Assembly: GCF_014302995.1 (NCBI RefSeq)
Contig: NZ_CP060295.1
Span: forward strand, 2,480,001-2,544,000
Direction of reading: 5' to 3'
Length of the DNA: 64,000 bases
Origin: Variovorax sp. PAMC26660
Lineage (GTDB): Bacteria; Pseudomonadota; Gammaproteobacteria; Burkholderiales; Burkholderiaceae_C
Part shown: positions 1-64,000 of the stretch, in pieces
How the letters are laid out: each line of letters opens with the position of its first letter
How positions within the stretch are numbered: position 1 is the stretch's first letter
Position numbers and translations under genes: made by a program
The notes under the pieces: model-generated
Database searches by the model: none
Seen by the model: the letters and a program-made list of their open reading frames with translations, nothing else
Told to the model about the DNA's origin: nothing

Positions 1-205
1 CGGGCGGCAGGCATTGCGAGCTCACCGACCTGGCACGTGCGAGCACCTTGCGCTCGTGGGCGACCAGCGTGTCCCGCCCGATCCGTGGTGGCGACTGGTT
101 CTCTTGCATGGAGGCTTGCGGCGTGTAGAACTCCTCGATGGCTTCCACGTGCGCGTTCTGTTCGACGCGTGCGATGAATCGGGCCAGGGTGTCGGGTGTG
201 GGCAT
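1..205 (-). CDS. SnoaL-like / NTF2-fold protein, 3' part cut by window edge
   Basis: Only the first 68 codons lie in the window; the gene continues past the left edge. The start is the ATG whose complement is at 203-205. The visible protein begins MPTPDTLARF and carries an EAIEEFYTPQASMQENQSPP stretch, which is the helix pair and acidic-aromatic turn typical of the nuclear transport factor 2 / SnoaL fold used by small polyketide-cyclase-like enzymes and many unassigned proteins. No catalytic residue can be named from the fragment. It is the last visible member of a run of minus-strand genes; 110 nt separate it from the acetyltransferase upstream, so co-transcription is possible but not shown. 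Confidence 0.6.
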   Translation of the reverse strand, partial: MPTPDTLARFIARVEQNAHVEAIEEFYTPQASMQENQSPPRIGRDTLVAHERKVLARARSVSSQCLPP

Positions 206-315
206 GGCGATGCTTTCTGCAAAGAGGCTTGCGGCCGCATGGGTGTTTGTGCGTGCCGGCAAGTCTGGCGATTGCCTTTGCCGTTGTCGATTACCTGCCT
301 GGTCGCAGTGCAGGA

Positions 316-798
316 TCAGTCGACCAGCAGCGCCATCATGTGGTCGTCGATGGCCTGCGCATCGGCGGCCCGCTTGTAGAACTTGCGCAGCGTGCCTTCG
401 TGTTGGAAGCCCAGCTTTTCGTAGAAGCGCAGCGCGGGCGCGTTGTCGCTTTCGACGATGAGTTCGATGCGCTTGACGCCCGCCGATATCAGCGCGTCGA
501 TGGCTTCGGTCACCATGGCCAGTGCCACGCCTTGCCCGTGCAGGGCCGGATCGACAGCGAGCGTGCCGAGGCTGGCCACGTGCTGCACGCGACCCGGGTA
601 GCGCGTGGCGCGGTAGAAGCCGGCGATCTTTCCATCGCGCTCGTAGATGCGGAAGCAGCGGCCGTCGATCAGCTCCTGGTAGATCGCGCGAAAGTCTTCG
701 AGCGGCATCGGGTCGTAGCCCAGGTAGGGCACGACTTTCTCGTGCATGTAGAGGGCGAAGACGGTATCGATGTCCTGCGGGGTGGCCAGCCTGTGCAT
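316..798 (-). CDS. GNAT family N-acetyltransferase
   Basis: A 160-residue protein that probably moves an acetyl group from acetyl-CoA to an amine; the substrate is unknown. The acetyl-CoA loop is seen as VDPALHGQGVALAMV around residues 90-105, preceded by the SLGTLAV strand and followed by VESDNAPALRFYEKLGF, the usual C-terminal strand-helix of the family. I chose the ATG at 798 (MHRLATPQD) because it opens the conserved fold; an upstream in-frame start at 861 would add 21 residues unlike the family. It lies 69 nt downstream of the membrane hydroxylase gene on the same strand and may be read through from that operon, but nothing ties it to lipid metabolism. Confidence 0.85.
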   Translation of the reverse strand: MHRLATPQDIDTVFALYMHEKVVPYLGYDPMPLEDFRAIYQELIDGRCFRIYERDGKIAGFYRATRYPGRVQHVASLGTLAVDPALHGQGVALAMVTEAIDALISAGVKRIELIVESDNAPALRFYEKLGFQHEGTLRKFYKRAADAQAIDDHMMALLVD

Positions 799-867
799 GG
801 TGTTTGGAGCTTCCGAAGCGATGAAGCGCCGAGCATAGCGAGGCGTGAAAACGCCTGCCAAAGAGCC

Positions 868-1995
868 TCAGGCCAGCATGACCGCCGACACCGCCAGCAA
901 CACCACCTGCACGCACCAGGCCCAGCGCAGCCGCAGGCGCGAGTCGAGCACCGCGCCAATCGCCCAGAAGCCACCGACTGCCAGTGCGAGCAGGACCAGC
1001 CCGGTCTGGAAAGCCAGGTCGTCGGCGCGCCACAGGAAGGCCAGCGTCACGCCGACCCAGCCGGCGAAGTGGATGGCGGCCGACGCGACCTGGGCGCGCG
1101 TCAGCACCGGGTCATGGATGTGCATGGCTTCTTCGAGCGAGAAAGGGGCTTCCGGAAAACGCGCCGCCACATCGGCCGGGCGCCAGCCCGGCGGCTTGAA
1201 CCAGACGGCGAGCTTGTCCCGCCATCGCCGCGTGTACCAGGCATCGCGCAGCAGGGGAACGTAAGGCCCGAGGATCGCGCGCACCGGATCGAAACTCGCG
1301 ACCGCCTTGCGCGTGCCGTAGACGCAGCGTTCGCCTTCTTCCGCGAAGGTGCCGAACATGCGGTCCCACACCACCAGCATGCCGCCGTAGTTGCGGTCGA
1401 CGTAACCGTCGTTCACGGCGTGGTGCACGCGATGGTTGGAAGGCGAGGAGAACACGCGGTCGAACCAGCCGAGCTTGCCGATGTGCTCTGTATGAATCCA
1501 GAACTGGTAGACCAGCACGATCAGTCCCGCCAGGCCGAACTGCTCGGGCGGCACGCCCACCACCGCCATCGGCAGGTAGAAGACCCAGCCGAGAAAGGCC
1601 ACGGCGCTTTCCTGCCGCAGTGCGGTGGAGAAGTTGAATTGCTGGCTCTGGTGATGCACCGAGTGCGCGGCCCAGAACACGGCCGACTCGTGGCCCGCGC
1701 GGTGCAGCCAGTAGTCGAAGAAGTCGAACAGCAGCACCGCAGCGATCCAGCCCATGGCGCTGTCCCAGAAGCTGGGACGCGTCCAGATCGCGACGGCCGG
1801 GTAGACCATCGCGTACAGGCCGATCTGGAAGAGCTGGGTGCATACGGCGAGCGACTGGCTCAACAGGCCCTGGCTCAGGCTGCCGAGCGTGTCATTGAAA
1901 CGGTAGGTATTGCGTCGCTTGAGCCAGCCCCATGCGAATTCGCACGCCATGAGCAGCGCGAACACGGGCACGACGAAAACGACCAGCCGATGCAC
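868..1995 (-). CDS. sterol desaturase / fatty acid hydroxylase family membrane protein
   Basis: A 375-residue integral membrane protein of the di-iron hydroxylase superfamily. The three histidine clusters are present in order: HRAGH and HSVHH in the central region, and HRVHHAVND after a WIHTEH segment. Hydrophobic stretches flank them at both ends, with two further membrane spans near the C-terminus. Such enzymes insert hydroxyl groups or double bonds in sterols, fatty acids, carotenoids or ether lipids; the substrate here cannot be read. The likely start is a GTG at 1995, 34 nt after the ketoacyl synthase stop, so it appears to be the last gene of the esterase-ACP-synthase operon and could modify the lipid made there. 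The start is uncertain. Confidence 0.85.
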   Translation of the reverse strand: MHRLVVFVVPVFALLMACEFAWGWLKRRNTYRFNDTLGSLSQGLLSQSLAVCTQLFQIGLYAMVYPAVAIWTRPSFWDSAMGWIAAVLLFDFFDYWLHRAGHESAVFWAAHSVHHQSQQFNFSTALRQESAVAFLGWVFYLPMAVVGVPPEQFGLAGLIVLVYQFWIHTEHIGKLGWFDRVFSSPSNHRVHHAVNDGYVDRNYGGMLVVWDRMFGTFAEEGERCVYGTRKAVASFDPVRAILGPYVPLLRDAWYTRRWRDKLAVWFKPPGWRPADVAARFPEAPFSLEEAMHIHDPVLTRAQVASAAIHFAGWVGVTLAFLWRADDLAFQTGLVLLALAVGGFWAIGAVLDSRLRLRWAWCVQVVLLAVSAVMLA

Positions 1996-2029
1996 CGTGT
2001 TGATTTTTCAGGAAGTCTTCAGCGAATCT

Positions 2030-3313
2030 TCAGCGTTCGGCTGCGCGACCGGCCACGATGACCGCGTTGGTGCCGCCAAAAGCGAAGGAATTGGACAGCG
2101 CGTAACGGATGCCCTTGGCCTCGCGCGCCTCGCCTTGGACGAAGTCGAGATCGAAAGTCGCGTCGGGTGTCTGCAGGTTGGCGATGGGGGGCAGGGCCTC
2201 GCGTGCCAGTGCGCGCAGTGCTGCAATCAGTTCGATGGCGCCGCCGCCGCCGAGCACATGGCCGTGGATGGCCTTGGTGGCACTGACGGGCGCGCCCTTG
2301 CCGAACACTTCGCGGATCGACGCGGCTTCGGCGGCATCGCCAGCCGAGGTGGCCGTGCCGTGCGCGTTGATGTGGCCGATGTCCGAGGCCTCGATGCCGG
2401 CGTCGCGCAAGGCGGCGCGCATGGCGCGCACCTGGCCGGCGGCATCGGGGTTGGTGATGTGCGTGCCGTCGCAGTTGGTGGCGTAGCCCGCGAGCACGAA
2501 GGGCGCGGCTTCGGCACCACGGGCCAGCGCATGCGCTTCCGATTCGAGCACCAGCGCGGCCGCGCCTTCGCCGATGGCAAAGCCCGCGCGGTCGCCCGAG
2601 AAGGGGCGGCAGGCGGACGACGGTGCGTCGGCCGGCGGTGGTGCCATCACGCGCATGGCGTGCCAGCTGGCCATCACGCCGGGGGTGAGCATGGCGTCAT
2701 GGCCGCCGACGATGGCCACGTCGATCCAGCCGCCGCGAATGGCGCGCATGGCCTCGCCGATGGCCACGGCCGAGGAGGCGCAGGCGCAGGCGTAGGCAAT
2801 GGCCGCGCCGCGTGCACCGAAGTGCAGGGCCAGCTCTGCCACGGCAGCGTTGGGCATGACGGTGAGCACGGTCGTCGGACGCATGCGGCGCTGTTCGCCG
2901 TAGAGCGCGCTGGTGGTGTTGTCGAAGGTGCCGGCGCCGGCCAGTCCGCTGCCCCAGTAGATGCCGAGGCGGTCGCGGTCGATGGTGTCCAGGTCGAGCT
3001 TGGCTTCGGCGGCGGCGTCCTGCGCGGCGGCCAGGGCCATGGCGGTGCCGCGGTCCAGCGGCAGGCGCGAGGTGCTGCGCACGCCGTTCGACTCGAAGTC
3101 GCAGGCAGCAACGGCCAGCAGCATCGGGTCCATGCCCTTGATCTCGAGCGTCTGCGCGCGCACGGCGGAGCGGCCGGCGAACAGGGCTTCGTCGAAGGCC
3201 TTGACGGTGCGGCCGATGGGCGTGATGAAACCGAGACCGCTCACGCGCACCGGTGTGGATGCGGCACGCGTTGCAGAAGCGGCGAGCACGGCGTGGGCGG
3301 CTCCGCTGCTCAT
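2030..3313 (-). CDS. beta-ketoacyl-ACP synthase (KAS II / FabF-like), accessory
   Basis: A 427-residue thiolase-fold condensing enzyme that joins acyl groups to malonyl-ACP. The nucleophile lies in YACACASSAV (Cys178 by count), and the two active-site histidines are in NAHGTATSAGD (His318) and HGHVLGGGGAIE (His352), so the Cys-His-His triad is intact. The C-terminal NSFAFGGTNA motif is also present. It stands 61 nt downstream of a dedicated acyl carrier protein and apart from any fab housekeeping genes, which argues for a secondary lipid or polyketide-like product rather than bulk fatty acid synthesis. No ketoreductase, dehydratase or acyltransferase is nearby, so reduction steps would have to borrow enzymes from elsewhere or not occur. 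Confidence 0.88.
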   Translation of the reverse strand: MSSGAAHAVLAASATRAASTPVRVSGLGFITPIGRTVKAFDEALFAGRSAVRAQTLEIKGMDPMLLAVAACDFESNGVRSTSRLPLDRGTAMALAAAQDAAAEAKLDLDTIDRDRLGIYWGSGLAGAGTFDNTTSALYGEQRRMRPTTVLTVMPNAAVAELALHFGARGAAIAYACACASSAVAIGEAMRAIRGGWIDVAIVGGHDAMLTPGVMASWHAMRVMAPPPADAPSSACRPFSGDRAGFAIGEGAAALVLESEAHALARGAEAAPFVLAGYATNCDGTHITNPDAAGQVRAMRAALRDAGIEASDIGHINAHGTATSAGDAAEAASIREVFGKGAPVSATKAIHGHVLGGGGAIELIAALRALAREALPPIANLQTPDATFDLDFVQGEAREAKGIRYALSNSFAFGGTNAVIVAGRAAER

Positions 3314-3374
3314 TGGAAGACCTTCGTGCTTCGCACTGCGGTGCGAGCTTGCTTGGGGCGGCCCGGCGCGGCGC

Positions 3375-3677
3375 TCATGCGTGGGCTTCGACGGATTGCG
3401 TGGACGGAGCCGGGGCGCCGCTGCTTTCCGTGTCGATCACTTCGCACAGGCGTTGCAGCGTGATGCCGGCTTCGCGCGGGTCGAGGCGGTCTTCGGGAAT
3501 GCGCAGGTGGAAGGCGTCTTCGACGGCGAAGACGAATTCCATCAGCGCGAGCGAATCGAGGCCGAGGTCGGACAGCGCGGTGGCGGGCGAGATGGCCGAG
3601 CGCTCGACCTTGAAGTCGGTCTCGAGGATCGTCGCGATGCTGTTGAAGGTGGGCGAAGAGGAATCGGAAGAAGACAT
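3375..3677 (-). CDS. acyl carrier protein
   Basis: A 100-residue acyl carrier protein. The phosphopantetheine attachment motif is LGLDSLALMEF, with Ser42 as the modified residue, inside the normal four-helix spacing (LETDFKVERSAISPATAL before, AVEDAFHLRIPEDRLDP after). It has unusual low-complexity tails: a serine-rich start and an Ala/Pro/Ser-rich last 15 residues. It sits between the esterase gene upstream and the ketoacyl synthase downstream, all on the minus strand, and is presumably the carrier for that synthase. A phosphopantetheinyl transferase is not seen in the window. Confidence 0.9.
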   Translation of the reverse strand: MSSSDSSSPTFNSIATILETDFKVERSAISPATALSDLGLDSLALMEFVFAVEDAFHLRIPEDRLDPREAGITLQRLCEVIDTESSGAPAPSTQSVEAHA

Positions 3678-3712
3678 GGGGATGTTTTCCTTTCTGGCGG
3701 GTTCAGGCCGGG

Positions 3713-4573
3713 TCAGGCGTACAGGGGATGCTCAGGCATCGTGCCATGCGCCACGGCATCGGCGAAAGACACTGTTTCGCGAACAACCTGCTGGCGGTCG
3801 TTGTCGATCGTGATCATGTGGTAGCTGTTGGCCACCACCACGGTGCGGAATGCGCGGCAGCGAAGGCCCCGCGCGAGGATGTCGAGGTTGGCTACGCTGG
3901 CCACCTCGTCCTGCTGGGCATGCAGTGCGAGCACGTTGTCGCATTGCACGCTGTTCAGGTTGCGCCGCACGTGGCGGATCAGCCGGTCGTGTTCGCGCAG
4001 GTGGCCCACGCCGATCACCGAACTGCCGGCGCGCGAGACCTTGCGGTGGCGCAGCTCGCGCTCGATCCAGGCCCGCACGCGTTCGTTCTTCACGCCGTAG
4101 GGCGGGCGTTCGCGGTATTGCCAGAGGCGTCCGAGCGGCGTGTAGAAGGCCAGCGGCAGCAGGAACTGCGTGCGCGGAATGGCCCAGCCGTCAAAGCGCA
4201 GCGTGGTCGACATGAGCACCAGCGCGTCGACGTCCTTGCCGCAGCGGATGGCCGCGCCCAGCGCGAGCGAAGAGCCGGCGGAAATGCCGATGAGCATCAC
4301 GCGGTCGTGCTGCACGCGCAGCGCCTTGACCTGTGCCTGGATGACGTCGAGCCAGCGTTCGTACGGCGCGGCGTGCTGCAGCGGCGCGTTGGTATCGAAC
4401 GAGTAACCCTCGATCGACAGCGGGTGCACCGAGTAGCCGCGGCTGCGCAGTGCCGATTGCACGGTCAGCAACTCGTCAGGCGTGCTGCATAAACCATGCA
4501 GCAGGACCACGGCGGTGCGTTGCACCTCGGAAGGCACCACACTCAACAGATCGGAGGGTTCGCGCGCACTCAT
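3713..4573 (-). CDS. alpha/beta hydrolase, carboxylesterase (Est30-like)
   Basis: A 286-residue soluble alpha/beta hydrolase. The oxyanion segment is LLHGLCSTPDEL near residue 25, the nucleophile elbow is GISAGSS (Ser98), an acidic residue is offered by HAQQDEVAS, and the histidine by ANSYHMITID near residue 260. The last motif resembles the carboxylesterase/monoglyceride lipase branch that includes Est30. It is the first gene of the minus-strand group that continues with the acyl carrier protein 35 nt away, so it may release, load or trim an acyl product of that pathway. It is divergent from the response regulator at 4710; a regulatory link between the two is an inference from position only. 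Confidence 0.82.
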   Translation of the reverse strand: MSAREPSDLLSVVPSEVQRTAVVLLHGLCSTPDELLTVQSALRSRGYSVHPLSIEGYSFDTNAPLQHAAPYERWLDVIQAQVKALRVQHDRVMLIGISAGSSLALGAAIRCGKDVDALVLMSTTLRFDGWAIPRTQFLLPLAFYTPLGRLWQYRERPPYGVKNERVRAWIERELRHRKVSRAGSSVIGVGHLREHDRLIRHVRRNLNSVQCDNVLALHAQQDEVASVANLDILARGLRCRAFRTVVVANSYHMITIDNDRQQVVRETVSFADAVAHGTMPEHPLYA

Positions 4574-4709
4574 CGTGTCGCGCCGGCCATGAAAATGGCC
4601 CGTGTTTCATATTGCTGTCGTATGCTCATGTTGCGTTTATCGCTGGAGCGACTGACCGGCTGCTGACCCGTCATTCGTAAGGGCAGATTACCCCAACCAC
4701 ACAATTACC

Positions 4710-5399
4710 ATGCGAATTCTGCTTGTCGAAGATGACGCCGTACTGCGCGATGTGATGCTGCGCAGTCTCGCGGATGCAGGCCATCGGGTCGACGTGTCGA
4801 CCAACGTCGAAGATGCCGACCACCTTTGGCGCGTGCAGCCCTTCGACGCTGTGCTGCTCGATCTCAACCTGCCCGCCACCGCAAGCCCGACCAGCGGCCT
4901 GGCCAGCGGCCTCACCGCCTTGCGACAGGCGCGTGCACGCGGCGACCGCACGCCGGTGCTGGTGCTCACCGCGCGCGGCCGCACCGAAGAGCGCATTGCC
5001 GGCCTCGACGCCGGCGCCGACGACTACCTGGGCAAGCCCTTCGACCTGGCCGAGGTCGAAGCCCGCCTGCGCGCACTGGTGCGCCGTGCCAAGGGCACCG
5101 AAGACATCGTGCTGCTGGGCCAGCTCAAGCTCGACCGCAAGGCGCGGCGCTTTTCCACCACGGGCGGTCCGCTCGACCTGCCGGCGCGCGAGTTCGAAGT
5201 GCTGTGGGAACTGATGAGCCCACCGGGCCGCACGGTCAGCAAGCGTGCGCTGTCCGACAAGCTGTCCAGCTTCGACGAATCGCTCGGCGACAACGCGCTC
5301 GAGGCCTTCATCTCGCGCCTGCGCAAGAAGCTGCTGGGCACCGGCGCAACCATCCGCACCCTGCGCGGCATCGGCTACCTGCTCGAAGCCGAGGTGTGA
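4710..5399 (+). CDS. OmpR-family response regulator
   Basis: A 229-residue DNA-binding response regulator. The receiver domain fills about residues 1-125, with the acidic pair Glu7-Asp8-Asp9, the phosphoacceptor Asp51 in VLLDLNLP and the conserved lysine in LGKPFD. The winged-helix output domain follows and ends with FISRLRKKL and RTLRGIGYLLE, as in QseB/TctD-type proteins. Odd feature: between the phosphoacceptor strand and the following helix there is an insertion of about nine residues (ATASPTSGLAS) where the family normally has two residues before the DG turn. The kinase gene starts 7 nt after the stop, so the pair is one transcription unit. Targets are unknown; the divergent lipid operon is an obvious candidate. 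Confidence 0.93.
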   Translation: MRILLVEDDAVLRDVMLRSLADAGHRVDVSTNVEDADHLWRVQPFDAVLLDLNLPATASPTSGLASGLTALRQARARGDRTPVLVLTARGRTEERIAGLDAGADDYLGKPFDLAEVEARLRALVRRAKGTEDIVLLGQLKLDRKARRFSTTGGPLDLPAREFEVLWELMSPPGRTVSKRALSDKLSSFDESLGDNALEAFISRLRKKLLGTGATIRTLRGIGYLLEAEV

Positions 5400-5406
5400 T
5401 TCGCGC

Positions 5407-6798
5407 GTGACCGAGTCGACCGAACAGCCCGGAAAGCTGCGTCAGGCGCCGTCGCTCACGCGGCGCGTGCTGCGCAACGTGCTGGTGCCGCTGGCGCTCA
5501 CGTGGACTGTCGGCGCCGTCATCGCGCTGGTCATCGCCAACTATTTTTCGGAACAGGCTTTCGACCGCGGCATGCTCGACGACGCCTATGCGCTGTCGGC
5601 CAACGTGCAGGCGGGCGAGCGCGGCATCGAGCTGTTGCTGACGCCGCGCGAAGTGGCGACCGTGCTCTTCGACCAGGTCGACAAGGTGTACTTCGCGGTG
5701 CAGCGGCTCGACGGCACGCTGATCTCGGGCCAGGCCGGCCTGCAGGCGCCCTTGCCGGTCGATGGCTCGCGCTATCGCTTTTCCGATGTGGAATACGAAG
5801 GCAGCGCGTTGCGCGCGGTGGTGCTCGAACATGATGCGGAGCCCGACCTCAGCATGCCCTACCGCGTGGTGGTGGCACAGACCACACTGAGCCGAACGGC
5901 GCTGGTGCGGCAACTGCTCGGCTATGCGCTGGCGCCGCAGATCCTGCTGCTGCTGCTGCTCGCGGTGTGGCTCTGGTACGGCATCCGCAGCGACCTGCGG
6001 CCGCTGGCCGAATTGCAGCGTGCCCTCGACCGGCGCGATGTGCGCGACCTGTCGCCGGTGGCGGTGGCGCAGACCTCGCGGGAGCTGCAGCGCCTGGGCA
6101 ATGCGGTCAACTCGCTGTTCGACCGGCTGGGGCAGAGCCTGCAGGCGCAGCGCGAGTTCGTGGGCAACGTGGCGCATGAACTGCGCACGCCACTCGCCGG
6201 CATTCGCGCGCTGGCCGAATACGGCCTGGCGCAGCATGACGCCAAGGTCTGGCGCGAGCAGCTCGAACGCGTATCGGAGCGGCAGTCGCGCGCGAGCCAC
6301 CTCATCGACCAGTTGCTCGCGTTGGCGCTGGCCGAAGAAGCGCGCACAGGCCTGGACCGCGTGCCGGTGCGGCTCGACGTGCTGGCCGAGCAGACGGTGC
6401 TGCGTCACCTGGCACGGGCGGATGCGCGGGGTGTCGACCTGGGCGCGCGTGGTCTGGACGACTCGGTGGTGGTGTACGCGAACGAAGCACTCGTCGAAGG
6501 CATCCTCGACAACCTGATCGACAACGCGCTGCGCTATGGCGGCCGCACCATCACGGTCGAGCTGGCGGGCCAGACACTGAGCGTGATCGACGACGGCCCC
6601 GGCATTCCACTCGAGGCGCAGCGCGACCTGATGCAGCGATGGGCGCAGGGTCCTGCTGGCGAAAAGCTGGGACAGGGCTCCGGCCTTGGGCTGTCGATCG
6701 TGTCGCGCTATGCCGAGCTGTTGGGTGCGGAGCTGCGGCTCGATGCGGCGGAGCCGACGGGGTTGCGTGTGAGCGTGGCCTTTGGAGAAGTGCCTTAG
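5407..6798 (+). CDS. sensor histidine kinase, two-component partner
   Basis: A 463-residue inner-membrane kinase. The GTG at 5407 is preferred because it follows the regulator stop closely and precedes the first membrane helix (LVPLALTWTVGAVIALVIA, about residues 30-48). A periplasmic 2CSK_N-like sensor domain runs to a second membrane helix (QILLLLLLAVWLWYG). The phosphoaccepting histidine is His257 in NVAHELRTPL. The ATP-binding domain has the N box (NLIDNALRYGG), G1 (DDGPGI) and G2 (GSGLGLSIV). The layout is that of the TctE/QseC group, many of which sense carboxylates or metals; the signal is not known. The stop is 10 nt from the convergent VOC gene. Confidence 0.93.
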   Translation: MTESTEQPGKLRQAPSLTRRVLRNVLVPLALTWTVGAVIALVIANYFSEQAFDRGMLDDAYALSANVQAGERGIELLLTPREVATVLFDQVDKVYFAVQRLDGTLISGQAGLQAPLPVDGSRYRFSDVEYEGSALRAVVLEHDAEPDLSMPYRVVVAQTTLSRTALVRQLLGYALAPQILLLLLLAVWLWYGIRSDLRPLAELQRALDRRDVRDLSPVAVAQTSRELQRLGNAVNSLFDRLGQSLQAQREFVGNVAHELRTPLAGIRALAEYGLAQHDAKVWREQLERVSERQSRASHLIDQLLALALAEEARTGLDRVPVRLDVLAEQTVLRHLARADARGVDLGARGLDDSVVVYANEALVEGILDNLIDNALRYGGRTITVELAGQTLSVIDDGPGIPLEAQRDLMQRWAQGPAGEKLGQGSGLGLSIVSRYAELLGAELRLDAAEPTGLRVSVAFGEVP

Positions 6799-6808
6799 CG
6801 GCATGTGC

Positions 6809-7570
6809 TCAGAGCGGTGTTCCCTGGTGGAACGCCATGCGCCAGCGGCCGAGCCGTTGCCGCCACAGCGAGCTGCGCAGCGAGTCCGCCGAAGGCCGTT
6901 GCGCAATGGCCTTTCGGTGCACGCGGTAGGTGACCAGCGCCACATCGGGCGCGATGCGTTGCACGCGAAAGTCCGACATCGTGCGTTCCGAAAAGACCTC
7001 ATCGCGCAACGCCTCGACGATGGCCGGCCGTGTCCATGTGGTGCCCGAAATGCCGATTTCCTGGAAGTCGTCTTCAAGCAGTTCCTCGAGCCGTGCGGCG
7101 CTTGCACGCACCTCGCGAAGATGCAGGTCGCCTTCGAGTTTCAGCAGCAAAGCATCGAGATTTTCGGGTGGTGCGGCCTCGTAGAGTTCGAGCGGCAGGC
7201 CGTCCGGATCGGCAAAGAAGGTGAAGCGCCGGCCGGTGAATTCGTCGGTGCGCAGCGGCTCGACTGCGATGCCTTGTGCTGCCAGTTCGTTGGCTGCGGC
7301 TTGCACGTCGTGGACCTCGAAGGACAGGTGGCGCAAGCCTTGTGCTTCGGGCCGCGTGAGGCGTGCGGGTGCATCGGGGAAGGAGAAGAGTTCGATCTGC
7401 GAGCCGTCGGGCAACGCCAGATCGAGCTTGTATGAATCGCGCGCGATGCGGTGGTTTTCGGCGATGACTCGCAGGCCCAGAACCTCGGTGTAGAAGCGCT
7501 TCGACACTGCGTAGTTCGCGCAGATGATGGCTACGTGGTGGATTCGGTTCAGCTGCATCGCGGTGTTCAT
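6809..7570 (-). CDS. VOC (YaeR/SMU1112c-like) domain fused to a DUF4440 NTF2-like domain
   Basis: A 253-residue two-domain protein. Residues 6-130 are a vicinal-oxygen-chelate fold: NRIHHVAIICANYAVSKRFY at the start, FTGRRFTFFADPDGLPLELYE at the end, matching the small YaeR/SMU1112c metalloproteins that normally stop there at about 130 residues. Residues 140-253 form a second domain with LEELLEDDFQEIGISG and GRWRMAFHQGTP, characteristic of DUF4440, an NTF2-like fold. The reading frame is continuous, so this is a true fusion and not an overlap artefact. The metal-site histidine and the final glutamate of the VOC half are visible. The function is unknown. The gene faces the kinase gene tail to tail, and its start is followed upstream by repeat copy 1. 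Confidence 0.8.
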   Translation of the reverse strand: MNTAMQLNRIHHVAIICANYAVSKRFYTEVLGLRVIAENHRIARDSYKLDLALPDGSQIELFSFPDAPARLTRPEAQGLRHLSFEVHDVQAAANELAAQGIAVEPLRTDEFTGRRFTFFADPDGLPLELYEAAPPENLDALLLKLEGDLHLREVRASAARLEELLEDDFQEIGISGTTWTRPAIVEALRDEVFSERTMSDFRVQRIAPDVALVTYRVHRKAIAQRPSADSLRSSLWRQRLGRWRMAFHQGTPL

Positions 7571-7940
7571 TTCCGTTGGCTCTTTCGCTTTGTTGCGAGG
7601 TGCTTGTGTTCTTGTCGTTGTTGTTCGGGGTGCTGCTGTTCTTCAGGGCGGGTGCGAATGACACCGGGTACTCCCCTGTGCGAATGTCCCCCGCTTCGCT
7701 CCTCCTTTATTTCGCTGCGGGGAGCACCCGGTGTCATTCGCACAGGGGCACGCTGCCGGTGATCACCGATCAACGACTGCTCTGACCGCTCGCGTCGATA
7801 CGGGGCTCTTTTTCGCGAAATAAAGGAGGAGCGAAGCGGGGGACATTCGCGAAAAAGAGCACCGTGTCGGCGTGAGCTTGCCCTGAACAGCAGTGCCCTG
7901 AACAACGCACTCACAACGCGACGAACGAAAAGACAAGAGC
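7571..7940. other. gene-free stretch holding repeat copy 1
   Basis: This 370-base gap between two minus-strand genes is mostly taken by the composite repeat at 7632-7893. The remaining bases next to the VOC-DUF4440 start must hold its promoter or the read-through path from the acetyltransferase gene; no clear promoter hexamers are visible. Open frames inside the repeat are products of its GC-rich arms and are not counted as genes. Confidence 0.7.
7632..7893 (-). repeat. composite double-hairpin repeat, copy 1
   Basis: On the plus strand hairpin A comes first (arms 7652-7676 and 7719-7743, 25 bp with one mismatch), then hairpin B (outer arms 7788-7803 and 7862-7877). The loop of A carries the 36-nt core at 7680-7715; the loop of B carries its exact reverse complement at 7815-7850. 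End sequences resemble CTGCTGTTCAGGGCG at the left (with a small insertion) and its complement at 7880-7893. Strand is given in the sense in which hairpin B is read first, which equals the direction of both neighbouring genes. Confidence 0.92.
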
Positions 7941-8402
7941 TCATCCCAGCCGCTTGCGCAGAAAGACGCGAGTGCGTTGTTCCAGCACCAGCCGCTTGTA
8001 TTCCACATAGCCAATGCGTTCGTAGAGCGCGCGGTTCTCGGTCATCTTCTCGTTGGTGAAAAGGTAGATCGAGTCGTAGCCTTGCCGCAGCGCTTCGCGC
8101 TCCGCCAGTTCGAGCAACGCGCGGCCCACGCCCGTGCCCTGCTGTTGTGGCAGCACGGCAATGACGTCGATCAGAAAGCCTTCGTCGGTGGTGTCGAGCA
8201 CCAGCGCGGCCACCACCTGGGCCTGCTGTGTGGCGACCCAGACCTGCGCGCTTGCAATGGCTGCGCCGTAGTCCTTCGCCATCGGGATGGGCGTGAGACC
8301 CAGGCGCGGGATATAGATGCGGAAGGCTTCAATGGCGCACACGGAAACCGCATCCGCATCGGCGGCATCCGCTCGCCGCAATGTCCACGCGGCAGTGCTC
8401 AT
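7941..8402 (-). CDS. GNAT family N-acetyltransferase
   Basis: A 153-residue acetyltransferase. The acetyl-CoA loop is LPQQQGTGVGRALLELAE, preceded by the FLIDVIAV strand and followed by TENRALYERIGYVEYKRLVL, the C-terminal strand-helix of GNAT proteins. The ATG at 8402 is chosen because it overlaps the stop codon of the RidA-family gene as ATGA (8399-8402), a normal sign of translational coupling. The two therefore form a small operon with RidA first. The substrate cannot be inferred. Its 3' end runs into the gap that holds repeat copy 1. Confidence 0.87.
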   Translation of the reverse strand: MSTAAWTLRRADAADADAVSVCAIEAFRIYIPRLGLTPIPMAKDYGAAIASAQVWVATQQAQVVAALVLDTTDEGFLIDVIAVLPQQQGTGVGRALLELAEREALRQGYDSIYLFTNEKMTENRALYERIGYVEYKRLVLEQRTRVFLRKRLG

Positions 8403-8884
8403 GCCGCGACCTCCACTTCGCCTTCGATCTCGACCGGGATGTTGAACGGCAACTCGGCCATGCCCACGGCACTGCGCGCATGCGCGCCGATGTCGGGACC
8501 GAAAAGTTCGAGGATGAGGTCTGAAAAACCGTTGATGACGGCCGGTTGCCTGTCGAAGCCCGGAGCCGAAGCGACCATGCCGAACACGCGCGTCCATGCG
8601 GTGATGCGGTCGAGATCGCCGAGCGCGCGTTGCAGGCTGCCCAGCATCGCCAGTGTGGTGAGGCGTGCGGCTGTGTAGCCCTGTTCGACGGTCAGTTCAC
8701 GGCCCAGTTTGCCGAGTGGCGTGGCGATGGTGCCGTCGGCGTTGAGCGGGCCGTGGCCCGAGATCAGTGCACGGCTGCCGACGACGCGCACGAACTGGAA
8801 AGGCAACACCACGCCGGGTGGTGGCGTGATGGTGGGCGGAAGCACAAGGCCGAGTGCGGCCAGTCGTTGCGCGATGCGGGCCAT
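8399..8884 (-). CDS. RidA / YjgF family protein
   Basis: A 161-residue protein of the RidA (YjgF/YER057c/UK114) family, in the subgroup that keeps a longer N-terminus. Recognisable parts are LPFQFVRVVGSRALISGHGP, GYTAARLTTLAMLGSLQRAL, the RVFGMVASAPGF strand and the C-terminal HARSAVGMAELPFNIPVEIE, which holds the arginine (in ARSAVG) that binds carboxylates in deaminating members. Classical RidA hydrolyses reactive enamine or imine intermediates; whether this longer member does so is not certain. It is first in a two-gene unit with the acetyltransferase. Confidence 0.88.
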   Translation of the reverse strand: MARIAQRLAALGLVLPPTITPPPGVVLPFQFVRVVGSRALISGHGPLNADGTIATPLGKLGRELTVEQGYTAARLTTLAMLGSLQRALGDLDRITAWTRVFGMVASAPGFDRQPAVINGFSDLILELFGPDIGAHARSAVGMAELPFNIPVEIEGEVEVAA

Positions 8885-8981
8885 GACGTTTCTTTCTCTT
8901 CGGTCGGAAGATGGATGCGTCGCCGCATCTTGCCATGGCCTATTTCACATCCACGGCGCTCGGGTAGCGCCGCGAGGCCTG

Positions 8982-10085
8982 TCAGGCCAGTGCCGGATAG
9001 TCCGTGTAGCCCTTTGCGCCGCCGCCGTACATCGTGGCCTTGTCCAGGTCGTTCAGCGGTGCGTTCTCGCGCAGGCGGCGCACGAGGTCGGGGTTGGAAA
9101 TGAAGGGCTTGCCGAAGGCCACGAGGTCGTCGCCTTCCTTGAGCGCTTCTTCCGCCAGCGGGCGGTCGTAGCCGTTGTTGACCATCCATGCGCCCTTGCC
9201 ACCGGCTTCGCGATACGCGGCCTTGAGGGCTTCGTAGTCGAAGGGGCGGTCCTCGATCTCGCGCGGGCCGCCGGTGGCGCCTTCGATGATGTGGATGTAG
9301 GCCAGGTTGAGCGTGGCGAGATGCTTCACCACGTAGGTGAAGAGCGGCTGCGGGTTGCTGTCGTGCACGTCGTTGGCGGGCGTGACGGGCGACAGGCGGA
9401 TGCCGGTCTTGCCGCCGCCGACCGCGTCGACCACGGCGCGCGTGGCTTCGAGCAGCAGGCGGGCGCGGTTCTCGATGCGGCCGCCGTAGTCGTCGGTGCG
9501 CTTGTTGCTGCCGTCTTTCAAGAACTGGTCGAGCAGGTAGCCGTTGGCGCCGTGGAGTTCCACGCCGTCGAAGCCGGCGGTGTCGACCGCGCTGCGGGCC
9601 GCCACTGCGAAGGCATGGACGATGCCGGGCAGTTCACTGGCGTCGAGCGCGCGCGGCTCGGAGGTCTCGACGAAGGTCGGCACGCCGTCCTTGATGAGCA
9701 CGGTCTTGGTCTTGGCGGTGATGGCCGAGGGCGCGACGGGCTTTCCGCCATCGGGTTGCAGTTCGGTGTGCGAGACGCGGCCCACGTGCCACAGCTGCAC
9801 GACGATCTTGCCGTCCCTGGCGTGCACGGCGTCGGTCACATGCTTCCAGGCGTCCAGTTGCTCGGTGCCGTAGAGGCCGGGCACGTCGGCGTAGCCCTGG
9901 CCCTGGTGGCTGATGGCAGTGGCTTCGGTGATCAGCAGGCCGGCCGTGGCGCGCTGGCCGTAGTAGTCGGCTGCGATGTCGGGCGGAATCGCGTTGGGCG
10001 AGCGGTTGCGCGTCAGCGGCGCCATCACGATGCGGTTGGCGAGCTTCAGGTCGCCGGCCTGTACGGGGTCGAAGAGGGAGGACAT
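8982..10085 (-). CDS. alkene reductase, Old Yellow Enzyme family (NemA-like)
   Basis: A 367-residue FMN-dependent ene-reductase that reduces activated C=C bonds, and often nitro compounds or quinones, with NAD(P)H. Family marks are MAPLTRNRSPN near the N-terminus, the ATAISHQGQGY flavin segment, QLWHVGRVSH, the substrate-binding HGANGYLLDQFL with the His-x-x-Asn pair, the RTDDYGGRIENRARL block and the C-terminal FGKPFISNPDLVRRL. The length is normal. The gene stands alone, 97 nt upstream of the RidA gene and 84 nt from the end of the GntR-type regulator gene, all on the minus strand. It may belong to electrophile defence; no operator is visible. Confidence 0.93.
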   Translation of the reverse strand: MSSLFDPVQAGDLKLANRIVMAPLTRNRSPNAIPPDIAADYYGQRATAGLLITEATAISHQGQGYADVPGLYGTEQLDAWKHVTDAVHARDGKIVVQLWHVGRVSHTELQPDGGKPVAPSAITAKTKTVLIKDGVPTFVETSEPRALDASELPGIVHAFAVAARSAVDTAGFDGVELHGANGYLLDQFLKDGSNKRTDDYGGRIENRARLLLEATRAVVDAVGGGKTGIRLSPVTPANDVHDSNPQPLFTYVVKHLATLNLAYIHIIEGATGGPREIEDRPFDYEALKAAYREAGGKGAWMVNNGYDRPLAEEALKEGDDLVAFGKPFISNPDLVRRLRENAPLNDLDKATMYGGGAKGYTDYPALA

Positions 10086-10169
10086 CGTGTGTGAGCAAAG
10101 GGAGTGGAAACAGGCCGAAGGCTAAGCCCCTGGCCTCAACCCTGCTCTGATGAGGTTGTCCGGTTGCTG

Positions 10170-10994
10170 TTAGGCGTTCGGCGGGAGCGCCAATGCCTCG
10201 GGGATCAGCGCACCGTGGTAGTTGGCCCAGGTGTCGAAGGGCATTTCGACGTCGGACACGAAGCGGTCGCCTCGATACCAGAAGCGCCCGGCGAGCGCGA
10301 TGCGGCCCTGGGTGTCGAAGATGCGGCGCTCCATGTGGGCGATGGGCGTGGCGAAGGAGCAGTGCAGGTACTGTGCGAGGAGCAGATCGGCCGGTGCCAC
10401 GGTGAGCGTCTGCTGCACCTTGTGCATGCGGTCGGCGGCGTATTTGTCGAGCAGGTAGGCGATCTTGTGGTGCTGTTCGCCGTCGGGTGGAAAGAGCGCG
10501 TGGATTTCCGAGGCCACGTGGATCTCGACCAGGCAGAAGGGCTCGCCGCCGTGCACGTGAATCTTGCGGATGAAGGCGTAGTCGTCGTAGGTGGTGCCGC
10601 CGCGCGCGAGGCCTTCGGGCAATGGTTGTTGGCGGCGCTGTTCGAGGATGTCGAAGCGGATGTCGCGGGCACGCGGGTCGTTGATGGCGTTGCGCAGCAG
10701 TGGGTCGGCACCGGAAGACGGCAGTGTGGAAACGAAGGTGCCGCGTCCGCGCTGGCTGGTGATCAGTCCTTCGCGTGCCAGCACACCGTAGGCTTGTCGC
10801 ACGGTGACTCTTGCGAGCTTGTAGTCGGTGGCGAGTTGCGCGACGGTCGGCAACTGCTGGCCGCTTTGCAGTTCGCCGTGCGTGATGCGGTGGCGCAGAA
10901 CGCTGGCGAGCTGCAGGTACTGCGTGACGCCCGTGCCATGTTCTCCGCCCAGGGGTGAAGGCGAAGCGGGGGAAGACGGGGCGGGGAGGGTCAT
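10170..10994 (-). CDS. GntR-family regulator, HutC subfamily (UTRA domain)
   Basis: A 274-residue transcription factor. The winged helix-turn-helix is at about residues 20-90 (YLQLASVLRHRITHGELQSG, VTVRQAYGVLAREGLITSQRG) and the UTRA effector domain follows (LARGGTTYDDYAFIRKIHV to DVEMPFDTWANYHG). The ATG at 10994 is chosen. A longer frame beginning with GTG at 11072 has its first codons inside hairpin A of repeat copy 2 and is judged artefactual. The leading region is Pro/Ser-rich before the fold begins. It lies downstream of the CoA-transferase operon on the same strand, separated by the repeat, so it is the likely regulator of that operon, by analogy with HutC-type control of catabolic genes. 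Confidence 0.9.
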   Translation of the reverse strand: MTLPAPSSPASPSPLGGEHGTGVTQYLQLASVLRHRITHGELQSGQQLPTVAQLATDYKLARVTVRQAYGVLAREGLITSQRGRGTFVSTLPSSGADPLLRNAINDPRARDIRFDILEQRRQQPLPEGLARGGTTYDDYAFIRKIHVHGGEPFCLVEIHVASEIHALFPPDGEQHHKIAYLLDKYAADRMHKVQQTLTVAPADLLLAQYLHCSFATPIAHMERRIFDTQGRIALAGRFWYRGDRFVSDVEMPFDTWANYHGALIPEALALPPNA

Positions 10995-11350
10995 GTCGGG
11001 GTTTTTTACTGCGCGTTGTGTTGTTGTGGGGTGCTTGGGGTCGGGTTCATTCGGGGCGAGTGCGAATGACACCGGGAGCTCCCCTCCGCGAATGTCCCCC
11101 GCTTCGCTCCTCCTTTATTTCGCTGCGGGGAGCACCCGGTGTCATTCGCACATGGACACGCTGCTGGTGATCGCCGATCAACGACGGCTCTGTCCAACGC
11201 TCGCGCCGATACGGGGCTCTTTTTCGCGAAATAAAGGAGGAGCGAAGCGGGGGACATTCGCGAAAAAGAGCACCGTGTCGGCGTGAGCGTCGCCCTGAAC
11301 AGCAGCGTTCGAAACGCACAACGCGAAGAACAGAAAAGCAGGTTCTCATC
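10995..11350. other. gene-free stretch holding repeat copy 2
   Basis: The 356 bases between the GntR-type gene and the Bug-protein gene consist mainly of repeat copy 2 (11044-11305). The roughly 50 bases beside the regulator start contain a T-run but no clear promoter; the 45 bases next to the Bug stop have no recognisable terminator. Confidence 0.7.
11044..11305 (-). repeat. composite double-hairpin repeat, copy 2
   Basis: Plus-strand order is hairpin A (arms 11060-11084 and 11127-11151) then hairpin B (outer arms 11199-11214 and 11273-11288). Core copies are at 11088-11123 and, inverted, at 11226-11261. The right end is a clean CGCCCTGAACAGCAG at 11291-11305; the left counterpart is degenerate (GGTTCATTCGGGGCG). 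One A-arm difference, GGGAGCT for GGGTGCT, is shared with the homologous arm of copy 5. Orientation agrees with both flanking genes. Confidence 0.92.
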
Positions 11351-12346
11351 CTATGGATTGTCGATATGCAGCGAGCGGATGAATGGTACCCACCGTGCGC
11401 GCTCGGCCCTGCCATAGGCCTCGGCCTGCGCCGGCGTGGTCGGCCCGAGCGGGTCCGATGCACCTTGTGCAAGCCGCGCCTGCACGGCCGGCAATGCGAG
11501 CGCCTGGTTCAACGCGGTATTGAGCTTGGCAAGCACCTCGGGCGGCGTACCGGCTGGCGCCATCAGGTCGTTCCACGTGTAGGCCTCGTAGTCGTGCAGG
11601 CCCTGCTCGGCGAAGGTTGGCAACGTGGGGGCCATCGGGCTGCGCTTGTTGCCCGAGATGGCGAGCATTTTCAGCTTGCCCTGCCTGGCGAGCGGTGCCG
11701 TCGAGATCAGGCCGTCGAACAGCAACTGCACGTGGCCGCCCGACAGGTCGACCAGCGCGGCGCCGTTGCCCTTGTAGGGCACGTGCAGCAGCTGCACGCC
11801 AGCGGCCTTCGCGAAGGCCTCGCCGACGATGTGGCTGATGGAGCCTGGGCCGCCCGAGCCGTAGCTCACCTGTCCGGGCTTGGCCTTTGCGAGCGCGATG
11901 AGTTCCTTCAGCGTGCCGGGCATGTCGGCACTGCCCACCAGCACGAGCGGCGTGCGAGAGACGAGGCCGATGGCGTGCAGGTCTTTCTCGACGTCGAAGG
12001 GCAGCGAGCGGTACAGGCCCACGTTCATCACGAGCTGCGAGCTGGTGCCCAGGCCGATGGTGTAGCCATCGGGCGCGGCCTTGGCGACGGCTTCGGTGCC
12101 GATCACGCCACCACCGCCGCCACGGTTCTCCACCACCACGCTCTGGCCGAGGCTCTGCGTCATGGCGATCGCGAGTTCGCGTGCGATGGTGTCGTTGCCG
12201 CTGCCGGTGCTGAAGGAGACGATCAGGCGGATAGGCCTGGCGGGCCACGCCGGCTGCGCGAAGACATGCAATGGCGCACCGAGCGTTGCAGCAGCAGCGG
12301 CGCAGCCGAGCATGAGCCGGCGCCGCTGAAGGCGCGCGGTGTTCAT
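11351..12346 (-). CDS. Bug-family tripartite tricarboxylate transporter substrate-binding protein
   Basis: A 331-residue periplasmic binding protein. The N-terminus is a twin-arginine type signal (RRRLMLGCAAAAATLGAP, cleavage expected after HVFA). The mature start WPARPIRLIVSFSTGSGNDT and the VVVENRGGGGGVIGTEAVAK block are the signature of Bug proteins, which bind carboxylated ligands between two lobes. Its ATG at 12346 overlaps the stop of the AtuA-like gene (12343) as ATGA, so it is the last gene of the acyl-CoA operon and may capture the substrate of that pathway. No TctA/TctB membrane partners are next to it, as is common for Bug proteins in this group. Confidence 0.93.
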   Translation of the reverse strand: MNTARLQRRRLMLGCAAAAATLGAPLHVFAQPAWPARPIRLIVSFSTGSGNDTIARELAIAMTQSLGQSVVVENRGGGGGVIGTEAVAKAAPDGYTIGLGTSSQLVMNVGLYRSLPFDVEKDLHAIGLVSRTPLVLVGSADMPGTLKELIALAKAKPGQVSYGSGGPGSISHIVGEAFAKAAGVQLLHVPYKGNGAALVDLSGGHVQLLFDGLISTAPLARQGKLKMLAISGNKRSPMAPTLPTFAEQGLHDYEAYTWNDLMAPAGTPPEVLAKLNTALNQALALPAVQARLAQGASDPLGPTTPAQAEAYGRAERARWVPFIRSLHIDNP

Positions 12347-14175
12347 GGCAGCAGGGCGAGCAGGGCCGTGCTCACGCGCACCGGCACGGCGAGCAGGATC
12401 TGCCCCATGCCCTTGCCGAGCGGGTCGTTGCGCAGCGACGCCATGCCACCGCCGCCGAGCGCCTGTTCGCAGACGAAGTTGAAGGCGTCGATGCCGGGCA
12501 CGTCGTAGCGCGTGACGCGGCCCTTCACCAGATGTGCGAGCCATTCGGCCACGCGAGCTTCTGTGAGTTGCTCGCGCAGCAGCGGCAGCAGGGCGGGGTG
12601 GCGCGCGATGACGCCGATGTTCGAGGTGTCGCCCTTGTCGCCGCTGCGCGCCCATGCGAGGCGGATCAGCGGGACTTCGATGCAGTCTGCGTTGTCGATT
12701 GCCGCGATGGTCTGCGCGGTTGCCGCAGTGTTCGTCGCGCGTGGTGCGTCGTTGCTTGATGCGCCCTGTGCCTGCGGCACATCCACAGGCGCGCCATCGA
12801 GCGTGACGTGTGCCTGCACGCGGCTTTTGTCGAGCAGGAAGGCGTACTGCCGTATCGACGGCGAGACCGATGCACGCCCGCCACCCGATCCCGTGGTGCC
12901 CGGTGCCCATGAGGTGCCGGCGGGCGCGACCTCGCGCGCGAAGAGTTCCAGTGCCTCCTTGCGCGGATGCGTCACCGCGAGCCGCAGGATGGCTTCGCGC
13001 GTTTGCGTGGCTTGTGCGTGGGGTCCGTAGCAGGACTCGGCGCCGAGCACTTCGAGTTGCGTGCCGCTGTAGGGACCGAATCCGTACTGCGCGAACAGCG
13101 TGCCTGTGCGCGCGAGGATGGCCTCGCCAGTGCGCCCGGCCTTCGCCACCGCATCGAAGCCCACGATGGTGAGCTGGGCCGAGGTCTTGAAGCCGTCGAC
13201 GTACGTGGCGCAGACCTTGTAGGTCGCGGTCGGTGCGCGGCCGCGTGCGCCATGCACCGCCACGCGATGTTCGCCAGCCTGCGCGATGCGCACCTGCGTG
13301 AAGTCGGCCACCACGTCGGGCAGCAGGTAGGCCGCGGGGTCGCCGATTTCGTAGAGCAATTGCTCGCCCACCACCGCGGGCGTGAGCTTGCCGCCGGTGC
13401 CTGCGGGCTTGGTGACGACGAAGCTGCCGTCGGCCTTGCATTCGACGATGGGGTAGCCGATGTTGGGCCAGTCGGGCACGGTGTCCCAGTCGGTGTGCAG
13501 GCCGCCTGTCGCCTGGCAGCCGCATTCGATGATGTGGCCCGCGAGGCTGCCAGCCGCCAGCAGGTCGTGGTCGCCAGGTTGCCAGCCGAACTCGTGCATC
13601 AACACGCCGAGCGTGACGGCGGAGTCCACGCAGCGGCCGGTGATGACCACCTGTGCGCCGGCATCGAGCGCCGCCTGCACGGGTCGCGCGCCGAGGTAAG
13701 CGTTGGCAGTGAGCACGCGTTCGGGCAAGGCTGTGCCACTCTGCAGCTCGCGCACCGGCGGTTGCGACTGTCGCAGCTCGGGCAGCAGGGGCGACACGTC
13801 GTCACCGCTCACCACCGCGATCTTCAGTGCGATGCCTTGCTCGGCTGCGAGCGCGGCCAACGCATCGGCACAGCCTTGCGGATTGACGCCGCCTGCATTG
13901 CTCACGACGCGGATGCCCTGCTTCACCACGTCCTTGAGCACGGCCTTCATTGCGACAGAAACGAAGTCGGTGGCATAGCCCAGCTCGGGCTTCTTGAGCC
14001 GCGCGCCGGCGAGGATCGACATGGTGAGTTCGGCAAGGTAGTCGAACACGAGGTAGTCGATCTGCCCGCTGGCCACGAGCTGCGGCGCGCCCACGCTGCT
14101 GTCGCCCCAGAAGCCGGAGGCACCGCCGATGCGGACGACGCGATCCTTGTGGTTGTTGCTGGTGCGGCTGTTCAT
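12343..14175 (-). CDS. AtuA-like acyclic terpene utilization family protein (DUF1446)
   Basis: A 610-residue cytoplasmic protein. The N-terminal two thirds are DUF1446 (VRIGGASGFWGDSSVGAPQL, SNAGGVNPQGCADALAALA, ITGRCVDSAVTLG, LAAGSLAGHIIECGCQATGG) and the C-terminal AtuA-type domain begins near residue 500 (EVPLIRLAWARSGDKGDTSN). In Pseudomonas, AtuA belongs to the citronellol/geranyl-CoA pathway, but the reaction is not settled. The ATG at 14175 overlaps the upstream hydratase stop as ATGA; an in-frame start at 14187 is possible. Overlap on both sides shows a tight operon with the two crotonase-fold enzymes and the Bug protein. The natural substrate of the whole operon is not known. Confidence 0.88.
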   Translation of the reverse strand: MNSRTSNNHKDRVVRIGGASGFWGDSSVGAPQLVASGQIDYLVFDYLAELTMSILAGARLKKPELGYATDFVSVAMKAVLKDVVKQGIRVVSNAGGVNPQGCADALAALAAEQGIALKIAVVSGDDVSPLLPELRQSQPPVRELQSGTALPERVLTANAYLGARPVQAALDAGAQVVITGRCVDSAVTLGVLMHEFGWQPGDHDLLAAGSLAGHIIECGCQATGGLHTDWDTVPDWPNIGYPIVECKADGSFVVTKPAGTGGKLTPAVVGEQLLYEIGDPAAYLLPDVVADFTQVRIAQAGEHRVAVHGARGRAPTATYKVCATYVDGFKTSAQLTIVGFDAVAKAGRTGEAILARTGTLFAQYGFGPYSGTQLEVLGAESCYGPHAQATQTREAILRLAVTHPRKEALELFAREVAPAGTSWAPGTTGSGGGRASVSPSIRQYAFLLDKSRVQAHVTLDGAPVDVPQAQGASSNDAPRATNTAATAQTIAAIDNADCIEVPLIRLAWARSGDKGDTSNIGVIARHPALLPLLREQLTEARVAEWLAHLVKGRVTRYDVPGIDAFNFVCEQALGGGGMASLRNDPLGKGMGQILLAVPVRVSTALLALLP

Positions 14176-14957
14176 CGGCCGCTCCATTGCGGCTTGCGCT
14201 TTTCACGGAAGGCGAGCTGGCCTTCCGTGGCGTCTTCGGTGAGGGCGAAGAGGGCGATCTGGCTTTCGGTGAAGGCCATCGATTCTTCAAAAGCCATGGC
14301 CTCGATCTTCTTCATCGTGTAGAGGCCGCGGCGGATGGCGGCGGGCGATTTGTCGAGCATGCGGCCGAGCAGCCATTCGACGCTTTCATCGACGTCGTCG
14401 CTCACGCGGTTGATGAGCCCGTGTTCGAGCGCTTGCGCAGCGGTGATCGGCTCGCCGGTGATGCACATCTCGGACAGCACGCGGCGCGGCAGCAGGCCGC
14501 CGAGCACGCTGAGCACCTGTGCGGGAAAGAGGCCGACTTTGACCTCGGGCAACCCGAACACGGCCTGGCTGCTGGCCACCGCCATGTCGCACATGCCCAT
14601 GATCCCCATGCCGCCAGCCATGCAGGCGCCGTTGACGCGCGCGATGAGCGGCACGGTCGATTGCTTCGCCTGGCGGAAGAGGTTGGCGAAGCCCTGGTAG
14701 GGCTGCGAATGGTCGAACTTGAAGGCGCTGCCGCTTTGCAGGTCGGCGCCCGCGCAGAAGGCCCGCGTGCCGGCGCCGGTGATGACGACGGCGCGCACGG
14801 TGGTGTCGGTGTTGGCCCGTGCGAGCGCGGCGGACAGGCCCGCGAGCACGCCGGGGCTGATGGCGTTGCGGCGCTCTTCGCGGTCGATGGTGAGCCACAT
14901 CACGGACCCGCGCATTTCCTCGCGCAGTTCAGTGGTGGCAGGAGCGGTGTCGGTCAT
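14172..14957 (-). CDS. enoyl-CoA hydratase/isomerase family protein
   Basis: A 261-residue crotonase-fold enzyme. The first oxyanion loop is FCAGADLQSGSAF and the second is NGACMAGGMGIMGMCDMAVAS; the following FGLPEVKVGLFPAQVLSVLG region has Glu at the position that precedes the catalytic segment. The C-terminal AFREKRKPQWSG ending is typical of true hydratases. The ATG at 14957 is used; upstream in-frame sequence is antisense to the previous gene and was excluded. It lies 16 nt after the other hydratase gene. Two crotonases beside a CoA-transferase suggest successive steps on an unsaturated or branched acyl-CoA, but order and substrates are inferred only. Confidence 0.92.
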   Translation of the reverse strand: MTDTAPATTELREEMRGSVMWLTIDREERRNAISPGVLAGLSAALARANTDTTVRAVVITGAGTRAFCAGADLQSGSAFKFDHSQPYQGFANLFRQAKQSTVPLIARVNGACMAGGMGIMGMCDMAVASSQAVFGLPEVKVGLFPAQVLSVLGGLLPRRVLSEMCITGEPITAAQALEHGLINRVSDDVDESVEWLLGRMLDKSPAAIRRGLYTMKKIEAMAFEESMAFTESQIALFALTEDATEGQLAFREKRKPQWSGR

Positions 14958-14973
14958 GCGTCGGGTCCTTGGT

Positions 14974-15801
14974 TCAAGAAGAAGGCGAGGGCGTGGAGGG
15001 CCACTGGAAGCGCGCTGGGCGGCGCTGCGTGAAGTCGTCGATGGCCTGGCGGTGGTCGTCGGTCGTGAAAGCCAAGCCCTGGGCCATGGCTTCGAACTCG
15101 AACATCGCGTCCATGTCGCTGTCGTGCGTGCGCTGCAGGCCCTGCTTGGTGAGCGCGATGGCGGTGGCGGGGCCGTTGGCCAATGCGGCGGCAATGGCTT
15201 GTGCGTGCGGCAGCAGGGCATCGGCGGCGATGACTTCATGGACGATGCCCCAGTCCATCGCGGTCTGCGCATCGAGTTCGCGTGCCGAGAGCATCAGGGC
15301 CTTGGCGCGGTTCAGGCCCACGCTGCGCGCGAGCGTGAAGAGCGAGCCGCAGTCGGGCACGAGACCGACCTTCATGAACGACATGCAAAAGCGCGCGCTC
15401 GGTGCGGCAAGCACGATGTCGGCCGCCAGCGCAAGGCCGAAGCCACCGCCGTAGGCACAGCCTTCGACGGCCGCGATGACGGGCTTGTCGCTTTGCATCA
15501 GCAGGCGCATGCCGGCCTGCGCGTCCTTCATGCGAAGGCGGCCTGCAGCGGCTTCGAGGCGCTCGCTCTCGCGCATGCCTTTGACGTCGCCGCCCGCGCA
15601 GAAGTGGCCGCCGCGTCCGGTGAGGACGATGGCGCGTACCTGTGGGTTGTCGACGGCATTGCGGATGGCGTCGAACATCTGCGCGCGCATTTCGAGGTCG
15701 AAGGCGTTGCGGCGCTCGGGCCGGTCGAGTGCGATGGTGGCGACGTGGCCGTCGATGTCGCAGGCGATGAAGGAGGAGGAAGAGGAAGTGCTGGAGGTCA
15801 T
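14974..15801 (-). CDS. enoyl-CoA hydratase/isomerase family protein
   Basis: A 275-residue crotonase-fold enzyme. Oxyanion-hole loops are HFCAGGDVKGMRES and CAYGGGFGLALAADIVLAA, and the FMKVGLVPDCGSLFTLARSVG block follows. In hydratases the second catalytic Glu lies in this block; here it reads PDCGS, so one acidic residue is an Asp or absent and isomerase or other chemistry is possible. A serine-rich start (SSTSSSSS) precedes the fold. The ATG at 15801 overlaps the CoA-transferase stop by one base. It is the second gene of the operon. Confidence 0.9.
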   Translation of the reverse strand: MTSSTSSSSSFIACDIDGHVATIALDRPERRNAFDLEMRAQMFDAIRNAVDNPQVRAIVLTGRGGHFCAGGDVKGMRESERLEAAAGRLRMKDAQAGMRLLMQSDKPVIAAVEGCAYGGGFGLALAADIVLAAPSARFCMSFMKVGLVPDCGSLFTLARSVGLNRAKALMLSARELDAQTAMDWGIVHEVIAADALLPHAQAIAAALANGPATAIALTKQGLQRTHDSDMDAMFEFEAMAQGLAFTTDDHRQAIDDFTQRRPARFQWPSTPSPSS

Positions 15802-17051
15802 CAGGATGCGCGCACGGCGCCGTTGTGAATGAGGGCGTCGATGCGCGCGTCGTCGTAGCCGGCTTCGCGCAGCACTTCACGGCTGTGCTGGCCCACGCGC
15901 GGGGGCGGCGTGGCCTTGCCCGGCGGCGTGCCGGACCATTCGCTCGGCACGGCCATCTGGCGGATGCGGCCGACGTCGGGGTGGTCCATCTCGCTGAAGA
16001 AGCCGATGTCCTGCAGATGGGCATCGTCCAGCAGCGTGTCGAAGGTGTGCATCGGAAAGACGGGAATGTCGGTGCCGCCCAGCAGCGCCTGGCACTCGGC
16101 GGTGGTGCGCGTGGCCAGTGCCTCGCCGACCATCGCGTAGAGCGCGTCGATGTGCCGCGTGCGCATGCGGATGTCCGCAAAGCGCGGGTCGCTGTCGAAC
16201 AGCGCGGGCTGGCCGATGGCCGTGAGGAAGGCGCGCCACTGCAGATCGGTGTAGATCAGGCAGCAGACGTGGCCGTCGAGCGTCTTGTAGGGGCGGCGTT
16301 CGGGCGAGAGCAGGCGCGGGTAGCCGAAGTCACCCTGCGGCGGTACGAAGGTCTGGTTGTAGAGGTGGTCGCCCAGCACCTGCGGCACCATGGTCTCGAA
16401 CATCGGCACGTCGATGCGCTGGCCGCGCCCGGTGCGCTCGCGGCCGTAGAGCGCGGCGCCGATCACGCCGAAGGCATAGAGGCCCACCGAGCGGTCGGCG
16501 ATGGTGATGGGCATGTAGCGCGGCGTGCCGTCGGTGCTGCCCATGGCCATGGCCTGGGGCAGGGCGCAGGCGGCCTGGATGAGGTCATCGAAGGCGGCGC
16601 TGGCGGCGTGGCGCCCGCGCTGTGAGAAGCCGAACATGCCGACGTAGAGCAGGCGCGGGTTGATGGCGGCAAGGGTTTCGTAGCCCAGGCCCAGGCGCTC
16701 CATGGCCTGCGGGCGCACGTTGTAGGTCAGCACGTCGGCGTCGCGCACGAGGTCGATCAGCGCGGCGCGGCCGTCGGGTGACTTCAGGTCCAGCGCGATG
16801 CTGCGCTTGTTGCGGTTCATGCCCAGGAACAGCGGGCCCATCTTCTGGTGGCCCTGTGCGCCGATGCCGCGCACCACGTCGCCCTCGGGCGATTCGACCT
16901 TGATCACGTCGGCGCCGAGGTCGCCGAGCATCTGCGTGGCCGAGGGGCCCATGAAGATGGTCGTGATGTCGATGACCCGCACGCCGGTGAGCGGGCCGCG
17001 TGCGCCGGGTTCGGTGCCGCCGGGGCGCGGGGAGCTGGAAGAAGAAGACAT
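15801..17051 (-). CDS. CaiB/BaiF family CoA-transferase
   Basis: A 416-residue class III CoA-transferase, which moves CoA between carboxylic acids without a covalent phosphate step. Family marks are GVRVIDITTIFMGPSATQML, the nearby DLGADVIKVESPEGD with the catalytic Asp expected after NRNKRSIALDLKSP, and the C-terminal PPPRVGQHSREVLREAGYDD. The ATG at 17051 is preferred over an in-frame TTG at 17060 because a GAGG sequence stands 7 bases before it. It is the first gene of the operon reaching to 11351 and probably activates the substrate as a CoA thioester. A palindrome in the leader (17070-17081) may be an operator. Confidence 0.93.
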   Translation of the reverse strand: MSSSSSSPRPGGTEPGARGPLTGVRVIDITTIFMGPSATQMLGDLGADVIKVESPEGDVVRGIGAQGHQKMGPLFLGMNRNKRSIALDLKSPDGRAALIDLVRDADVLTYNVRPQAMERLGLGYETLAAINPRLLYVGMFGFSQRGRHAASAAFDDLIQAACALPQAMAMGSTDGTPRYMPITIADRSVGLYAFGVIGAALYGRERTGRGQRIDVPMFETMVPQVLGDHLYNQTFVPPQGDFGYPRLLSPERRPYKTLDGHVCCLIYTDLQWRAFLTAIGQPALFDSDPRFADIRMRTRHIDALYAMVGEALATRTTAECQALLGGTDIPVFPMHTFDTLLDDAHLQDIGFFSEMDHPDVGRIRQMAVPSEWSGTPPGKATPPPRVGQHSREVLREAGYDDARIDALIHNGAVRAS

Positions 17052-17069
17052 CGACCTCAACCTCTAAAG

Positions 17070-17081
17070 TTCTATTTATAG
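17070..17081 (-). promoter_or_regulatory. possible operator / -10 region of the CoA-transferase operon
   Basis: TCTATAAATAGA is a perfect palindrome with five-base arms, 20 to 30 bases before the CoA-transferase start, and it also contains a TATAAA -10-like hexamer. It lies between the GST terminator and the first operon gene, where the promoter must be. A link with the GntR-type regulator downstream is plausible but the sequence does not match the usual HutC-type GTnTAGAC-like operator. Confidence 0.35.
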
Positions 17082-17100
17082 AGTTTATGAGGCGAAAGAA

Positions 17101-17119
17101 AAGCCGCGCAAGGCGGCTT
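17101..17119 (-). terminator. rho-independent terminator of the GST gene
   Basis: AAGCCGC and GCGGCTT pair across a five-base loop. Read on the minus strand the stem is followed at once by TTCTTTCG, a short U-rich tail. It sits 47 bases after the GST stop and before the CoA-transferase leader, so it separates the two units. Confidence 0.7.
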
Positions 17120-17130
17120 GTGGCTGAATC

Positions 17131-17152
17131 GATCCGGGTTTTCCCCCGGATC
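17131..17152 (-). terminator. second stem-loop after the GST gene
   Basis: GATCCGGG and CCCGGATC form an eight-base-pair stem around a six-base loop, 14 bases after the GST stop. There is no U-run after it, so it may stabilise the 3' end or pause polymerase before the terminator at 17101-17119. Confidence 0.5.
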
Positions 17153-17165
17153 GGAGCGCTTTGGC

Positions 17166-17774
17166 TTACTTCAGCAGGCCTTCGGCCTTCATTGCCTCTT
17201 GCACCGCCGGGCGGGCGCCGACGCGTGCGTGCCAGGCCAGGAGGTTGGGGTAGCTGGAGATGTCCACGCCGGTGGGCTTGGTCCAGTTGGTCACGGTGAA
17301 CAGGTAGCCGTCGGCCACGCTGAAGTTCTCGCCCATCAGGTACTGCTTGTTGGCCAGTTCGCTGTCGAGCCACTGGAAGCGCGAGGCGAGCTTGTCCTTG
17401 TAGATGGTCTTGGCTTCTTCGGGCATGGCCGGGTTGAACAGCGGGCTGAAGCCCTTGTGCACTTCGGTGCCGATGAAGGTCAGCCATTCCTGCAGGCGGT
17501 AGCGCTGCAGCGTGCCGTTGGCGGGCGCGAGGTTCTTGGTGGGTGCCAGGTCGGCGATGTATTGCAGGATGGCCGGACCTTCGCGCAGGCGCGTGCCGTC
17601 GTCCAGCTCGAGCATGGGCACGTAGCCCAGCGGGTTGATGCCGTAGTAGTCGGTGCCGTCTTGCAGCTTGTGGCTCTTGGTGCTGGCCAGCACCGGCTCG
17701 ACGGCAATGCCTGCTTCATGCAGGGCGATGTGGGGCGAGAGCGAGCAGGCGCCGGGCGAGTAATACAGCTTCAT
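17166..17774 (-). CDS. gstA: glutathione S-transferase (beta/GstA-like)
   Basis: A 202-residue cytosolic glutathione S-transferase. The N-terminal thioredoxin-like half begins MKLYYSPGACSLSPHIALHE, with the Cys-Ser pair (CSLS) of bacterial beta-class enzymes near residue 10, and continues to GYVPMLELDDGTRLREGPAI, the glutathione-binding cis-Pro and acidic-Ser region. The all-helical C-terminal half contains QYLMGENFSVADGYLFTV. The ATG at 17774 starts the fold; an earlier in-frame start at 17846 would add 24 unlike residues. It is divergent from the DUF1328 gene and followed by two stem-loops. It likely detoxifies electrophiles; the natural substrate is unknown. Confidence 0.92.
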   Translation of the reverse strand: MKLYYSPGACSLSPHIALHEAGIAVEPVLASTKSHKLQDGTDYYGINPLGYVPMLELDDGTRLREGPAILQYIADLAPTKNLAPANGTLQRYRLQEWLTFIGTEVHKGFSPLFNPAMPEEAKTIYKDKLASRFQWLDSELANKQYLMGENFSVADGYLFTVTNWTKPTGVDISSYPNLLAWHARVGARPAVQEAMKAEGLLK

Positions 17775-17952
17775 ACGAGAAAACTCCAATGGATGTCGAG
17801 GTTGGATTTTTGGAACCGAAGCGGATGCTATCGGGTTTGGCAGCATCGCGTTTTTGTCCTACGGCTGCTTGCGCAGGGTGACTATCAGCGCCGCAGCGGC
17901 GGCTTTCTAAGCTGCCGGCACGGTGGGCGAGGCCTGCTGAAGGAGTTCTGGA

Positions 17953-18138
17953 ATGTTGAAGTACGCGATCATTTTTGCGGTGATTTCGTTGGTGGCCGGC
18001 CTGCTCGGTTTCGGTGGCGTGGCCGCCGGCGCGGCAGGCATTGCGAAGCTGCTGTTCGGCCTGTTCCTGGTGCTTGCCGTGCTGTTCGTGGTGCTTGCGG
18101 CCCTCGGCGTGGGTGCGGTGAAAAAGGCGCTGGACTGA
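17953..18138 (+). CDS. DUF1328 small membrane protein
   Basis: A 61-residue, almost wholly hydrophobic protein with two membrane helices: [19 protein letters not shown] and [19 protein letters not shown], joined by a glycine/alanine-rich turn. This is the DUF1328 (YtjA) pattern, small inner-membrane proteins found widely in proteobacteria and often induced by envelope or osmotic stress; the function is not established. AAGGAG stands six bases before the ATG. It is divergent from the GST gene and followed 158 nt later by the transglutaminase-like gene. Confidence 0.9.
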
Positions 18139-18296
18139 TGCTGCGCGTGAAACCGAAGTGGCCGCAAGCGCGGTCGCTCGGGCTGCTGCTGCAAAGCCCG
18201 GCGCACCGCGTGCTGCGGGTGCTGCTTGTCACGCAGAACCATTGGCAATTGCCTGCACCCCGCTCCCGTCGACGACGGGCCTGAAAGATCCCTGCC

Positions 18297-19172
18297 ATGC
18301 ACCTGTCCCACATCGACGCGCAGCTCGACTACGAGGTCGTCGCGCCAGCCCACATGCTGCTCAACATCGAGGCCGCACGCTCGGGCGCGCAGGCCGTGGT
18401 CAGCGAGGTGCTGACCATCGAGCCGCCGACCGAGATGCAGGTGTTCTGCGATGAGTCCAGCGGCAACCGCTTCATTCGCTTCGATGCGCAGCCGGGGCCG
18501 CTGAAGATCAGCTACAAGGCCAGCGTGCAGCGCGCGCATGTGGACGTGCCGATCGACCTGCGCGAGGTGCCGGTCAGCGACGTGCCCGACGAGGTGCTGC
18601 ACTACATGATGCCGACGCGCTATTGCGAGTCGGACCTGATGTCGCGCTGCGCGCAGCAGCTCTTCGGCGAACTGCCGCCGGGCATCGGCCGCGTGCAGGC
18701 GATCGTCGACTGGATCCACGAAAGCATTGCCTACGAGCCGGGCAGCAGCGACTCGACCACCACCGCGCGCGAAGTCTTCGTGGAACGCGCGGGCGTGTGC
18801 CGCGACTTCGCGCATCTGGGGATCACCTTCTGCCGCGCGCTCAACATCCCGGCGCGGCTGGTGGTGGGCTATGTGTGGTTCGACGAGCCGCCGCAGGATT
18901 TCCATGCGGTGTTCGAGGCTTGGCTGGGCGGGCAGTGGGTGTTGTTCGATGCGACGCGCATGGCACCCGTCGATCGGCTGGTGCGCGTGGGCACTGGGCG
19001 CGACGCGAAGGACGTGGCCTTCTGCACGATCTTCGGCAACGTGCGCATGACGGACAAGAAGCTGATGGTTCGCGAGCTGCAGGATGAAAGCCTCGTGCCC
19101 TCGAAGGCGCCACCGCCGACGGGCGCGCTGGTGGGCATCGAGAAGCCCGTGCCGGTGGTGCAAGTGGCGTAG
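18297..19172 (+). CDS. transglutaminase-like cysteine protease family protein
   Basis: A 291-residue protein with a transglutaminase-type papain fold. The catalytic Cys is in ERAGVCRDFAHLGITFCR, the His in PQDFHAVFEAWLGG and the Asp in VLFDATRMAPVDR, so the triad is complete. The N-terminal half (DAQLDYEVVAPAHMLLNIEA) is the beta-rich bacterial transglutaminase N-domain. No signal peptide is seen. Such proteins may be amide hydrolases acting on peptides; many sit near alpha-E and circularly permuted ATP-grasp genes, which are not present here. A stem-loop 20 bases after the stop (19193-19217) may end the transcript. Confidence 0.9.
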   Translation: MHLSHIDAQLDYEVVAPAHMLLNIEAARSGAQAVVSEVLTIEPPTEMQVFCDESSGNRFIRFDAQPGPLKISYKASVQRAHVDVPIDLREVPVSDVPDEVLHYMMPTRYCESDLMSRCAQQLFGELPPGIGRVQAIVDWIHESIAYEPGSSDSTTTAREVFVERAGVCRDFAHLGITFCRALNIPARLVVGYVWFDEPPQDFHAVFEAWLGGQWVLFDATRMAPVDRLVRVGTGRDAKDVAFCTIFGNVRMTDKKLMVRELQDESLVPSKAPPPTGALVGIEKPVPVVQVA

Positions 19173-19192
19173 ACGTCGGTCTTATGCGGATT

Positions 19193-19217
19193 GTTTGCTA
19201 TTAAATATATAGCAAAC
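19193..19217. repeat. AT-rich stem-loop GTTTGCTAT...ATAGCAAAC
   Basis: GTTTGCTAT and ATAGCAAAC pair perfectly over nine bases around TAAATAT. It is the most AT-rich patch of the region, between the transglutaminase-like stop and mnmG. No U-run follows on either strand, so it is not a classical terminator. A related GCTAT...TAGCAAA motif of the same 20-base length lies at 23653-23672, which suggests a small dispersed intergenic motif. Confidence 0.55.
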
Positions 19218-19359
19218 TATCTAATGCAGGCGGGCGCTATGCCCCAATTTGGCAAGCCCCTCTAGCTTGTCCACACAAGCGGCGCAAAGCGGCATCGACG
19301 ATTAAAATCGGTGCCCCCTTTTGCGCCGCGCACGCGTCAGTTGTGCGCCCCCATTTCAA

Positions 19360-21318
19360 ATGCTGTACCCCGAAGAATTCGACGTGATCGTCGTCGGCGG
19401 TGGCCATGCCGGCACCGAAGCCGCGCTCGCCGCCGCGCGCATGGGCGCCAAGACGCTGCTGCTCTCCCACAACATCGAGACGCTGGGGCAGATGAGCTGC
19501 AACCCGTCGATCGGCGGTATCGGCAAGGGCCATCTGGTGAAAGAGGTCGATGCGCTCGGCGGCGCGATGGCGATTGCCACCGATGAGGCCGGCATCCAGT
19601 TTCGCATTCTCAATTCGAGCAAAGGCCCGGCCGTGCGCGCAACCCGCGCGCAAGCGGATCGCGTTCTGTACAAGGCGGCGATCCGTCATCGCCTGGAAAA
19701 CCAGCCGAATCTGAGCCTGTTCCAGCAAGCGGTCGATGACTTGATGGTCGAGGGCGACCGCGTGGTCGGCGCCATCACGCAGGTGGGCATTGCCTTTCGC
19801 GCGCGCACGGTCGTGCTGACTGCGGGCACCTTCCTTGATGGCCGCATCCACGTCGGCCTCGACAACTACCAGGCCGGACGCGCGGGCGATCCACCGGCCA
19901 TCAGCCTGTCGGCGCGCCTGAAGGAACTGAAGCTGCCGCAAGGCCGGCTCAAGACCGGTACGCCGCCACGGCTCGATGGCCGCAGCATCGATTTTTCGAA
20001 GTGCGCCGAACAGCCGGGCGATGGCATGCCGGGTGGGGCAGGGCCGATGCCGGTGTTCAGCTTCATGGGCCGGACCGACATGCATCCGCGCCAGATGGCC
20101 TGCTGGATCACCCACACCAACGCGCGCACGCACGACATCATTCGTTCCGGCTTCGACCGGAGCCCGATGTTCACCGGCAAGATCGATGGCGTCGGTCCGC
20201 GCTACTGCCCGAGCGTCGAAGACAAGATCAACCGCTTTGCCGACAAGGAAAGCCACCAGATCTTCCTGGAGCCCGAAGGCCTGACGACCAACGAGTACTA
20301 CCCCAACGGCATCTCGACCAGCCTGCCGTTCGACATCCAGCTCCAATTGGTGCGCTCGATGGCCGGGCTGGAGAACGCGCACATCCTGCGGCCGGGCTAC
20401 GCGATCGAGTACGACTACTTCGATCCGCGCGAACTCAAGAGCAGCTTCGAGACGCGCTCGGTCAAGGGCCTGTTCTTCGCCGGGCAAATCAATGGCACGA
20501 CCGGCTACGAGGAAGCGGCCGCCCAAGGGCTGTTCGCCGGCATCAACGCCGCGCTGCAATGCCGTGGCGAAGATGCCTGGTTGCCGCGCCGCGATGAAGC
20601 CTACCTGGGTGTGCTGGTCGACGACCTCATCACCAAGGGCGTGACCGAGCCGTACCGCATGTTCACCAGCCGCGCCGAGTTCCGGCTGCAACTGCGCGAG
20701 GACAATGCCGACATGCGTTTGACCGAAGCAGGGCGCAAGCTGGGCCTGGTGGACGACGCGCGCTGGGATGCTTTCAGCCGCAAGCGCGATGCTGTTTCAC
20801 GTGAAACACAGCGCCTCCAGTCGATCTGGGTGAACCCCCGCAACCTGCCGGCCGCCGAGTCGGAGCGGGTGCTGGGCAAGGTCATCGAGCACGAATACAA
20901 CCTGGCCGATCTGCTGCGCCGCCCGGACGTGAACTACGAAAAGCTGATGTCCCTGGACGGGGGCAAGTACAGCGCCCACACAGCATTGACCGAAACCGAG
21001 ATCGAGCAGATCGAGATTTCGGCCAAGTACTCCGGCTACATCGAGCGCCAGCACGATGAAGTGGAGCGTGCCGCGCACTTCGAGAACCTGCGCCTGCCGG
21101 ACGACTTCGACTACGGGCAGGTCAAGGCGCTGAGCTTTGAAGTGCGTCAGAAGCTGGACAAGCATCGTCCCGAAACCTTGGGCCTGGCCTCCCGCATCTC
21201 GGGTGTGACCCCTGCCGCCATTTCTCTCTTGATGATCCATCTGCGCAAGGGCGGCCACAAAGCCTTCGCCCGCGACACCGCCACGGAAGCAGCCACCGAG
21301 CCGCAATCTGCCCAATGA
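19360..21318 (+). CDS. mnmG: tRNA uridine-5-carboxymethylaminomethyl(34) synthesis enzyme MnmG
   Basis: A 652-residue FAD protein that, with MnmE, modifies U34 in the wobble position of several tRNAs. The dinucleotide fold opens the protein ([20 protein letters not shown]), followed by the family block [21 protein letters not shown], the [20 protein letters not shown] segment and the long helical C-terminus. The ATG at 19360 is chosen; the in-frame TTG at 19321 lies in the leader. The stop overlaps the rsmG start as ATGA. Codons in the C-terminal region encode a perfect parS site (20793-20808). The neighbourhood mnmG-rsmG-parA-parB is a conserved chromosomal arrangement. Confidence 0.97.
20793..20808. 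other. parS: parS centromere site 1, inside mnmG
   Basis: TGTTTCACGTGAAACA, a perfect 16-base palindrome identical to the chromosomal parS consensus, lies in frame within mnmG about 3.4 kb before parB. ParB would nucleate here and spread; in frame it encodes AVSRETQ, a surface-helix segment that tolerates the site. Placement in mnmG close to parAB is a known habit of parS. Confidence 0.93.
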
Positions 21319-21956
21319 CGACGTCTATCGACACGCTGCGCGCAGGCGCAGCCGCCTTGGGCGTGGCCCTGTCCGATCACCAGGGCGAACAGTTGCTGGC
21401 CTACGGCACACTGATGCTCAAGTGGAACAAGGTCTACAACCTCACCGCCGTGCGCGATCCGGCCGGCGTGATGACGCACCATCTGCTCGACAGCCTTGCG
21501 GCTGTGGCGCCTCTGCAGCGCGAGTGGGCGGGGAAGGGGAGGCTGCTCGACGTGGGTTCGGGCGGCGGCCTGCCCGGCGTGGTCATCGCGATCATGCGAC
21601 CCGACATCGAGGTGAGCTGCCTGGACGCCGTGGCCAAGAAGGCCGCCTTCGTCCAACAAGTAGCGGTCGAACTGGAGCTGCCGAATCTTCGAGGCCTGCA
21701 CGCCCGGGTCGAATCTCTGACCGGCAGCTATGAAGTCGTCAGCTCCCGCGCCTTCGCCTCGCTGCCGGATTTCTTCAACGGCTCCGTCCATCTGCTTGCG
21801 CCCGATGGTGTCTGGCTCGCCATGAAGGGCAAGATGCCCAGCGACGAACTCGCCGCCTTGCCCAAGGGCGTGGCTGTGTTTCACGTGGAACAACTGACGG
21901 TTCCGGGCCTGGACGCCGAGCGCTGCATCGTCTGGGCGCGCAAAGAAGCTGCCTGA
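21315..21956 (+). CDS. rsmG: 16S rRNA (guanine(527)-N7)-methyltransferase RsmG
   Basis: A 213-residue S-adenosylmethionine-dependent methyltransferase acting on G527 of 16S rRNA. The nucleotide-binding motif is [21 protein letters not shown] near residue 75, and the family stretches [20 protein letters not shown] and [10 protein letters not shown] precede it; [13 protein letters not shown] is the motif near the active site. It overlaps the mnmG stop by four bases. A second, near-perfect parS site lies in its 3' part. Length and context are normal. Confidence 0.97.
21877..21892. other. parS: parS-like site 2, inside rsmG
   Basis: TGTTTCACGTGGAACA differs from the perfect parS palindrome by one base (G for A in the right arm). 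It is 1.08 kb from site 1 and about 0.8 kb before parA. Single-mismatch sites of this form are bound by ParB in several species, so it is likely functional or weakly so. Confidence 0.8.
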
Positions 21957-22070
21957 ACTGCAAATAGAAGGGGCAGCGCCGGCAAAAGCGCGCCCCGGAA
22001 CAGCCCTCGCGGCGTTGGCCTCGCTTAGACTCGACAGCTCCCCCTTGGCTCTCTTTTTCGAGGCAAATCC

Positions 22071-22685
22071 ATGTTCGGCATCGCTGACTACGGCGCTTTC
22101 GTCGCCGCCATCGTCCTGTTCCTCTTGATTCCCGGCCCGGGCAATCTCGCGCTGATCACTTCGACCAGCAAAGGCGGCATTCGAGGCGGACTGGCAGCGA
22201 CGGCAGGCGTAATCGTTGGCGACCAGTGCCTTTTGTGGGCGGCTGTGGCCGGCGTGTCGGCCGTGATGGTCGCGTACCCGGCGGCGTTCAAGGCGGTTCA
22301 GTGGCTGGGCGCGGCCTATCTGGCATGGCTGGGCATCAAGATGCTTCTGGCCAAGCCGGGCGCGGCGCCCATCATCAACATCAAGCCAAGCCACTTCATG
22401 CGCCAGGCCTTCACGATCACCTTGCTGAACCCCAAGGCGATCGTGTTCTACATGGCCTTCTTCCCGCTGTTCGTCGACCCGGTTCATCACCAGGGCCTGA
22501 TCACCTTCGGCGTGATGGCGCTCACGATCGCGACGCTGACCTTCCTGTACGGCCTGACCTCGACGCTGCTCACGTACTTCCTGGCCGAGCGCATCCGCGC
22601 CAATCCCCGCATTTCGACCACGCTCGAAAAGCTGGCCGGCACCTTCCTGATCGCCTTCGGCATCAAGCTCGCGATCACTCGCTGA
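22071..22685 (+). CDS. LysE/RhtB family amino-acid exporter
   Basis: A 204-residue inner-membrane protein with six predicted helices. It opens with YGAFVAAIVLFLLIPGPGNL, the PGP motif of the family, followed by SKGGIRGGLAATAGVIVGDQ and, after a hydrophilic loop, FTITLLNPKAIVFYMAFFPL. These are the hallmarks of LysE/RhtB transporters, which export amino acids or homoserine-like compounds by proton antiport. The substrate is not readable. It is inserted between rsmG and parA, with 114 nt before it and 19 nt after it, so parA may be co-transcribed from its promoter. Confidence 0.93.
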   Translation: MFGIADYGAFVAAIVLFLLIPGPGNLALITSTSKGGIRGGLAATAGVIVGDQCLLWAAVAGVSAVMVAYPAAFKAVQWLGAAYLAWLGIKMLLAKPGAAPIINIKPSHFMRQAFTITLLNPKAIVFYMAFFPLFVDPVHHQGLITFGVMALTIATLTFLYGLTSTLLTYFLAERIRANPRISTTLEKLAGTFLIAFGIKLAITR

Positions 22686-22704
22686 ACCTCTAGAACCCGA
22701 CGAC

Positions 22705-23628
22705 ATGGCCAAGATTTTCTGCATCGCCAACCAAAAAGGCGGCGTCGGCAAGACCACCACCACCGTCAATCTCGCCGCAGGCTTGGCCAAGGTCGGTCAG
22801 CGCGTGCTGATGATCGACCTCGACCCCCAGGGCAATGCGACCATGGGCTCGGGCATCGACAAGCGGCAACTGGAGCTGACGGTGTACGACGTGCTGCTCG
22901 AATCGGCCTCCGTGGCCGAAGCGCGGGTGAAGGCCGACAAGCTGGTGGAGGGCGGTTGCGGCTACGACGTGCTGGGCGCCAACCGCGAACTGGCCGGTGC
23001 CGAGGTTGAAATGGTCGCCATCGACCGCCGCGAAAAGCGTTTGCGCACCGCGCTGGCCGCCGTTGGCGCCGAGTACGACTTCATCCTGATCGACTGCCCG
23101 CCCTCGTTGAGCATGCTTACGCTCAATGGCCTGTGCGCCGCGCATGGCGTGATCGTGCCGATGCAGTGCGAGTACTTCGCGCTCGAAGGGCTGACCGACC
23201 TGGTCAACACCATCAAGCAGGTGCACGCCAACCTCAACAAGAACCTGCAGATCATCGGCCTGCTGCGCGTGATGTTCGATCCGCGCATCACGCTGCAGCA
23301 GCAGGTGAGCGAGCAACTCAAGTCCCACTTCGGCGACAAGGTGTTCGACACCGTGATCCCGCGCAACGTGCGCCTGGCCGAGGCGCCGAGCTATGGCTTG
23401 CCAGGCGTGGTGTTCGATCCGGCGGCCCGCGGCAGCCAGGCATTCATTGCCTTCGCGCAGGAGCTGATCGAGAAGATGCCGCCGGCGAGCGCCTTTGCCT
23501 CTGGTGCGGTGGCGCCGCCGATTGCGCCCGTCGAGCGCCTGGCGCCGGACCTGCCCATTCCCGAAGATGTCATGGCCCCGGCCGTTGCCGCGCCAGCGAC
23601 CGATTCGACCAGCCAAAACAACGCCTGA
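22705..23628 (+). CDS. parA: chromosome-partitioning ATPase ParA (Soj)
   Basis: A 307-residue deviant Walker ATPase that moves ParB-parS complexes. The deviant Walker A is KGGVGKTT at residues 11-18, Walker A' is MIDLDPQGNAT, and Walker B is FILIDCPPSLSMLT. The ordinary Soj fold ends near residue 256; an additional Ala/Pro-rich tail of about 50 residues (SAFASGAVAPPIAPVERLA onward) follows and lacks recognisable domains. No N-terminal DNA-binding domain is present, as expected for the chromosomal type. Between it and parB stands an unrelated hydrolase gene. Confidence 0.96.
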   Translation: MAKIFCIANQKGGVGKTTTTVNLAAGLAKVGQRVLMIDLDPQGNATMGSGIDKRQLELTVYDVLLESASVAEARVKADKLVEGGCGYDVLGANRELAGAEVEMVAIDRREKRLRTALAAVGAEYDFILIDCPPSLSMLTLNGLCAAHGVIVPMQCEYFALEGLTDLVNTIKQVHANLNKNLQIIGLLRVMFDPRITLQQQVSEQLKSHFGDKVFDTVIPRNVRLAEAPSYGLPGVVFDPAARGSQAFIAFAQELIEKMPPASAFASGAVAPPIAPVERLAPDLPIPEDVMAPAVAAPATDSTSQNNA

Positions 23629-23652
23629 CGCTTGCCCCATCTTGGCAAGGCG

Positions 23653-23672
23653 CTATCAAGTTCGTAGCAAAT
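23653..23672. repeat. GCTAT...TAGCAAA motif, second copy
   Basis: GCTATCAAGTTCGTAGCAAA matches the 20-base form of the stem-loop at 19193-19217 at 14 of 20 positions and keeps the GCTA/TAGC arms. It fills the 42-base gap between parA and the hydrolase. The shorter stem makes a terminator unlikely. Confidence 0.4.
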
Positions 23673-24216
23673 GACAGCTTCCCGTATCCTGCTGCTGCCC
23701 GGATGGCAGAACAGCGGCCCCGGCCATTGGCAAACGCTTTGGGAGTCGATCCATGGTGACCACCGCGTCGAGCAGCATGACTGGATGCGTCCGCTGCGCG
23801 GCGACTGGTCCGCACGTCTCGAAGAAGAAGTGCTGGCCGCGCCCGGTCCGGTGACCCTTGCGGCGCACAGCCTCGGCTGCATCCTCGTTGCAGCCTGGAC
23901 TGCGCACTCGCGCAACACGCACAAGGTGCGCGGCGCGCTGCTGGTGGCGCCCGGCGACCTGGAGCGCGACGATCTGCGCCAGATGATCCCCGGCTGGGCA
24001 CCCATCGTGCGCCAGCCGCTGCCGTTTCCGGCCGTGCTGGTCGCCGCCAACGACGACCCCTATTGCGAGGCTTCGCGCTCGCGCCAACTGGCCAGCGACT
24101 GGGGCGCGCGCTTCGTCGACGCCGGCGCGCGCGGCCATCTGAATGCCGAATCCGGCCTGGGCGACTGGCCCGAAGGCCGGCAACTATTGAACGAAATCTC
24201 GAAAGACAAGAACTGA
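23671..24216 (+). CDS. RBBP9/YdeN-type serine hydrolase
   Basis: A 181-residue small alpha/beta hydrolase of the RBBP9/YdeN family. The nucleophile elbow is AAHSLGCIL (Ser67), the acid is offered by ANDDPYC and the histidine by GARGHLNAES, so the triad is complete. The start GWQNSGPGHWQT is the conserved oxyanion segment. It sits between parA and parB; its stop shares one base with the parB start (TGATG), which indicates translational coupling. The family has no settled bacterial function. The tight coupling with parB is notable, but there is no sign that it acts in segregation. Confidence 0.9.
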   Translation: MTASRILLLPGWQNSGPGHWQTLWESIHGDHRVEQHDWMRPLRGDWSARLEEEVLAAPGPVTLAAHSLGCILVAAWTAHSRNTHKVRGALLVAPGDLERDDLRQMIPGWAPIVRQPLPFPAVLVAANDDPYCEASRSRQLASDWGARFVDAGARGHLNAESGLGDWPEGRQLLNEISKDKN

Positions 24217-25166
24217 TGGCGACCAAGAAACCCAAGGGCCTGGGCCGCGGCCTCGAAGCGCTGCTCGGCCCAACGGCCGCGCCTTCCGCCGACAACAGCA
24301 ACGGCGGCAATGCGGGCTCGGAAGAGGGCGGTGCGCCGCAGAACCCGAACACGCTGATGCTCGACCAGATGGTCGCCGGCGTCTACCAGCCGCGCACGCG
24401 CATGGACGAAGGCGCGCTCTACGAGCTGGCCGAGAGCATCAAGGTGCAGGGCATCATGCAGCCGATCCTGGTGCGCCGGCTCGACGCCGAATCGGCAGCG
24501 GCCAAGAACGCCGAATACGAAATCATCGCGGGCGAACGGCGCTTCCGCGCCGCCAAGATCGCGGGCCTGGACAGCGTGCCGGTGCTGGTGCGCGACGTGC
24601 CCAACGAGGCCGCGGCAGCCATGTCGCTGATCGAGAACATCCAGCGCGAAGACCTCAACCCGTTGGAAGAGGCTCAAGGCCTGCAACGCCTGGTCACCGA
24701 GTTTGGGCTCACTCACGAGATGGCGGCGCAGGCTGTGGGCCGCTCGCGCAGTGCGGCCAGCAACCTGCTGCGCCTGCTGAACCTGGCCGAACCCGCGCAG
24801 TTGATGCTGATGGCCGGCGACATCGACATGGGCCACGCCCGCGCGCTGCTGTCGCTCGACCGCGGCACGCAGATCACGGCGGCCAACCAGATCGCGGCCA
24901 AGAAGATGTCGGTGCGCGAGGCCGAGGCGCTGGTGAAGAAGCTGGCGGCCGAGTTCACGCTCACGCCATCGCGTCGCGGCAATGCCGGGGACAAGTCGCG
25001 CGACCTGCAGCGCGTCGAGGAAGAACTGGCCGACCTGCTCACCGCCGAGGTCGAGGTGCGCATCAAGAAGCGCACCAAGCGCGGCGAGAGCGGCGAGCTG
25101 GTCATTCACTTCGGCTCCATCGATGCGCTCAACGGGCTGATCGACCGCATCCGCCGAACGGCCTAG
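24216..25166 (+). CDS. parB: chromosome-partitioning protein ParB (Spo0J)
   Basis: A 316-residue parS-binding CTP switch protein. The N-terminal KKPKGLGRGLEALLG is the ParA-stimulating peptide; the CTP-binding boxes are seen as GIMQPILVRRL, AGERRFRAAKIAGLDSVPVL and NEAAAAMSLIENIQREDLNP. The helix-turn-helix follows (LVTEFGLTHEMAAQAVGRSR), and the C-terminal dimer domain ends the protein. The ATG at 24216 directly abuts the upstream stop. Its targets are surely the sites at 20793 and 21877. Confidence 0.96.
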   Translation: MATKKPKGLGRGLEALLGPTAAPSADNSNGGNAGSEEGGAPQNPNTLMLDQMVAGVYQPRTRMDEGALYELAESIKVQGIMQPILVRRLDAESAAAKNAEYEIIAGERRFRAAKIAGLDSVPVLVRDVPNEAAAAMSLIENIQREDLNPLEEAQGLQRLVTEFGLTHEMAAQAVGRSRSAASNLLRLLNLAEPAQLMLMAGDIDMGHARALLSLDRGTQITAANQIAAKKMSVREAEALVKKLAAEFTLTPSRRGNAGDKSRDLQRVEEELADLLTAEVEVRIKKRTKRGESGELVIHFGSIDALNGLIDRIRRTA

Positions 25167-25281
25167 TCTTGCGAACGGGGCGTCGGGCATTCGTTTGATT
25201 GATTCCTGCAATCCTTTGCGCGTATCCTCGACCGCTGGTTTTTCCACCCCCAAGATTTCTGACAACAGAGGGAGTCCACCC

Positions 25282-26175
25282 ATGCAGTTCACCAGGTTCC
25301 CGCTCGCGGCCATCGCCGTCGGCGCGCTTCTTCTCACTGGCTGTGCAGCCACCGACATGCAGATGGGCAGCTCGTCGGCCAAGACCATGGCCACGGGCAG
25401 CGCGGCCGGTGGCTCGACCGACAACGCGAGCGGCCAGCTCGAGCGTTGCGAATCGCCGCTGGGCACGGTCTCGCTGATCGAGAACCAGAGCGCGGGTTGG
25501 TACACCATCCTCACCGGTGAATACCGCTTGCCGCCTACTGCAAATCTGTTGCGTTTGTTGGTGCAGCAATCCAACTGTTTCATCGTGGTCGAGCGCGGCG
25601 CGGCCGGCATGAACGCGATGACGCGCGAACGCGCACTTCAGCAGTCGGGCGAAATGCGCGGTGGCAGCAACTTCGGTCGCGGCCAGATGGTGGCCTCCGA
25701 CTACGGCCTGTCACCCGAAATCGTGTTCAGCAACAGCGATGCCGGCGGCATCGGTGGTGCGCTCGGCGGCCTCGTGGGTGGTGGCCGTGGCCGCGCACTC
25801 GCACAGATCGGCGGCAACATGCAGACCAAGGAAGCCAGCGCGCTGCTGACCCTGATCGACAACCGCTCGGGCGTGCAGGTCGCGGCTTCGGAAGGCAGCG
25901 CCTCCAAGACCGACTTCGGCGCCTTCGGTGCGCTGGCCGGCCGCAGCGCGGGCGGCAACATCGGCGGCTACACCAACACGGCGCAGGGCAAGGTGATTGC
26001 CGCCGCGTTCATGGACGCCTTCAACCAGATGGTCCGTTCGTTGCGCAACTACAAGGCGCAGACCGTGCGCGGCCAGGGCCTCGGTGGCGGCGGCCGGCTG
26101 GGCGTGGATGGCGGCGCTGCACCGTCGCAAACCTCTGTGCCGACGCAGCGCCGTCGCAGCAACAACAACAACTGA
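25282..26175 (+). CDS. CsgG/HfaB-type outer-membrane lipoprotein
   Basis: A 297-residue predicted lipoprotein. The signal peptide ends in the lipobox LLTGC (Cys near residue 20), so it should be acylated and, with Thr/Ala after the Cys, sorted to the outer membrane. The central part (GWYTILTGEYRLPPTANLLR, FIVVERG, VASDYGLSPEIVFSNSDAG) matches the CsgG/HfaB/FlgO-like fold, which can form secretion pores or structural collars. A glycine-rich segment (GGALGGLVGGGRGRA) and an Arg/Asn-rich tail ending RRRSNNNN are unusual. No curli genes are nearby, so its role is open. A strong bidirectional terminator follows. Confidence 0.8.
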   Translation: MQFTRFPLAAIAVGALLLTGCAATDMQMGSSSAKTMATGSAAGGSTDNASGQLERCESPLGTVSLIENQSAGWYTILTGEYRLPPTANLLRLLVQQSNCFIVVERGAAGMNAMTRERALQQSGEMRGGSNFGRGQMVASDYGLSPEIVFSNSDAGGIGGALGGLVGGGRGRALAQIGGNMQTKEASALLTLIDNRSGVQVAASEGSASKTDFGAFGALAGRSAGGNIGGYTNTAQGKVIAAAFMDAFNQMVRSLRNYKAQTVRGQGLGGGGRLGVDGGAAPSQTSVPTQRRRSNNNN

Positions 26176-26208
26176 TCGCGCACAGCGAGCGGCCGGCAGG
26201 CCGCACGA

Positions 26209-26249
26209 AAAAAAGCCCGGGGCTCTTGCGAGCCGCCGGGCTTTCTTTC
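26209..26249. terminator. bidirectional rho-independent terminator
   Basis: AAAGCCCGG (26212-26220) pairs with CCGGGCTTT (26236-26244); an A-run stands before it and TTTCTTT after it, so it can stop the CsgG-like transcript on the plus strand and the FAD oxidase transcript on the minus strand. Confidence 0.85.
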
Positions 26250-26267
26250 AATGGGCGCTTGCGTTGC

Positions 26268-27692
26268 TCAGAGGCTGAAGATCTTGCCCGGGTTCATGAT
26301 GTTCTTCGGATCGAGCGCGCGCTTGATCGTGCGCATCATGTCGATCGCGCCAGCGCCCGCTTCGGTCACCAGGAAGTCCATCTTGTGCAGGCCCACGCCG
26401 TGCTCGCCGGTGCAAGTGCCTTCGAGCGCCAGCGCGCGGCTCACCAGTGCATGGTTCAGCTCTTCGGCTTTCACGCGCTCTTCGGGGATGTTCGGATCGA
26501 GCAGGTAGCCGAAGTGGAAGTTGCCGTCGCCCACGTGGCCGACGAGGAAGTAGGGGATGCCGCTGGCATCGGCCTCGGCCACCGAGTCGAGCAGGCAATC
26601 GGCCAGGCGCGAGATCGGCACGCAGGTGTCGGTCGAGATCACGCGGCAGCCGGGCCGCGACTGCACGGCTGCGAAATAGCTGTTGTGCCGCGCGGTCCAC
26701 AGGCGCGTGCGCTCTTCCGGCGTGCTGGCCCATTCAAAGGCATTGCCGCCGTGGCCGCTCGCAAGCTCCTGCACCGTCTCTGCCTGTTCCTTCACGCCGG
26801 CCGGCGAGCCGTGGAATTCCATCAGCAGCATCGGTTCTTCGCGCAGGCCCAGCTTGGCGTAGGCGTTGACCATGCGCACCGTGTTCACGTCGACCAGTTC
26901 CACGCGTGCGATCGGTACGCCGAGCTGGATGGTTTCGATGGTGGTGCGCACGGCCGCCTCGATGCTCGGGAACGAGCAGATCGCAGCCGACACCGCCTCG
27001 GGCAGCGGGTAGATGCGCAGCGTGACCTCGGTCACCACGCCCAGCGTGCCTTCGCTGCCCACCATGAGGCGCGTGAGGTCATAACCGGCGGAAGACTTCT
27101 TGGCGCGCGTGCCGGTGCGAATGACTTCGCCGCTGGCCGTGACCACTTCGAGCGCCAGCACGTTCTCGCGCATCGTGCCGTAGCGCACCGCGTTCGTGCC
27201 GCTGGCGCGCGTGGCCGTCATGCCGCCGAGGGACGCGTCGGCACCGGGGTCGATGGGAAAGAACAGGCCCGTGCTCTTGATCTCTTCGTTGAGCTGCTTG
27301 CGCGTGACGCCCGGCTGCACCGTCACGGTGAGGTCGTCGGCGTTGATCGACAGCACCTTGTTCATGCGCGACACGTCGATGCTGATGCCACCCTGCACCG
27401 CCAGCAGATGGCCTTCGAGCGAGGAACCCACGCCGAAGGGAATGACGGGCACGCTGTATTCGCTCGCGAGCTTCACCGCGTCGGCCACGTCCTGCGTGCT
27501 TTCGGCGAACACCACGGCCGAGGGCGGTGGTGCGTCGAACGAAGACTCGTCGCGGCCGTGCTGCGTGCGCACGGCCATGGCCGTGGAACAGTTGGCGCCG
27601 AAGCGTGCCTTCAGCCCGTCGATCAGGCTGGCGGGCACGTCGCGCAGATGAAGCGCCGGCATCAGGTGCGAGGTTTGGGTCGGGGCGTTCAT
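26268..27692 (-). CDS. FAD-binding oxidase, GlcD / D-lactate dehydrogenase (cytochrome) family
   Basis: A 474-residue flavoprotein. The FAD-binding type 4 domain covers about residues 40-220 (VPVIPFGVGSSLEGH, LGGMTATRASGTNAVRYGTM, GYDLTRLMVGSEGTLGVVTE) and the oxidase C-terminal domain follows (YFLVGHVGDGNFHFGYLLDP, CTGEHGVGLHK). These match D-lactate/glycolate dehydrogenases that pass electrons to quinone or cytochrome c. Without GlcE/GlcF partners next to it, D-2-hydroxy acid oxidation to the keto acid is most likely. The ATG at 27692 is preceded by AGGAG. It is divergent from the DinB gene. Confidence 0.92.
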   Translation of the reverse strand: MNAPTQTSHLMPALHLRDVPASLIDGLKARFGANCSTAMAVRTQHGRDESSFDAPPPSAVVFAESTQDVADAVKLASEYSVPVIPFGVGSSLEGHLLAVQGGISIDVSRMNKVLSINADDLTVTVQPGVTRKQLNEEIKSTGLFFPIDPGADASLGGMTATRASGTNAVRYGTMRENVLALEVVTASGEVIRTGTRAKKSSAGYDLTRLMVGSEGTLGVVTEVTLRIYPLPEAVSAAICSFPSIEAAVRTTIETIQLGVPIARVELVDVNTVRMVNAYAKLGLREEPMLLMEFHGSPAGVKEQAETVQELASGHGGNAFEWASTPEERTRLWTARHNSYFAAVQSRPGCRVISTDTCVPISRLADCLLDSVAEADASGIPYFLVGHVGDGNFHFGYLLDPNIPEERVKAEELNHALVSRALALEGTCTGEHGVGLHKMDFLVTEAGAGAIDMMRTIKRALDPKNIMNPGKIFSL

Positions 27693-27776
27693 CGGGGCGT
27701 CTCCTGAAGGGAAATGGGTGCGGGGGTACGCGGTCATTTTACGGAGCGAGCACCATAATGCGCTTCGGAAAAAAAC

Positions 27777-28277
27777 ATGAACCCCACGACACTCAGCGCA
27801 CTCGCGGCCTTCCCGTCGCAACTGGAGGCCCACTACGCGGCCATTCCCGCCGCCTTCCGGCATTGGGCGCCGCCCTCGTGGGAGGGCGTGCCCAGCGAAG
27901 CCTTCACCGCCATCGAGCAGCTTTGCCATGTGCGCGACATCGAGGTCGAGGGCTACCACGTGCGCTTTCGCCGCACGCTGGCAGAGGTGCATCCCACGCT
28001 GGTTTCGATCGACAGCGAACCGCTGGCCATCGAGCGCAGCTACGGCACGGCCGATGCTGCGAAAGTGCTGGCCGAGTTCCGCCTTGCGCGCGTGCAGACC
28101 ATGGAGATCGTCTCCAGCCTGAGCGACGCGCAACTGCAGCGTACGGCCGTGTTCGAGGGCTACGGCCCGCTCACCATGCGCAGCCTCATTCATTACCTTT
28201 GCAGCCACGACCAGCAGCATCTTGCAGGTCTGCAATGGCTGGCCGGCAAGATCGACGCGTCGACCGTCGCGCTGTAG
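27777..28277 (+). CDS. DinB family protein
   Basis: A 166-residue four-helix bundle protein of the DinB/YfiT superfamily. Three histidines suited to metal binding can be seen: in EQLCHVRDIEVEGYH near residue 50 and in YLCSHDQQHLAGLQWL near the C-terminus. Members include thiol transferases and nickel or zinc proteins, but most have no known reaction. Despite the name, no DNA-damage role is implied. It is the first gene of a plus-strand group with the cobalamin adenosyltransferase, 26 nt downstream. Confidence 0.85.
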   Translation: MNPTTLSALAAFPSQLEAHYAAIPAAFRHWAPPSWEGVPSEAFTAIEQLCHVRDIEVEGYHVRFRRTLAEVHPTLVSIDSEPLAIERSYGTADAAKVLAEFRLARVQTMEIVSSLSDAQLQRTAVFEGYGPLTMRSLIHYLCSHDQQHLAGLQWLAGKIDASTVAL

Positions 28278-28303
28278 TCGTCACGCAATCCATAGGAGCG
28301 CCC

Positions 28304-28900
28304 ATGGGCAACCGACTTTCCCAGATCGCCACCCGCACGGGCGACGACGGCACCACCGGCCTCGGCGACAACACCCGTGTGCCCAAGGACCATCTGCGCG
28401 TGCACGCGATGGGCGACGTGGACGAACTCAACTCGCAGATCGGCGTGCTGCTGTGCGAGCCCATGCCAGAGCCCGTGCGCGAGCTGCTGGTCGATGTGCA
28501 GCACCAGCTCTTCAACTTGGGTGGCGAGCTGTCGATGCCGGGTTTCACGTTGCTCAAGCCTGAAGCGCTGCTGCAGCTCGACAACGCACTGGCCGATCAC
28601 AACGCGGCCTTGCCACGTCTCGCCGAATTCATCCTGCCGGCCGGCACGCGCGCGGCCTCGCTCGCGCATGTGTGCCGCACGGTGGCGCGACGGGCCGAGC
28701 GTGCGGTGGTCGCGCTCGGTGCGACGGCCGAACTCAACGACGCGCTGCGCCAGTACCTCAACCGGCTCAGCGACCTGCTCTTCGTGCTGGCGCGCGTGCT
28801 CAACCGGATGAACGGCGGCGACGACGTCTACTGGAAGAGCGAGCGCATGGCGCGCGCGGCCGCCGCAGAAGCCGACGACAACGCCAAGGAGGCACCATGA
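28304..28900 (+). CDS. cob(I)yrinic acid a,c-diamide adenosyltransferase (PduO type)
   Basis: A 198-residue ATP:corrinoid adenosyltransferase. The ATP-binding N-terminal motif is TRTGDDGTTGLGDNTRVPKD; the later conserved parts FILPAGTRAASLAHVCRTVA and LNRLSDLLFVLARVLNR are also present, with the Arg and Asp/Asn residues of the active site. It converts cob(I)alamin to adenosylcobalamin, the cofactor of mutases or class II reductases. AGGAG stands before the ATG at 28304. The stop overlaps the following small gene as ATGA. Confidence 0.95.
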   Translation: MGNRLSQIATRTGDDGTTGLGDNTRVPKDHLRVHAMGDVDELNSQIGVLLCEPMPEPVRELLVDVQHQLFNLGGELSMPGFTLLKPEALLQLDNALADHNAALPRLAEFILPAGTRAASLAHVCRTVARRAERAVVALGATAELNDALRQYLNRLSDLLFVLARVLNRMNGGDDVYWKSERMARAAAAEADDNAKEAP

Positions 28901-29262
28901 CGATTTTTCGCACCACCACCGCATCGCTCACTGCCGCTGCGGCCATCGCCGCAACGCTCTGGTTGCCGGCCACAGCGCAGGCGCAGAGCGCCGACAACCC
29001 GCCGCAGGCGCAACGCGCCCACACCATCAAGGCACCGGCGCGCAATGGCAAGGTGGTGGGCAGCGTGCAGCGCGGCACCAACGCCGCCGGCCGTGGCGTC
29101 AACCGTGCTGACGCTGCTACGCGTCGCGGTGTCAGCAACGTGTCGGAGAAGGCCAGCCGGCCAGTGCGTAACGTGGGCGAGGCCTTCGGCCGCAAGCTCT
29201 CGCCGGGCTCCAGTGGCCGTGCCGCGCCGCCGCCTGTGGGGCCGCAGGGCAACGCGCCTTGA
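28897..29262 (+). CDS. hypothetical secreted basic protein
   Basis: A 121-residue protein of unknown function. It has a signal peptide (AAAAIAATLWLPATAQA, cleavage after AQA) and a short mature chain rich in Arg, Ala, Gly and Asn with the repeated sense of NAAGRGVNRADAATRRGVSN. No domain is recognised; the mature part looks disordered and is strongly basic. It begins within the adenosyltransferase stop (ATGA), so it is translated from the same message. It is followed by repeat copy 3. Confidence 0.7.
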   Translation: MTIFRTTTASLTAAAAIAATLWLPATAQAQSADNPPQAQRAHTIKAPARNGKVVGSVQRGTNAAGRGVNRADAATRRGVSNVSEKASRPVRNVGEAFGRKLSPGSSGRAAPPPVGPQGNAP

Positions 29263-29593
29263 TGCGTGGGGCGTGAGTTCTTGTGCTGCTGTTCAGGGCG
29301 GCACTCACGCCGACACGGTGCTCTTTTTCGCGAATGTCCCCCGCTTCGCTCCTCCTTTATTTCGCGAAAAAGAGCCCCGTATCGACGTGAGCGCTCAGAG
29401 CACTGGTTGATCGGCCGGAAACGCACAGCGTGCCCAGGTGCGAATGACGCCAGGTGCTCCCCGCAGCGAAATAAAGGAGGAGCGAAGCGGGGGACATTCG
29501 CGGAGGGGAGCGCCTGGCGTCATTCGCACGCGCCCCGAACAAGAGCGCCAAAAACAAGCGCTCCAAAAACCAGCACAAGAGACAACACCCGAG
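29263..29593. other. gene-free stretch holding repeat copy 3
   Basis: A 331-base gap between two plus-strand genes. Nearly all of it is repeat copy 3 (29286-29545); the last 48 bases before the CYTH gene are A-rich and may contain its ribosome binding region, but no promoter or good Shine-Dalgarno is clear. Confidence 0.7.
29286..29545 (+). repeat. composite double-hairpin repeat, copy 3
   Basis: Hairpin B is read first (outer arms about 29304-29319 and 29376-29391, core 29330-29365), then hairpin A (arms 29438-29462 and 29505-29529, inverted core 29466-29501). The left end is a clean CTGCTGTTCAGGGCG (29286-29300). The A arms carry the GACGCCAGG variant in the left arm and the matching CCTGGCGTC in the right arm, so pairing is kept. 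Orientation equals the flanking genes. Confidence 0.92.
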
Positions 29594-30109
29594 ATGGCAA
29601 GAAACATAGAAATCAAGGCCCGCATCGACAGCGTGGAACGCGTGGCACTCGTTGCAGCGAAGCTCGCCGACCAAGGCCCCATCGAGATCGCGCAAGACGA
29701 CACCTTCTTTCGCTGCAACGACAGCGCAGACCGCCTCAAGCTGCGCACCCTCGCGCCCGACCACGCCGAGCTGATCTTCTATCGCCGCGCGAACAGCACT
29801 GGCCCGAAAGAGTCGTTCTACCTGATCACGCCCACCGACAAGCCTGACGTGCTGCGCGAATCGCTCACGCTCGCGTGGGGGCAGGCCGGCCGCGTGCGCA
29901 AGCAACGCCGGCTGTTCATCGTCGGCCGCACGCGCGTGCACCTGGACCGCGTTGAAGGTTTGGGCGAGTTCCTCGAACTCGAAGTGGTGCTGAAGGAGGG
30001 CGAGACACCAGAGGCCGGCGTCGCCGAGGCGCATGCGCTCATGGCGCAGTTGGGCATCGGCATCGACCAGCTGGTGCAGGGCGCCTACGTCGACCTGCTG
30101 AACGCTTGA
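29594..30109 (+). CDS. CYTH-domain protein (class IV adenylate cyclase-like)
   Basis: A 171-residue CYTH-fold protein. The N-terminal NIEIKARID strand is the metal/phosphate tunnel entry; in classical members the motif is ExExK, and here the first Glu is Asn4, leaving Glu6 and Lys8. Charged strands typical of the tunnel follow (RLKLRTL, AELIFYRR, RVHLDRVEGLGEFLELEV). Members hydrolyse or cyclise nucleoside or inorganic triphosphates; cyclase or triphosphatase activity cannot be chosen from sequence. The ATG at 29594 starts the fold; upstream in-frame codons are in repeat copy 3. Its stop is directly adjacent to the convergent TesA-like stop. Confidence 0.85.
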   Translation: MARNIEIKARIDSVERVALVAAKLADQGPIEIAQDDTFFRCNDSADRLKLRTLAPDHAELIFYRRANSTGPKESFYLITPTDKPDVLRESLTLAWGQAGRVRKQRRLFIVGRTRVHLDRVEGLGEFLELEVVLKEGETPEAGVAEAHALMAQLGIGIDQLVQGAYVDLLNA

Positions 30110-30748
30110 TCAACGCCAGCCTGCGGCCTTGAGCTGGTCCGCCAGCAACTGCGCGACCTTTTCATAGCCTCGTGCATTGGCATGGATGCGGTCGGAGCGC
30201 AGCGACGCGTCCGACAGCACGCTCGAATACACGTTGGCCACCAGCAGCGCCTGGCCTGACTTCGCGACCTCCTCGTAGACCGGCGCATCGCTGAGCGAGC
30301 CGATGGCCGCTCGCATCGCATCGGGCGCGGGCGTGGCCAGCAGCGCGACATGCGGCGTGTGCGCGCGGGCCTGGCTGACCAGCGCCGCGAGGTTGTCGCG
30401 CGTGGCCGAGGGGGACACGCCGCGCAGCATGTCGTTGCCACCGATGCCGATCAGGATCGCGTCGTAGCTGCCCGCCGCCAGCAGCGCGGGCAGGCGCTCC
30501 AGCGCACCGGCCGAGGTGTCGCCGTTGATGCCCGCGTTCTCGACCTGCCAGCCCGTCAGCTCGCCCAGTTTCACGGGCCATGCGGCGTCGGGCGGCGCGC
30601 CGTAGCCGAAGGTCAGGCTGTCGCCGAGTGCCAGCACGCGGGCGTCCGGTTTCAGTGCTGCGGCGGAGGCCTTGCGCTTGCCGCAGGCCACCAGCGCGGC
30701 GGCAGCCGGCACGCCGGCCAGCAGTTGGAGGAGGTGTCGTCGCTTCAT
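30110..30748 (-). CDS. tesA: SGNH/GDSL hydrolase, TesA-like arylesterase
   Basis: A 212-residue SGNH esterase. Block I is LALGDSLTFGYG (Ser44), block III is IGIGGNDMLRG (Asn), and block V is SDRIHANARG with the Asp-x-x-His pair. The N-terminus MKRRHLLQLLAGVPAAAALVAC ends in a Cys22 that could be a lipobox, so it is exported and possibly lipid-anchored. TesA-type enzymes cleave acyl-CoA thioesters, aryl esters and lysophospholipids in the periplasm. It is tail to tail with the CYTH gene without any gap and divergent from the ABC importer operon. Confidence 0.9.
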   Translation of the reverse strand: MKRRHLLQLLAGVPAAAALVACGKRKASAAALKPDARVLALGDSLTFGYGAPPDAAWPVKLGELTGWQVENAGINGDTSAGALERLPALLAAGSYDAILIGIGGNDMLRGVSPSATRDNLAALVSQARAHTPHVALLATPAPDAMRAAIGSLSDAPVYEEVAKSGQALLVANVYSSVLSDASLRSDRIHANARGYEKVAQLLADQLKAAGWR

Positions 30749-30919
30749 GCTGCGCGCAGCTTAATTGCAAGCCCGAGATGGACAGATGCAAGGCCCACGG
30801 GCGCGTGGGCCTTTGCTCGGAAAGCGCATAAGCCTCCCCGTTTTTGTTCGTTCCCGCGCAAGGCACAGGCGCGAAGAATCGCGGCCCTGCACGCTCATTC
30901 ATTACCGGGGTCCGACACC

Positions 30920-32101
30920 ATGTCGCTGTTCAATCGCCATCGCTTCCTGCGCCATGTGGTCGCACTTTCCGCCGCTCTGCTGGCCGCACCCATCGTGGCT
31001 TTTGCAGCGCCCGCCACCGGCGAGCCCGTGTGGTTCGGCGTGAGCGGGCCGCTCACCGGACAGAACGCGCAGTACGGCGCGCAATGGAAGGCCGGCTTCG
31101 ACCTCGCGCTCGAACACATCAATGCGCAAGGCGGCATCCACGGCCGCCCGCTGGCCTACAACTTCGAAGACAGCCAGAGCGATCCGCGCCAGTCGGTGGC
31201 CATTGCGCAGAAGCTGGTGAACGACAAGCGCGTGCTGATCGAGCTGGGCGACTTCTCGAGCCCCGCATCGATGGCCGCGTCGCCCATCTACCAGCGCGCG
31301 GGCCTCGTGCAATTGGGCTTTACCAACTCGCATCCTGACTTCACCAAAGGCGGCGACTACATCTGGAGCCCGTCCATCAGCCAGGCCGACGCGCAGCCGC
31401 TGTTGGCCGAGCTCGCGGTGAAGACGCTGGGCTTCAAGCGCATCGCGGTGCTGTACCTCAACACCGACTGGGGCCGCACCAGCAAGGACGTGCTAGTGAA
31501 GGCCGCGCAGGAGCGCGGCGCGCAGCTCGCCATCGCCGAGGGCTACCAGCCCGACGAGAAAGACTTCCGCTCGACGCTGGTGCGCGTGCGCGATGCCAAC
31601 CCCGACGGGCTGGTGCTGATCTCCTACTACCCCGACGGCGCGCTCATCGCCGGCCAGGTGCGCAGCGTGGGGCTCAAGCAGCCGATCGCCGCAGTGGGGT
31701 CGGTGTATTCGCCGAAGTTCATCGAGCTTGGCGGCGCGGCGGTCAATGGCATCTACACCAACACCGCCTTCTATCCCGAAGAGCCGCGCGCCGAGGTGCA
31801 GGACTTCGTGAAGAGCTTCCGCGCGAAGTACAGCAAGGAGCCGGATGCCTTCAACGCCTACGCCTATGACGCGGTGGTGTACGCGGCTGCCGCGCTGCGC
31901 CAGGCCGGCCCCAAGGCCGACCGCAAGGCGGTGCGCGATGCCTTCTACAAGATCAAGGACATCCCCAGCGTGATCTTCGGCAAGGCGAGCTTCGATGCGC
32001 AGACGCGCCGCGTGGTCGGCGTGAAGAGCGTGAACCTCGTGGTGAAGGACGGCAAGTGGGCGCAGGTCGACGAGAAGGCGGCTGTTGCCTCGTCGAAATG
32101 A
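30920..32101 (+). CDS. ABC transporter substrate-binding protein, LivK/HAAT family
   Basis: A 393-residue periplasmic binding protein with a signal peptide ([18 protein letters not shown], cleavage before APATGEP). The type I fold is clear: [58 protein letters not shown]. These proteins deliver branched-chain amino acids, amides or aromatic acids to the membrane complex. The closest subgroup cannot be told. It is the first of six genes; a palindrome (32120-32140) lies in the short gap to the permease and could reduce downstream expression relative to the binding protein, as is usual in such operons. Confidence 0.93.
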
Positions 32102-32119
32102 CCTGTCTTCGCATTTGTT

Positions 32120-32140
32120 CCCTCTCCCAGAGGGAGAGGG
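32120..32140. repeat. palindrome CCCTCTCCC-AGA-GGGAGAGGG
   Basis: A perfect nine-base inverted repeat around AGA fills most of the 49-base gap between the binding-protein and permease genes. It resembles the GGGGAGAGGG-type interspersed palindromes common in proteobacteria, and shares GGGAGAGGG with the element inside the livF-like gene at 35456-35490. It could be an intercistronic stem that protects the upstream message. Confidence 0.7.
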
Positions 32141-32150
32141 AGCAATACCC

Positions 32151-33980
32151 ATGAGCTTCACCTCCTTCTTCGACTACACGGTCAACGGCCTGATCATCGG
32201 CAACATCTATGCGTTGCTGGCGGTCGGGCTCGCGCTGATCTTCGGTGTCTCGCACCTGATCAACTTCGCGCACGGCTCGGTCTACACCGTCGGCGCGTAC
32301 ATCGGCTGGGCCAGCATCACCTACCTGCACACGCCGCTGCCCGTGACCATCCTGCTCGTGGTGCTGGGCTCGGGCGCGCTCGGCATGCTGATCGAGCGCG
32401 TGGGCCTGAGGCCGCTGCAGGGCGCCGCGCGCATCGCACCGCTGCTGGCCACCATCGGCATCAGCTTCGTGCTCGACATCCTGGTGCAACTGGTCTTCAG
32501 CCCCGACCCGCGCTCGCTGCCCACGCAGTTGCCCGACTGGCGCCTGCAGATCGGCACAGGCACCATCGGCGCGCTCGACCTGCTGATCGCGGGCATCGGC
32601 ATTGCCAGCGCGGCCGTGCTGTTTCTCTTCCTGCGCTTCACGAAGCTGGGCTGGGCCGTGCGCGCCACCGCGCAAGACCGCGACGCGGCGCAGCAGATGG
32701 GCGTGGACGTCGACCGCGTCAACCAGACCGTGTTCGCCATTGCCGCCGCGCTGGGTGGCCTCTCGGGCCTGCTGGTGGGCATGTACTACAACAACATCAG
32801 CCCCGCGATGAGCTTTCAGGCCACGCTCAAGGGCGTGGTGGCCACGGTGGTCGGCGGCGTGGGCAGTGTGCCGGGCGCCATCGTCGGCAGCCTGCTGCTG
32901 GGGCTGATCGAGAGCTATGGCGTGGCCATTCTCGGCACGCCGTACCGCAACCTCTTTGCCTTCGCGCTGCTGCTGGTCATCCTGGTGTGGAAGCCCAACG
33001 GCCTGTTCGGCCGCAAGCGCGCGTTGCCGCCCGAGCCGCTGACCGGCACCTTCATCGCGCCGAGCAAGCCGTGGCACATACCGCGCCGCGTGCTCGCCGC
33101 GCTGTTCGCGGCGGCGGTGGCCTTGCCGCTCTTCGATCCATCGCCGTACCTGCTGCAGACGCTCACCAACGCATGGCTCTACGGCGCGCTGGCGCTGAGC
33201 CTCACGCTGGTGGCCGGCACCATCGGGCAGATCTCGCTCGGTCATGCGGGGCTGCTGGCCATCGGCGCGTATGCCTCGTCGCTGCTGGTGCTCGACCTGC
33301 ATCTGCCGGTGGGCACGGGCATCGTGCTCGCGGGCGTTCTGACGTCGCTGATCGGCACCGCGCTGATCTTCCCGGCCTTCAGGCTGCGCGGCCACTATGT
33401 GTCGATCGCCACGCTCGGCATCGGCGAGATCGTGGCGCTGACCATCCTCAACTGGGAAAGCCTCACGCGCGGGCCGATCGGCATCTCGGGCATTCCGCCG
33501 TTGTCGCTGTTCGGGCGTGATGCGTCGTCGAACGAAGCCATCTACTGGGCTTCGTTCGGTGCGATGGTGCTGCTGGCCTTGCTGCAGTGGCGCCTGCTGC
33601 GCTCGCACCTGGGCCGCACCTTCCGCGCGGTGCGCGAAGACGAAGTGGCCGCGCGCGCCTACGGCGTGAGCTCCGACCGCTACAAGGCGCTGGCCTTCGG
33701 CTTCGGCGGCTTCGCGGCCGGCGTCAGCGGCGCTTTCACCGCGCACATGTACTCGTACATCAACCACGAGACCTTCGGCTCGCAGATATCGATCCTCGCG
33801 CTCACGATGGTGATCCTCGGCGGGCTCGGCAACATCAGCGGCGCCTTGCTCGGCGCGGTCGCGCTCGTGAGCCTGCCAGAACTGTTCCGCGTGACGGCCG
33901 AGTACCGGATGCTGATCTACGGCATCGCGTTGCTTTTACTGATTCGCTTCCGCCCGCAAGGTCTGCTGGGCACTGTCTGA
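32151..33980 (+). CDS. ABC transporter permease, fused LivH-LivM
   Basis: A 609-residue membrane protein that joins both permease subunits of a HAAT-type importer. Residues 1-290 are LivH-like ([59 protein letters not shown]); after a linker of about 30 residues ([20 protein letters not shown]) residues 320-609 are LivM-like ([60 protein letters not shown]). The frame is open throughout, so the fusion is real. Fused forms occur in Burkholderiales. The gene is followed 14 nt later by the OsmC-type gene. Confidence 0.94.
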
Positions 33981-33994
33981 AAGAACCAAAAACC

Positions 33995-34573
33995 ATGAGC
34001 CACCTGAACGACTACCTCGCCGAAAAACGCGCCGCCGTGCTGGCACGCAATGCCGCTGTCGAAGCCGGCACCGCACAGCCCTTGCAACTCAAGGCCAGCG
34101 TGAAGGCCGAAGGCCGCAGCGGTGTGCGCCGCCTGCGCATTCGCGACCACCAGATCATCAGCGACAGCCCGCCCGACTTCGCGGGCTACAACCTCGGCCC
34201 GAGTTCGCCCGAGCTGCAGCTCGGCGTGCTCGGCACCTGCGTCACGCACATCTTTCTGATCCAGGCGGCCGAGCGCCAGGTGCCGCTCGAAAGCCTCGAA
34301 GTGGAAGTGACCGGCATCATCGATCCGCGCGGCGGCAAGCCGGGGCATGAGCACACGCCCATCTGGCCGCACCAGATCGGCTACACGGTGCACATCGACT
34401 CGCCCGCGAGCCGCGAAGACATCGACGCGCTGTTTGAGGCGGTGGAACGCAACTGCCCCATCCTCAACCTGCTGCGCAATCCGCAGACCATCCGCGCCGA
34501 GGTGAAGCTCATCAACTCGAAGGCGCAAGCGGCCAACGCGCCGTCGAAAGCGGGCGATGCCATCGCTGCTTGA
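33995..34573 (+). CDS. OsmC/Ohr family protein in an ABC operon
   Basis: A 192-residue OsmC-fold protein. Both catalytic cysteines of the family are visible: one in LGVLGTCVTHIFLIQAAER and one in VERNCPILNLLRNPQTI, and the arginine/glutamate frame is plausible, so peroxidase activity on organic hydroperoxides is possible. It lies within the importer operon between the permease and the first ATPase, and its last 17 bases overlap the ATPase gene. An OsmC protein there hints that the imported compound, or its oxidation, yields peroxides or reactive sulfur; this is inference. Confidence 0.88.
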   Translation: MSHLNDYLAEKRAAVLARNAAVEAGTAQPLQLKASVKAEGRSGVRRLRIRDHQIISDSPPDFAGYNLGPSSPELQLGVLGTCVTHIFLIQAAERQVPLESLEVEVTGIIDPRGGKPGHEHTPIWPHQIGYTVHIDSPASREDIDALFEAVERNCPILNLLRNPQTIRAEVKLINSKAQAANAPSKAGDAIAA

Positions 34574-35423
34574 GATTCGCGGGCTCACGCGCCGCTTCGG
34601 CGGCCTCACCGCAGTGAATGCGGTCGACCTGCAAGTGGGCGAGGGCGAACTGCTCAGCGTGATCGGCCCCAACGGCGCGGGCAAGACCACGCTGTTCAAC
34701 CTCGTGACCGGCCTCGACCGGCCCGATGCGGGGCAGGTGCTGTTCGACGGGCAAGACATCACCGGCCTGCCGGCGCAACAACTCGCGCAGCGCGGGCTGG
34801 CGCGCACTTTCCAGCATGGCCGGGTGTTCGCGAATCTCTCGGTGCTCGACAACGTCTTGGTCGGCGCGCACACGCGGCTGCGCGCCGTGAAACCGCGCGT
34901 GGGCGGCGTGCCGGGGCTGGGCGCCCTGGCCGAACTGGCGCTTGCGCTGGTGCAGCCTGCCGCCGTGCGGCGCGAGGAAGAGGCGCTGCGCAAGGACGCG
35001 CACGAGATCATCGCGCTCTTCGGCGAGCGGCTCACGCCACGCACCGACCATCCGGCGTACAGCCTCTCGTATGCGAACCGTCGCCGCGTGGAGATCGCAC
35101 GCGCGCTCGCGCTCAAGCCGCGCCTGCTGCTGCTCGACGAGCCCACGGCCGGCATGAACGAAAGCGAGACCGCCGAGATGCTGGAGATCATTCGCGGCCT
35201 CAAGGCACGCGGCCAGACCATCCTGCTGATCGAACACAAGCTCGATCTCGTGATGCAGTTGTCGGACCGCGTGGTGGTGCTCGACGACGGCCGCAAGATC
35301 GCCGAGGGCCTGCCCGACGAGGTGCGCAACGACCCGGCCGTGATCGAGGCCTACCTCGGCCATCGCCATGTGGGCGAGGCGCGCGACGTACGTGAAGCAA
35401 GCGAAGAAGCGGTGCCCGCATGA
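34557..35423 (+). CDS. ABC transporter ATP-binding protein, LivG-like
   Basis: A 288-residue ATPase of the HAAT importer. Walker A is GPNGAGKTT, Walker B is LLLLDEPTAGMN, and the H-loop is LLIEHKLD. The signature motif, usually LSxGxQ, is written LSYANRRRVEIARALA, a LivG-type variant in which the Gln is replaced. The C-terminal EAYLGHRH ending is typical, followed by an extra 18-residue tail. It overlaps the OsmC gene by 17 bases and the second ATPase gene by four (ATGA). Confidence 0.94.
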   Translation: MPSLLEIRGLTRRFGGLTAVNAVDLQVGEGELLSVIGPNGAGKTTLFNLVTGLDRPDAGQVLFDGQDITGLPAQQLAQRGLARTFQHGRVFANLSVLDNVLVGAHTRLRAVKPRVGGVPGLGALAELALALVQPAAVRREEEALRKDAHEIIALFGERLTPRTDHPAYSLSYANRRRVEIARALALKPRLLLLDEPTAGMNESETAEMLEIIRGLKARGQTILLIEHKLDLVMQLSDRVVVLDDGRKIAEGLPDEVRNDPAVIEAYLGHRHVGEARDVREASEEAVPA

Positions 35424-36268
35424 TCGCCACCGTCGCCCGCACCGGCCTTCTTGCCCCCTCGCCCCTGCGGGGAGAGGGCTGGGGTGAGGGGCTGCCCGAA
35501 CGCAGCGCGGCACCCGCCTCCAATGCCGCTACGCAACCCCTGCTGCAACTCAGAAAGATCAACAGCTTCTACGGCCCCGTGCAGGCCCACTTCGACCTCG
35601 ACATCGAAGTGCGCAAGGGCCAGATCGTCAGCCTGCTCGGCGGCAACGCCAGCGGCAAGTCGACCACGATGAAGATCGTGCTCGGGCTGCTCAAGCCGCG
35701 CTCGGGTGAAGTCAACTTCAACGGCGCATCCACGCTCGGCCTGAGCACGCCGCAGATTATCCGCAAGGGCATCGGCTCGGTGCCCGAGGCGCGCCGCCTG
35801 TTCCCCGCGATGAGCGTGCGCGAGAACCTGCTCATGGGCGCCTATGCGCGCAGCGACCGCAAGGGCGTGGCCGAAGACCTCGAACGCATGCTCGAGCTGT
35901 TTCCGCGTGTGGCCGAGCGCATCGAGTTCCAGGCCGGCACGCTCTCGGGTGGCGAGCAGCAGATGGTGGCGATGGCGCGCGCGCTCATGGGCCGCCCGCA
36001 ACTCATCTGCATGGACGAGCCGACCATGGGCCTGTCGCCGCTGTATGTCGACAAGGTGCTCGAACTCATCGCGCGCATCAACAGCCAGGGCGTCTCGGTC
36101 TTCATGGTCGAGCAGAACGCCAGCCTGGCACTGCAGATCGCGCACCACGGCTACGTGCTGCAGACCGGGCGCATCGTGCTGTCGGGCCCGGCGCGCGAGC
36201 TGCTGGCCGATGCGCGCATCCGCGATGCCTACCTCGGCGGCGAGGGCGCAGCCCGCACCGCCTCTTGA
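35420..36268 (+). CDS. ABC transporter ATP-binding protein, LivF-like, with repeat-derived N-terminus
   Basis: A 282-residue ATPase, about 40 residues longer than usual LivF. The core begins at LLQLRKINSFYGPVQAHFDL; Walker A is GGNASGKST, the signature is LSGGEQQMVAMARAL and Walker B is LICMDEPTMGLS, and the H-loop is VFMVEQNA, where Gln-Asn replaces the His as in many LivF proteins. The first 40 residues contain SPLRGEGWGEGLPE, encoded by a GC-rich interspersed palindrome (35456-35490). No ATG, GTG or TTG lies in frame between the first codon and the core, so the extension appears to be translated. It overlaps livG as ATGA. Confidence 0.93.
   Translation: MIATVARTGLLAPSPLRGEGWGEGLPERSAAPASNAATQPLLQLRKINSFYGPVQAHFDLDIEVRKGQIVSLLGGNASGKSTTMKIVLGLLKPRSGEVNFNGASTLGLSTPQIIRKGIGSVPEARRLFPAMSVRENLLMGAYARSDRKGVAEDLERMLELFPRVAERIEFQAGTLSGGEQQMVAMARALMGRPQLICMDEPTMGLSPLYVDKVLELIARINSQGVSVFMVEQNASLALQIAHHGYVLQTGRIVLSGPARELLADARIRDAYLGGEGAARTAS
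35456..35490. repeat. interspersed palindrome inside the livF-like gene
   Basis: CCCTCGCCCC and GGGGTGAGGG (one wobble) flank a GGGGAGAGGG inner repeat. It is an example of the SPLRGEGWGEG-encoding element scattered in many proteobacterial genomes. Here it is inserted in frame, giving residues 13-24 of the ATPase. Confidence 0.75.
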
Positions 36269-36300
36269 ACCATCTATCGGACACACGGAGAACGATCACC

Positions 36301-37194
36301 ATGCCATTGACACTCGACCACATCGTGATCGCGGTGCACGACCTCGAACGCAGCATCGCCAACTACGGCGCGCTCGGTTTCCACGTGCTGCGCGGTGGCG
36401 ATCACCCGGGCCGTGCCACGCACAACGCGCTGGTGGTGTTCGGCGACGGCAGCTACTTCGAGCTGATCGCGTGGCGCCAGCCGTCACCCAACGAACGCTG
36501 GTGGCAACTGCTGCAGCGGCATGGCGAAGGCATCGTCGACTTTGCGCTGTTGCCGCGCGACACCGCCATCACCGTGGCCGACGCCAAGGCGCGCGGCCTC
36601 ACGCTCGAAGGCCCGCTCGACGGCGGCCGCGTGCGCCCCGACGGCGAACGCCTGCGCTGGCAGACCGCGCGTGCGCCCTCGGCCGACTTGCCTTTCCTGT
36701 GCGGCGACCTCACGCCGCGCGCCTTGCGCGTGCCCGAAGGCGAAGCGCGCGTGCATGCCAACGGCGCGCTCGGCGTGGCCAGCCTGGCGATTGCGGTACG
36801 TGACCTCGATGCCACATTGGCGCGCTACCGCGCCTTGCTCGGCATCGTGCCCGACGATGCCGACACCCACATCGGCGAGCCGGTGGCGGTGCCGGGCAGC
36901 AACCTGCGCGTGGCGGTCATTGCGCTGGGCGGCAGCGTGCTCGTGCTGTCATCGCCGCGCGAGAACGCATCGACCGCGCAGGAGGGCAGCGACACGCTCA
37001 CGCAACGGATCGCTGCGCGTGGTGAAGGTCCGTATGCGCTGGTGCTGCACACCGACCGCCCGCAATCGACCGGTGTGTTCGACCTGGCACGCACCCATGG
37101 CGCGTTGATCGAACTCGACCTGCCGCCGCTGGAGCGCCATGCGAAGCATGGCAGCGCACATGCAGATCAGGCCAACAGCGTAGTGGGTGGATAG
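36301..37194 (+). CDS. VOC family protein, glyoxalase-like domain
   Basis: A 297-residue protein made of two VOC-type halves. The first starts LTLDHIVIAVHDLERSIANY and ends near FCGDLTPRALRVP, which is the Glyoxalase_3 (PF13468) type; the second begins VASLAIAVRDLDATLARYRA. Candidate metal ligands are His in LDHIVI and Glu in YFELIAWR. The reaction is unknown; related proteins sit in catabolic operons. It follows the second ATPase gene after 32 nt and ends the six-gene importer operon, so it may act on the imported compound. The ATG at 36301 is chosen over an in-frame start at 36265. Confidence 0.85.
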   Translation: MPLTLDHIVIAVHDLERSIANYGALGFHVLRGGDHPGRATHNALVVFGDGSYFELIAWRQPSPNERWWQLLQRHGEGIVDFALLPRDTAITVADAKARGLTLEGPLDGGRVRPDGERLRWQTARAPSADLPFLCGDLTPRALRVPEGEARVHANGALGVASLAIAVRDLDATLARYRALLGIVPDDADTHIGEPVAVPGSNLRVAVIALGGSVLVLSSPRENASTAQEGSDTLTQRIAARGEGPYALVLHTDRPQSTGVFDLARTHGALIELDLPPLERHAKHGSAHADQANSVVGG

Positions 37195-37221
37195 GTCACT
37201 GCCGCATCGAGGAGGTGGCGT

Positions 37222-37614
37222 TCAGGCCGCCCGCTCGTGCAGCTGGAACACATTGCCTTCGGGGTCGTGCCCATCGCAATGGCGGTGGCCGTTGAATTCC
37301 CACTCCGCCTCTGCCGGCTTCAGGGCACCGCCGTTCTCGGCCGCCTGTTGGCGCGCACCTGCGAGGCTGGCCACCGGGAAGATGAATTTCAGCGCGGTGT
37401 TTTCGCGCAGCACCGGCGGCTGCGCGATCTGTACCTTGGCCGCGATGCCCGGATTCATCGCGACAATGAAGAGCTGCAGCGCCGGCGAGGCCAGGCTCGC
37501 GTGGTCGGGTTCCGGTGGCGAGAGCGTCAGCCCCGCGACCTTCGCGTAGAAGGCGCCCACACGGGCAACGTCCTTGGCATAGATGACGGCTGCTGCAACG
37601 GCTTGATCTGGCAT
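37222..37614 (-). CDS. VOC family (glyoxalase/bleomycin resistance-like) protein
   Basis: A 130-residue single VOC unit pair. It begins with MPDQAVAAAVIYAKDVARVG and ends with HRHCDGHDPEGNVFQLHERA, where the DPEGNVFQL strand is typical of the family. The Glu ligand at the C-terminal strand is replaced by Gln in VFQLHE, so metal binding is doubtful. The ATG at 37614 is preferred to a GTG six bases earlier. It converges on the importer operon and is divergent from the CPBP gene, only 13 nt away, so their promoters must overlap. Confidence 0.82.
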   Translation of the reverse strand: MPDQAVAAAVIYAKDVARVGAFYAKVAGLTLSPPEPDHASLASPALQLFIVAMNPGIAAKVQIAQPPVLRENTALKFIFPVASLAGARQQAAENGGALKPAEAEWEFNGHRHCDGHDPEGNVFQLHERAA

Positions 37615-37627
37615 ACGCACTTCCTCG

Positions 37628-38356
37628 ATGGTTTCTTCACTGTTCGGCTACCTCGTTTCGATTCTGCCTGCGGGCGTGCTCGCGCTGGCTCTGCTGCTGC
37701 TGATTCCACGCGCTCTGGTGGGCGCGCGGGTGGCCGTGCACATCCTGTTCTTCATCCTGGCGCGCGATGCCATGAGCCCTGCGGGTTTCTGGCAACTGGA
37801 CGCGGGCTCGATGCGCCTGAGCGGATCGGCGCCGGTGCTGTTTGCGCTGGCGGGCATGTCTGCCGCGCTGGTCATCGGCGTGGCCTGGCTGGAGCGCGGG
37901 GCGCGCGAGGGCATGGCGTGGTGGGGCAAGGGGCGCATGGTGCCGTCGGTGCTCTGGGGCGTGCTGGGTGCGGTGGTCGTTACCGCCATCGCTGCGGCAT
38001 TGAAAACTGCGCTGGGGCTGCCATCGCTGCCGGCGCCGGACTCTTCCATGTACGCGCCGATCCTGGTCTTCGCGCTGCTGGGCAATGCCTACGAAGAACT
38101 GCTGTTTCGCGGCATGCTGCAGCAGCGCTTGGGACAGCACATGTCGGCGACGCGCGCGTGGGTCGTGGCAGCAGTGCTGTTCAGCCTGTGTCATGCGTGG
38201 CTGGCGTTGATCGTCACGCGCGTGGGCCTGCCGGTGCTGGTCTTCACGCTGATCGAAGGGCTGGTCGCGGGCTTCGTGTACCGGCGTGCGGGCTTGCTGG
38301 GTGCCACGCTGGCGCACGGTCTTGCGATCTTCGCGCTCGCGATCGGCTTGTACTGA
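37628..38356 (+). CDS. CPBP family intramembrane metalloprotease
   Basis: A 242-residue polytopic membrane protein of the CAAX protease/bacteriocin-processing (CPBP, Abi) family. The signature is complete: EELLFRG near residue 158, then SLCHAWLAL and GATLAHGLAI carrying the metal-ligand histidines. About seven hydrophobic segments are visible. Members cleave prenylated proteins in eukaryotes; in bacteria they are linked to self-immunity or membrane stress, but this one has no bacteriocin genes next to it. It ends 6 nt from the convergent HxlR-type regulator gene. Confidence 0.9.
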   Translation: MVSSLFGYLVSILPAGVLALALLLLIPRALVGARVAVHILFFILARDAMSPAGFWQLDAGSMRLSGSAPVLFALAGMSAALVIGVAWLERGAREGMAWWGKGRMVPSVLWGVLGAVVVTAIAAALKTALGLPSLPAPDSSMYAPILVFALLGNAYEELLFRGMLQQRLGQHMSATRAWVVAAVLFSLCHAWLALIVTRVGLPVLVFTLIEGLVAGFVYRRAGLLGATLAHGLAIFALAIGLY

Positions 38357-38362
38357 CGCGGA

Positions 38363-38791
38363 TCAGGCCGATCGGCCCGCGATGTGCGCCTTGCGCATCT
38401 CGGCCTGCATCTTCTTTTGCAGCGGCAGGCCGCCTTTTTCGAGCGCTGCCGCGGGCGCTGCGCTTTGCTTCGTTGCCGGCCGGTGCTTGCGCCCCCAGAT
38501 GCCGAGCTGCGTCACCACCGGCAGCAGGTCGATGCCCCTCGGCGTGAGGCTGTAGATGGCCTTCTGCTTGTGGCTCGGGTCGTCGGTCTTGGTGAGCACG
38601 CCGTGTTCGACGAGCGTGTTCAGCCGCTCGGTCAGGATGTTCGAGGAGATGCCTTCCTCGGACTGCAGGAACTCCCGGAAATGCCGCTTGCCGGCAAACA
38701 TCATGTCGCGAACGATCAGCAGGCTCCAACGGTCGCCGAGGACTTCGAGCGCGAGGTTGATCGGGCACAGCGATTTTTGTTGGGTGGCCAT
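38363..38791 (-). CDS. HxlR-family transcriptional regulator
   Basis: A 142-residue winged-helix regulator. The family core is seen as CPINLALEVLGDRWSLLIVR, FAGKRHFREFLQSEEGISSN and YSLTPRGIDLLPVV, with a Cys near residue 9 that in some HxlR members senses redox or aldehydes. The ATG at 38791 follows AGGA by seven bases and is preferred; two longer starts would place codons over the repeated operator-like sequence in the promoter. A basic tail of about 40 residues (GRKHRPATKQSAAPAAALEK) extends past the fold. It is divergent from the reductase-like gene at 38904 and likely controls it. Confidence 0.92.
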   Translation of the reverse strand: MATQQKSLCPINLALEVLGDRWSLLIVRDMMFAGKRHFREFLQSEEGISSNILTERLNTLVEHGVLTKTDDPSHKQKAIYSLTPRGIDLLPVVTQLGIWGRKHRPATKQSAAPAAALEKGGLPLQKKMQAEMRKAHIAGRSA

Positions 38792-38814
38792 CGGGCTTTC
38801 CTGCATCTTGAGAA

Positions 38815-38874
38815 ACTGATTGCATTTTCGCACCAGTCATCCAATACTTCGACTGATTGCATTTCAAGATCAGT
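38815..38874. promoter_or_regulatory. operator-like repeats between hxlR-type gene and reductase gene
   Basis: ACTGATTGCATTT occurs twice as a perfect 13-base direct repeat (38815-38827 and 38852-38864), 37 bases apart centre to centre, and the second copy is followed by ATCAGT (38869-38874), an inverted match to its own ACTGAT. HxlR regulators bind such sites in divergent promoters and usually act as autoregulators. Confidence 0.65.
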
Positions 38875-38903
38875 TGAACTCACGGGACCGAAGGAGAGAC
38901 AAC

Positions 38904-39494
38904 ATGCGAAAGCTCGTGCTGCAGATGCAGATGTCCGTCGATGGTTACGTCTCGCCAGCCAACGGCAATCTCGACTGGCAGGTGTGGGGGTGGGGCGATC
39001 GCTGGGCCTGGGACGATGGGTTGAAGGAAGACTTCAACACTGTCTTCGACGGCGTCGACACCATCTTGCTGAGCCGCAAGATCGCGCAGGAGGGCTACCT
39101 CGACCACTGGGGGCGTGCCGCGAAGAACTATCCGGCGAACCCGCACTACGCCTTTGCACAGAAGGTGGTCGATGCGCAGAAGGTCGTGCTCACCGACAAG
39201 CTGAAGGCATCGCGCTGGGAGCGCACCGTCATCGCGCGCGGCGGCATGGCCGATGAAGTGAACGCGCTCAAACGGCAGGGTGGAAAGAGCATCCTCTGCA
39301 TCGGCGGCGTGGGCTTCGCGTCCTCGCTCGTGGCGCAGGGGCTGGTCGACGAGTTCCAGTTCTTCGTCAATCCCACGGCCGTGGGCGGCGGTCGCTCGGT
39401 GTTTCACGACACGCAGCAGGGCCACAAACTGCGCCTGCTTCAATCCACGGGCTACGAATGCGGTGTCGTGGTCAACCGCTACGCCCCGATTTGA
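38904..39494 (+). CDS. dihydrofolate reductase / RibD C-terminal family protein
   Basis: A 196-residue protein of the DHFR-like RibD C-terminal fold. It begins MRKLVLQMQMSVDGYVSPANG, has the GVDTILLSRKIAQEGYLDHW block and ends with ILCIGGVGFASSLVAQGLVD and the conserved FFVNPTAVGGGRSVF. These small proteins use NAD(P)H but most have no known substrate and do not replace folate enzymes. It is divergent from an HxlR-type gene, a frequent pairing in proteobacteria, so it is probably induced when that regulator senses an electrophile. Confidence 0.9.
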   Translation: MRKLVLQMQMSVDGYVSPANGNLDWQVWGWGDRWAWDDGLKEDFNTVFDGVDTILLSRKIAQEGYLDHWGRAAKNYPANPHYAFAQKVVDAQKVVLTDKLKASRWERTVIARGGMADEVNALKRQGGKSILCIGGVGFASSLVAQGLVDEFQFFVNPTAVGGGRSVFHDTQQGHKLRLLQSTGYECGVVVNRYAPI

Positions 39495-39618
39495 AGGACA
39501 ACACCTCGTGCGGATACCGGCGCTTACCTGATTTCACCTGACCGAGACCTGAAGTGTTCGATCCGGACACAAGCCCGGCCCACAATGGACTCGTCATCAA
39601 CGCATGAAGGAGTTCCAG

Positions 39619-40050
39619 ATGATCAGCAATTCAAAGAGCATGGCCGTCGCTGTCGCGGCGCTCGCGATGTGCATGGCCGCGGGGAGCGCCTTTGCGCAAG
39701 ACCGCCGCTTCGACGGACGCCCCGGCGATGGCCGCCCTGGTGACGGTCGTTATGAACAGCGCGACCGCAACTTCGATCGCGGTGGCCCACGTGGCGGCTA
39801 CCGCGGCAACCAGGACTTCCGCGACGGCCGCCAGTTCGATCGCCGTGGCTTTCCGCAGCCGCACGTCGAATGGCGCCGCGGTGGCCGCGTGCCGCCCGAG
39901 TACCTGGGCCGCAACTACGTGGTGAACGACTGGCGCGGCTATCGCCTGCAGGCACCACCCCGTGGCTATCAATGGGTTGGCGTGGGCGGGGACTTCGTGC
40001 TCGCGGCCATTGCCACCGGCGTGATCGCGAACATCATCGCAGGCCAGTAA
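39619..40050 (+). CDS. RcnB family periplasmic protein
   Basis: A 143-residue exported protein. The signal peptide (MAVAVAALAMCMAAGSAFA, cleavage before QDRRFD) is followed by an Arg/Asp/Gly-rich low-complexity stretch with the imperfect repeat RPGDGRPGDGR, then the RcnB-type end: RGGRVPPEYLGRNYVVNDWR and a hydrophobic GGDFVLAAIATGVIANIIAG. RcnB of Escherichia coli tunes nickel and cobalt export. The ATG at 39619 is chosen because AAGGAG precedes it correctly; the ATG 15 bases earlier overlaps that ribosome binding site. A terminator follows. Confidence 0.82.
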   Translation: MISNSKSMAVAVAALAMCMAAGSAFAQDRRFDGRPGDGRPGDGRYEQRDRNFDRGGPRGGYRGNQDFRDGRQFDRRGFPQPHVEWRRGGRVPPEYLGRNYVVNDWRGYRLQAPPRGYQWVGVGGDFVLAAIATGVIANIIAGQ

Positions 40051-40076
40051 ACAGCCGCGTCGGTTCGCGACAACCC

Positions 40077-40110
40077 AAAGCCGCCGCAGGTCACTGTGGC
40101 GGCTTTTCTT
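40077..40110 (+). terminator. rho-independent terminator after the RcnB-type gene
   Basis: AAAGCCGCC (40077-40085) pairs with GGCGGCTTT (40098-40106), followed by TCTTTGG. It is 27 bases after the stop codon. The A-run before the stem lets it also act weakly in the opposite direction, on the hypothetical gene ending at 40129. Confidence 0.85.
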
Positions 40111-40128
40111 TGGGGGGGAAGGTGGCCT

Positions 40129-40392
40129 TCAGGCCAGTGCGGTGGGCACGGACTGGGCGCACACATTGCGCCCGGTGATGGTCAGCCGAAGGCCACCGCC
40201 GTGCCATTCGAGCCAGTTAAGGCTCACATACGCGTCGATGTCGCTGTCGTCGATGCGGTCGGCCTGGCGGCTTTGCAGAAGCTCCACCGTGGCGGGCAAA
40301 GCCCGTCTCAACCGCTCGCGCCGTTCCGCTGCATCGGCGGCCTTGAGGGCGGCCCTTGTTTGCTGTTGCTGCTGCTGCGGGGTCGATGCCAT
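40129..40392 (-). CDS. conserved hypothetical small protein
   Basis: An 87-residue protein of unknown function. The N-terminus has a run of six Gln (TPQQQQQQTRAALKAADAAE) leading into a charged helix, then DDSDIDAYVSLNWLEWHGGG and a short RLTITGRNVCAQ end. The latter part looks like a compact folded unit shared, to my memory, by hypothetical proteins of Comamonadaceae. The ATG at 40392 is taken because upstream codons are basic and low-quality. No signal peptide or membrane span is seen. It follows the CysB-like gene on the same strand after 127 nt. Confidence 0.6.
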   Translation of the reverse strand: MASTPQQQQQQTRAALKAADAAERRERLRRALPATVELLQSRQADRIDDSDIDAYVSLNWLEWHGGGLRLTITGRNVCAQSVPTALA

Positions 40393-40519
40393 TGCTGATC
40401 CGTTTCCAGGAAGCCAGGGAATTAACCCGAATGTACGCCCCTTGTGTGAAGGCGCATTCTTCTTTTTTAACCTCTTTGTCGTCCGTAGTACACGCCACGC
40501 AACAGCCGCTGGACAGCCC

Positions 40520-41464
40520 CTAGATTTCGTAGTGCGATGCCCTTGCCTCATCGCCCAAAGCCTTCTCCACAACCGCACGCGTCAACGTGGGTGCGAACGA
40601 CTCGATGAACGCATAGACGTACTTGCGCAGGTAGGTGCCGCGCCGCACCGCGAGCTTGGTGAGGTTGATGCCGAACAGGCGCCCCGCGTCGAGCGCACGC
40701 AGTTGCGTGTCGCGCTCCGCTTCATAGGCCACACCGGCCACGATGCCCACGCCCAGGCCCAACTGCACGTAGGTCTTGATCACGTCGGCATCCATTGCGG
40801 CGAGCACGATGTTGGGCTGCAGCCCGCGCTGCTCGAAGGCCTCATCGATGCGCGAACGGCCGGTGAAGCCGGTGTCGTAGGTAATCAGCGGATAGCGTGT
40901 GAGCGCATCGAGCGTGAGCGGTGCATCGAGCAGCGGATGCTCCGGCGGCACGATCACCGAATGCGTCCAGCGGTAGCAGGGCAGGGCGACCAGTTGCGGG
41001 TAGTCGCCCAATGCTTCGGTGGCAATGCCCACGTCGGCCTCGCCGTCGAGCAGCATCTGCGCGATCTGCTTGGGCGAGCCTTGGTGCAGGTGCAGTTTCA
41101 CGTTCGGAAACTGCGTGCGGAATTCCTGCACCGCCACCGGCATCGCGTAGCGTGCCTGCGAATGGGTGGCCGCCACCGAAAGCAGGCCGCTCTGCTGCGC
41201 GACGAACTCCTGTCCGGCGTGCCGCAGGTTGCTGCTCTCCATGAGCATGCGCTCGATGATCGGCAGCACATGGCCACCCGGCTCTGTGAGGCCGGTCAGC
41301 CGCTTGCCGGCGCGCACGAAGAGCTCGATGCCGAGTTCCTCTTCGAGTTCGCGGATCTGCCGGCTCACGCCGGGCTGGGAGGTGTGAAGGGTGTGCGCGA
41401 CTTCGGTCAGGTTGAAGCCGCAACGAACGGCCTCGCGTACCGAGCGCAGTTGTTGAAAGTTCAT
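40520..41464 (-). CDS. cysB: LysR-family regulator, CysB/Cbl subgroup
   Basis: A 314-residue LysR-type regulator. The helix-turn-helix is MNFQQLRSVREAVRCGFNLT with TEVAHTLHTSQPGVSRQIRE, the precise CysB form. The effector domain contains VAATHSQARYAMPVAVQEFR, GEADVGIATEAL and VQLGLGVGIVAGVAYE, as in CysB and Cbl, which bind O- or N-acetylserine and switch on sulfate assimilation and sulfonate use. Length is close to the family's usual 324. Sulfur-assimilation targets are not in the window. It is divergent from the TetR-type gene. Confidence 0.92.
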   Translation of the reverse strand: MNFQQLRSVREAVRCGFNLTEVAHTLHTSQPGVSRQIRELEEELGIELFVRAGKRLTGLTEPGGHVLPIIERMLMESSNLRHAGQEFVAQQSGLLSVAATHSQARYAMPVAVQEFRTQFPNVKLHLHQGSPKQIAQMLLDGEADVGIATEALGDYPQLVALPCYRWTHSVIVPPEHPLLDAPLTLDALTRYPLITYDTGFTGRSRIDEAFEQRGLQPNIVLAAMDADVIKTYVQLGLGVGIVAGVAYEAERDTQLRALDAGRLFGINLTKLAVRRGTYLRKYVYAFIESFAPTLTRAVVEKALGDEARASHYEI

Positions 41465-41604
41465 CTGGCGCGAAAGGGTCGGGGCCCCGGAGCGGAGCCG
41501 ACGGGCGATTCTCCGTACAAGTGCTTATTCGGGGAACGATGCGTTTGTTGGTTTCACATGAGCAAAACATCTTTAGAGCCTTTGTCGGTAGGTCTCTTGT
41601 AATT

Positions 41605-41620
41605 TCGCACGTCCGTGCTA
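41605..41620. promoter_or_regulatory. putative TetR operator 1
   Basis: TCGCACGTCCGTGCTA, a near-palindrome (GCACG and CGTGC around TC), ends 11 bases before the TetR-type start. The same 16-base layout recurs before the 37-codon gene at 42279-42294, and nowhere else that I noticed, so it is very likely the regulator's own site. Confidence 0.75.
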
Positions 41621-41631
41621 AAGTTCGCCGC

Positions 41632-42234
41632 ATGGACGCCAAGACCCAAAAAAGCGAACTCACCCGCACCGCCATCGTCGGTGCGGCGATGAACCTTGCG
41701 CTGGCCGAAGGGCTGGAGGCGATCACGCTGCAAGCGGTCGCGAGCCGGCTCGGGCTGTCCAAGAGCGGCGTGTTTTCCCGCGTGGGCTCACGCGAGGCGC
41801 TGCAGAAGGCTGTCATCGAGGAGTACGGCCGTGGTTTCCTGGCCGATGTGTTCGTGCCCGCCATGCAAAAGCCCAAGGGCCTGCCCCGCCTCAACGACAT
41901 CGTGGCGCGCTGGATCGCCCGCACGCGAGATGTGGAGATGTACACCGGATGCCTCTACATGGCCGGTGCCTTCGAGTTCGACGACCGCGAAGGCGAGTTG
42001 CGCGACGTGCTGTTCGACGAGATCACGCGCTGGCGCGCCGCACTGCGCCGCACAGTGTTGCTCGCGGTGGAAACCGGCGAACTGAAGGCCGACACCGACC
42101 CCGCGCAACTGGTCAGCGAAATGAACGGCGTGATGATGACCCAGCTGCACGACGCGCGCTTCCTGCGCGACCCGCAGGCGGCCGACCGCGCCACGCAGAC
42201 CTGGCAGCGGCTTCTTTCCAGCTACCTCGCCTGA
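41632..42234 (+). CDS. TetR-family transcriptional regulator
   Basis: A 200-residue TetR-type repressor. The helix-turn-helix lies at about residues 10-55 (RTAIVGAAMNLALAEGLEAI, ITLQAVASRLGLSKSGVFSR). The ligand domain contains a Cys-bearing MYTGCLYMAGAFEFDDREG block and TWQRLLSSYL at the end, which resembles TetR_C_6-like proteins. The ATG at 41632 follows a palindromic site, and a matching site lies before the next gene, so autoregulation and control of that gene are likely. The inducer is unknown. Confidence 0.9.
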   Translation: MDAKTQKSELTRTAIVGAAMNLALAEGLEAITLQAVASRLGLSKSGVFSRVGSREALQKAVIEEYGRGFLADVFVPAMQKPKGLPRLNDIVARWIARTRDVEMYTGCLYMAGAFEFDDREGELRDVLFDEITRWRAALRRTVLLAVETGELKADTDPAQLVSEMNGVMMTQLHDARFLRDPQAADRATQTWQRLLSSYLA

Positions 42235-42278
42235 TTCACGGAGCAGGCGGATTCCCCGCGTTCCCATTTGTCATAATT

Positions 42279-42294
42279 TCGCACAGTCGTGCGA
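42279..42294. promoter_or_regulatory. putative TetR operator 2
   Basis: TCGCACAGTCGTGCGA, arms TCGCAC and GTGCGA around four bases, stands 17 bases before the 37-codon gene. It shares the surrounding AATT...ATAAA bases with operator 1. Pairing with the site at 41605-41620 marks it as the second target of the TetR-type regulator. Confidence 0.75.
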
Positions 42295-42311
42295 TAAACA
42301 GGAGAAGCGCC

Positions 42312-42425
42312 ATGCTGATCATTGCCCTCTTTCTCGCTGCCTACGCGGCCGTCGTCGGCGCCCGAGCCGTTTGCGACACTTTGCGCAGCTTGCCTCGCAG
42401 CAACCGCGACTGGGTCTGGTACTAG
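42312..42425 (+). CDS. 37-residue putative membrane microprotein
   Basis: A short reading frame beginning MLIIALFLAAYAAVVGARAV, one hydrophobic helix, followed by a polar Arg-rich tail (CDTLRSLPRSNRDWVWY). GGAGAAG precedes the ATG by four bases, and a palindrome identical in layout to the TetR autoregulatory site stands just upstream. Spacing, ribosome binding site and operator support expression despite the small size. The function is unknown; a small inner-membrane protein induced together with the regulator is the simplest idea. It is too short for usual gene callers and may be missing from annotation. Confidence 0.65.
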   Translation: MLIIALFLAAYAAVVGARAVCDTLRSLPRSNRDWVWY

Positions 42426-42830
42426 GAATGAAGCCCCGGTTCTGTTCGTCGGCTTTTGTGCTTTGAGCGCTGCTGTTCAGGGCGAGCTCCCGCCGACACG
42501 GTGCTCTTTTTCGCGAATGTCCCCCGCTTCGCTCCTCCTTTATTTAGCTAAAAAGAGCCCCGTATCGGCGCGAGCGTTGGACAGAGCGGTCGTTGATCGG
42601 CTGCACACCAGCAGCGTGTCCATGTGCGAATGACACCGGGTGCTCCCCGCAGCGAAATAAAGGAGGAGCGAAGCGGGGGACATTCGCGGAGGGGAGCACC
42701 CGGTGTCATTCGTACACGCCCTGAATGCCCCCGAACCCAAGCACCCAAATGCCCCACGGATCGGCGCCCGTTTCATACGCCGCAAGCCACGCAATAGCGT
42801 GGTGAAAAACGGATACCCAAGGACCACCTC
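42426..42830. other. gene-free stretch holding repeat copy 4
   Basis: A 405-base gap between the 37-codon gene and the hydrolase gene, both on the plus strand. Repeat copy 4 covers 42470-42728. The last 100 bases hold the promoter region of the hydrolase, with no clear hexamers, and an AAGGACCACCTC leader just before its ATG. Confidence 0.7.
42470..42728 (+). repeat. composite double-hairpin repeat, copy 4
   Basis: Hairpin B first (42486-42575, core 42513-42548), then hairpin A (arms 42624-42648 and 42691-42715, inverted core 42652-42687). Left end CTGCTGTTCAGGGCG at 42470-42484; right end degenerate (ACGCCCTGAATGCC). The right inner arm of B reads TTAGCTAAAAAGAG where most copies have TTCGCGAAAAAGAG, a four-base change shared only with copy 5. 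Orientation equals both flanking genes. Confidence 0.92.
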
Positions 42831-43745
42831 ATGACAAGCACTTCCGCCACCTCGAAGGCCACCCCCGTCAACTACTACGGCGCCAGCCGGCTGATGCGTG
42901 CGATGCGCTTCGGCCTGGGTGCCTCGCAGCGCCTCTGGCCCGCGCTGGGCGTTCGCGCCGCCTACCGCGTGTTCGGCACGCCGCTGCCACCCAAGTGGCT
43001 CTATCGCGGCCAACACCCCGGCACCGACTGGCGACACGAAGCCTGGTCCTTCGAGGACGCGAGCCTGGGCATTTACCACCTCGCGGCACAGGACTCGGCC
43101 GCGGAATCAGCGCCTGTCGTGCTGCTGGTGCACGGCTGGGGCGGCCACGCGGGCCAGATGCTGCCGCTCGCCCAGGTGCTGGCTGCTGCCGGCCTGCGGC
43201 CCGTGCTGCTCGAACTGCCGGCCCACGGCCGCAGCGCGGGCACCGTGACCAACGGCGCACAGTTCGCGCGCGCTATCGACTACGTCGCGGCGCGGCTCAC
43301 GAACGATGGGCACGCCCTGCGTGCAGTGGTGGCGCATTCACTGGGCGCCAACGCCCTGGCCTATGCCGCCGGGCGCGGGCTCCCCGCGGAGCGCATCGTG
43401 CTGCTTGCACCGCCCGCGTCGCCGCGCGAATACACGCGCTACTTCGCGCATGCGTTCGGCCTCAGTGAATGCACGCGGGCCGCAATGCAGTGGATGTTCG
43501 AGGCGCGCGAAGGCGTGCTCATGCCGCAGTTCGAGCCCACCTTCGTGGGCCCGCGCATCGCACAGCCGACGCTGATCGTGCATGACCGGGACGACCGCGT
43601 GAACCGCTTCGCAGATGCAGAGGCCTACCGCAATGCCATCGTCAACGCACGCCTCGTGGCCACGCAGGGCTGGGGTCATCGCCGCATCCTCAAGGAAGCA
43701 GCGGTGCTCGACGAGGTGACGCGTTTCCTGATGACGCTGGCATAG
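42831..43745 (+). CDS. alpha/beta fold hydrolase
   Basis: A 304-residue hydrolase. The oxyanion region is LLVHGWGGHAGQML, the nucleophile elbow is VVAHSLGANALAY, the acid lies in IVHDRDDRVNRFAD and the histidine in TQGWGHRRILKE, so the triad is complete. An N-terminal section of about 80 residues precedes the fold (ASRLMRAMRFGLGASQRLWP), possibly membrane-associated. It could be an esterase or lipase; the substrate is unknown. It is tail to tail with the desaturase gene, separated by 18 nt. Confidence 0.87.
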   Translation: MTSTSATSKATPVNYYGASRLMRAMRFGLGASQRLWPALGVRAAYRVFGTPLPPKWLYRGQHPGTDWRHEAWSFEDASLGIYHLAAQDSAAESAPVVLLVHGWGGHAGQMLPLAQVLAAAGLRPVLLELPAHGRSAGTVTNGAQFARAIDYVAARLTNDGHALRAVVAHSLGANALAYAAGRGLPAERIVLLAPPASPREYTRYFAHAFGLSECTRAAMQWMFEAREGVLMPQFEPTFVGPRIAQPTLIVHDRDDRVNRFADAEAYRNAIVNARLVATQGWGHRRILKEAAVLDEVTRFLMTLA

Positions 43746-43763
43746 CTCAGCGTCTGCTGCCCG

Positions 43764-44711
43764 CTACCACGTCGGATGAACCGGCGTGAACACCGGCCTG
43801 AACAGGTGCCTCCACACGATCTGCCCGTACCCCCGGTAGTAGAAATGGCCGTTCGCTTCCAGCACCGCCGCACGATGACGGCGGAAGTACACCGGGATCT
43901 CGTACCAGGGCATCGTCGGCGCGCGGTGATGCACATGGTGCAGGTTGTTGAAGAGGTAGAGCAGCCCGAAGACGAGGTTCGATTCGACGATGGCCACGCG
44001 CTCGTGCGGCGTGTCTGCCCACCGATGCTCGGTGAAGGTGCGCAGCGAGCCCAGCATCATCCCGGGGTAGACGAAGTACAGCAGGTACTCGCCAACGCTC
44101 ATGCTGCAGACCTCGGTCACGTAGTACAGCACCGGCGCCACGCTCAGCGCATGCCAGCCCCAAGTCGGCAGGCGCGAGAAGTCGCCCGCGAACACCTGCC
44201 CCAGCTCGAAGCGCACCAGCTTCCACAGCCGCAGGAACGGCCCCAGCACCACGCGGAACGCGATCGTCTGGTTCGCCATGTAGATCCACCTCCACACCGG
44301 CCCGTAGCCGGCCCACGCGGGCGCCGAGTGGTAGGCGCTTTCCGTGTCGCGCTCGGGATGCGTCAGGTGGAAGTTGACGTGGTGCGAGCTGTGGCCCCGG
44401 TTGTAGAACGGGTACGGCAGCCACAGGTTGAGCGGCGGCCACACGACGGCATGGCGCAACCACTTCGGCAGATGGCGCATCGCATGGATGCTCTCGTGCT
44501 GCAGCGAGAAGTGCAGTTGCGCAAGAAAACCGCCGAGCACGAACAACGCCCAGCCCGGCAAGACCGTGTGCCACCACAGCAGCGCGGCCCACGCACCGTA
44601 CAGCGCGACGGCCAGCAGCAGCGTGGGCGCTTCGTAGTGCCACCACCAGTGCTGGCGCTTAGCGATGGGGGCGCGCGTTGGCGCGGGCGACGGTTCGGCG
44701 ATCGAGGTCAT
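43764..44711 (-). CDS. fatty acid desaturase family membrane protein
   Basis: A 315-residue di-iron membrane enzyme. The three histidine boxes are QHESIHAMRHLP, NRGHSSHHVNFHLTH and NLHHVHHRAP, spaced as in the acyl-lipid desaturase/carotene hydroxylase superfamily. Four hydrophobic segments flank them. The N-terminal 20 residues are Pro/Ala-rich and cytoplasmic. It could desaturate or hydroxylate a membrane lipid; head-group or chain specificity is not readable. It is divergent from the Bug gene at 44872 and convergent with the hydrolase. Confidence 0.9.
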   Translation of the reverse strand: MTSIAEPSPAPTRAPIAKRQHWWWHYEAPTLLLAVALYGAWAALLWWHTVLPGWALFVLGGFLAQLHFSLQHESIHAMRHLPKWLRHAVVWPPLNLWLPYPFYNRGHSSHHVNFHLTHPERDTESAYHSAPAWAGYGPVWRWIYMANQTIAFRVVLGPFLRLWKLVRFELGQVFAGDFSRLPTWGWHALSVAPVLYYVTEVCSMSVGEYLLYFVYPGMMLGSLRTFTEHRWADTPHERVAIVESNLVFGLLYLFNNLHHVHHRAPTMPWYEIPVYFRRHRAAVLEANGHFYYRGYGQIVWRHLFRPVFTPVHPTW

Positions 44712-44871
44712 GGTGCGAAGGACTGCGATCCTAGGTATGAAGAACCTGTTCGCATGCGCGCATTTCGCATAAGCAAGGTCGTGAAACTTCGTTCCGCCCG
44801 GGGCCTGCGCGGCCTACGCTGCACGGCTTTGCTGCGTCCCTGCCGCTTCCGTCCGTCTTCGCGTCTGCTTT

Positions 44872-45864
44872 ATGAAACCCTCCCTGTCCCGTCTTGCCGT
44901 TTTGCTGGGGGCGTTGTCGTCATCCGCGCTGTTGACCTTCACGCCGACCCACGCCGCCACCGTGGACGACTACCCGACAAAGACCATCCGCGTCGTCGTT
45001 CCCTATCCGGCCGGCGGCATCGCCGACAAGATCGCGCGCGAGGTCGCCGAGCAGCTTCAGCAGCGGCTCAAGCAGGCCGTGGTGGTCGAAAACCGCAGCG
45101 GCGCAGCCGGCAACATCGGCTTCGACTACGTGGCGCGCCAGCCGGCCGACGGCTACACGCTGCTGCTCGCGCCCGCGTCCAACCTCACGGTGCAGCCCGC
45201 GCTCTTCAAGCAACTGACCTACGACCTCGCGCGCGACTTCACGCCGGTCTCGCTGTTGGTGCAGACGCCGCAGGTGCTGCTGGTCAATCCGAAGCTGCCT
45301 GTGGGCACGCCGCGCGAGCTGATCGACTATTCGAAGAAGCATCCCGGCAAGGTCAACTACGGCATCAGCGTGGGCGCGTACTCGCACCTCGCGGGCGAGC
45401 TGTTGAAGGCGCAGACCGGCGCCGACTTCACCGCCATTCCTTACCAGGGCAGCGCGCCGGCCATCAACGACCTGCTGGGCGGACAGACGCAGTTCATCTT
45501 CAATGAGGTGATCACCGCGATTCCTTTCGTGAAGGCCGGCACGCTCAAGCCGCTGGCCGTGGCGTACAAGACGCGCGCGCCGTGGCTGCCCGACGTGCCG
45601 ACGACCGCCGAAGCGGGCCTGCCCGATTTCGAGGTCACGTCCTGGTACGGCGTGGTGGTGCGCAGCGGCACGCCGGCGCCATTGGTGCAGCGGCTGTCGC
45701 GCGAGTTGCGCGACATCGTGCAGTCGGCCGATTTCAAGAGGCGCTATGACGACATCGGCGCATTCACCGTGGGCAACACGCCCGAGGAGTTCGGCCGCTT
45801 CATCCAGTCCGAGACCGTCAAGTGGACGGCTGTCGTGAAGCAGGCGGGGATCCAGCCCAACTGA
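44872..45864 (+). CDS. Bug-family tripartite tricarboxylate transporter substrate-binding protein
   Basis: A 330-residue periplasmic binding protein. The signal peptide (LSRLAVLLGALSSSALLTF, cleavage after THA) is followed by the Bug signature DDYPTKTIRVVVPYPAGGIA and VVVENRSGAAGNIGFDYVAR. The C-terminal lobe includes GTPAPLVQRLSRELRDIVQ. It is a solitary gene, as is usual for Bug proteins in Comamonadaceae, and might serve the TctA-type permease at 54079, which lacks a binding protein of its own; this is a guess. It is followed by repeat copy 5. Confidence 0.94.
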   Translation: MKPSLSRLAVLLGALSSSALLTFTPTHAATVDDYPTKTIRVVVPYPAGGIADKIAREVAEQLQQRLKQAVVVENRSGAAGNIGFDYVARQPADGYTLLLAPASNLTVQPALFKQLTYDLARDFTPVSLLVQTPQVLLVNPKLPVGTPRELIDYSKKHPGKVNYGISVGAYSHLAGELLKAQTGADFTAIPYQGSAPAINDLLGGQTQFIFNEVITAIPFVKAGTLKPLAVAYKTRAPWLPDVPTTAEAGLPDFEVTSWYGVVVRSGTPAPLVQRLSRELRDIVQSADFKRRYDDIGAFTVGNTPEEFGRFIQSETVKWTAVVKQAGIQPN

Positions 45865-46230
45865 CGCCGGGACGAGATCTTGCTTTGGTGTTCGTTGCGT
45901 TGTTTTGGGGCGCTGCTGTTCAGGGCGTCGCTCACGCCGACACGGTGCTCTTTTTCGCGAATGTCCCCCGCTTCGCTCCTCCTTTATTTAGCTAAAAAGA
46001 GCCCCGTATCGACGTGAGCGTTGGACAGAGCAGTCGTTGATCGGCGATCACCAGCAGCGTGCCCCTGTGCGAATGACACCGGGTGCTCCCCGCAGCGAAA
46101 TAAAGGAGGAGCGAAGCGGGGGACATTCGCGGAGGGGAGCTCCCGGTGTCATTCGCACACGCCCCGAACAGCAAGCGCTCAAAACAAAAGCTCCGCAACA
46201 CACCGCGCCCCAACGTAGTAAAAAACCGAA
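45865..46230. other. gene-free stretch holding repeat copy 5
   Basis: The 366 bases between the Bug gene and the rhodanese gene, both plus strand, are taken mainly by repeat copy 5 (45913-46172). The remainder shows a T-rich stretch after the Bug stop but no hairpin terminator other than the repeat, and an A-rich leader before the rhodanese start. Confidence 0.7.
45913..46172 (+). repeat. composite double-hairpin repeat, copy 5
   Basis: Hairpin B first (45930-46019, core 45957-45992), then hairpin A (arms 46067-46091 and 46134-46158, inverted core 46095-46130). Both ends are well kept: CTGCTGTTCAGGGCG at 45913-45927 and ACGCCCCGAACAGC at the right. It shares the TTAGCTAA change of hairpin B with copy 4 and the GGAGCTCCC change of the right A arm with copy 2. 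Orientation equals both flanking genes. Confidence 0.93.
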
Positions 46231-47862
46231 ATGAGCTGGACCCAGAAGAAGGCCATGACCCCCGCCGAACTGCAGACCCTCCTGCTGGCCGAACCCACCG
46301 CAGAGCTGGCCCTGCTAGACGTGCGCGAAACCCGTTGGTTCGTGCAACGCCACCCCAACCTCGCGCGCAACGCACCGTTCAGCGGCCTCGAACTGCAGAT
46401 CGGCGCACTGGTGCCCCGCCGTTCCACGCCCGTGGTGCTCTACGACGACTACAACGCGCCCGACGGCGCCGCGCAAGCTGCCGCAGCCCTGCTCGCGCGC
46501 ATCGGCTACACCGACGTGCGCACACTCGACGGCGGCCTGCAGCGCTGGGTGACCGAGGGCCTGCCCGCCATCGACGGCTACGGCACGCTGGTCAAGGCCT
46601 TTGGCGACCGCGCCCGGCTGCACTACGGCACGCCGGCCTTGCCCGTCGAGTCGCTGCGGGCTCGCCAGCGCGAAGGCCTGCCGACCACGCTGGTCGACGC
46701 ACGGCCGCGTGCGGAGTTCGAGTTCCTGTCGCTGCCCGGCGCGCGCAACCACGCCGGCACCGAGCTGGCACTGCGCCACTTCGAGCCGCGCGATACGGCC
46801 CACGTGTGGGCCATCAACTGCTTCAGCCGCACGCGCGGCATCATCGGCGCGACCACGCTGCGCCTGCTGGGCCATGCGCCCGACGCAGTGTTCGTCGAGG
46901 ACGGCGTCATGGCCTGGGGCCTGCAAGGTGCGCCGACCGTCCAGAACGCCGCGCCCGACGACGAGCTTCCGCCCGAGTCGCCGCATGTGCTGCGCCGCAT
47001 CGCCGACGACCTCATCGAACGCTTCGCCCTGCCAGTGGCAGGCGCCGACCAGCTCGCACGCTGGCGCACCGACGACGCGCGCACGCTCTACGTCTTCGAC
47101 GTGCGGCCCACCGCCGATCCGGCCCTGGCGGGCACGGCGGTGCAGCAGGTGCCCGGCGGCCAGTTGCTGATGCATTTCGAGAACCTCATCGGCACGCGCG
47201 GCGCGCGCATCGTGCTGCTCGATGATCCGGCCCACCGGCTGCGCGCGGCCGTCACCAGCTTCTGGCTCACGCAGCTCAACCAGGCCGAGGTGCATATCTA
47301 CGACGGCGAGTTCCTGCCGGAACAGGCGTCGCCCGCAACATCCGGCACCGTGAAAGAGGCGCCCCAGTCGCTCGACCACGCCGGCCTCGCCCAGTTGCGC
47401 AAAAACGGTGCGGTCACGGTGATCGACGTCGGCCCCAGCCTCGACTACGAACGCGGCCATCTGCCCGGCGCGCTCTACATGCTGCCGGCCTCGCTCGCGC
47501 CCCTGGCCGCGCATGCCGCGGCCGGCCGTACGTTGGTCTTCACCTCGCCGGATGGCGAGGCCGCGTCCCGCGTGGCGCGCGATGCGCACCAGCGCTGGCC
47601 GGGTTCGGGGGCGGTGTTCACCTGGCTCCAGGACGGAACGCAGGGCTGGAAGGCTTCAGGACGACCGCTGACGACCGCCTTCGTGCCGGCCCAGCTCCTG
47701 ACCCCCTTCGACGACGACTGGGGCTCGGTGATGCGGGTGTTCGGTCCGCGCCGCGACGCGGCCTGGGCCGACTACCTGGCGTGGGAGCGCGCGCTGGCCG
47801 AGCGGGTCCGGCAGGACCCGTCGGTGCGCTTTCGCTTCTTCCCTCTCAGCGCGCCGGCGTAG
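46231..47862 (+). CDS. rhodanese-related sulfurtransferase, four-domain
   Basis: A 543-residue protein of four rhodanese modules in a row, beginning near residues 10, 130, 275 and 385. Only the second has the catalytic Cys at the active loop ([12 protein letters not shown]); the others read LYDDYN, LLDDPA and FTSPDG, with Asp or Ser at that place, and are probably structural. Rhodaneses move sulfane sulfur from thiosulfate or persulfide to acceptors. No signal peptide is seen, so it is cytoplasmic. Its last 17 bases overlap the end of minE on the other strand. The upstream gap holds repeat copy 5. Confidence 0.88.
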
Positions 47863-48124
47863 GGGCCGGGTCGGGCAGCTCGATCTTGATGTCGAGCACT
47901 TCGAGGTTGTCCTGGGTTTCCAGGTGAACCTTGATGTCGTTCGCGTTGATCGACACGTACTTGGAAATCACCGCCACCAGCTCACGCTGGAGTTCGGGCA
48001 GATAGTCGGGGCGCTTTTTGCCGCTGAGGCTGGAGCGCTCGTGCGCGAGGATGATCTGCAGGCGCTCTTTTGCGACGCTTGCAGTCTTCTTCTTCTCGCC
48101 GAGCAGGAACGAGAGAAACGACAT
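47846..48124 (-). CDS. minE: cell division topological specificity factor MinE
   Basis: A 92-residue MinE. The N-terminal membrane-binding and MinD-contact part is [20 protein letters not shown] followed by [12 protein letters not shown], and the C-terminal dimer domain includes [17 protein letters not shown] and LDIKIELP. It drives the pole-to-pole oscillation of MinD. It is the last gene of minCDE, two bases after minD. Its 3' end overlaps the convergent rhodanese gene by 17 bases, which leaves no room for a dedicated terminator. Confidence 0.97.
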
Positions 48125-48126
48125 GC

Positions 48127-48942
48127 CTACTTGCCTCCGAAAATCCGCTTGAAGAAGCCCGGCTTCTCGGCGTCGACGAAGCGCATCGGCTTGTCTTCAC
48201 CCAGAAAGCGCGCCACCACGTCGCTGTAGGCCTGCGCCACGTCGGTGTCCTTGTCGTGGATCGCCGGCACGCCCTGGTTGGAGGCATGCAGCACGCTTTC
48301 CGACTCGGGAATCACGCCGATCAGCTTGATGCGCAGGATGTCCTGGATGTCTTCCAGCGAGAGCATCTGCCCCCCTGCCACCCGGTTCGGGTTGTAGCGG
48401 GTGATCAGCAGGTGTTCCTTGATCGGGTCGCCGCCGTCCTTGGCACGCTTGGTCTTGCTGCTGAGCATGCCCAGGATGCGGTCCGAGTCGCGCACCGAAG
48501 AGACTTCGGGGTTGGTCACCACCAGCGCTTCGTCGGCGAAGTACATCGCCATCATGGCGCCGGTCTCGATGCCCGCGGGCGAGTCGCAGATGATGTATTC
48601 GAAGTCCATCGCGGCCAGGTCGGTCAGGATCTTCTCGACGCCTTCCTGCGTCAGGGCTTCCTTGTCGCGCGTCTGCGAGGCGGCCAGCACGAACAGGTTG
48701 TCGCACTGCTTGTCCTTGATGAGCGCCTGGCTCAGGTTGGCTTCGCCTTGAATGACGTTGATCAGGTCGTACACCACGCGGCGTTCGCATCCCATGATCA
48801 GGTCGAGGTTGCGCAGGCCCACGTCGAAGTCGATCACGGCCGTCTTCTTGCCCGCGAGCGCCAGGCCCGATGCAAAGCTGGCGCTCGTGGTCGTCTTGCC
48901 GACGCCGCCCTTGCCCGAAGTCACCACCACAATTTTGGCCAT
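48127..48942 (-). CDS. minD: septum site-determining ATPase MinD
   Basis: A 271-residue deviant Walker ATPase. The N-terminal motif is [20 protein letters not shown], the switch regions are [14 protein letters not shown] and [14 protein letters not shown], and the membrane-targeting amphipathic helix ends the protein ([12 protein letters not shown]). It recruits MinC to block septation away from midcell. The ATG at 48942 is chosen because AAGGA stands at normal distance; the ATG six bases earlier is too close to it. It lies between minC and minE. Confidence 0.97.
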
Positions 48943-49014
48943 GGCCATTCCTTCTTGTTTCGATTCAGTTGTTGGTTGTCAGGGTCGCCGCGTTCCGTGA
49001 GCCGGTGAGCCGGG

Positions 49015-49788
49015 TCAGGGAATCGCGTCGATCGCAATTTTCTTGCCGTCCAGCCGCACCTGGGCCGACTTGCCCAGCACCGCGTCGGGCAGCGGCACTT
49101 CGTTGGTCCGGTAGATGCCGGCGATGGCCACCAGCTGCGCTTCCATGCAGGTCGAGAAGATCCGCGCCTCGGTGTTGCCGCGCGCGCCGGCAATCGCCTT
49201 GCCACGCAAGGGCGCGTACACGTGCACGTTGCCGTCGGCAATGACCTCGGCGCCGAAGCTGACCACGGCCGTCACCACCACGTCGCCGCCACGGGCGTAG
49301 ACCTGCTGGCCCGAGCGCAGCGGCTTGTCGATCAGCAGCGTGCCGTTGGCCGGCACCGGCACTTCGCGCACGATCTGCGGTGCTTCCGACGCGGCCGGGG
49401 CCTCGGCGGGTGGGGCCGGAGACCTCGGCGCAGGCGCCGAGGGCATGGCTGCCAGCGAGAGGCCGGCGGCACGGGCCGCGGCGTTCTGGGCGGTATTGCC
49501 GCCGCGCACCGCAATGGGCTGGGTCTGGTGGCGCGCCAGCAGGCTGCGCAGGGCGGCGAAGTCGATCTCGGCGGTGGCGCCGTCGTCTCCTTCCTGGGCC
49601 TGCAGCAGCGAGAGGTCGATCACCACCGGCTCCTGCTCGAAGAAGTCGGGCGAGTCGGCCAGCTGGGCGTCGAGCGCCTCGGCCAGCACGTCCAGATCGG
49701 CCGTCTTGAGGATCACTGCAATCAGCGGCAGCGTGGCGCTCTTGAATTCGAAAACCGCCTTGGTGCGCGCGGCGGAGACATCGGCCAT
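49015..49788 (-). CDS. minC: septum site-determining protein MinC
   Basis: A 257-residue FtsZ-assembly inhibitor. The N-terminal domain (VFEFKSATLPLIAVILKTAD to LLARHQTQPIAVRGG) binds FtsZ; an Ala/Pro-rich linker (APAPRSPAPPAEAPAASEAP) follows; the C-terminal beta-helical domain (SGQQVYARGGDVVVTAVVSF, GNVHVYAPLRGKAIAGARGN) dimerises and binds MinD. The ATG at 49788 is used. It is the first gene of minCDE, 72 nt before minD. Confidence 0.96.
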   Translation of the reverse strand: MADVSAARTKAVFEFKSATLPLIAVILKTADLDVLAEALDAQLADSPDFFEQEPVVIDLSLLQAQEGDDGATAEIDFAALRSLLARHQTQPIAVRGGNTAQNAAARAAGLSLAAMPSAPAPRSPAPPAEAPAASEAPQIVREVPVPANGTLLIDKPLRSGQQVYARGGDVVVTAVVSFGAEVIADGNVHVYAPLRGKAIAGARGNTEARIFSTCMEAQLVAIAGIYRTNEVPLPDAVLGKSAQVRLDGKKIAIDAIP

Positions 49789-49909
49789 TGGAAAACGTCG
49801 GTGCGAAAAGCGTTGGAGTCTAACGGGCGCGGGCTTCCGGCCGGTGACCGGCCGCTCTTTGAAGCCCCTCGCACAACACTTCTTGCACCACGTTTCACTT
49901 TCCCGGGGG

Positions 49910-51196
49910 TCAGGCGTTGCGCGATTTGCCCAACAGCGCGTAGAGGATGATCGCCCCGAAAGTGGCGGTTCCGATGCCACCCAGCGCGAAGTCGCCGAAC
50001 TTCAGCGTGAAGTCGCCCGTGCCGATGATCAGCGTGATCGCGGCCACGATCAGGTTCTTGTTCTGCGAGAAGTCGACCTTGTTGTCGACCCAGATCTTGG
50101 CGCCGGCAATGGCGATCAGGCCGAACACCACGATGCTCACGCCGCCCATCACCGGCAGCGGAATCGCCTGGATCAGCGCGCCGAACTTGGGGCTGAAGCC
50201 CAGCACCAGCGCAATGACGGCCGCCACCACGAACACCGCCGTCGAGTAGATGCGCGTGGCCGCCATCACGCCGATGTTCTCGGCGTAGGTCGTCACGCCC
50301 GTGCCGCCCGCAGCGCCGCTCACCACCGTGGCGATGCCGTCGCCGATGAACGCGCGGCCCATGTACGCATCGAGGTTGCGGCCCGTCATGGCCGTCACCG
50401 CCTTCAGGTGGCCCAGGTTTTCCGCCACCAGGATGATCGCCACCGGGGCGATCAGCAGCATCGCGTTGGTGGTGAACACCGGTGCGGTGAAGGTCGGCAT
50501 GCCGACCCAGGCCGCGTTGGCGATGCCGCTCAGGTCCACCGGCTTGCCCCAGCCCAGGCCGTTGGTCAGCACCGCGTAGACCACCGTGGCCAGGATCAGC
50601 CCGGCCAGGATCAGCAGGCGCTGCAGCATGCCGCGCGCGAACACCGCCACCAGGCCCACGCACAGGAAGGTCACGGCCTGCATCCACGACTCGAAATTGC
50701 TGGCCGCCATGTTCTTGATCGGCACGCTCGCCAGGTTGAGCCCGATCACGGCCACCACCGCGCCCGTGACCACCGGTGGCATGAAGCGCTCGATCCACCC
50801 CGTGCCGATGGCCTGCACGAGGGCGCCGATCAGGATGTAGACCACCCCGCAGGCGATGATCCCGCCCAGCGCCACCGCGATGTTGGCGTTCGGGCCCTTG
50901 CCCGCGTAGCCGCTGGCCGCGATCACCACGCCGATGAAGGCGAAGCTCGAACCCAGGTAGCTGGGCACCTTGCCGCCGGTGATGAAGTAGAAGATCAGCG
51001 TGCCGATGCCGCTCATCAGGATCGCGATGTTGGGGCTGAAGCCCATCAGGATCGGCGCCAGCACCGTGGCGCCGAACATCGCGATGACGTGCTGCACGCC
51101 CATCGCGCCGGTCTGCAGCCAGGGCAGCCGCTCGTCGGGCGCGATGACCGCGCCGTTGGCCAGCGCGGACGCCGGTCTTTCAGTCCAGTTGAACAT
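49910..51196 (-). CDS. uraA: uracil/xanthine permease, NCS2 (UraA) family
   Basis: A 428-residue membrane transporter with about 14 helices. NCS2 marks are GVQHVIAMFGATVLAPILMG, PSYLGSSFAFIGVV, NLGHLKAVTAMTGRNLDAYM with Glu in the preceding LVAEN that binds uracil in UraA, and GGTGVTTYAENIGVMAATRI. It takes up uracil with protons. The second substrate-site Glu lies in TYAENIG. Gene and protein length fit the family. It is a solitary gene, 121 nt before minC on the same strand; the upstream 229 bases to the LprI-type gene hold its promoter. Confidence 0.94.
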   Translation of the reverse strand: MFNWTERPASALANGAVIAPDERLPWLQTGAMGVQHVIAMFGATVLAPILMGFSPNIAILMSGIGTLIFYFITGGKVPSYLGSSFAFIGVVIAASGYAGKGPNANIAVALGGIIACGVVYILIGALVQAIGTGWIERFMPPVVTGAVVAVIGLNLASVPIKNMAASNFESWMQAVTFLCVGLVAVFARGMLQRLLILAGLILATVVYAVLTNGLGWGKPVDLSGIANAAWVGMPTFTAPVFTTNAMLLIAPVAIILVAENLGHLKAVTAMTGRNLDAYMGRAFIGDGIATVVSGAAGGTGVTTYAENIGVMAATRIYSTAVFVVAAVIALVLGFSPKFGALIQAIPLPVMGGVSIVVFGLIAIAGAKIWVDNKVDFSQNKNLIVAAITLIIGTGDFTLKFGDFALGGIGTATFGAIILYALLGKSRNA

Positions 51197-51425
51197 TCTT
51201 CTTGCTCCTCTTGAGGGGGTGTTGATTGGTGGTTGCCGTCGAATCGCCTGCGCTTGTCCCAGCGCACCCTGGCTCTCCCGGGGCGTGATTGTGGTCGAAG
51301 CGCTTCGTGCTGAACATCCGCATGCACCGCATTGATTTGCGGCCAGACCGTGATGGATTGGGAGGCGGGGCCTGGTCGGTGGCCTCTATTCTTTTGGCAT
51401 CACCACATCCAACAAGGCGTGCACT

Positions 51426-51896
51426 GTGAATACGGCGGGCTTGATCGCGGCAATCCTCGTCTCCCTGGGCATCTGCGCGACGGCGCATGCACAGGCCTTC
51501 TCCCAGTCAGAACAGACGCCTTCGGCCCAGGAAGTCCTGTCCGCCTTGTCCCGGCGCAGCCAGCTTTCCGAGGACGAACTGCGCCACCTGACCGCGGATT
51601 GCGCGGCCAACCAGCAGAACATGTACTTCTGCGCCTACCGCGATGTCGTGGCGGCTGAACTGAAGCTCGATCGCGTGATGGCGGACAAGGTGCGCGGACG
51701 CCCCGGGTGCAAGGGCGCGATCGACGCCAAGGTCGAACGCTGGAAGGCGGCCCGCGACCGGACTTGCACGAAGAGTGCCGCCCGGGAATGGGGCGGTGGC
51801 TCCATGGAGCCCACGGCGCGCAACACCTGCCTCGCCGAGAACACCGAACGTATGGTCAGGCAGGTGCAGCGCCTGAACAGTTGTCCCCGCCAATAA
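51426..51896 (+). CDS. lysozyme inhibitor LprI-like (DUF1311) protein
   Basis: A 156-residue exported protein. The signal peptide (TAGLIAAILVSLGICATAHA) is cleaved before QAFSQSE. The mature part contains the LprI pattern of spaced cysteines: TADCAANQQNMYFCAYRDVV, then GCKGAIDAKVERWKAARDRT and ARNTCLAENTERMVRQVQRL, six to seven Cys in total. Members protect against lysozyme or have unknown roles in the periplasm. The start is a GTG at 51426 without a strong ribosome binding site, so it is uncertain. It is convergent with the thioesterase gene, 19 nt away. Confidence 0.78.
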   Translation: MNTAGLIAAILVSLGICATAHAQAFSQSEQTPSAQEVLSALSRRSQLSEDELRHLTADCAANQQNMYFCAYRDVVAAELKLDRVMADKVRGRPGCKGAIDAKVERWKAARDRTCTKSAAREWGGGSMEPTARNTCLAENTERMVRQVQRLNSCPRQ

Positions 51897-51915
51897 GAAA
51901 GAAGAGACCGCCGCC

Positions 51916-52338
51916 TCAGCGCGGCTGCAGCACCGCCATCGTGATGCGCGACACGCAGGTCAGCTCGCCAGCTTCGTTCGTCAGGTCGATCTGCCAGACC
52001 TGCGTGCTGCGGCCGCGGTGCACCGGCCGCGCCGTGCCGATGACCCAGCCGCTGGTGACCGAGCGGATGTGGTTGGCGTTGATGTCCAGGCCCACGGCGC
52101 GGTCGCCTTCGGGCGCCGAGTAGTGGGCGCCGCAGGAGCCCAGCGTTTCGGCCAGCACCACCGACACACCGCCGTGCAGGATGCCGTAGGGCTGGCGGGT
52201 GCGCTCGTCGACCGGCACGCGGGCGCGGATGAAGTCGTCGCCCACCTCCAGAAACTCCATGCCCAGCGTGGCGACGGCGGTGCCGACGTGGTTGCGGGTC
52301 AGTTCTTCGACGGTGATTTCTTTTTTCCAGATACGCAT
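51916..52338 (-). CDS. PaaI/MenI-type hotdog-fold thioesterase
   Basis: A 140-residue single hotdog domain. The substrate loop is PYGILHGGVSVVLAETLGSC, with the HGG turn and the following Glu that is the catalytic base in PaaI/4-hydroxybenzoyl-CoA-type enzymes. The strands RAVGLDINANHIRSVTSGWV and STQVWQIDLTNEAGELTCVS are typical. It would hydrolyse an acyl- or aryl-CoA; members act on phenylacetyl-CoA intermediates or 1,4-dihydroxy-2-naphthoyl-CoA. It is divergent from the AsmA-like gene. Confidence 0.9.
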   Translation of the reverse strand: MRIWKKEITVEELTRNHVGTAVATLGMEFLEVGDDFIRARVPVDERTRQPYGILHGGVSVVLAETLGSCGAHYSAPEGDRAVGLDINANHIRSVTSGWVIGTARPVHRGRSTQVWQIDLTNEAGELTCVSRITMAVLQPR

Positions 52339-52423
52339 TCGGTTCTCTCCGGTACAGGGTGTGGGGAAACTATAGCGACGGCGGCTGACATTGGCAGTCG
52401 CCTTTGCGTGTTAACTTGGATCG

Positions 52424-53758
52424 ATGAAGCGCCCCCTCCGACATTGGCTCATCGGCACCGCCGCCGTGCTGCTGCTGGGGGTTGGCGTGCTGGTGCTGGT
52501 CGTGCGCGCGAAGCTGCCCACCGACGCCGAGGTGGCCGCGCAGATTTCCGCTGCTTTCGAGAAGCGCTTCGGCGTTGCCCTGAAGGTCGGCGGCGCCCGC
52601 TGGTCGCTGTTGCCGGCGCCTGCGCTGGTGCTGACCGACATCGCCACCGACCAGGCCCGCCCCATTACCTTGCGCCAGGTCAGCCTGCAACTGAAGCTCG
52701 GGCCGCTGCTGCACCGCGTCATTGCCGTCGATGAAGTCGAGGTCGACAGCCTGGTGCTGCCGCGCGCCTCGGTGCAAGCATTCCGGGGCAAGGGCCCCAA
52801 GCCGGCCGAGGGCAGCAATGTCGTCGCGCTGCCCACGCCGTGGACGCTGGCACCCATCCCCGTGGAACTGCTGCGCTGGCGCGACGTGGTCTGGATCGAC
52901 CGGCGCGACATCGCGCTGGCCTACGACGGCGAAATCACCTTCGACCCTGAATGGCGCCCGCGCCAGGCCCGCGTCGAGCGCGCCGGCGTGTCGCCACCGG
53001 TGCGCCTGCGGCTGGACCGCGAGGCCGGGCAGGACCGTTGGCGCACCCGCATCGATGCAGGCGGCGGCACCGGAAACGGCGTCATGCGCTTCGAGACGCT
53101 GGCCGACGGCAAGCTGCGCGTGTCGGCCGAACTCGAACCCCGGCAGGTCGACATCGAAGGCCTGCTGCAGGCCTTCGACCGCCGCAGCGCGCTGGCCGGC
53201 AAGGTCTCGGGCCGCTCCACGCTGGTGGCCGAGGCCGACGAGGTGGGGGCGCTGGTGCGCAGCCTGCACACCCGCACCACCTTCTCGGTCCAGCCCGCCA
53301 CGCTCACGAAGTTGGACATCGCCAAGGCCGTGACCACCGCCGGCATCAGCCGCGGCGGCCGCACGGCGCTGGACGAACTCACCGGCACGCTCGACACCCA
53401 GGGCACCGCCGACGGCGTGGTGATGCAGTACAGCAACCTCAAGGCGCGCTCCGGCGTGCTGTCCGCGAGCGGCAACCTGCGCCTGTTCAACCGCAAGCTG
53501 GATGGCGAGGTGGCGGTCGACCTCGTCGACGGCGTGGTCGGCGTGCCGCTCAAGATCGGCGGCACGGTGAGCGACCCCGAGCTGTCGTTGACCGGCGCCG
53601 CGCTCACGGGCGCGGCCATCGGCAGCGCGGTGCTGCCGGGCGTGGGCACCGCCATCGGCGCGCGCGTGGGGCAGCAGGTGGAAAAGTTGTTCGGTGGCGG
53701 CAAGCCCGAGAAGCCGGCGCCCAGGAAGCAGCGCACGGCGCCAGCCTCCGCGCGCTGA
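52424..53758 (+). CDS. AsmA-family membrane-anchored protein
   Basis: A 444-residue protein with one N-terminal membrane helix (LIGTAAVLLLGVGVLVLVV) and a long beta-rich periplasmic part of AsmA/TamB-like type (RPITLRQVSLQLKLGPLLHR, DVVWIDRRDIALAYDGEITF, KARSGVLSASGNLRLFNRKL, GGTVSDPELSLTGAAL). The end is a glycine-zipper (GAALTGAAIGSAVLPGVGTA) followed by a basic tail. AsmA-like proteins are proposed phospholipid bridges between the membranes. It is followed by repeat copy 6, which separates it from the convergent TctA-like gene. Confidence 0.85.
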   Translation: MKRPLRHWLIGTAAVLLLGVGVLVLVVRAKLPTDAEVAAQISAAFEKRFGVALKVGGARWSLLPAPALVLTDIATDQARPITLRQVSLQLKLGPLLHRVIAVDEVEVDSLVLPRASVQAFRGKGPKPAEGSNVVALPTPWTLAPIPVELLRWRDVVWIDRRDIALAYDGEITFDPEWRPRQARVERAGVSPPVRLRLDREAGQDRWRTRIDAGGGTGNGVMRFETLADGKLRVSAELEPRQVDIEGLLQAFDRRSALAGKVSGRSTLVAEADEVGALVRSLHTRTTFSVQPATLTKLDIAKAVTTAGISRGGRTALDELTGTLDTQGTADGVVMQYSNLKARSGVLSASGNLRLFNRKLDGEVAVDLVDGVVGVPLKIGGTVSDPELSLTGAALTGAAIGSAVLPGVGTAIGARVGQQVEKLFGGGKPEKPAPRKQRTAPASAR

Positions 53759-54078
53759 ACGCGGCTCAGGCCGGCTCGGCCTCGCCGGCCGCTCGCCGAT
53801 AGGTTCAGGGCGAGTGCGAATGACGCCAGGTGCTCCCCTGTGCGAATGTCCCCCGCTTCGCTCTTCCTTTATTTCGCTGCGGGGAGCACCTGGCGTCATT
53901 CGCACTGGGCACGCTGCTGGTGATCCCGCGATCAACGACTGCTCTGAGCGCTCACGTCGAGACGGGGCTTTTTTTCGCGAAATAAAGGAGGAGCGAAGCG
54001 GGGGACATTCGCGAAAAAGAGCACCGTGTCGGCGTGAGCAACGCCCTGAACAGCAGCACCTCCGAACGAGACGTACGA
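53759..54078. other. gene-free stretch holding repeat copy 6
   Basis: A 320-base gap between two convergent genes. Repeat copy 6 (53801-54056) fills most of it. Being the only element with convergent neighbours, it is the likely shared 3' signal for the AsmA-like and TctA-like transcripts; no other terminator is visible. Confidence 0.7.
53801..54056 (-). repeat. composite double-hairpin repeat, copy 6
   Basis: Plus-strand order is hairpin A (arms 53814-53838 and 53881-53905, a perfect 25-base-pair stem), then hairpin B (outer arms 53950-53965 and 54024-54039). The A core (53842-53877) has one change, CTTCCT for CTCCT-type. The A arms carry GACGCCAGG paired with CCTGGCGTC, the same double change as copy 3. 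Right end ACGCCCTGAACAGCAG. It is oriented like the TctA-type gene that ends beside it. Confidence 0.92.
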
Positions 54079-55467
54079 CTACGAAAAAGCCTTGATCACA
54101 GCAGGCACAGTCAGCACCGCCGTGTAGTAGCCCATGAACTGCACGCCGGTGTTGAAGCCGATGGCACGCGACAGCAAGCCGCCGAGCAGGCCCATCGTCA
54201 AGATCACCAGCAGCCCGAGCAATTGGCCTTCCCACACGCTGATCACCACGATCAGCCCGACGAAGGTCGCGATGATCGCCTCGTGGCTCACCTTGCGCGA
54301 GACGAACAGCGCCGCGCGGCGCGCGAAGTTCATCGTGAACGGATAGGCCACCAGCGCTGCAAGCACCACCGCCAGCATGCCGTAGCCCAGGAACTCCCAG
54401 TGGTTCAGCAGGTTGTGCAGGTTGTGGGTCTGGCCGGTGGCGGTGTCGATGGTGTAGACCGGCGGCGCATTGAACAGCGGCGCGGCCGGGCCGGCCGCCA
54501 CCGGGCTCAGCGGCAGGCCGATGGCAATCAGCGGAATCAGCGCCTCGGCGATGTAGGTCGCCTCGGTCACGCCGTTGCGCGCGGCCAGCGTGGTGGTGAG
54601 GCGGTGGTACGCATGCTTGATGCGCGAGCCGACCAGCTCGCCCAGCACCACCGTCATCGCGACCGGGCTGAACACGAAGGTGGCGCTGGAAATCGCGGCC
54701 GTTGCAAAGGTCCACTTCACCTGCGTGCGGTCGAGCACCTTGAACGGGTTCGGGAAGTAGCCCGTCCAGCCCTTCACGTCGGGTGCGAGCGAGAAGGTGC
54801 GGACCTTGTCGCGCTTCATCCGTGCACGCGCCGCGGGCGAAATCACCGAGAACAGGTCGGCCACCAGCGGCCCGATGGCAATGCCCAGGAAGTAGCTGAT
54901 GCTGAGCTTCACGCCGTACTTGCCGGTGAGTGCCTGCAGCGCCACGATCACCATCACGAACGGCACCAGCGTGGCCACCGAGGCCCAGCGTCCGCTGGAG
55001 AAGTACGCAATGGCCACGGCCGCCACCACGAAGATCCACGGCGCCGCCTTGGTGATGGCTGCGCCATAAGGCGCCAGCAGCACCGCGAACAGCACGGCCA
55101 GCGGCACCGCGATGAAGGCCGCGATGATCGCGCCCGACACCATCTTGCGCAGCGCGATGTGCGGCACGCCCAGGTTGCGCAGCACGTTCGCATCCTGCAG
55201 CAGCGGCGTGGCCATGGTGTCGCCCGGAATGCCCAGCAGCGCGGTGGGCACCGCATGCGTCATGTGCTTGGCCACGGCCGCCGCCAGGAAAAAGGTGAAC
55301 ACGCCTTCGGGCGGCACGCCCAGCAGCACCACCAGCAGCGTGAGCGGCGCGAGCGTGGTTGTTTCGTCGGTGCCCGAGACGAGGCCGATGGCCGCGAACA
55401 CGATGGCGCCCACGAGGCCCATGCCGGTGGCGACGAGGATCTGGTTGAACAGGGCGGCATCGATCAC
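54079..55467 (-). CDS. tripartite tricarboxylate transporter large permease, TctA-like
   Basis: A 462-residue membrane protein of the TctA family with about 12 helices. Marks are ILVATGMGLVGAIVFAAIGL, VPTALLGIPGDTMATPLLQD with the conserved GIPG, and NGVTEATYIAEALIPLIAIG followed by GLPLSPVAAGPAA. It moves carboxylates with sodium or protons after delivery by a Bug protein. The start is a GTG at 55467 that overlaps the small-subunit stop as GTGA. In this position, after the HMG-CoA reductase gene, mevalonate or a similar hydroxy acid is the likely cargo. Repeat copy 6 follows the gene. Confidence 0.9.
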   Translation of the reverse strand: MIDAALFNQILVATGMGLVGAIVFAAIGLVSGTDETTTLAPLTLLVVLLGVPPEGVFTFFLAAAVAKHMTHAVPTALLGIPGDTMATPLLQDANVLRNLGVPHIALRKMVSGAIIAAFIAVPLAVLFAVLLAPYGAAITKAAPWIFVVAAVAIAYFSSGRWASVATLVPFVMVIVALQALTGKYGVKLSISYFLGIAIGPLVADLFSVISPAARARMKRDKVRTFSLAPDVKGWTGYFPNPFKVLDRTQVKWTFATAAISSATFVFSPVAMTVVLGELVGSRIKHAYHRLTTTLAARNGVTEATYIAEALIPLIAIGLPLSPVAAGPAAPLFNAPPVYTIDTATGQTHNLHNLLNHWEFLGYGMLAVVLAALVAYPFTMNFARRAALFVSRKVSHEAIIATFVGLIVVISVWEGQLLGLLVILTMGLLGGLLSRAIGFNTGVQFMGYYTAVLTVPAVIKAFS

Positions 55468-55916
55468 GGTGCGGCTCCTTCAGTGCTGCGGGCGCGGGGC
55501 TTGTACGACGCGAACAGGTCGTAGATTTCCAGCTCCTTCATCTCGCGCACCACCGACGGCGGCAGGTCGTCCACCGAACCGAGGTCGCTGTGCTCGCCAG
55601 CCAGTTCGGCCAGCACTTCTTCGCGCCAGCGCGGATCGGCCGCTGTGCCTTCGACGACTTCACGCTTGGGCACGAAGAGCTTCGCGCAGATCAGGCCCGA
55701 CACCACGCAGCCACCGAGGCCCGCGAGCATGGCGTAGGCGCGCGCCAGCTCGGGCGTGCTCACGGCGCTTGCGAGCACGCGGCTCGCCACGAGGTAACCC
55801 GTGAGGCTCACCGCGACACCGATGACGATGGACCACGCGAGGTGTCCCAGGTCGGCGGTGTCGCCCCATATCTCCACCAGCCGCCAGCGGGCGGGCGTTG
55901 CACTGTCTGCGTTCAT
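55464..55916 (-). CDS. small membrane subunit, TctB-like position
   Basis: A 150-residue protein with two clear membrane helices (LAWSIVIGVAVSLTGYLVAS and AYAMLAGLGGCVVSGLICAK) and a long charged C-terminal cytoplasmic region (KREVVEGTAADPRWREEVLA). It lacks the four helices of a normal TctB but occupies its place directly before the TctA-type gene, sharing four bases with it. It might be a divergent small subunit or a helper. I do not recognise the family with certainty. It lies about 100 nt after the HMG-CoA reductase gene. Confidence 0.65.
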   Translation of the reverse strand: MNADSATPARWRLVEIWGDTADLGHLAWSIVIGVAVSLTGYLVASRVLASAVSTPELARAYAMLAGLGGCVVSGLICAKLFVPKREVVEGTAADPRWREEVLAELAGEHSDLGSVDDLPPSVVREMKELEIYDLFASYKPRARSTEGAAP

Positions 55917-56016
55917 TGGTCTTTGTCTCCGTCGGTGGTTATGTGACGGCCACCTGCGTGGCCGCCGCGGTATCGGCCGCGGTCCGTTGTGCGGGGCTCT
56001 CCCGCCTTCTGCTTGC

Positions 56017-57303
56017 CTACTTCTTGCGCAGCGCTTCGAGCAGCGCCACCGCGCGGTCGGTGCGCACGTCGTGCTCGGCCGCCATCTGCCTGGCGATGCC
56101 GTCGATCTCGTCCCCGGTGGCGCCCGCGACCAGCGCGATGTTGCGGGCATGCAGCGCCATGTGGCCGCGCTGGATGCCTTCGGTGGCGAGCGCGCGCAAG
56201 GCGCCGAGGTTCTGCGCGAGGCCCACGGCCACCGCGACTTCGCCCAGCTCCTGCGCCGACTTCACGTCGAGGATCTTCAGTGCGAGCCGTGCGAGCGGGT
56301 GCGTCTTGGTCGCACCGCCGACCAGGCCCACCGGCATCGGCATCTCGATGGTGCCGACCAGCGCGCCCGTGGCGTCCTTCTCCCAGGTGGTCAGCGAGGT
56401 GTAGCGCCCGCTGCGGCAGGCGTAGGCATGTGCGCCGGCTTCCACCGCGCGCCAGTCGTTGCCGGTCGCGACGATCACCGGATCGACGCCATTCATGATG
56501 CCCTTGTTGTGCGTGGCCGCGCGGTAGGGGTCGATGGCCGCGAAGGTGTACGCATCGATCACGCCCTCGACCACTTCTTCGCCGCTGCGCTCGCGCGTGG
56601 CCAGCACCGCGGGCGCAAGGCGCACGCGCGCACGCGCCAGCCGCAGGTCGGCCAGGTTCGACAGGATGCGCAGCCGCACCGTGCCGCCCGTGAGCTTCTC
56701 GACCAGCGGCGACACCGCCTCGGCCATGGTGTTGACGGTGTTCGCACCCATCGCGTCGCGCACGTCGACGATCAGATGCATCACCACCATCGCGCCGCGC
56801 GGCGTGTCGCCGAACACATGCACCTCGATGTCGCGGCAGCCGCCGCCCAGGCCGATCAGCACCTTGTCGCGGCTGTTCGCCACGGCCAGGATCTCGTCGC
56901 GCGCACGCAGCAATGCGAGCCGCGCGCCGTACGGATCGGTGATGCCGATCACCTGCACCTGCGCGCGCATCAGCGGCCCGGTGCTCGATGCCTCGAAGCC
57001 GCCGCCTTCGCGCGCCAGCTTGGCCATGAACGACGCGGCGGCCACCACCGAGGGCTCTTCCACCGCCATCGGCACGAGATAGTCGCGGCCGTTGATGGTG
57101 AAGTTGCCCGCCACGCCCAGCGGCAGCTCGAAGGTGCCGATCACGTTCTCGACCATGCCGTTGGCGCGGTCCACGCTCAGCGCGCCGGGCTGCGCGAGCA
57201 GCGCCACTTCGTCGTCGCTGAGCGATGCGGCCTGCGCGATGTGGGCGAAGCGCTGCGCGGGCGTGAGTGCGCGGAAGTTGGGAATGCGGGAATCGGCGAC
57301 CAT
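56017..57303 (-). CDS. mvaA: class II (degradative) hydroxymethylglutaryl-CoA reductase
   Basis: A 428-residue enzyme, the length of Pseudomonas mevalonii HMG-CoA reductase. Counting from Met1 the catalytic residues fall at the same numbers as in that enzyme: Glu83 (VEEPS), Lys267 (HNKGIMNG), Asp283 (GNDW) and His381 (RGHMALH). Asp146 in NSRDKV is also kept, the residue that favours NAD(H), so oxidation of mevalonate to HMG-CoA for catabolism is likely. Other marks are [15 protein letters not shown] and [11 protein letters not shown]. It heads an operon with the TctA-type permease genes and is divergent from a MocR regulator. Confidence 0.95.
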
Positions 57304-57371
57304 CGTTGCTTGTCTCTTCGGAAGATGAATTCGGGAGCAGGCAATTTAGGTCGGCTGTACCGCCGGCGGAA

Positions 57372-57402
57372 GGCACAGTTTGGCGGGACAGTGCGGACAG
57401 TG
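57372..57402. promoter_or_regulatory. possible MocR operator, direct repeats
   Basis: GGACAGTGC and GGACAGTGG stand side by side at 57386-57403, with a weaker GGCACAGTT at 57372. MocR-type regulators commonly bind direct repeats, and this site lies in the shared promoter gap between the HMG-CoA reductase gene and the regulator. Confidence 0.45.
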
Positions 57403-57440
57403 GTGCGCGAGGGCGGGCCGCTGTGTCACAGTCGGCGCCC

Positions 57441-58829
57441 ATGACCACCATTGCCGATTCGCTCGCCGATGCCCTCGCGCGCCAGATCGCCAGCGGCGCC
57501 TACAAGGCCGGCGACAAGCTGCCTTCCTTGCGCGAACTCGCACAACTGCACCGCTACGCCAAGAACACCGTCGTCGCCGCCTTCGAGTTGCTGGTGTCGC
57601 GCGGGCTGGTCGAGCCGCGACGCGGCTCTGGCTACTTCGTGCTGCCGCAACAGCAGGCGGCCAAGCCGGCGGAAGAAGACGCCGGCAGCCTCGGCCGCGC
57701 CATGGACATCGTGTGGCTCATGCGCGAGCAACTGAAGACGCAGCCCGACGCCATCGCCGTGGGCGACGGCTTTCCGCCGGTCGAATGGCTGGCCGACGTG
57801 CGCCTGGACAAGTACCACCCGAAGGTGGTCCGCACGGGGCTCGGCGCGCTGTTTCGCTATGGCAGCCGCTTCGGCTATGCGCCGCTGCGCGACCACCTCG
57901 TGCGCAAGCTCGCCGACTTCGGCATCGGCGCCGAGCCACGGCAGATCGTGCTGACGCATGGCGCCAACGAGGCGATGGACATCGTCATCCGCTACTTCGT
58001 GCCGCCCGGCGGCAAGGTGCTGGTGGACGACCCCGGCTACTACCCGCTGTTCGGCAAGCTCAAGCTCGCGGGCGCGCAGATGCTCGCCGTGCCGCGTCTG
58101 GCCGACGGGCCCGACCTCGACGTGCTGGAGCAGTTGCTGATCGCCGAGCGGCCGCGCCTGTTCTTCACGCAGTCGCTGGCACACAACCCCACGGGCTCCG
58201 ACATCTCGCCGGCCAAGGCGTTTCGCGTGCTGCAGCTGGCGCAGAAGTACGACCTGCTGATCGTCGAGAACGACCCGCTGGCCGACTTCAAGCCCACGGC
58301 CTTGCCGCGCCTCTCGGCGCTCGACCAACTCGAACGCACGATCTACATCGGCAGCTTCTCGAAGTCGTTCTCGGCGGCGCTGCGCGTGGGCTTCATTGCC
58401 TGCGGTGCCGACCTGGCGAGCGACCTCGCGGACCTGAAGGCGCTGATCCACGTGAGCAGCTCGGAGTACTGCGAGCGCACGGTCGACGTGATCCTCAGCG
58501 AAGGCCACTACCAGCGGCACCTCAACCGCCTGCAAAACCGGCTCGGTGAAGCGACGCGCAACGCGCTCAAGCTGTTCGACACCGTGGACGCCGAGGTCTT
58601 TGCGCGCAGCCCGCAGTCGCTCTACATCTGGGCCGCGCTGCCGGGCGTGGACGACTCGCTGGCCTTTGCCCGCGAGTTGCTGCCGCGCAAGATCGTGATG
58701 GCGCCTGGGCGCATCTTCAGCGTCGATTCGACGCAGGTGTCGCGCTGGTCGCGCTTCAACGTGGGCGCGATGGCCGACCCGCGTTTCGCAAAGGCGCTGC
58801 GCACCGCGCTGCGGCGGCGCGGGAGCTGA
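57441..58829 (+). CDS. MocR/GabR-type regulator (GntR helix-turn-helix + aminotransferase domain)
   Basis: A 462-residue chimeric regulator. Residues 1-75 are a GntR-type winged helix (ALARQIASGAYKAGDKLPSL, YAKNTVVAAFELLVSRGLVE, RRGSGYFVL). After a linker, residues 120-462 form a fold-type I aminotransferase domain: VLTHGANEAMDIVIRYFVPP, VENDPLADFKP with the conserved Asp, and the PLP lysine in IGSFSKSFSAALR. Such proteins use PLP to sense amino compounds. It is divergent from the HMG-CoA reductase operon over 137 bases, so it is the natural candidate regulator of that operon, though mevalonate is not an amine and the ligand is unclear. Confidence 0.92.
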   Translation: MTTIADSLADALARQIASGAYKAGDKLPSLRELAQLHRYAKNTVVAAFELLVSRGLVEPRRGSGYFVLPQQQAAKPAEEDAGSLGRAMDIVWLMREQLKTQPDAIAVGDGFPPVEWLADVRLDKYHPKVVRTGLGALFRYGSRFGYAPLRDHLVRKLADFGIGAEPRQIVLTHGANEAMDIVIRYFVPPGGKVLVDDPGYYPLFGKLKLAGAQMLAVPRLADGPDLDVLEQLLIAERPRLFFTQSLAHNPTGSDISPAKAFRVLQLAQKYDLLIVENDPLADFKPTALPRLSALDQLERTIYIGSFSKSFSAALRVGFIACGADLASDLADLKALIHVSSSEYCERTVDVILSEGHYQRHLNRLQNRLGEATRNALKLFDTVDAEVFARSPQSLYIWAALPGVDDSLAFARELLPRKIVMAPGRIFSVDSTQVSRWSRFNVGAMADPRFAKALRTALRRRGS

Positions 58830-58839
58830 ACAGACGTCG

Positions 58840-60396
58840 TCAGTCGCGCAAGCTCTCGCGCAACTGCTTGCGGTTGAGCTTGCCCACGGCCGTTTTCGGA
58901 ATCTCCTGCGCGAACAGCACGCGCTGCGGCTTCTTGTAAGACGCGAGCTGGTCCGCCACATGCGCGATCAGCTCGGCCTCGTTCACTTGCTGGCCGGCGC
59001 GCAGCACCACGACGGCGGTGACGATCTCGACCCACTTCTCGTGCGGCAGCCCGATCACCGCGCATTCGCGCACGGCCGCGTGCGTCATCAGTGCGTTCTC
59101 GACCTCGCGCGGATAGACGTTGTAGCCACCGCTGATGATCATGTCCGAGGTGCGGTCCTTCAGGTGAAGGAAGCCGCGTTCGTCGAACACGCCCACGTCG
59201 CGCGTGCGCACCCAGCCGCCTTCGACAAAAGTTTCGGCATTGAGCGCGGTGGCGTTGTAGTAGCCCGCCACGGCAGAGGGCGCACGCACCGCGATCTCGC
59301 CGGGCGTGCCCGGTGGCACGTCGTTGCCCGCTTCGTCGATCAGCCGCATCTCGATGTCGAGTGCCGGCTGGCCGCAGGCGTCGAGCAGGTCGTCGGTGTG
59401 GTTTTCGGGCCGCAGCACCGCCAGGCACAGCGGCACCTCGGTCTGGCCGTAGTACTGCCAGAAGCGGTGCCGGCCCCAGGCCGCCATCGCGCGCTGGATC
59501 ACGGCGCGCGGCATGGGCGAGGCGCCGTAGATCACATAGCGCAGGGCCTGCACGTCGGTGGCGGCGATGTCGGGGTGCTCGAACAGCATCTGCAGCATCG
59601 TCGGCACCAGGTTGATGGCGGTGATGCGCTTGGCCTGCAGCGTGCGCAGGAACAGGCCCGGCTCGAAGCCCGGCAGGATGACCGTGCGGCCGCCGCGCAG
59701 CCAGAAGGGCAGCACGAAGACGCCGCTCGCATGGATCAGCGAAGCCGCGTGCAGCATCGCGTCGTCGGGCGTGGCGGGCAGCAGGTTCAGCAGCACGTTG
59801 CGGCAGATGCCCGCATACGACGCCTGTGTGTGCTGCGCCGCCTTGAGCGTGCCGGTGGTGCCCGAGGTGAACAGCGTCAGCACCACGTCGTCGTGCGAAG
59901 GCGTGAAGGCCGGGCCTTCGGTGGGGCACGACGCGGCTTGTGCGAGCAGGTCGGTGGCGCCGGCCAGGGCTGCGCCCATGCCCATGCACACCAGCGCGGG
60001 CACGGCCTCGCGCAAGGCGGCTGCGCGCTCGGCGAGATCGGGGCCGAACACCAGGTGCGTGCTGCCGGTTTCCGCCAGCATGCGCGCGTGTTCCGCCAGC
60101 GACAGCCGCGAGTTCAACGGCACGCGGTTGATGCCGGCCTTCACGCAGGCGAAGTCCAGCGGCACGCTGTGCAGGCCGTTGTTGAGCAGCAGCGCCACGC
60201 GCGTGTGCGGCACCGCGCCGGCCGCGTGCAGCGCATGCGCGAGCTGGCTGCTCAGGCGGTCGACTTCGGTGAATGTCAGCGTCTTGTCGCCGAACACGAT
60301 GGCGGTGCGCGGGCCGTGCTGCAGTGCGCCGCGGCGGATCAGGTCGAGGTAGGTCGGGCCACGGGCGGGTGGGGCGGCGGACGGCGTGGAATGCAA
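58840..60396 (-). CDS. class I adenylate-forming enzyme, fatty-acid/aryl-CoA ligase type
   Basis: A 518-residue acyl-CoA synthetase. The P-loop is LTLFTSGTTGTLKAAQHT; the A5 motif is QYYGQTEVPL; the A7-A8 hinge is GWVRTRDVGVFDERGFLHLK with DRTSDMIISGGYNVYPREVE; the catalytic Lys is in KTAVGKLNRKQL near the end. It activates a carboxylic acid through an acyl-AMP. Substrate class is uncertain; the next gene upstream encodes an enoyl-CoA hydratase 39 nt away and a PaaX-type regulator is divergent from that, which suggests an aromatic or unsaturated acid. It converges with the MocR gene, 10 nt apart. Confidence 0.92.
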   Translation of the reverse strand: MHSTPSAAPPARGPTYLDLIRRGALQHGPRTAIVFGDKTLTFTEVDRLSSQLAHALHAAGAVPHTRVALLLNNGLHSVPLDFACVKAGINRVPLNSRLSLAEHARMLAETGSTHLVFGPDLAERAAALREAVPALVCMGMGAALAGATDLLAQAASCPTEGPAFTPSHDDVVLTLFTSGTTGTLKAAQHTQASYAGICRNVLLNLLPATPDDAMLHAASLIHASGVFVLPFWLRGGRTVILPGFEPGLFLRTLQAKRITAINLVPTMLQMLFEHPDIAATDVQALRYVIYGASPMPRAVIQRAMAAWGRHRFWQYYGQTEVPLCLAVLRPENHTDDLLDACGQPALDIEMRLIDEAGNDVPPGTPGEIAVRAPSAVAGYYNATALNAETFVEGGWVRTRDVGVFDERGFLHLKDRTSDMIISGGYNVYPREVENALMTHAAVRECAVIGLPHEKWVEIVTAVVVLRAGQQVNEAELIAHVADQLASYKKPQRVLFAQEIPKTAVGKLNRKQLRESLRD

Positions 60397-60435
60397 GGCG
60401 TGTCTCCTGTCGTTTCTATGGATGGGGTGTGCGGT

Positions 60436-61218
60436 TCAGCGCTTGAACTCACCGTGGCGCCCGGCGCCACCGGCGAAGCGCGCGGCACCGGCTTCGCCTT
60501 CGGCAAAGACGATCGGCACGCCCTGCGCGCCTTCGCTGCGCAGGGCCTCGGCCAGCGGCAGGTCCCACTGCCCGTAGGCGGAATGGCGGTCGGTCAGCAT
60601 GCATTGCTGCGGGAATGCGGCGATCTGGTGGGCCAGTTCCTGTGCGGCCGCGAGCGCGCCACCGGGCGGCGTGACGCGGTTGACCAGGCCCATCGCCAGC
60701 GCCTCGGCGGCACCGACCGGCCGGCCCGTGAGGATCATGTCGAGCGCGCGGCCCATGCCCACGATGCGCGGCAGGCGCACCGTGCCGCCGTCGATCAGCG
60801 GCACGCCCCAGCGGCGGCAGAACACGCCGAGCACGGCGTCGTCGTCGGCCACGCGCAGATCGGCGAGCAGCGCGAGTTCGAGCCCGCCTGCCACCGCATA
60901 GCCGTTCACCGCCGCGATCAACGGCTTGGACAGCGCCATGCGCGTCGGCCCCATCGGCCCGCTGCCGCCGCCTTCGCGGTCGAGTTCGTTGCGGCGCGCG
61001 GGGTCGCCCACAGCGGCCAGGTCGGCGCCGGCGCAGAAGTGGCCGCCGGCGCCGGTCAGCACCGCAACGCGCAATGCGTCATCGGCCTCGAAGCGCTCGA
61101 AGGCCTCGCGCAGCCCGGCGGCCACGACGCCGTCGACCGCATTGCGTTTGTCGGGGCGGTTCAGCGTGATGGTGCAGACCGTGCGGTCGACGGTGTAGTT
61201 CACGTAAGGGCTGACCAT
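60436..61218 (-). CDS. enoyl-CoA hydratase/isomerase family protein
   Basis: A 260-residue crotonase-fold enzyme. Oxyanion loops are HFCAGADLAAVGDPA and NGYAVAGGLELALLADLRVA, with Glu in GLELAL; the second catalytic position lies in WGVPLIDGGTVRLPRIVG, where Asp replaces the usual Glu, so true hydration is not certain. The ATG at 61218 follows AAAGGAC and starts the fold; an in-frame TTG at 61239 was rejected. It is the first gene of an operon with the acyl-CoA ligase and is divergent from the PaaX-type gene. Confidence 0.9.
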   Translation of the reverse strand: MVSPYVNYTVDRTVCTITLNRPDKRNAVDGVVAAGLREAFERFEADDALRVAVLTGAGGHFCAGADLAAVGDPARRNELDREGGGSGPMGPTRMALSKPLIAAVNGYAVAGGLELALLADLRVADDDAVLGVFCRRWGVPLIDGGTVRLPRIVGMGRALDMILTGRPVGAAEALAMGLVNRVTPPGGALAAAQELAHQIAAFPQQCMLTDRHSAYGQWDLPLAEALRSEGAQGVPIVFAEGEAGAARFAGGAGRHGEFKR

Positions 61219-61240
61219 GTGGGTGTCCTTTCGGGGCAAA

Positions 61241-61315
61241 ATTACATGCTTGATTCGTTCATGGTCATCGTAGGAAATATTTCACTATTACGCAAACATG
61301 GACAAGATATGTAAT
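61241..61315. promoter_or_regulatory. inverted repeats in the ECH-paaX-type divergent promoter
   Basis: ATTACATGCTTG (61241-61252) is matched in reverse by CAAGATATGTAAT (61303-61315), the second half lying over the first codons of the PaaX-type gene. Between them is the only AT-rich patch of the area, with AAATATTT at 61275-61282. This is a plausible autoregulatory region, but the spacing is wide. Confidence 0.35.
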
Positions 61316-62104
61316 GTTCCGGTCGCCGTTCCGAGTGCGCCGGATCTGATCCTCGACCTGCTGGTGGCCCACGGCGGCACGCTGACTTCGCAGGCCTTGT
61401 GCCGGGCCGGCGCGCTCATGGGCATCGGCGAGTCGACGCTTCGCGTGGGCCTGACGCGCCTGGCAAGCGACGGCAAGATCGGGCGCGGCGAGCGCGGCAG
61501 CTATCGGCTCAACCGCGCGGGGCCGGCCTTGTCGCGCGCGGTCGACGACTGGCAGCACAAGCAGGCGCAGGCCATCGCATGGCAGGGCGACTGGCTCGCG
61601 GTGCACGACGCCGGCGTGCCGCGCGCCGACAAGACGGCCTGGCGTCACCACGGCCTGGCGCTCACGCTGCGTGGTTTCGCCGCGCTGCGGCCCGGCCTGC
61701 ACATCCGGCCCGACAACCTCGCGGGCGGGCTCGCAGCCGAACGCACGCAACTGGAAGCGCTGGGCCTGTCGGCGCAGGCGCTGGTGTTCCGGCTGGCCGA
61801 TCTCGATGCGGCGGCGCAGGCCGCTTCGCGCAAGCTGTGGGATGTGCGCTCGCTGACAGCCGACTGCCGGCGCCTGCAGACGGGGCTCGAACGCAGCGAG
61901 AAGCGCCTGCGCACCCAGCCGCTGGAAGTGGCCGTGCGCGAGTCCCTGCTGCTGGGGCGCGCCGTCATCGCGCACCTGATCCGCGACCCGCTGCTGCCGG
62001 CCGAACTCATGTCGCCCGAGCCGCGGGCCGCGCTGCTCGTGGCGACCCAGCGCTACCAGGGCAAGGCGCTGCAGTTGTGGCGCCAGTGGCTGGCGCAGCC
62101 CTGA
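61298..62104 (+). CDS. PaaX-type transcriptional regulator
   Basis: A 268-residue regulator resembling PaaX, the phenylacetyl-CoA-responsive repressor. The N-terminal winged helix is LILDLLVAHGGTLTSQALCR with IGESTLRVGLTRLASDGKIG and GERGSYRLN; the central and C-terminal domains include DWLAVHDAGVP, ALRPGLHIRPDN and HLIRDPLLPAELM. The family binds aryl-CoA esters. It is divergent from the enoyl-CoA hydratase/ligase operon and probably represses it until the CoA product forms. It converges with the amidohydrolase gene, 15 nt apart. Confidence 0.88.
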   Translation: MDKICNVPVAVPSAPDLILDLLVAHGGTLTSQALCRAGALMGIGESTLRVGLTRLASDGKIGRGERGSYRLNRAGPALSRAVDDWQHKQAQAIAWQGDWLAVHDAGVPRADKTAWRHHGLALTLRGFAALRPGLHIRPDNLAGGLAAERTQLEALGLSAQALVFRLADLDAAAQAASRKLWDVRSLTADCRRLQTGLERSEKRLRTQPLEVAVRESLLLGRAVIAHLIRDPLLPAELMSPEPRAALLVATQRYQGKALQLWRQWLAQP

Positions 62105-62119
62105 CCGCGCCGAAGCGCT

Positions 62120-63367
62120 TCACCCCAGTTCGTCGAACTGGATCACGCCTTCCTTCATGACCAGCGGGATGCGTTCGCCCTGGCCCAGCAGGCAGGCGAC
62201 ATCGCGCAGAGGATTGCCGTCGACCACCAGGATGTCGGCCAGCGCGCCCGGCACGAGCCGGCCGAGGCGGTCGGACATGCCCAGCACCTCGGCGCCGACC
62301 GTGGTGGCGCTGGCGATGGCCTCGGCGGGCGACAGCACTTCGGCGCGCAGGCGGAACTCGTCGCTCTGCAGCCGCTGCGATTCGCCCAGCAGGTCGGAGC
62401 CGAAGCCCATCTTCACGCCGGCCGCCTTGTAGATTTCCAGCGAGCGCAGGCCGGCCTCGCGCACGTCGGCCACCTTGGCCACGCTTTCCTTGGGCAGGCC
62501 GTAGCTCTCGCCTTCGTTGGCCAGCGCGTCGTAGGTGACCAGCGTGGGCACCGCGTAGGCGCCGAGTTGTGCCATCAGCGCCGCCGTGGGCGCGTCCACG
62601 AGGTTGCCGTGCTCGATGGTGCGCACGCCGCAGCGCACGGCCCGTGCGATGGCGGCGGCGGTGTAGGCATGCGCCATCACATAGGTGCCGCGCCCGCGGG
62701 CCTCTTCCACGATGGCGCGGATCTCGTCCTCGCTGTAGCCGAAGGCGCCCACCGGGTCGGTCGGCGACGCCACGCCACCGGAGGCCATGATCTTGATCTG
62801 GTCCGCGCCCATCTGCAGCTCTTCGCGCACGGCCCTGCGCACCGCATCGACACCGTCGACCACGCGCGCCAGCGCACCCACCCGCACGCAGGTCGAGCAG
62901 GTCGCGCCCGGGTCGAGGAAGTCGGAACGGGCCCGCATGTCGCCGTGTCCGCCGGTCTGGCTCAGTGCGCGCCCTGAGACGAACAATCGCGGCCCCTGGG
63001 CCAGCCCTGCATCGATCGCCTGCTTGAACGCGAACCCCGCGCCGCCCGCGTCGCGCACCGTGGTGAACCCGCGGCGCAGCATGCCGCGCATCATGGGCAC
63101 GCTGCGCAGCGTGATGAGCACATTGGGCATGTGCACCTGCCGCGAGAGATTCAGCTCCACCGCGATCACGTGCACGTGCAGGTCGATCAGGCCCGGCATC
63201 ACCGTCTTGCCCTTCACGTCGATGACCCGCGCCGTCTTGCTGTGCAGCGGCTTGTCGGAGACCTCGCGCACCACACCCTGTTCGACCAGGATGTCGTGCC
63301 CCTCCAGCAGCTCGTTGCGCAGCGGGTCGAGCAGATGGGCGTTCCTGAAAAGTACCGTGTTCGTCAT
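62120..63367 (-). CDS. amidohydrolase family metal-dependent hydrolase
   Basis: A 415-residue amidohydrolase of the imidazolonepropionase/prolidase-like type. The metal-binding start of the barrel is VMPGLIDLHVHVIAVEL; further ligands are the Lys in DQIKIMASGG, His in YVMAHAYTAAA and RTIEHGNLVD, and Asp in GFGSDLLGESQ. The end GALADILVVDGNPLRDV closes the composite beta domain. The substrate may be an N-acyl amino acid, dipeptide or cyclic amide. The ATG at 63367 overlaps the GAF-protein stop as ATGA; a longer frame upstream is shadow. Confidence 0.9.
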   Translation of the reverse strand: MTNTVLFRNAHLLDPLRNELLEGHDILVEQGVVREVSDKPLHSKTARVIDVKGKTVMPGLIDLHVHVIAVELNLSRQVHMPNVLITLRSVPMMRGMLRRGFTTVRDAGGAGFAFKQAIDAGLAQGPRLFVSGRALSQTGGHGDMRARSDFLDPGATCSTCVRVGALARVVDGVDAVRRAVREELQMGADQIKIMASGGVASPTDPVGAFGYSEDEIRAIVEEARGRGTYVMAHAYTAAAIARAVRCGVRTIEHGNLVDAPTAALMAQLGAYAVPTLVTYDALANEGESYGLPKESVAKVADVREAGLRSLEIYKAAGVKMGFGSDLLGESQRLQSDEFRLRAEVLSPAEAIASATTVGAEVLGMSDRLGRLVPGALADILVVDGNPLRDVACLLGQGERIPLVMKEGVIQFDELG

Positions 63368-63876
63368 GCCATGGACTCCTGGGTCTGTTGCGCCATCACG
63401 GCCGGCACGGCCAGTTGCGCGAACACGCGCGCAAGCTCGACGTGCCCGGTGTCGTACCAGTTTTCTTCGTGCAGCATGTTCAGCGTGCCCAGTGTTTCGC
63501 CCCGCCAGCGCAGCGGAATGTTCAGCACGCTGCGGCAACCCAGCGACACGATGAGTTCGTGGTCATAGAACACGTCGCGCAGGTCGTCGGCATTGCGACC
63601 GATGTAGGGCAGGCCTTGCAGCATCACCTGCTGCATCCATGGCGAATCGGTGATGGGCTTGCGCCCGCCCACCGGATAGGCCTCGCGCATGTTGGTGTAG
63701 ACGCGCTCCGACTCGCGCGCCGCGCGGTGATGAACCAGGATGGTGAACAGCCGGTGGCCGATGGTCGCCGCCACTGCGGCATTGATCGCATCGAAGGTGG
63801 CTTGCGGCTGCTGCGTGTCGGCGTGGGCCTGTGCCACGGCGAAGAGCGATTCGGTGAGGGAAGAGGTTGGCAACAT
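63364..63876 (-). CDS. GAF domain protein
   Basis: A 170-residue protein that is a single GAF domain: FDAINAAVAATIGHRLFTIL at the start, a central helix (PWMQQVMLQGLPYIGRNADD), then SLGCRSVLNIPLRWRGETLG and TLNMLHEENWYD, the usual core strands. GAF domains bind small molecules; alone, without an output domain, the job is unknown and an enzymatic or storage role is possible. It is coupled to the amidohydrolase gene by a four-base overlap and follows the transporter gene by 12 nt, so the three are one operon that may take up and cleave one compound. Confidence 0.86.
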   Translation of the reverse strand: MLPTSSLTESLFAVAQAHADTQQPQATFDAINAAVAATIGHRLFTILVHHRAARESERVYTNMREAYPVGGRKPITDSPWMQQVMLQGLPYIGRNADDLRDVFYDHELIVSLGCRSVLNIPLRWRGETLGTLNMLHEENWYDTGHVELARVFAQLAVPAVMAQQTQESMA

Positions 63877-63888
63877 GGATGACAGGTC

Positions 63889-64000
63889 TTAGGAAAGTTC
63901 GGTGGCGGCAATGTCTTCGAGCGAACGCCCCCGCGTCTGGATGCCCATGAACGTGACGGCTGCCGCGCCCAGCAGCAACACCGCCGTCGTCATGCCGAAC
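63889..64000 (-). CDS. C-terminal end of a membrane transporter, probably MFS
   Basis: Only the last 36 residues are in the window; the rest lies beyond the right edge. The visible part is a hydrophobic helix (TTAVLLLGAAAVTFMGIQ) followed by TRGRSLEDIAATELS and the stop. A final membrane span ending in a TRGRSLEDI-like tail is typical of sugar-phosphate or metabolite:proton symporters of the major facilitator superfamily. It would be first of the operon with the GAF and amidohydrolase genes and could import their substrate. Confidence 0.6.
   Translation of the reverse strand, partial: FGMTTAVLLLGAAAVTFMGIQTRGRSLEDIAATELS

Follow-up and report, generated by a model that had tools for sequence, protein, structure and literature searches.

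The window analyzed here, a stretch of 64,000 nucleotides from Variovorax sp. PAMC26660 (NZ_CP060295.1, positions 2,480,001 to 2,544,000), contains six intergenic copies of a repeat that is about 260-370 bases long and consists of two mirror-image hairpins, termed A and B. A previous sequence-only reading had proposed six composite elements of 260 bp; all six are present where it placed them and can be aligned with one another. Hairpin A is located to the left of hairpin B in elements 1 (7632-7893), 2 (11044-11305) and 6 (53801-54056) on the minus strand, and to the right of it in elements 3 (29286-29545), 4 (42470-42728) and 5 (45913-46172) on the plus strand. Alignment and a covariance model (R1) place the hairpins of elements 1 to 4 and 6 at 7658-7737 and 7793-7872, 11066-11145 and 11204-11283, 29308-29387 and 29444-29523, 42491-42570 and 42630-42709, and 53820-53899 and 53955-54034, respectively. 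The strand with the G-rich core (G-strand) is the minus strand in the left hairpin of each pair and the plus strand in the right one.

In the element at 45913-46172 the inverted repeats are as described before, with two hairpins presenting one core in opposite orientations. The arms of hairpin B lie at 45916-45961/45988-46033, those of hairpin A at 46066-46099/46126-46159, and a third pair of arms joins core to core (45944-45993/46094-46143). Model R1 detects hairpin B at 45935-46014 with the functional G-strand on the minus strand (67.3 bits, E 7.4e-14) and hairpin A at 46073-46152 with the functional G-strand on the plus strand (78.8 bits, E 1.4e-16). The cores, each comprising internal loop and inner stem, were located by core search and alignment at 45957-45992 (minus strand) and 46095-46130 (plus strand). 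The size of 260 bp is too small for this copy: a stretch from approximately 45865 to 46230 (plus strand, ends accurate to a few bases) is absent from the empty sites of relatives.

The window has 12 matches to a 33-nt core, 11 of them exact and one with a single mismatch, compared to none in 100 shuffles. The 47 hairpins underlying model R1 come from other genomes, neither the window nor loci of its host genome having contributed any; a scan of the window (E≤1) recovered exactly 12 hairpins, each of them on the G-strand alone. The data demonstrate a repeat family, and further copies are numerous: a core search allowing up to three mismatches yielded 168 forward and 169 reverse cores in the host genome, corresponding to approximately 168 copies, 76 doublets of which were studied in detail. 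With 260-370 bp each, these copies make up a sizeable share of the intergenic DNA of this genome.

Hairpin architecture and the folded strand

Across relatives the core consists of a variable self-complementary piece between GAATGTCCCCC and TCCTCCTTKATTTC. Among 237 instances 102 different inner pieces were found; in the host genome the inner stem reads GCGAAGC on the G-strand in nearly all copies read. The 36-nt core recognized in the sequence-only reading is thus present, but it is not a single unit: an invariant internal loop surrounds a short hairpin that varies between species (GCTTCGC here). Comparison between species shows that this purine-rich loop is flanked by an outer and an inner stem, both of which covary. 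In the alignment of these hairpins, 47 in number and diverse, covariation extends over the length of the outer stem and is also seen in the short inner one, and the letters of the loop between the stems are nearly all invariant. Changes on both sides were observed in 26 of 30 pairs, the covariation score was 0.706 vs. 0.186 after shuffling, and 88.6% of the cells are paired, a value that drops to about 40% once the pairing is slid by one to three columns. These data demonstrate the structure, and the resulting hairpin model spans 94 positions and includes an outer stem of at least 22 bp. With a cutoff of E≤0.01 it gave 125 matches in 69 named loci, and with E≤1 another 98 loci yielded 198; in a minority of cases the match is the opposite strand of the same hairpin, with a much lower score. 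By eye, stems A and B are unlike each other, yet they look recognizable in Variovorax and Pseudorhodoferax. From its sequence, a G-quadruplex of two tiers and a duplex loop is conceivable for the invariant loop (for example at 46095-46130), where GGAGGA...GGGGG encloses a stable mini-hairpin.

The doublet is the unit of the repeat: in loci of both bacterial families concerned, the rule is an inverted hairpin pair with the G-strands facing outward. In the stretches of the host genome that were read, 76 doublets were present in addition to eight core matches left unpaired by the pattern used. Of 39 neighboring pairs outside this genome, 38 are inverted and 31 are spaced 45-64 nt apart between the model ends; by eye, the spacers have no sequence in common. 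A hairpin triple at locus L280 is an exception to the doublet rule, and a same-strand pair in a Lysobacteraceae MAG (locus L098) is an exception to the inverted one. At another locus (L064 of genome G142, 1332-1908) two doublets follow each other with a period of approximately 335 nt, resembling a BIME array.

As function, the sequence-only reading had suggested an RNA switch between two separate hairpins and one long duplex of both 36-nt cores. Folding the 45913 copy as RNA indeed predicts this duplex within the minimum-energy structure (whole element, -151.6 kcal/mol; hairpins folded apart, -50.3 and -62.1). However, the exact complementarity is not conserved. At other loci 57 doublets were compared, and just 5 have identical inner stems; full complementarity therefore simply results from the presence of one motif in two copies. 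The same-strand pair in the Lysobacteraceae MAG likewise argues against a switch. We therefore regard the switch as highly improbable.

Wobble-type mismatches were counted in 214 hairpins and showed which strand folds: 463 of them are G-T/G-U on the G-strand and 46 on the C-strand, and 140 loci lean to G-strand wobbles compared to five with the opposite lean. The G-strand is therefore the folded strand. In the host genome this bias is independent of the direction of the flanking genes (89 to 1 for hairpin B with the C-strand in sense), and because the copies share a common ancestry it describes the family rather than individual copies. Of the 102 distinct inner pieces, 70 form triloops on the G-strand; 49 of these 70 are GNA triloops, closed by C-G in 48 cases, and only one of the 19 tetraloops among the same 102 pieces is a GNRA loop. 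GNA and GNNA mini-hairpins have been described as extraordinarily stable DNA structures (PMC4686876). Folding with DNA parameters gave lower energies for the G-strand than for the C-strand in both hairpins of the 45913 element (-26.2 vs. -19.6 and -37.5 vs. -34.5). G-U wobbles are equally expected from an RNA; the GNA loops together with the DNA folding energies favor folded single-stranded DNA, and we infer folding at the DNA level, with RNA as the possible alternative.

Gain and loss, range and placement of the repeat

The six sites of the window were compared with those of five relatives, and 21 of the 30 combinations could be resolved. Thirteen of these were empty (33 nt or less between the aligned flanks), four were occupied, three contained a partial or diverged copy and one contained another sequence. 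The site of element 1 is empty in all five relatives, and that of element 6 is empty in G729 and G007, the two relatives resolved there. Element 4 is missing from G007, G733 and G715, where the site is empty; a 70-nt remnant is left in G729, and G722 has another sequence. At the 45913 site G722, G733 and G715 are empty and G007 carries the element. Element 2 is present in G729, the one relative resolved at this site, and element 3 in G729 and G733, with a partial or diverged copy in G007. Gain and loss at orthologous sites are thereby demonstrated, and since presence varies between related species, the paired-hairpin repeat of Variovorax behaves like a small, hitch-hiking mobile element. In genome G702 (locus L327) the site orthologous to 45913 holds a copy that apparently lacks the middle between the cores and has kept both ends.

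Size (260-370 bp), inverted ends (TTCRGGGCG/CGCCCYGAA), the non-autonomous character and the insertion polymorphism among relatives are features shared with a classical MITE, in which a DDE-type transposase would recognize long terminal inverted repeats as double-stranded DNA and the hairpins would be a by-product. A weak target-site duplication signal in 26 copies (permutation p = 0.046), with one direct repeat of 8/8 bases and one of approximately 20 nt, points in the same direction; an 8-mer test for such duplications showed no excess. In contrast to a MITE, the repeat has a strand-specific folded structure, and the strand-specific wobbles are not expected if double-stranded DNA is recognized. 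Furthermore, its boundaries are not sharp, a clear target duplication is lacking, the two ends have only the core and about nine inverted bases in common, stems A and B are dissimilar, each covarying within itself, and no parent transposon was found. Recognition of this kind is thus quite unlikely. By eye, no transposase was seen near 16 single or split copies, and none was recognized inside a split pair (host genome, 658512-660278, 1.7 kb) as part of an autonomous element; the systematic transposase search covered PF01797. A phage origin was set aside, as no match was found in a phage collection. The plasmid search gave matches in three Variovorax replicons only; these large replicons filed as plasmids (NZ_CP138514.1, NZ_CP138516.1 and NZ_CP070344.1) carry related elements at three to five places each.

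Within the genus the motif was found in 81 of 101 genomes, with up to 146 pattern matches per strand; the remaining 20 count as having zero copies in the sense of no match to one strict pattern. Pattern searches further detected it in 25 of 250 genomes of the family (16 of 141 genera, a patchy distribution), in three of 399 genomes of the order, all belonging to the window's family, and in two of 369 genomes of the class, the window's own and one of family f37, which is probably Lysobacteraceae. A class search with model R1, in which up to 11 candidates were scored per genome, added one further genome each in families f1 and f37. Among the matches listed are Variovorax, Ramlibacter, Hydrogenophaga, Rhodoferax, Pseudorhodoferax and Polaromonas as well as Luteimonas, Lysobacter, Thermomonas, a Xanthomonas MAG and a Stagnimonas MAG.

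The data also show where the repeat is placed relative to genes, which were called with a home-made gene finder. Of 81 intervals with an element, 58 are tandem, 20 convergent and three divergent, compared to 83, 27 and 29 of 139 intervals without one; divergent intervals are thus rarer with an element (3/81 vs. 29/139, Fisher p = 3e-4). Many copies are located 3' of the stop codons of genes, and of 53 tandem settings 41 begin with hairpin B. Inspection by eye of the 16 single or split copies showed that the G-strand is sense to the upstream gene in 10 of the 13 that can be oriented. At least three copies of the host genome (797398, 2848484 and 2920642) were seen by eye to lie directly behind a hairpin of the neighboring gene that resembles an intrinsic terminator.

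This placement, the order of the hairpins in tandem settings, the sense orientation of the single copies and the confinement of the wobbles mainly to one strand would also be expected from a structured 3' UTR RNA, acting as two-way terminator, stabilizer of mRNA ends or site for an RNA-binding protein, which was spread by mobility and kept because it is useful. CsrA may be named as such a protein, since the loop carries GGA motifs. However, a structure required in an mRNA should track the sense strand, and in the doublets the strand selected in hairpin B or A is independent of the host transcript; selection of the G-strand in sense and antisense alike argues against a host-mRNA structure. The prevalence of GNA loops, with GNRA in one of 102 inner pieces, the copies that already stand behind a terminator-like hairpin and the lack of an Rfam match argue against it as well, and such an RNA is unlikely.

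We consider it probable that the repeat is a non-autonomous, mobile palindromic element whose hairpin doublet is recognized as folded single-stranded DNA. A regulatory switch accounts for fewer of the observations than mobility does. The mobile unit would consist of hairpins B and A, inverted and about 45-64 nt apart, and each hairpin would be recognized as a folded single strand, the G-strand, through its outer stem of at least 22 bp, the invariant internal loop AUMAAGGAGGA/GGGGGACA and an inner stem with mostly a C(GNA)G triloop. As the two hairpin copies are inverted, each DNA strand shows one outward-facing recognizable hairpin, as in REPINs. An enzyme encoded elsewhere, presumably acting in trans, would copy or move the hairpin pair, and insertions would survive mainly 3' of stop codons.

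A putative open reading frame runs through part of the copies. In element 1 it comprises 125 codons (7567-7944, minus strand; ORF list, copy 2487682) and its ATG lies at the stop codon of the upstream gene. With up to eight mismatches, TTGCTTTTCTGTTCGTCGCGTTGTG is present at the B end of 26 of the 76 copies, preceded at 8 nt by a start-like ATG, with A, T and G present in 20, 21 and 24 of the 26, and in most of them this ATG is at or just 3' of the upstream stop codon. Among 41 B-first tandem copies, 31 have no stop codon in the matching frame until past the second core, compared to two and five for the other two frames; in 19 of the 31 the frame ends at or beside an ATG, in five of these within the element. 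The sequence thus suggests that this relay frame is coupled to both neighboring genes in many copies. In the 45913 copy ACG replaces the ATG, and the frame terminates in hairpin B. Across the entire element the frame is open in 21 of the 41 B-first tandem copies. In the 12 A-first tandem copies, where it is antisense, it is open in six across the element and in 11 to the second core; the respective numbers are six and eight of 20 for convergent and two and two of three for divergent intervals. Since antisense frames are open as often, openness is no proof of selection for translation. Variability at the three codon positions (0.064, 0.060 and 0.078) gives little codon signal, the core spacing modulo 3 is mixed (49, 24 and 3), and a protein search with the frame yielded nine matches, one named hypothetical and the others without a name. 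Support for a conserved small protein is therefore weak. A frame that begins at the upstream stop codon and ends at the downstream start codon would pass translational coupling through the insertion; if used, it would show how coupled genes can tolerate an insertion between them. That the repeat represents a new class of mobile doublets in Comamonadaceae-type bacteria and Lysobacteraceae, marked by a purine-rich internal loop in place of a tag, recognized as single strand and surviving in operons via a translated stop-to-start relay, is a doubtful proposal, which we make tentatively.

Comparison with known systems

The window and 18 loci gave no Rfam match at gathering score, in agreement with the earlier impression that no described class has this layout; with E up to 10, the region 45800-46300 matched two microRNA models only, both far below their gathering scores. 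Literature searches with core strings returned insect papers only, unrelated by title, and none of the papers retrieved on REP, MITE or BRE describes this repeat in its title or the start of its abstract, few subscription papers being among those covered. As judged from the Rfam and literature searches, the paired-hairpin repeat is apparently undescribed so far.

Among the repeats of related bacteria, the Betaproteobacterial repeat element (BRE) is likewise intergenic, about 90 bp long and known from Rhodoferax and Polaromonas; in contrast to the repeat studied here, BRE is described as tandem copies with a DNA similarity >70% that also occur in Bordetella, and by this description the plans of the two differ (PMC3110155). 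The Betaproteobacteria toxic small RNA (RF02278) is a short repeated RNA of Burkholderiales, but it differs in sequence, and its model has no match in the window or the 18 loci. A single RF02278 match in the host genome lies outside the window (C1:3781883-3781945), and a search of 61 relatives gave a match in 48. The idea of a toxic sRNA with an anti-Shine-Dalgarno sequence, based on CCTCCTTT in the C-strand core, was dropped, as it is the opposite strand that carries the conserved structure. Rickettsia palindromic elements are palindromic mobile repeats that are compatible with open reading frames, as is the Variovorax repeat, but they are located within genes and not between them. Integron attC sites, for which R'/R'' boxes and an integrase are the criteria, were considered because they are recognized in folded form, as is proposed for the repeat.

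The closest parallels are with REPINs and their RAYT/TnpAREP enzymes. REPINs are inverted doublets for which folding within single-stranded DNA or mRNA has been predicted (PMC3116915), and TnpAREP binds folded single-stranded REP strand-specifically (PMC8266576). The obvious candidate for a mobilizing enzyme, and a candidate only, is Y1_Tnp (RAYT-like), which is encoded by one gene in the host genome (C1:3876126-3876461, locus L210). The gene adjoining it is, as we assume from its likeness to glutamate synthase, gltB. Y1_Tnp is present in 97 of the 101 genomes of the genus, usually as a single gene, and looks vertically kept; it was found in 28 of 31 genomes with a pattern match and in 24 of 29 without. 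Its profile score rises with the copy number of the repeat (Spearman 0.56 for the 97 genomes with a match and 0.52 for all 101, uncorrected for descent), for which the simplest reading is that element-rich species are close relatives. Most, though not all, Y1_Tnp proteins of zero-copy and high-copy genomes alike contain the catalytic motifs according to a pattern that caught another stretch in some cases, G736 having no protein. Neither proximity nor a presence pattern supports RAYT as partner, and the correlation is confounded by descent.

The Variovorax repeat resembles REPINs in its inverted hairpin doublets, its many intergenic copies, the unconserved spacer and its mobility. A strand-specific folded recognition element is a further likeness, here predicted from the wobble ratio and the GNA loops. 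In contrast, its hairpin has about 94 positions compared to 20-40 bp for a REP (PMC3733652), and an invariant internal loop takes the place of the GTAG or CGTC tag: within 25 nt of 152 hairpins GTAG was found 5' in one and 3' in none, and CGTC 5' in two (background 4.1 and 11.7%). In addition, no element lies beside a Y1_Tnp gene, with zero model matches in 30 such loci (97,517 bases). Taken together, the Variovorax repeat works like a REPIN and stands outside REP by tag, size and proximity to a RAYT gene. If recognition as folded single-stranded DNA holds true, REPIN-like mobile DNA would not be bound to the GTAG-RAYT pairing, common soil and plant bacteria would have a further mode of folded single-stranded DNA recognition, and the invariant loop should allow the partner protein to be found by pull-down.
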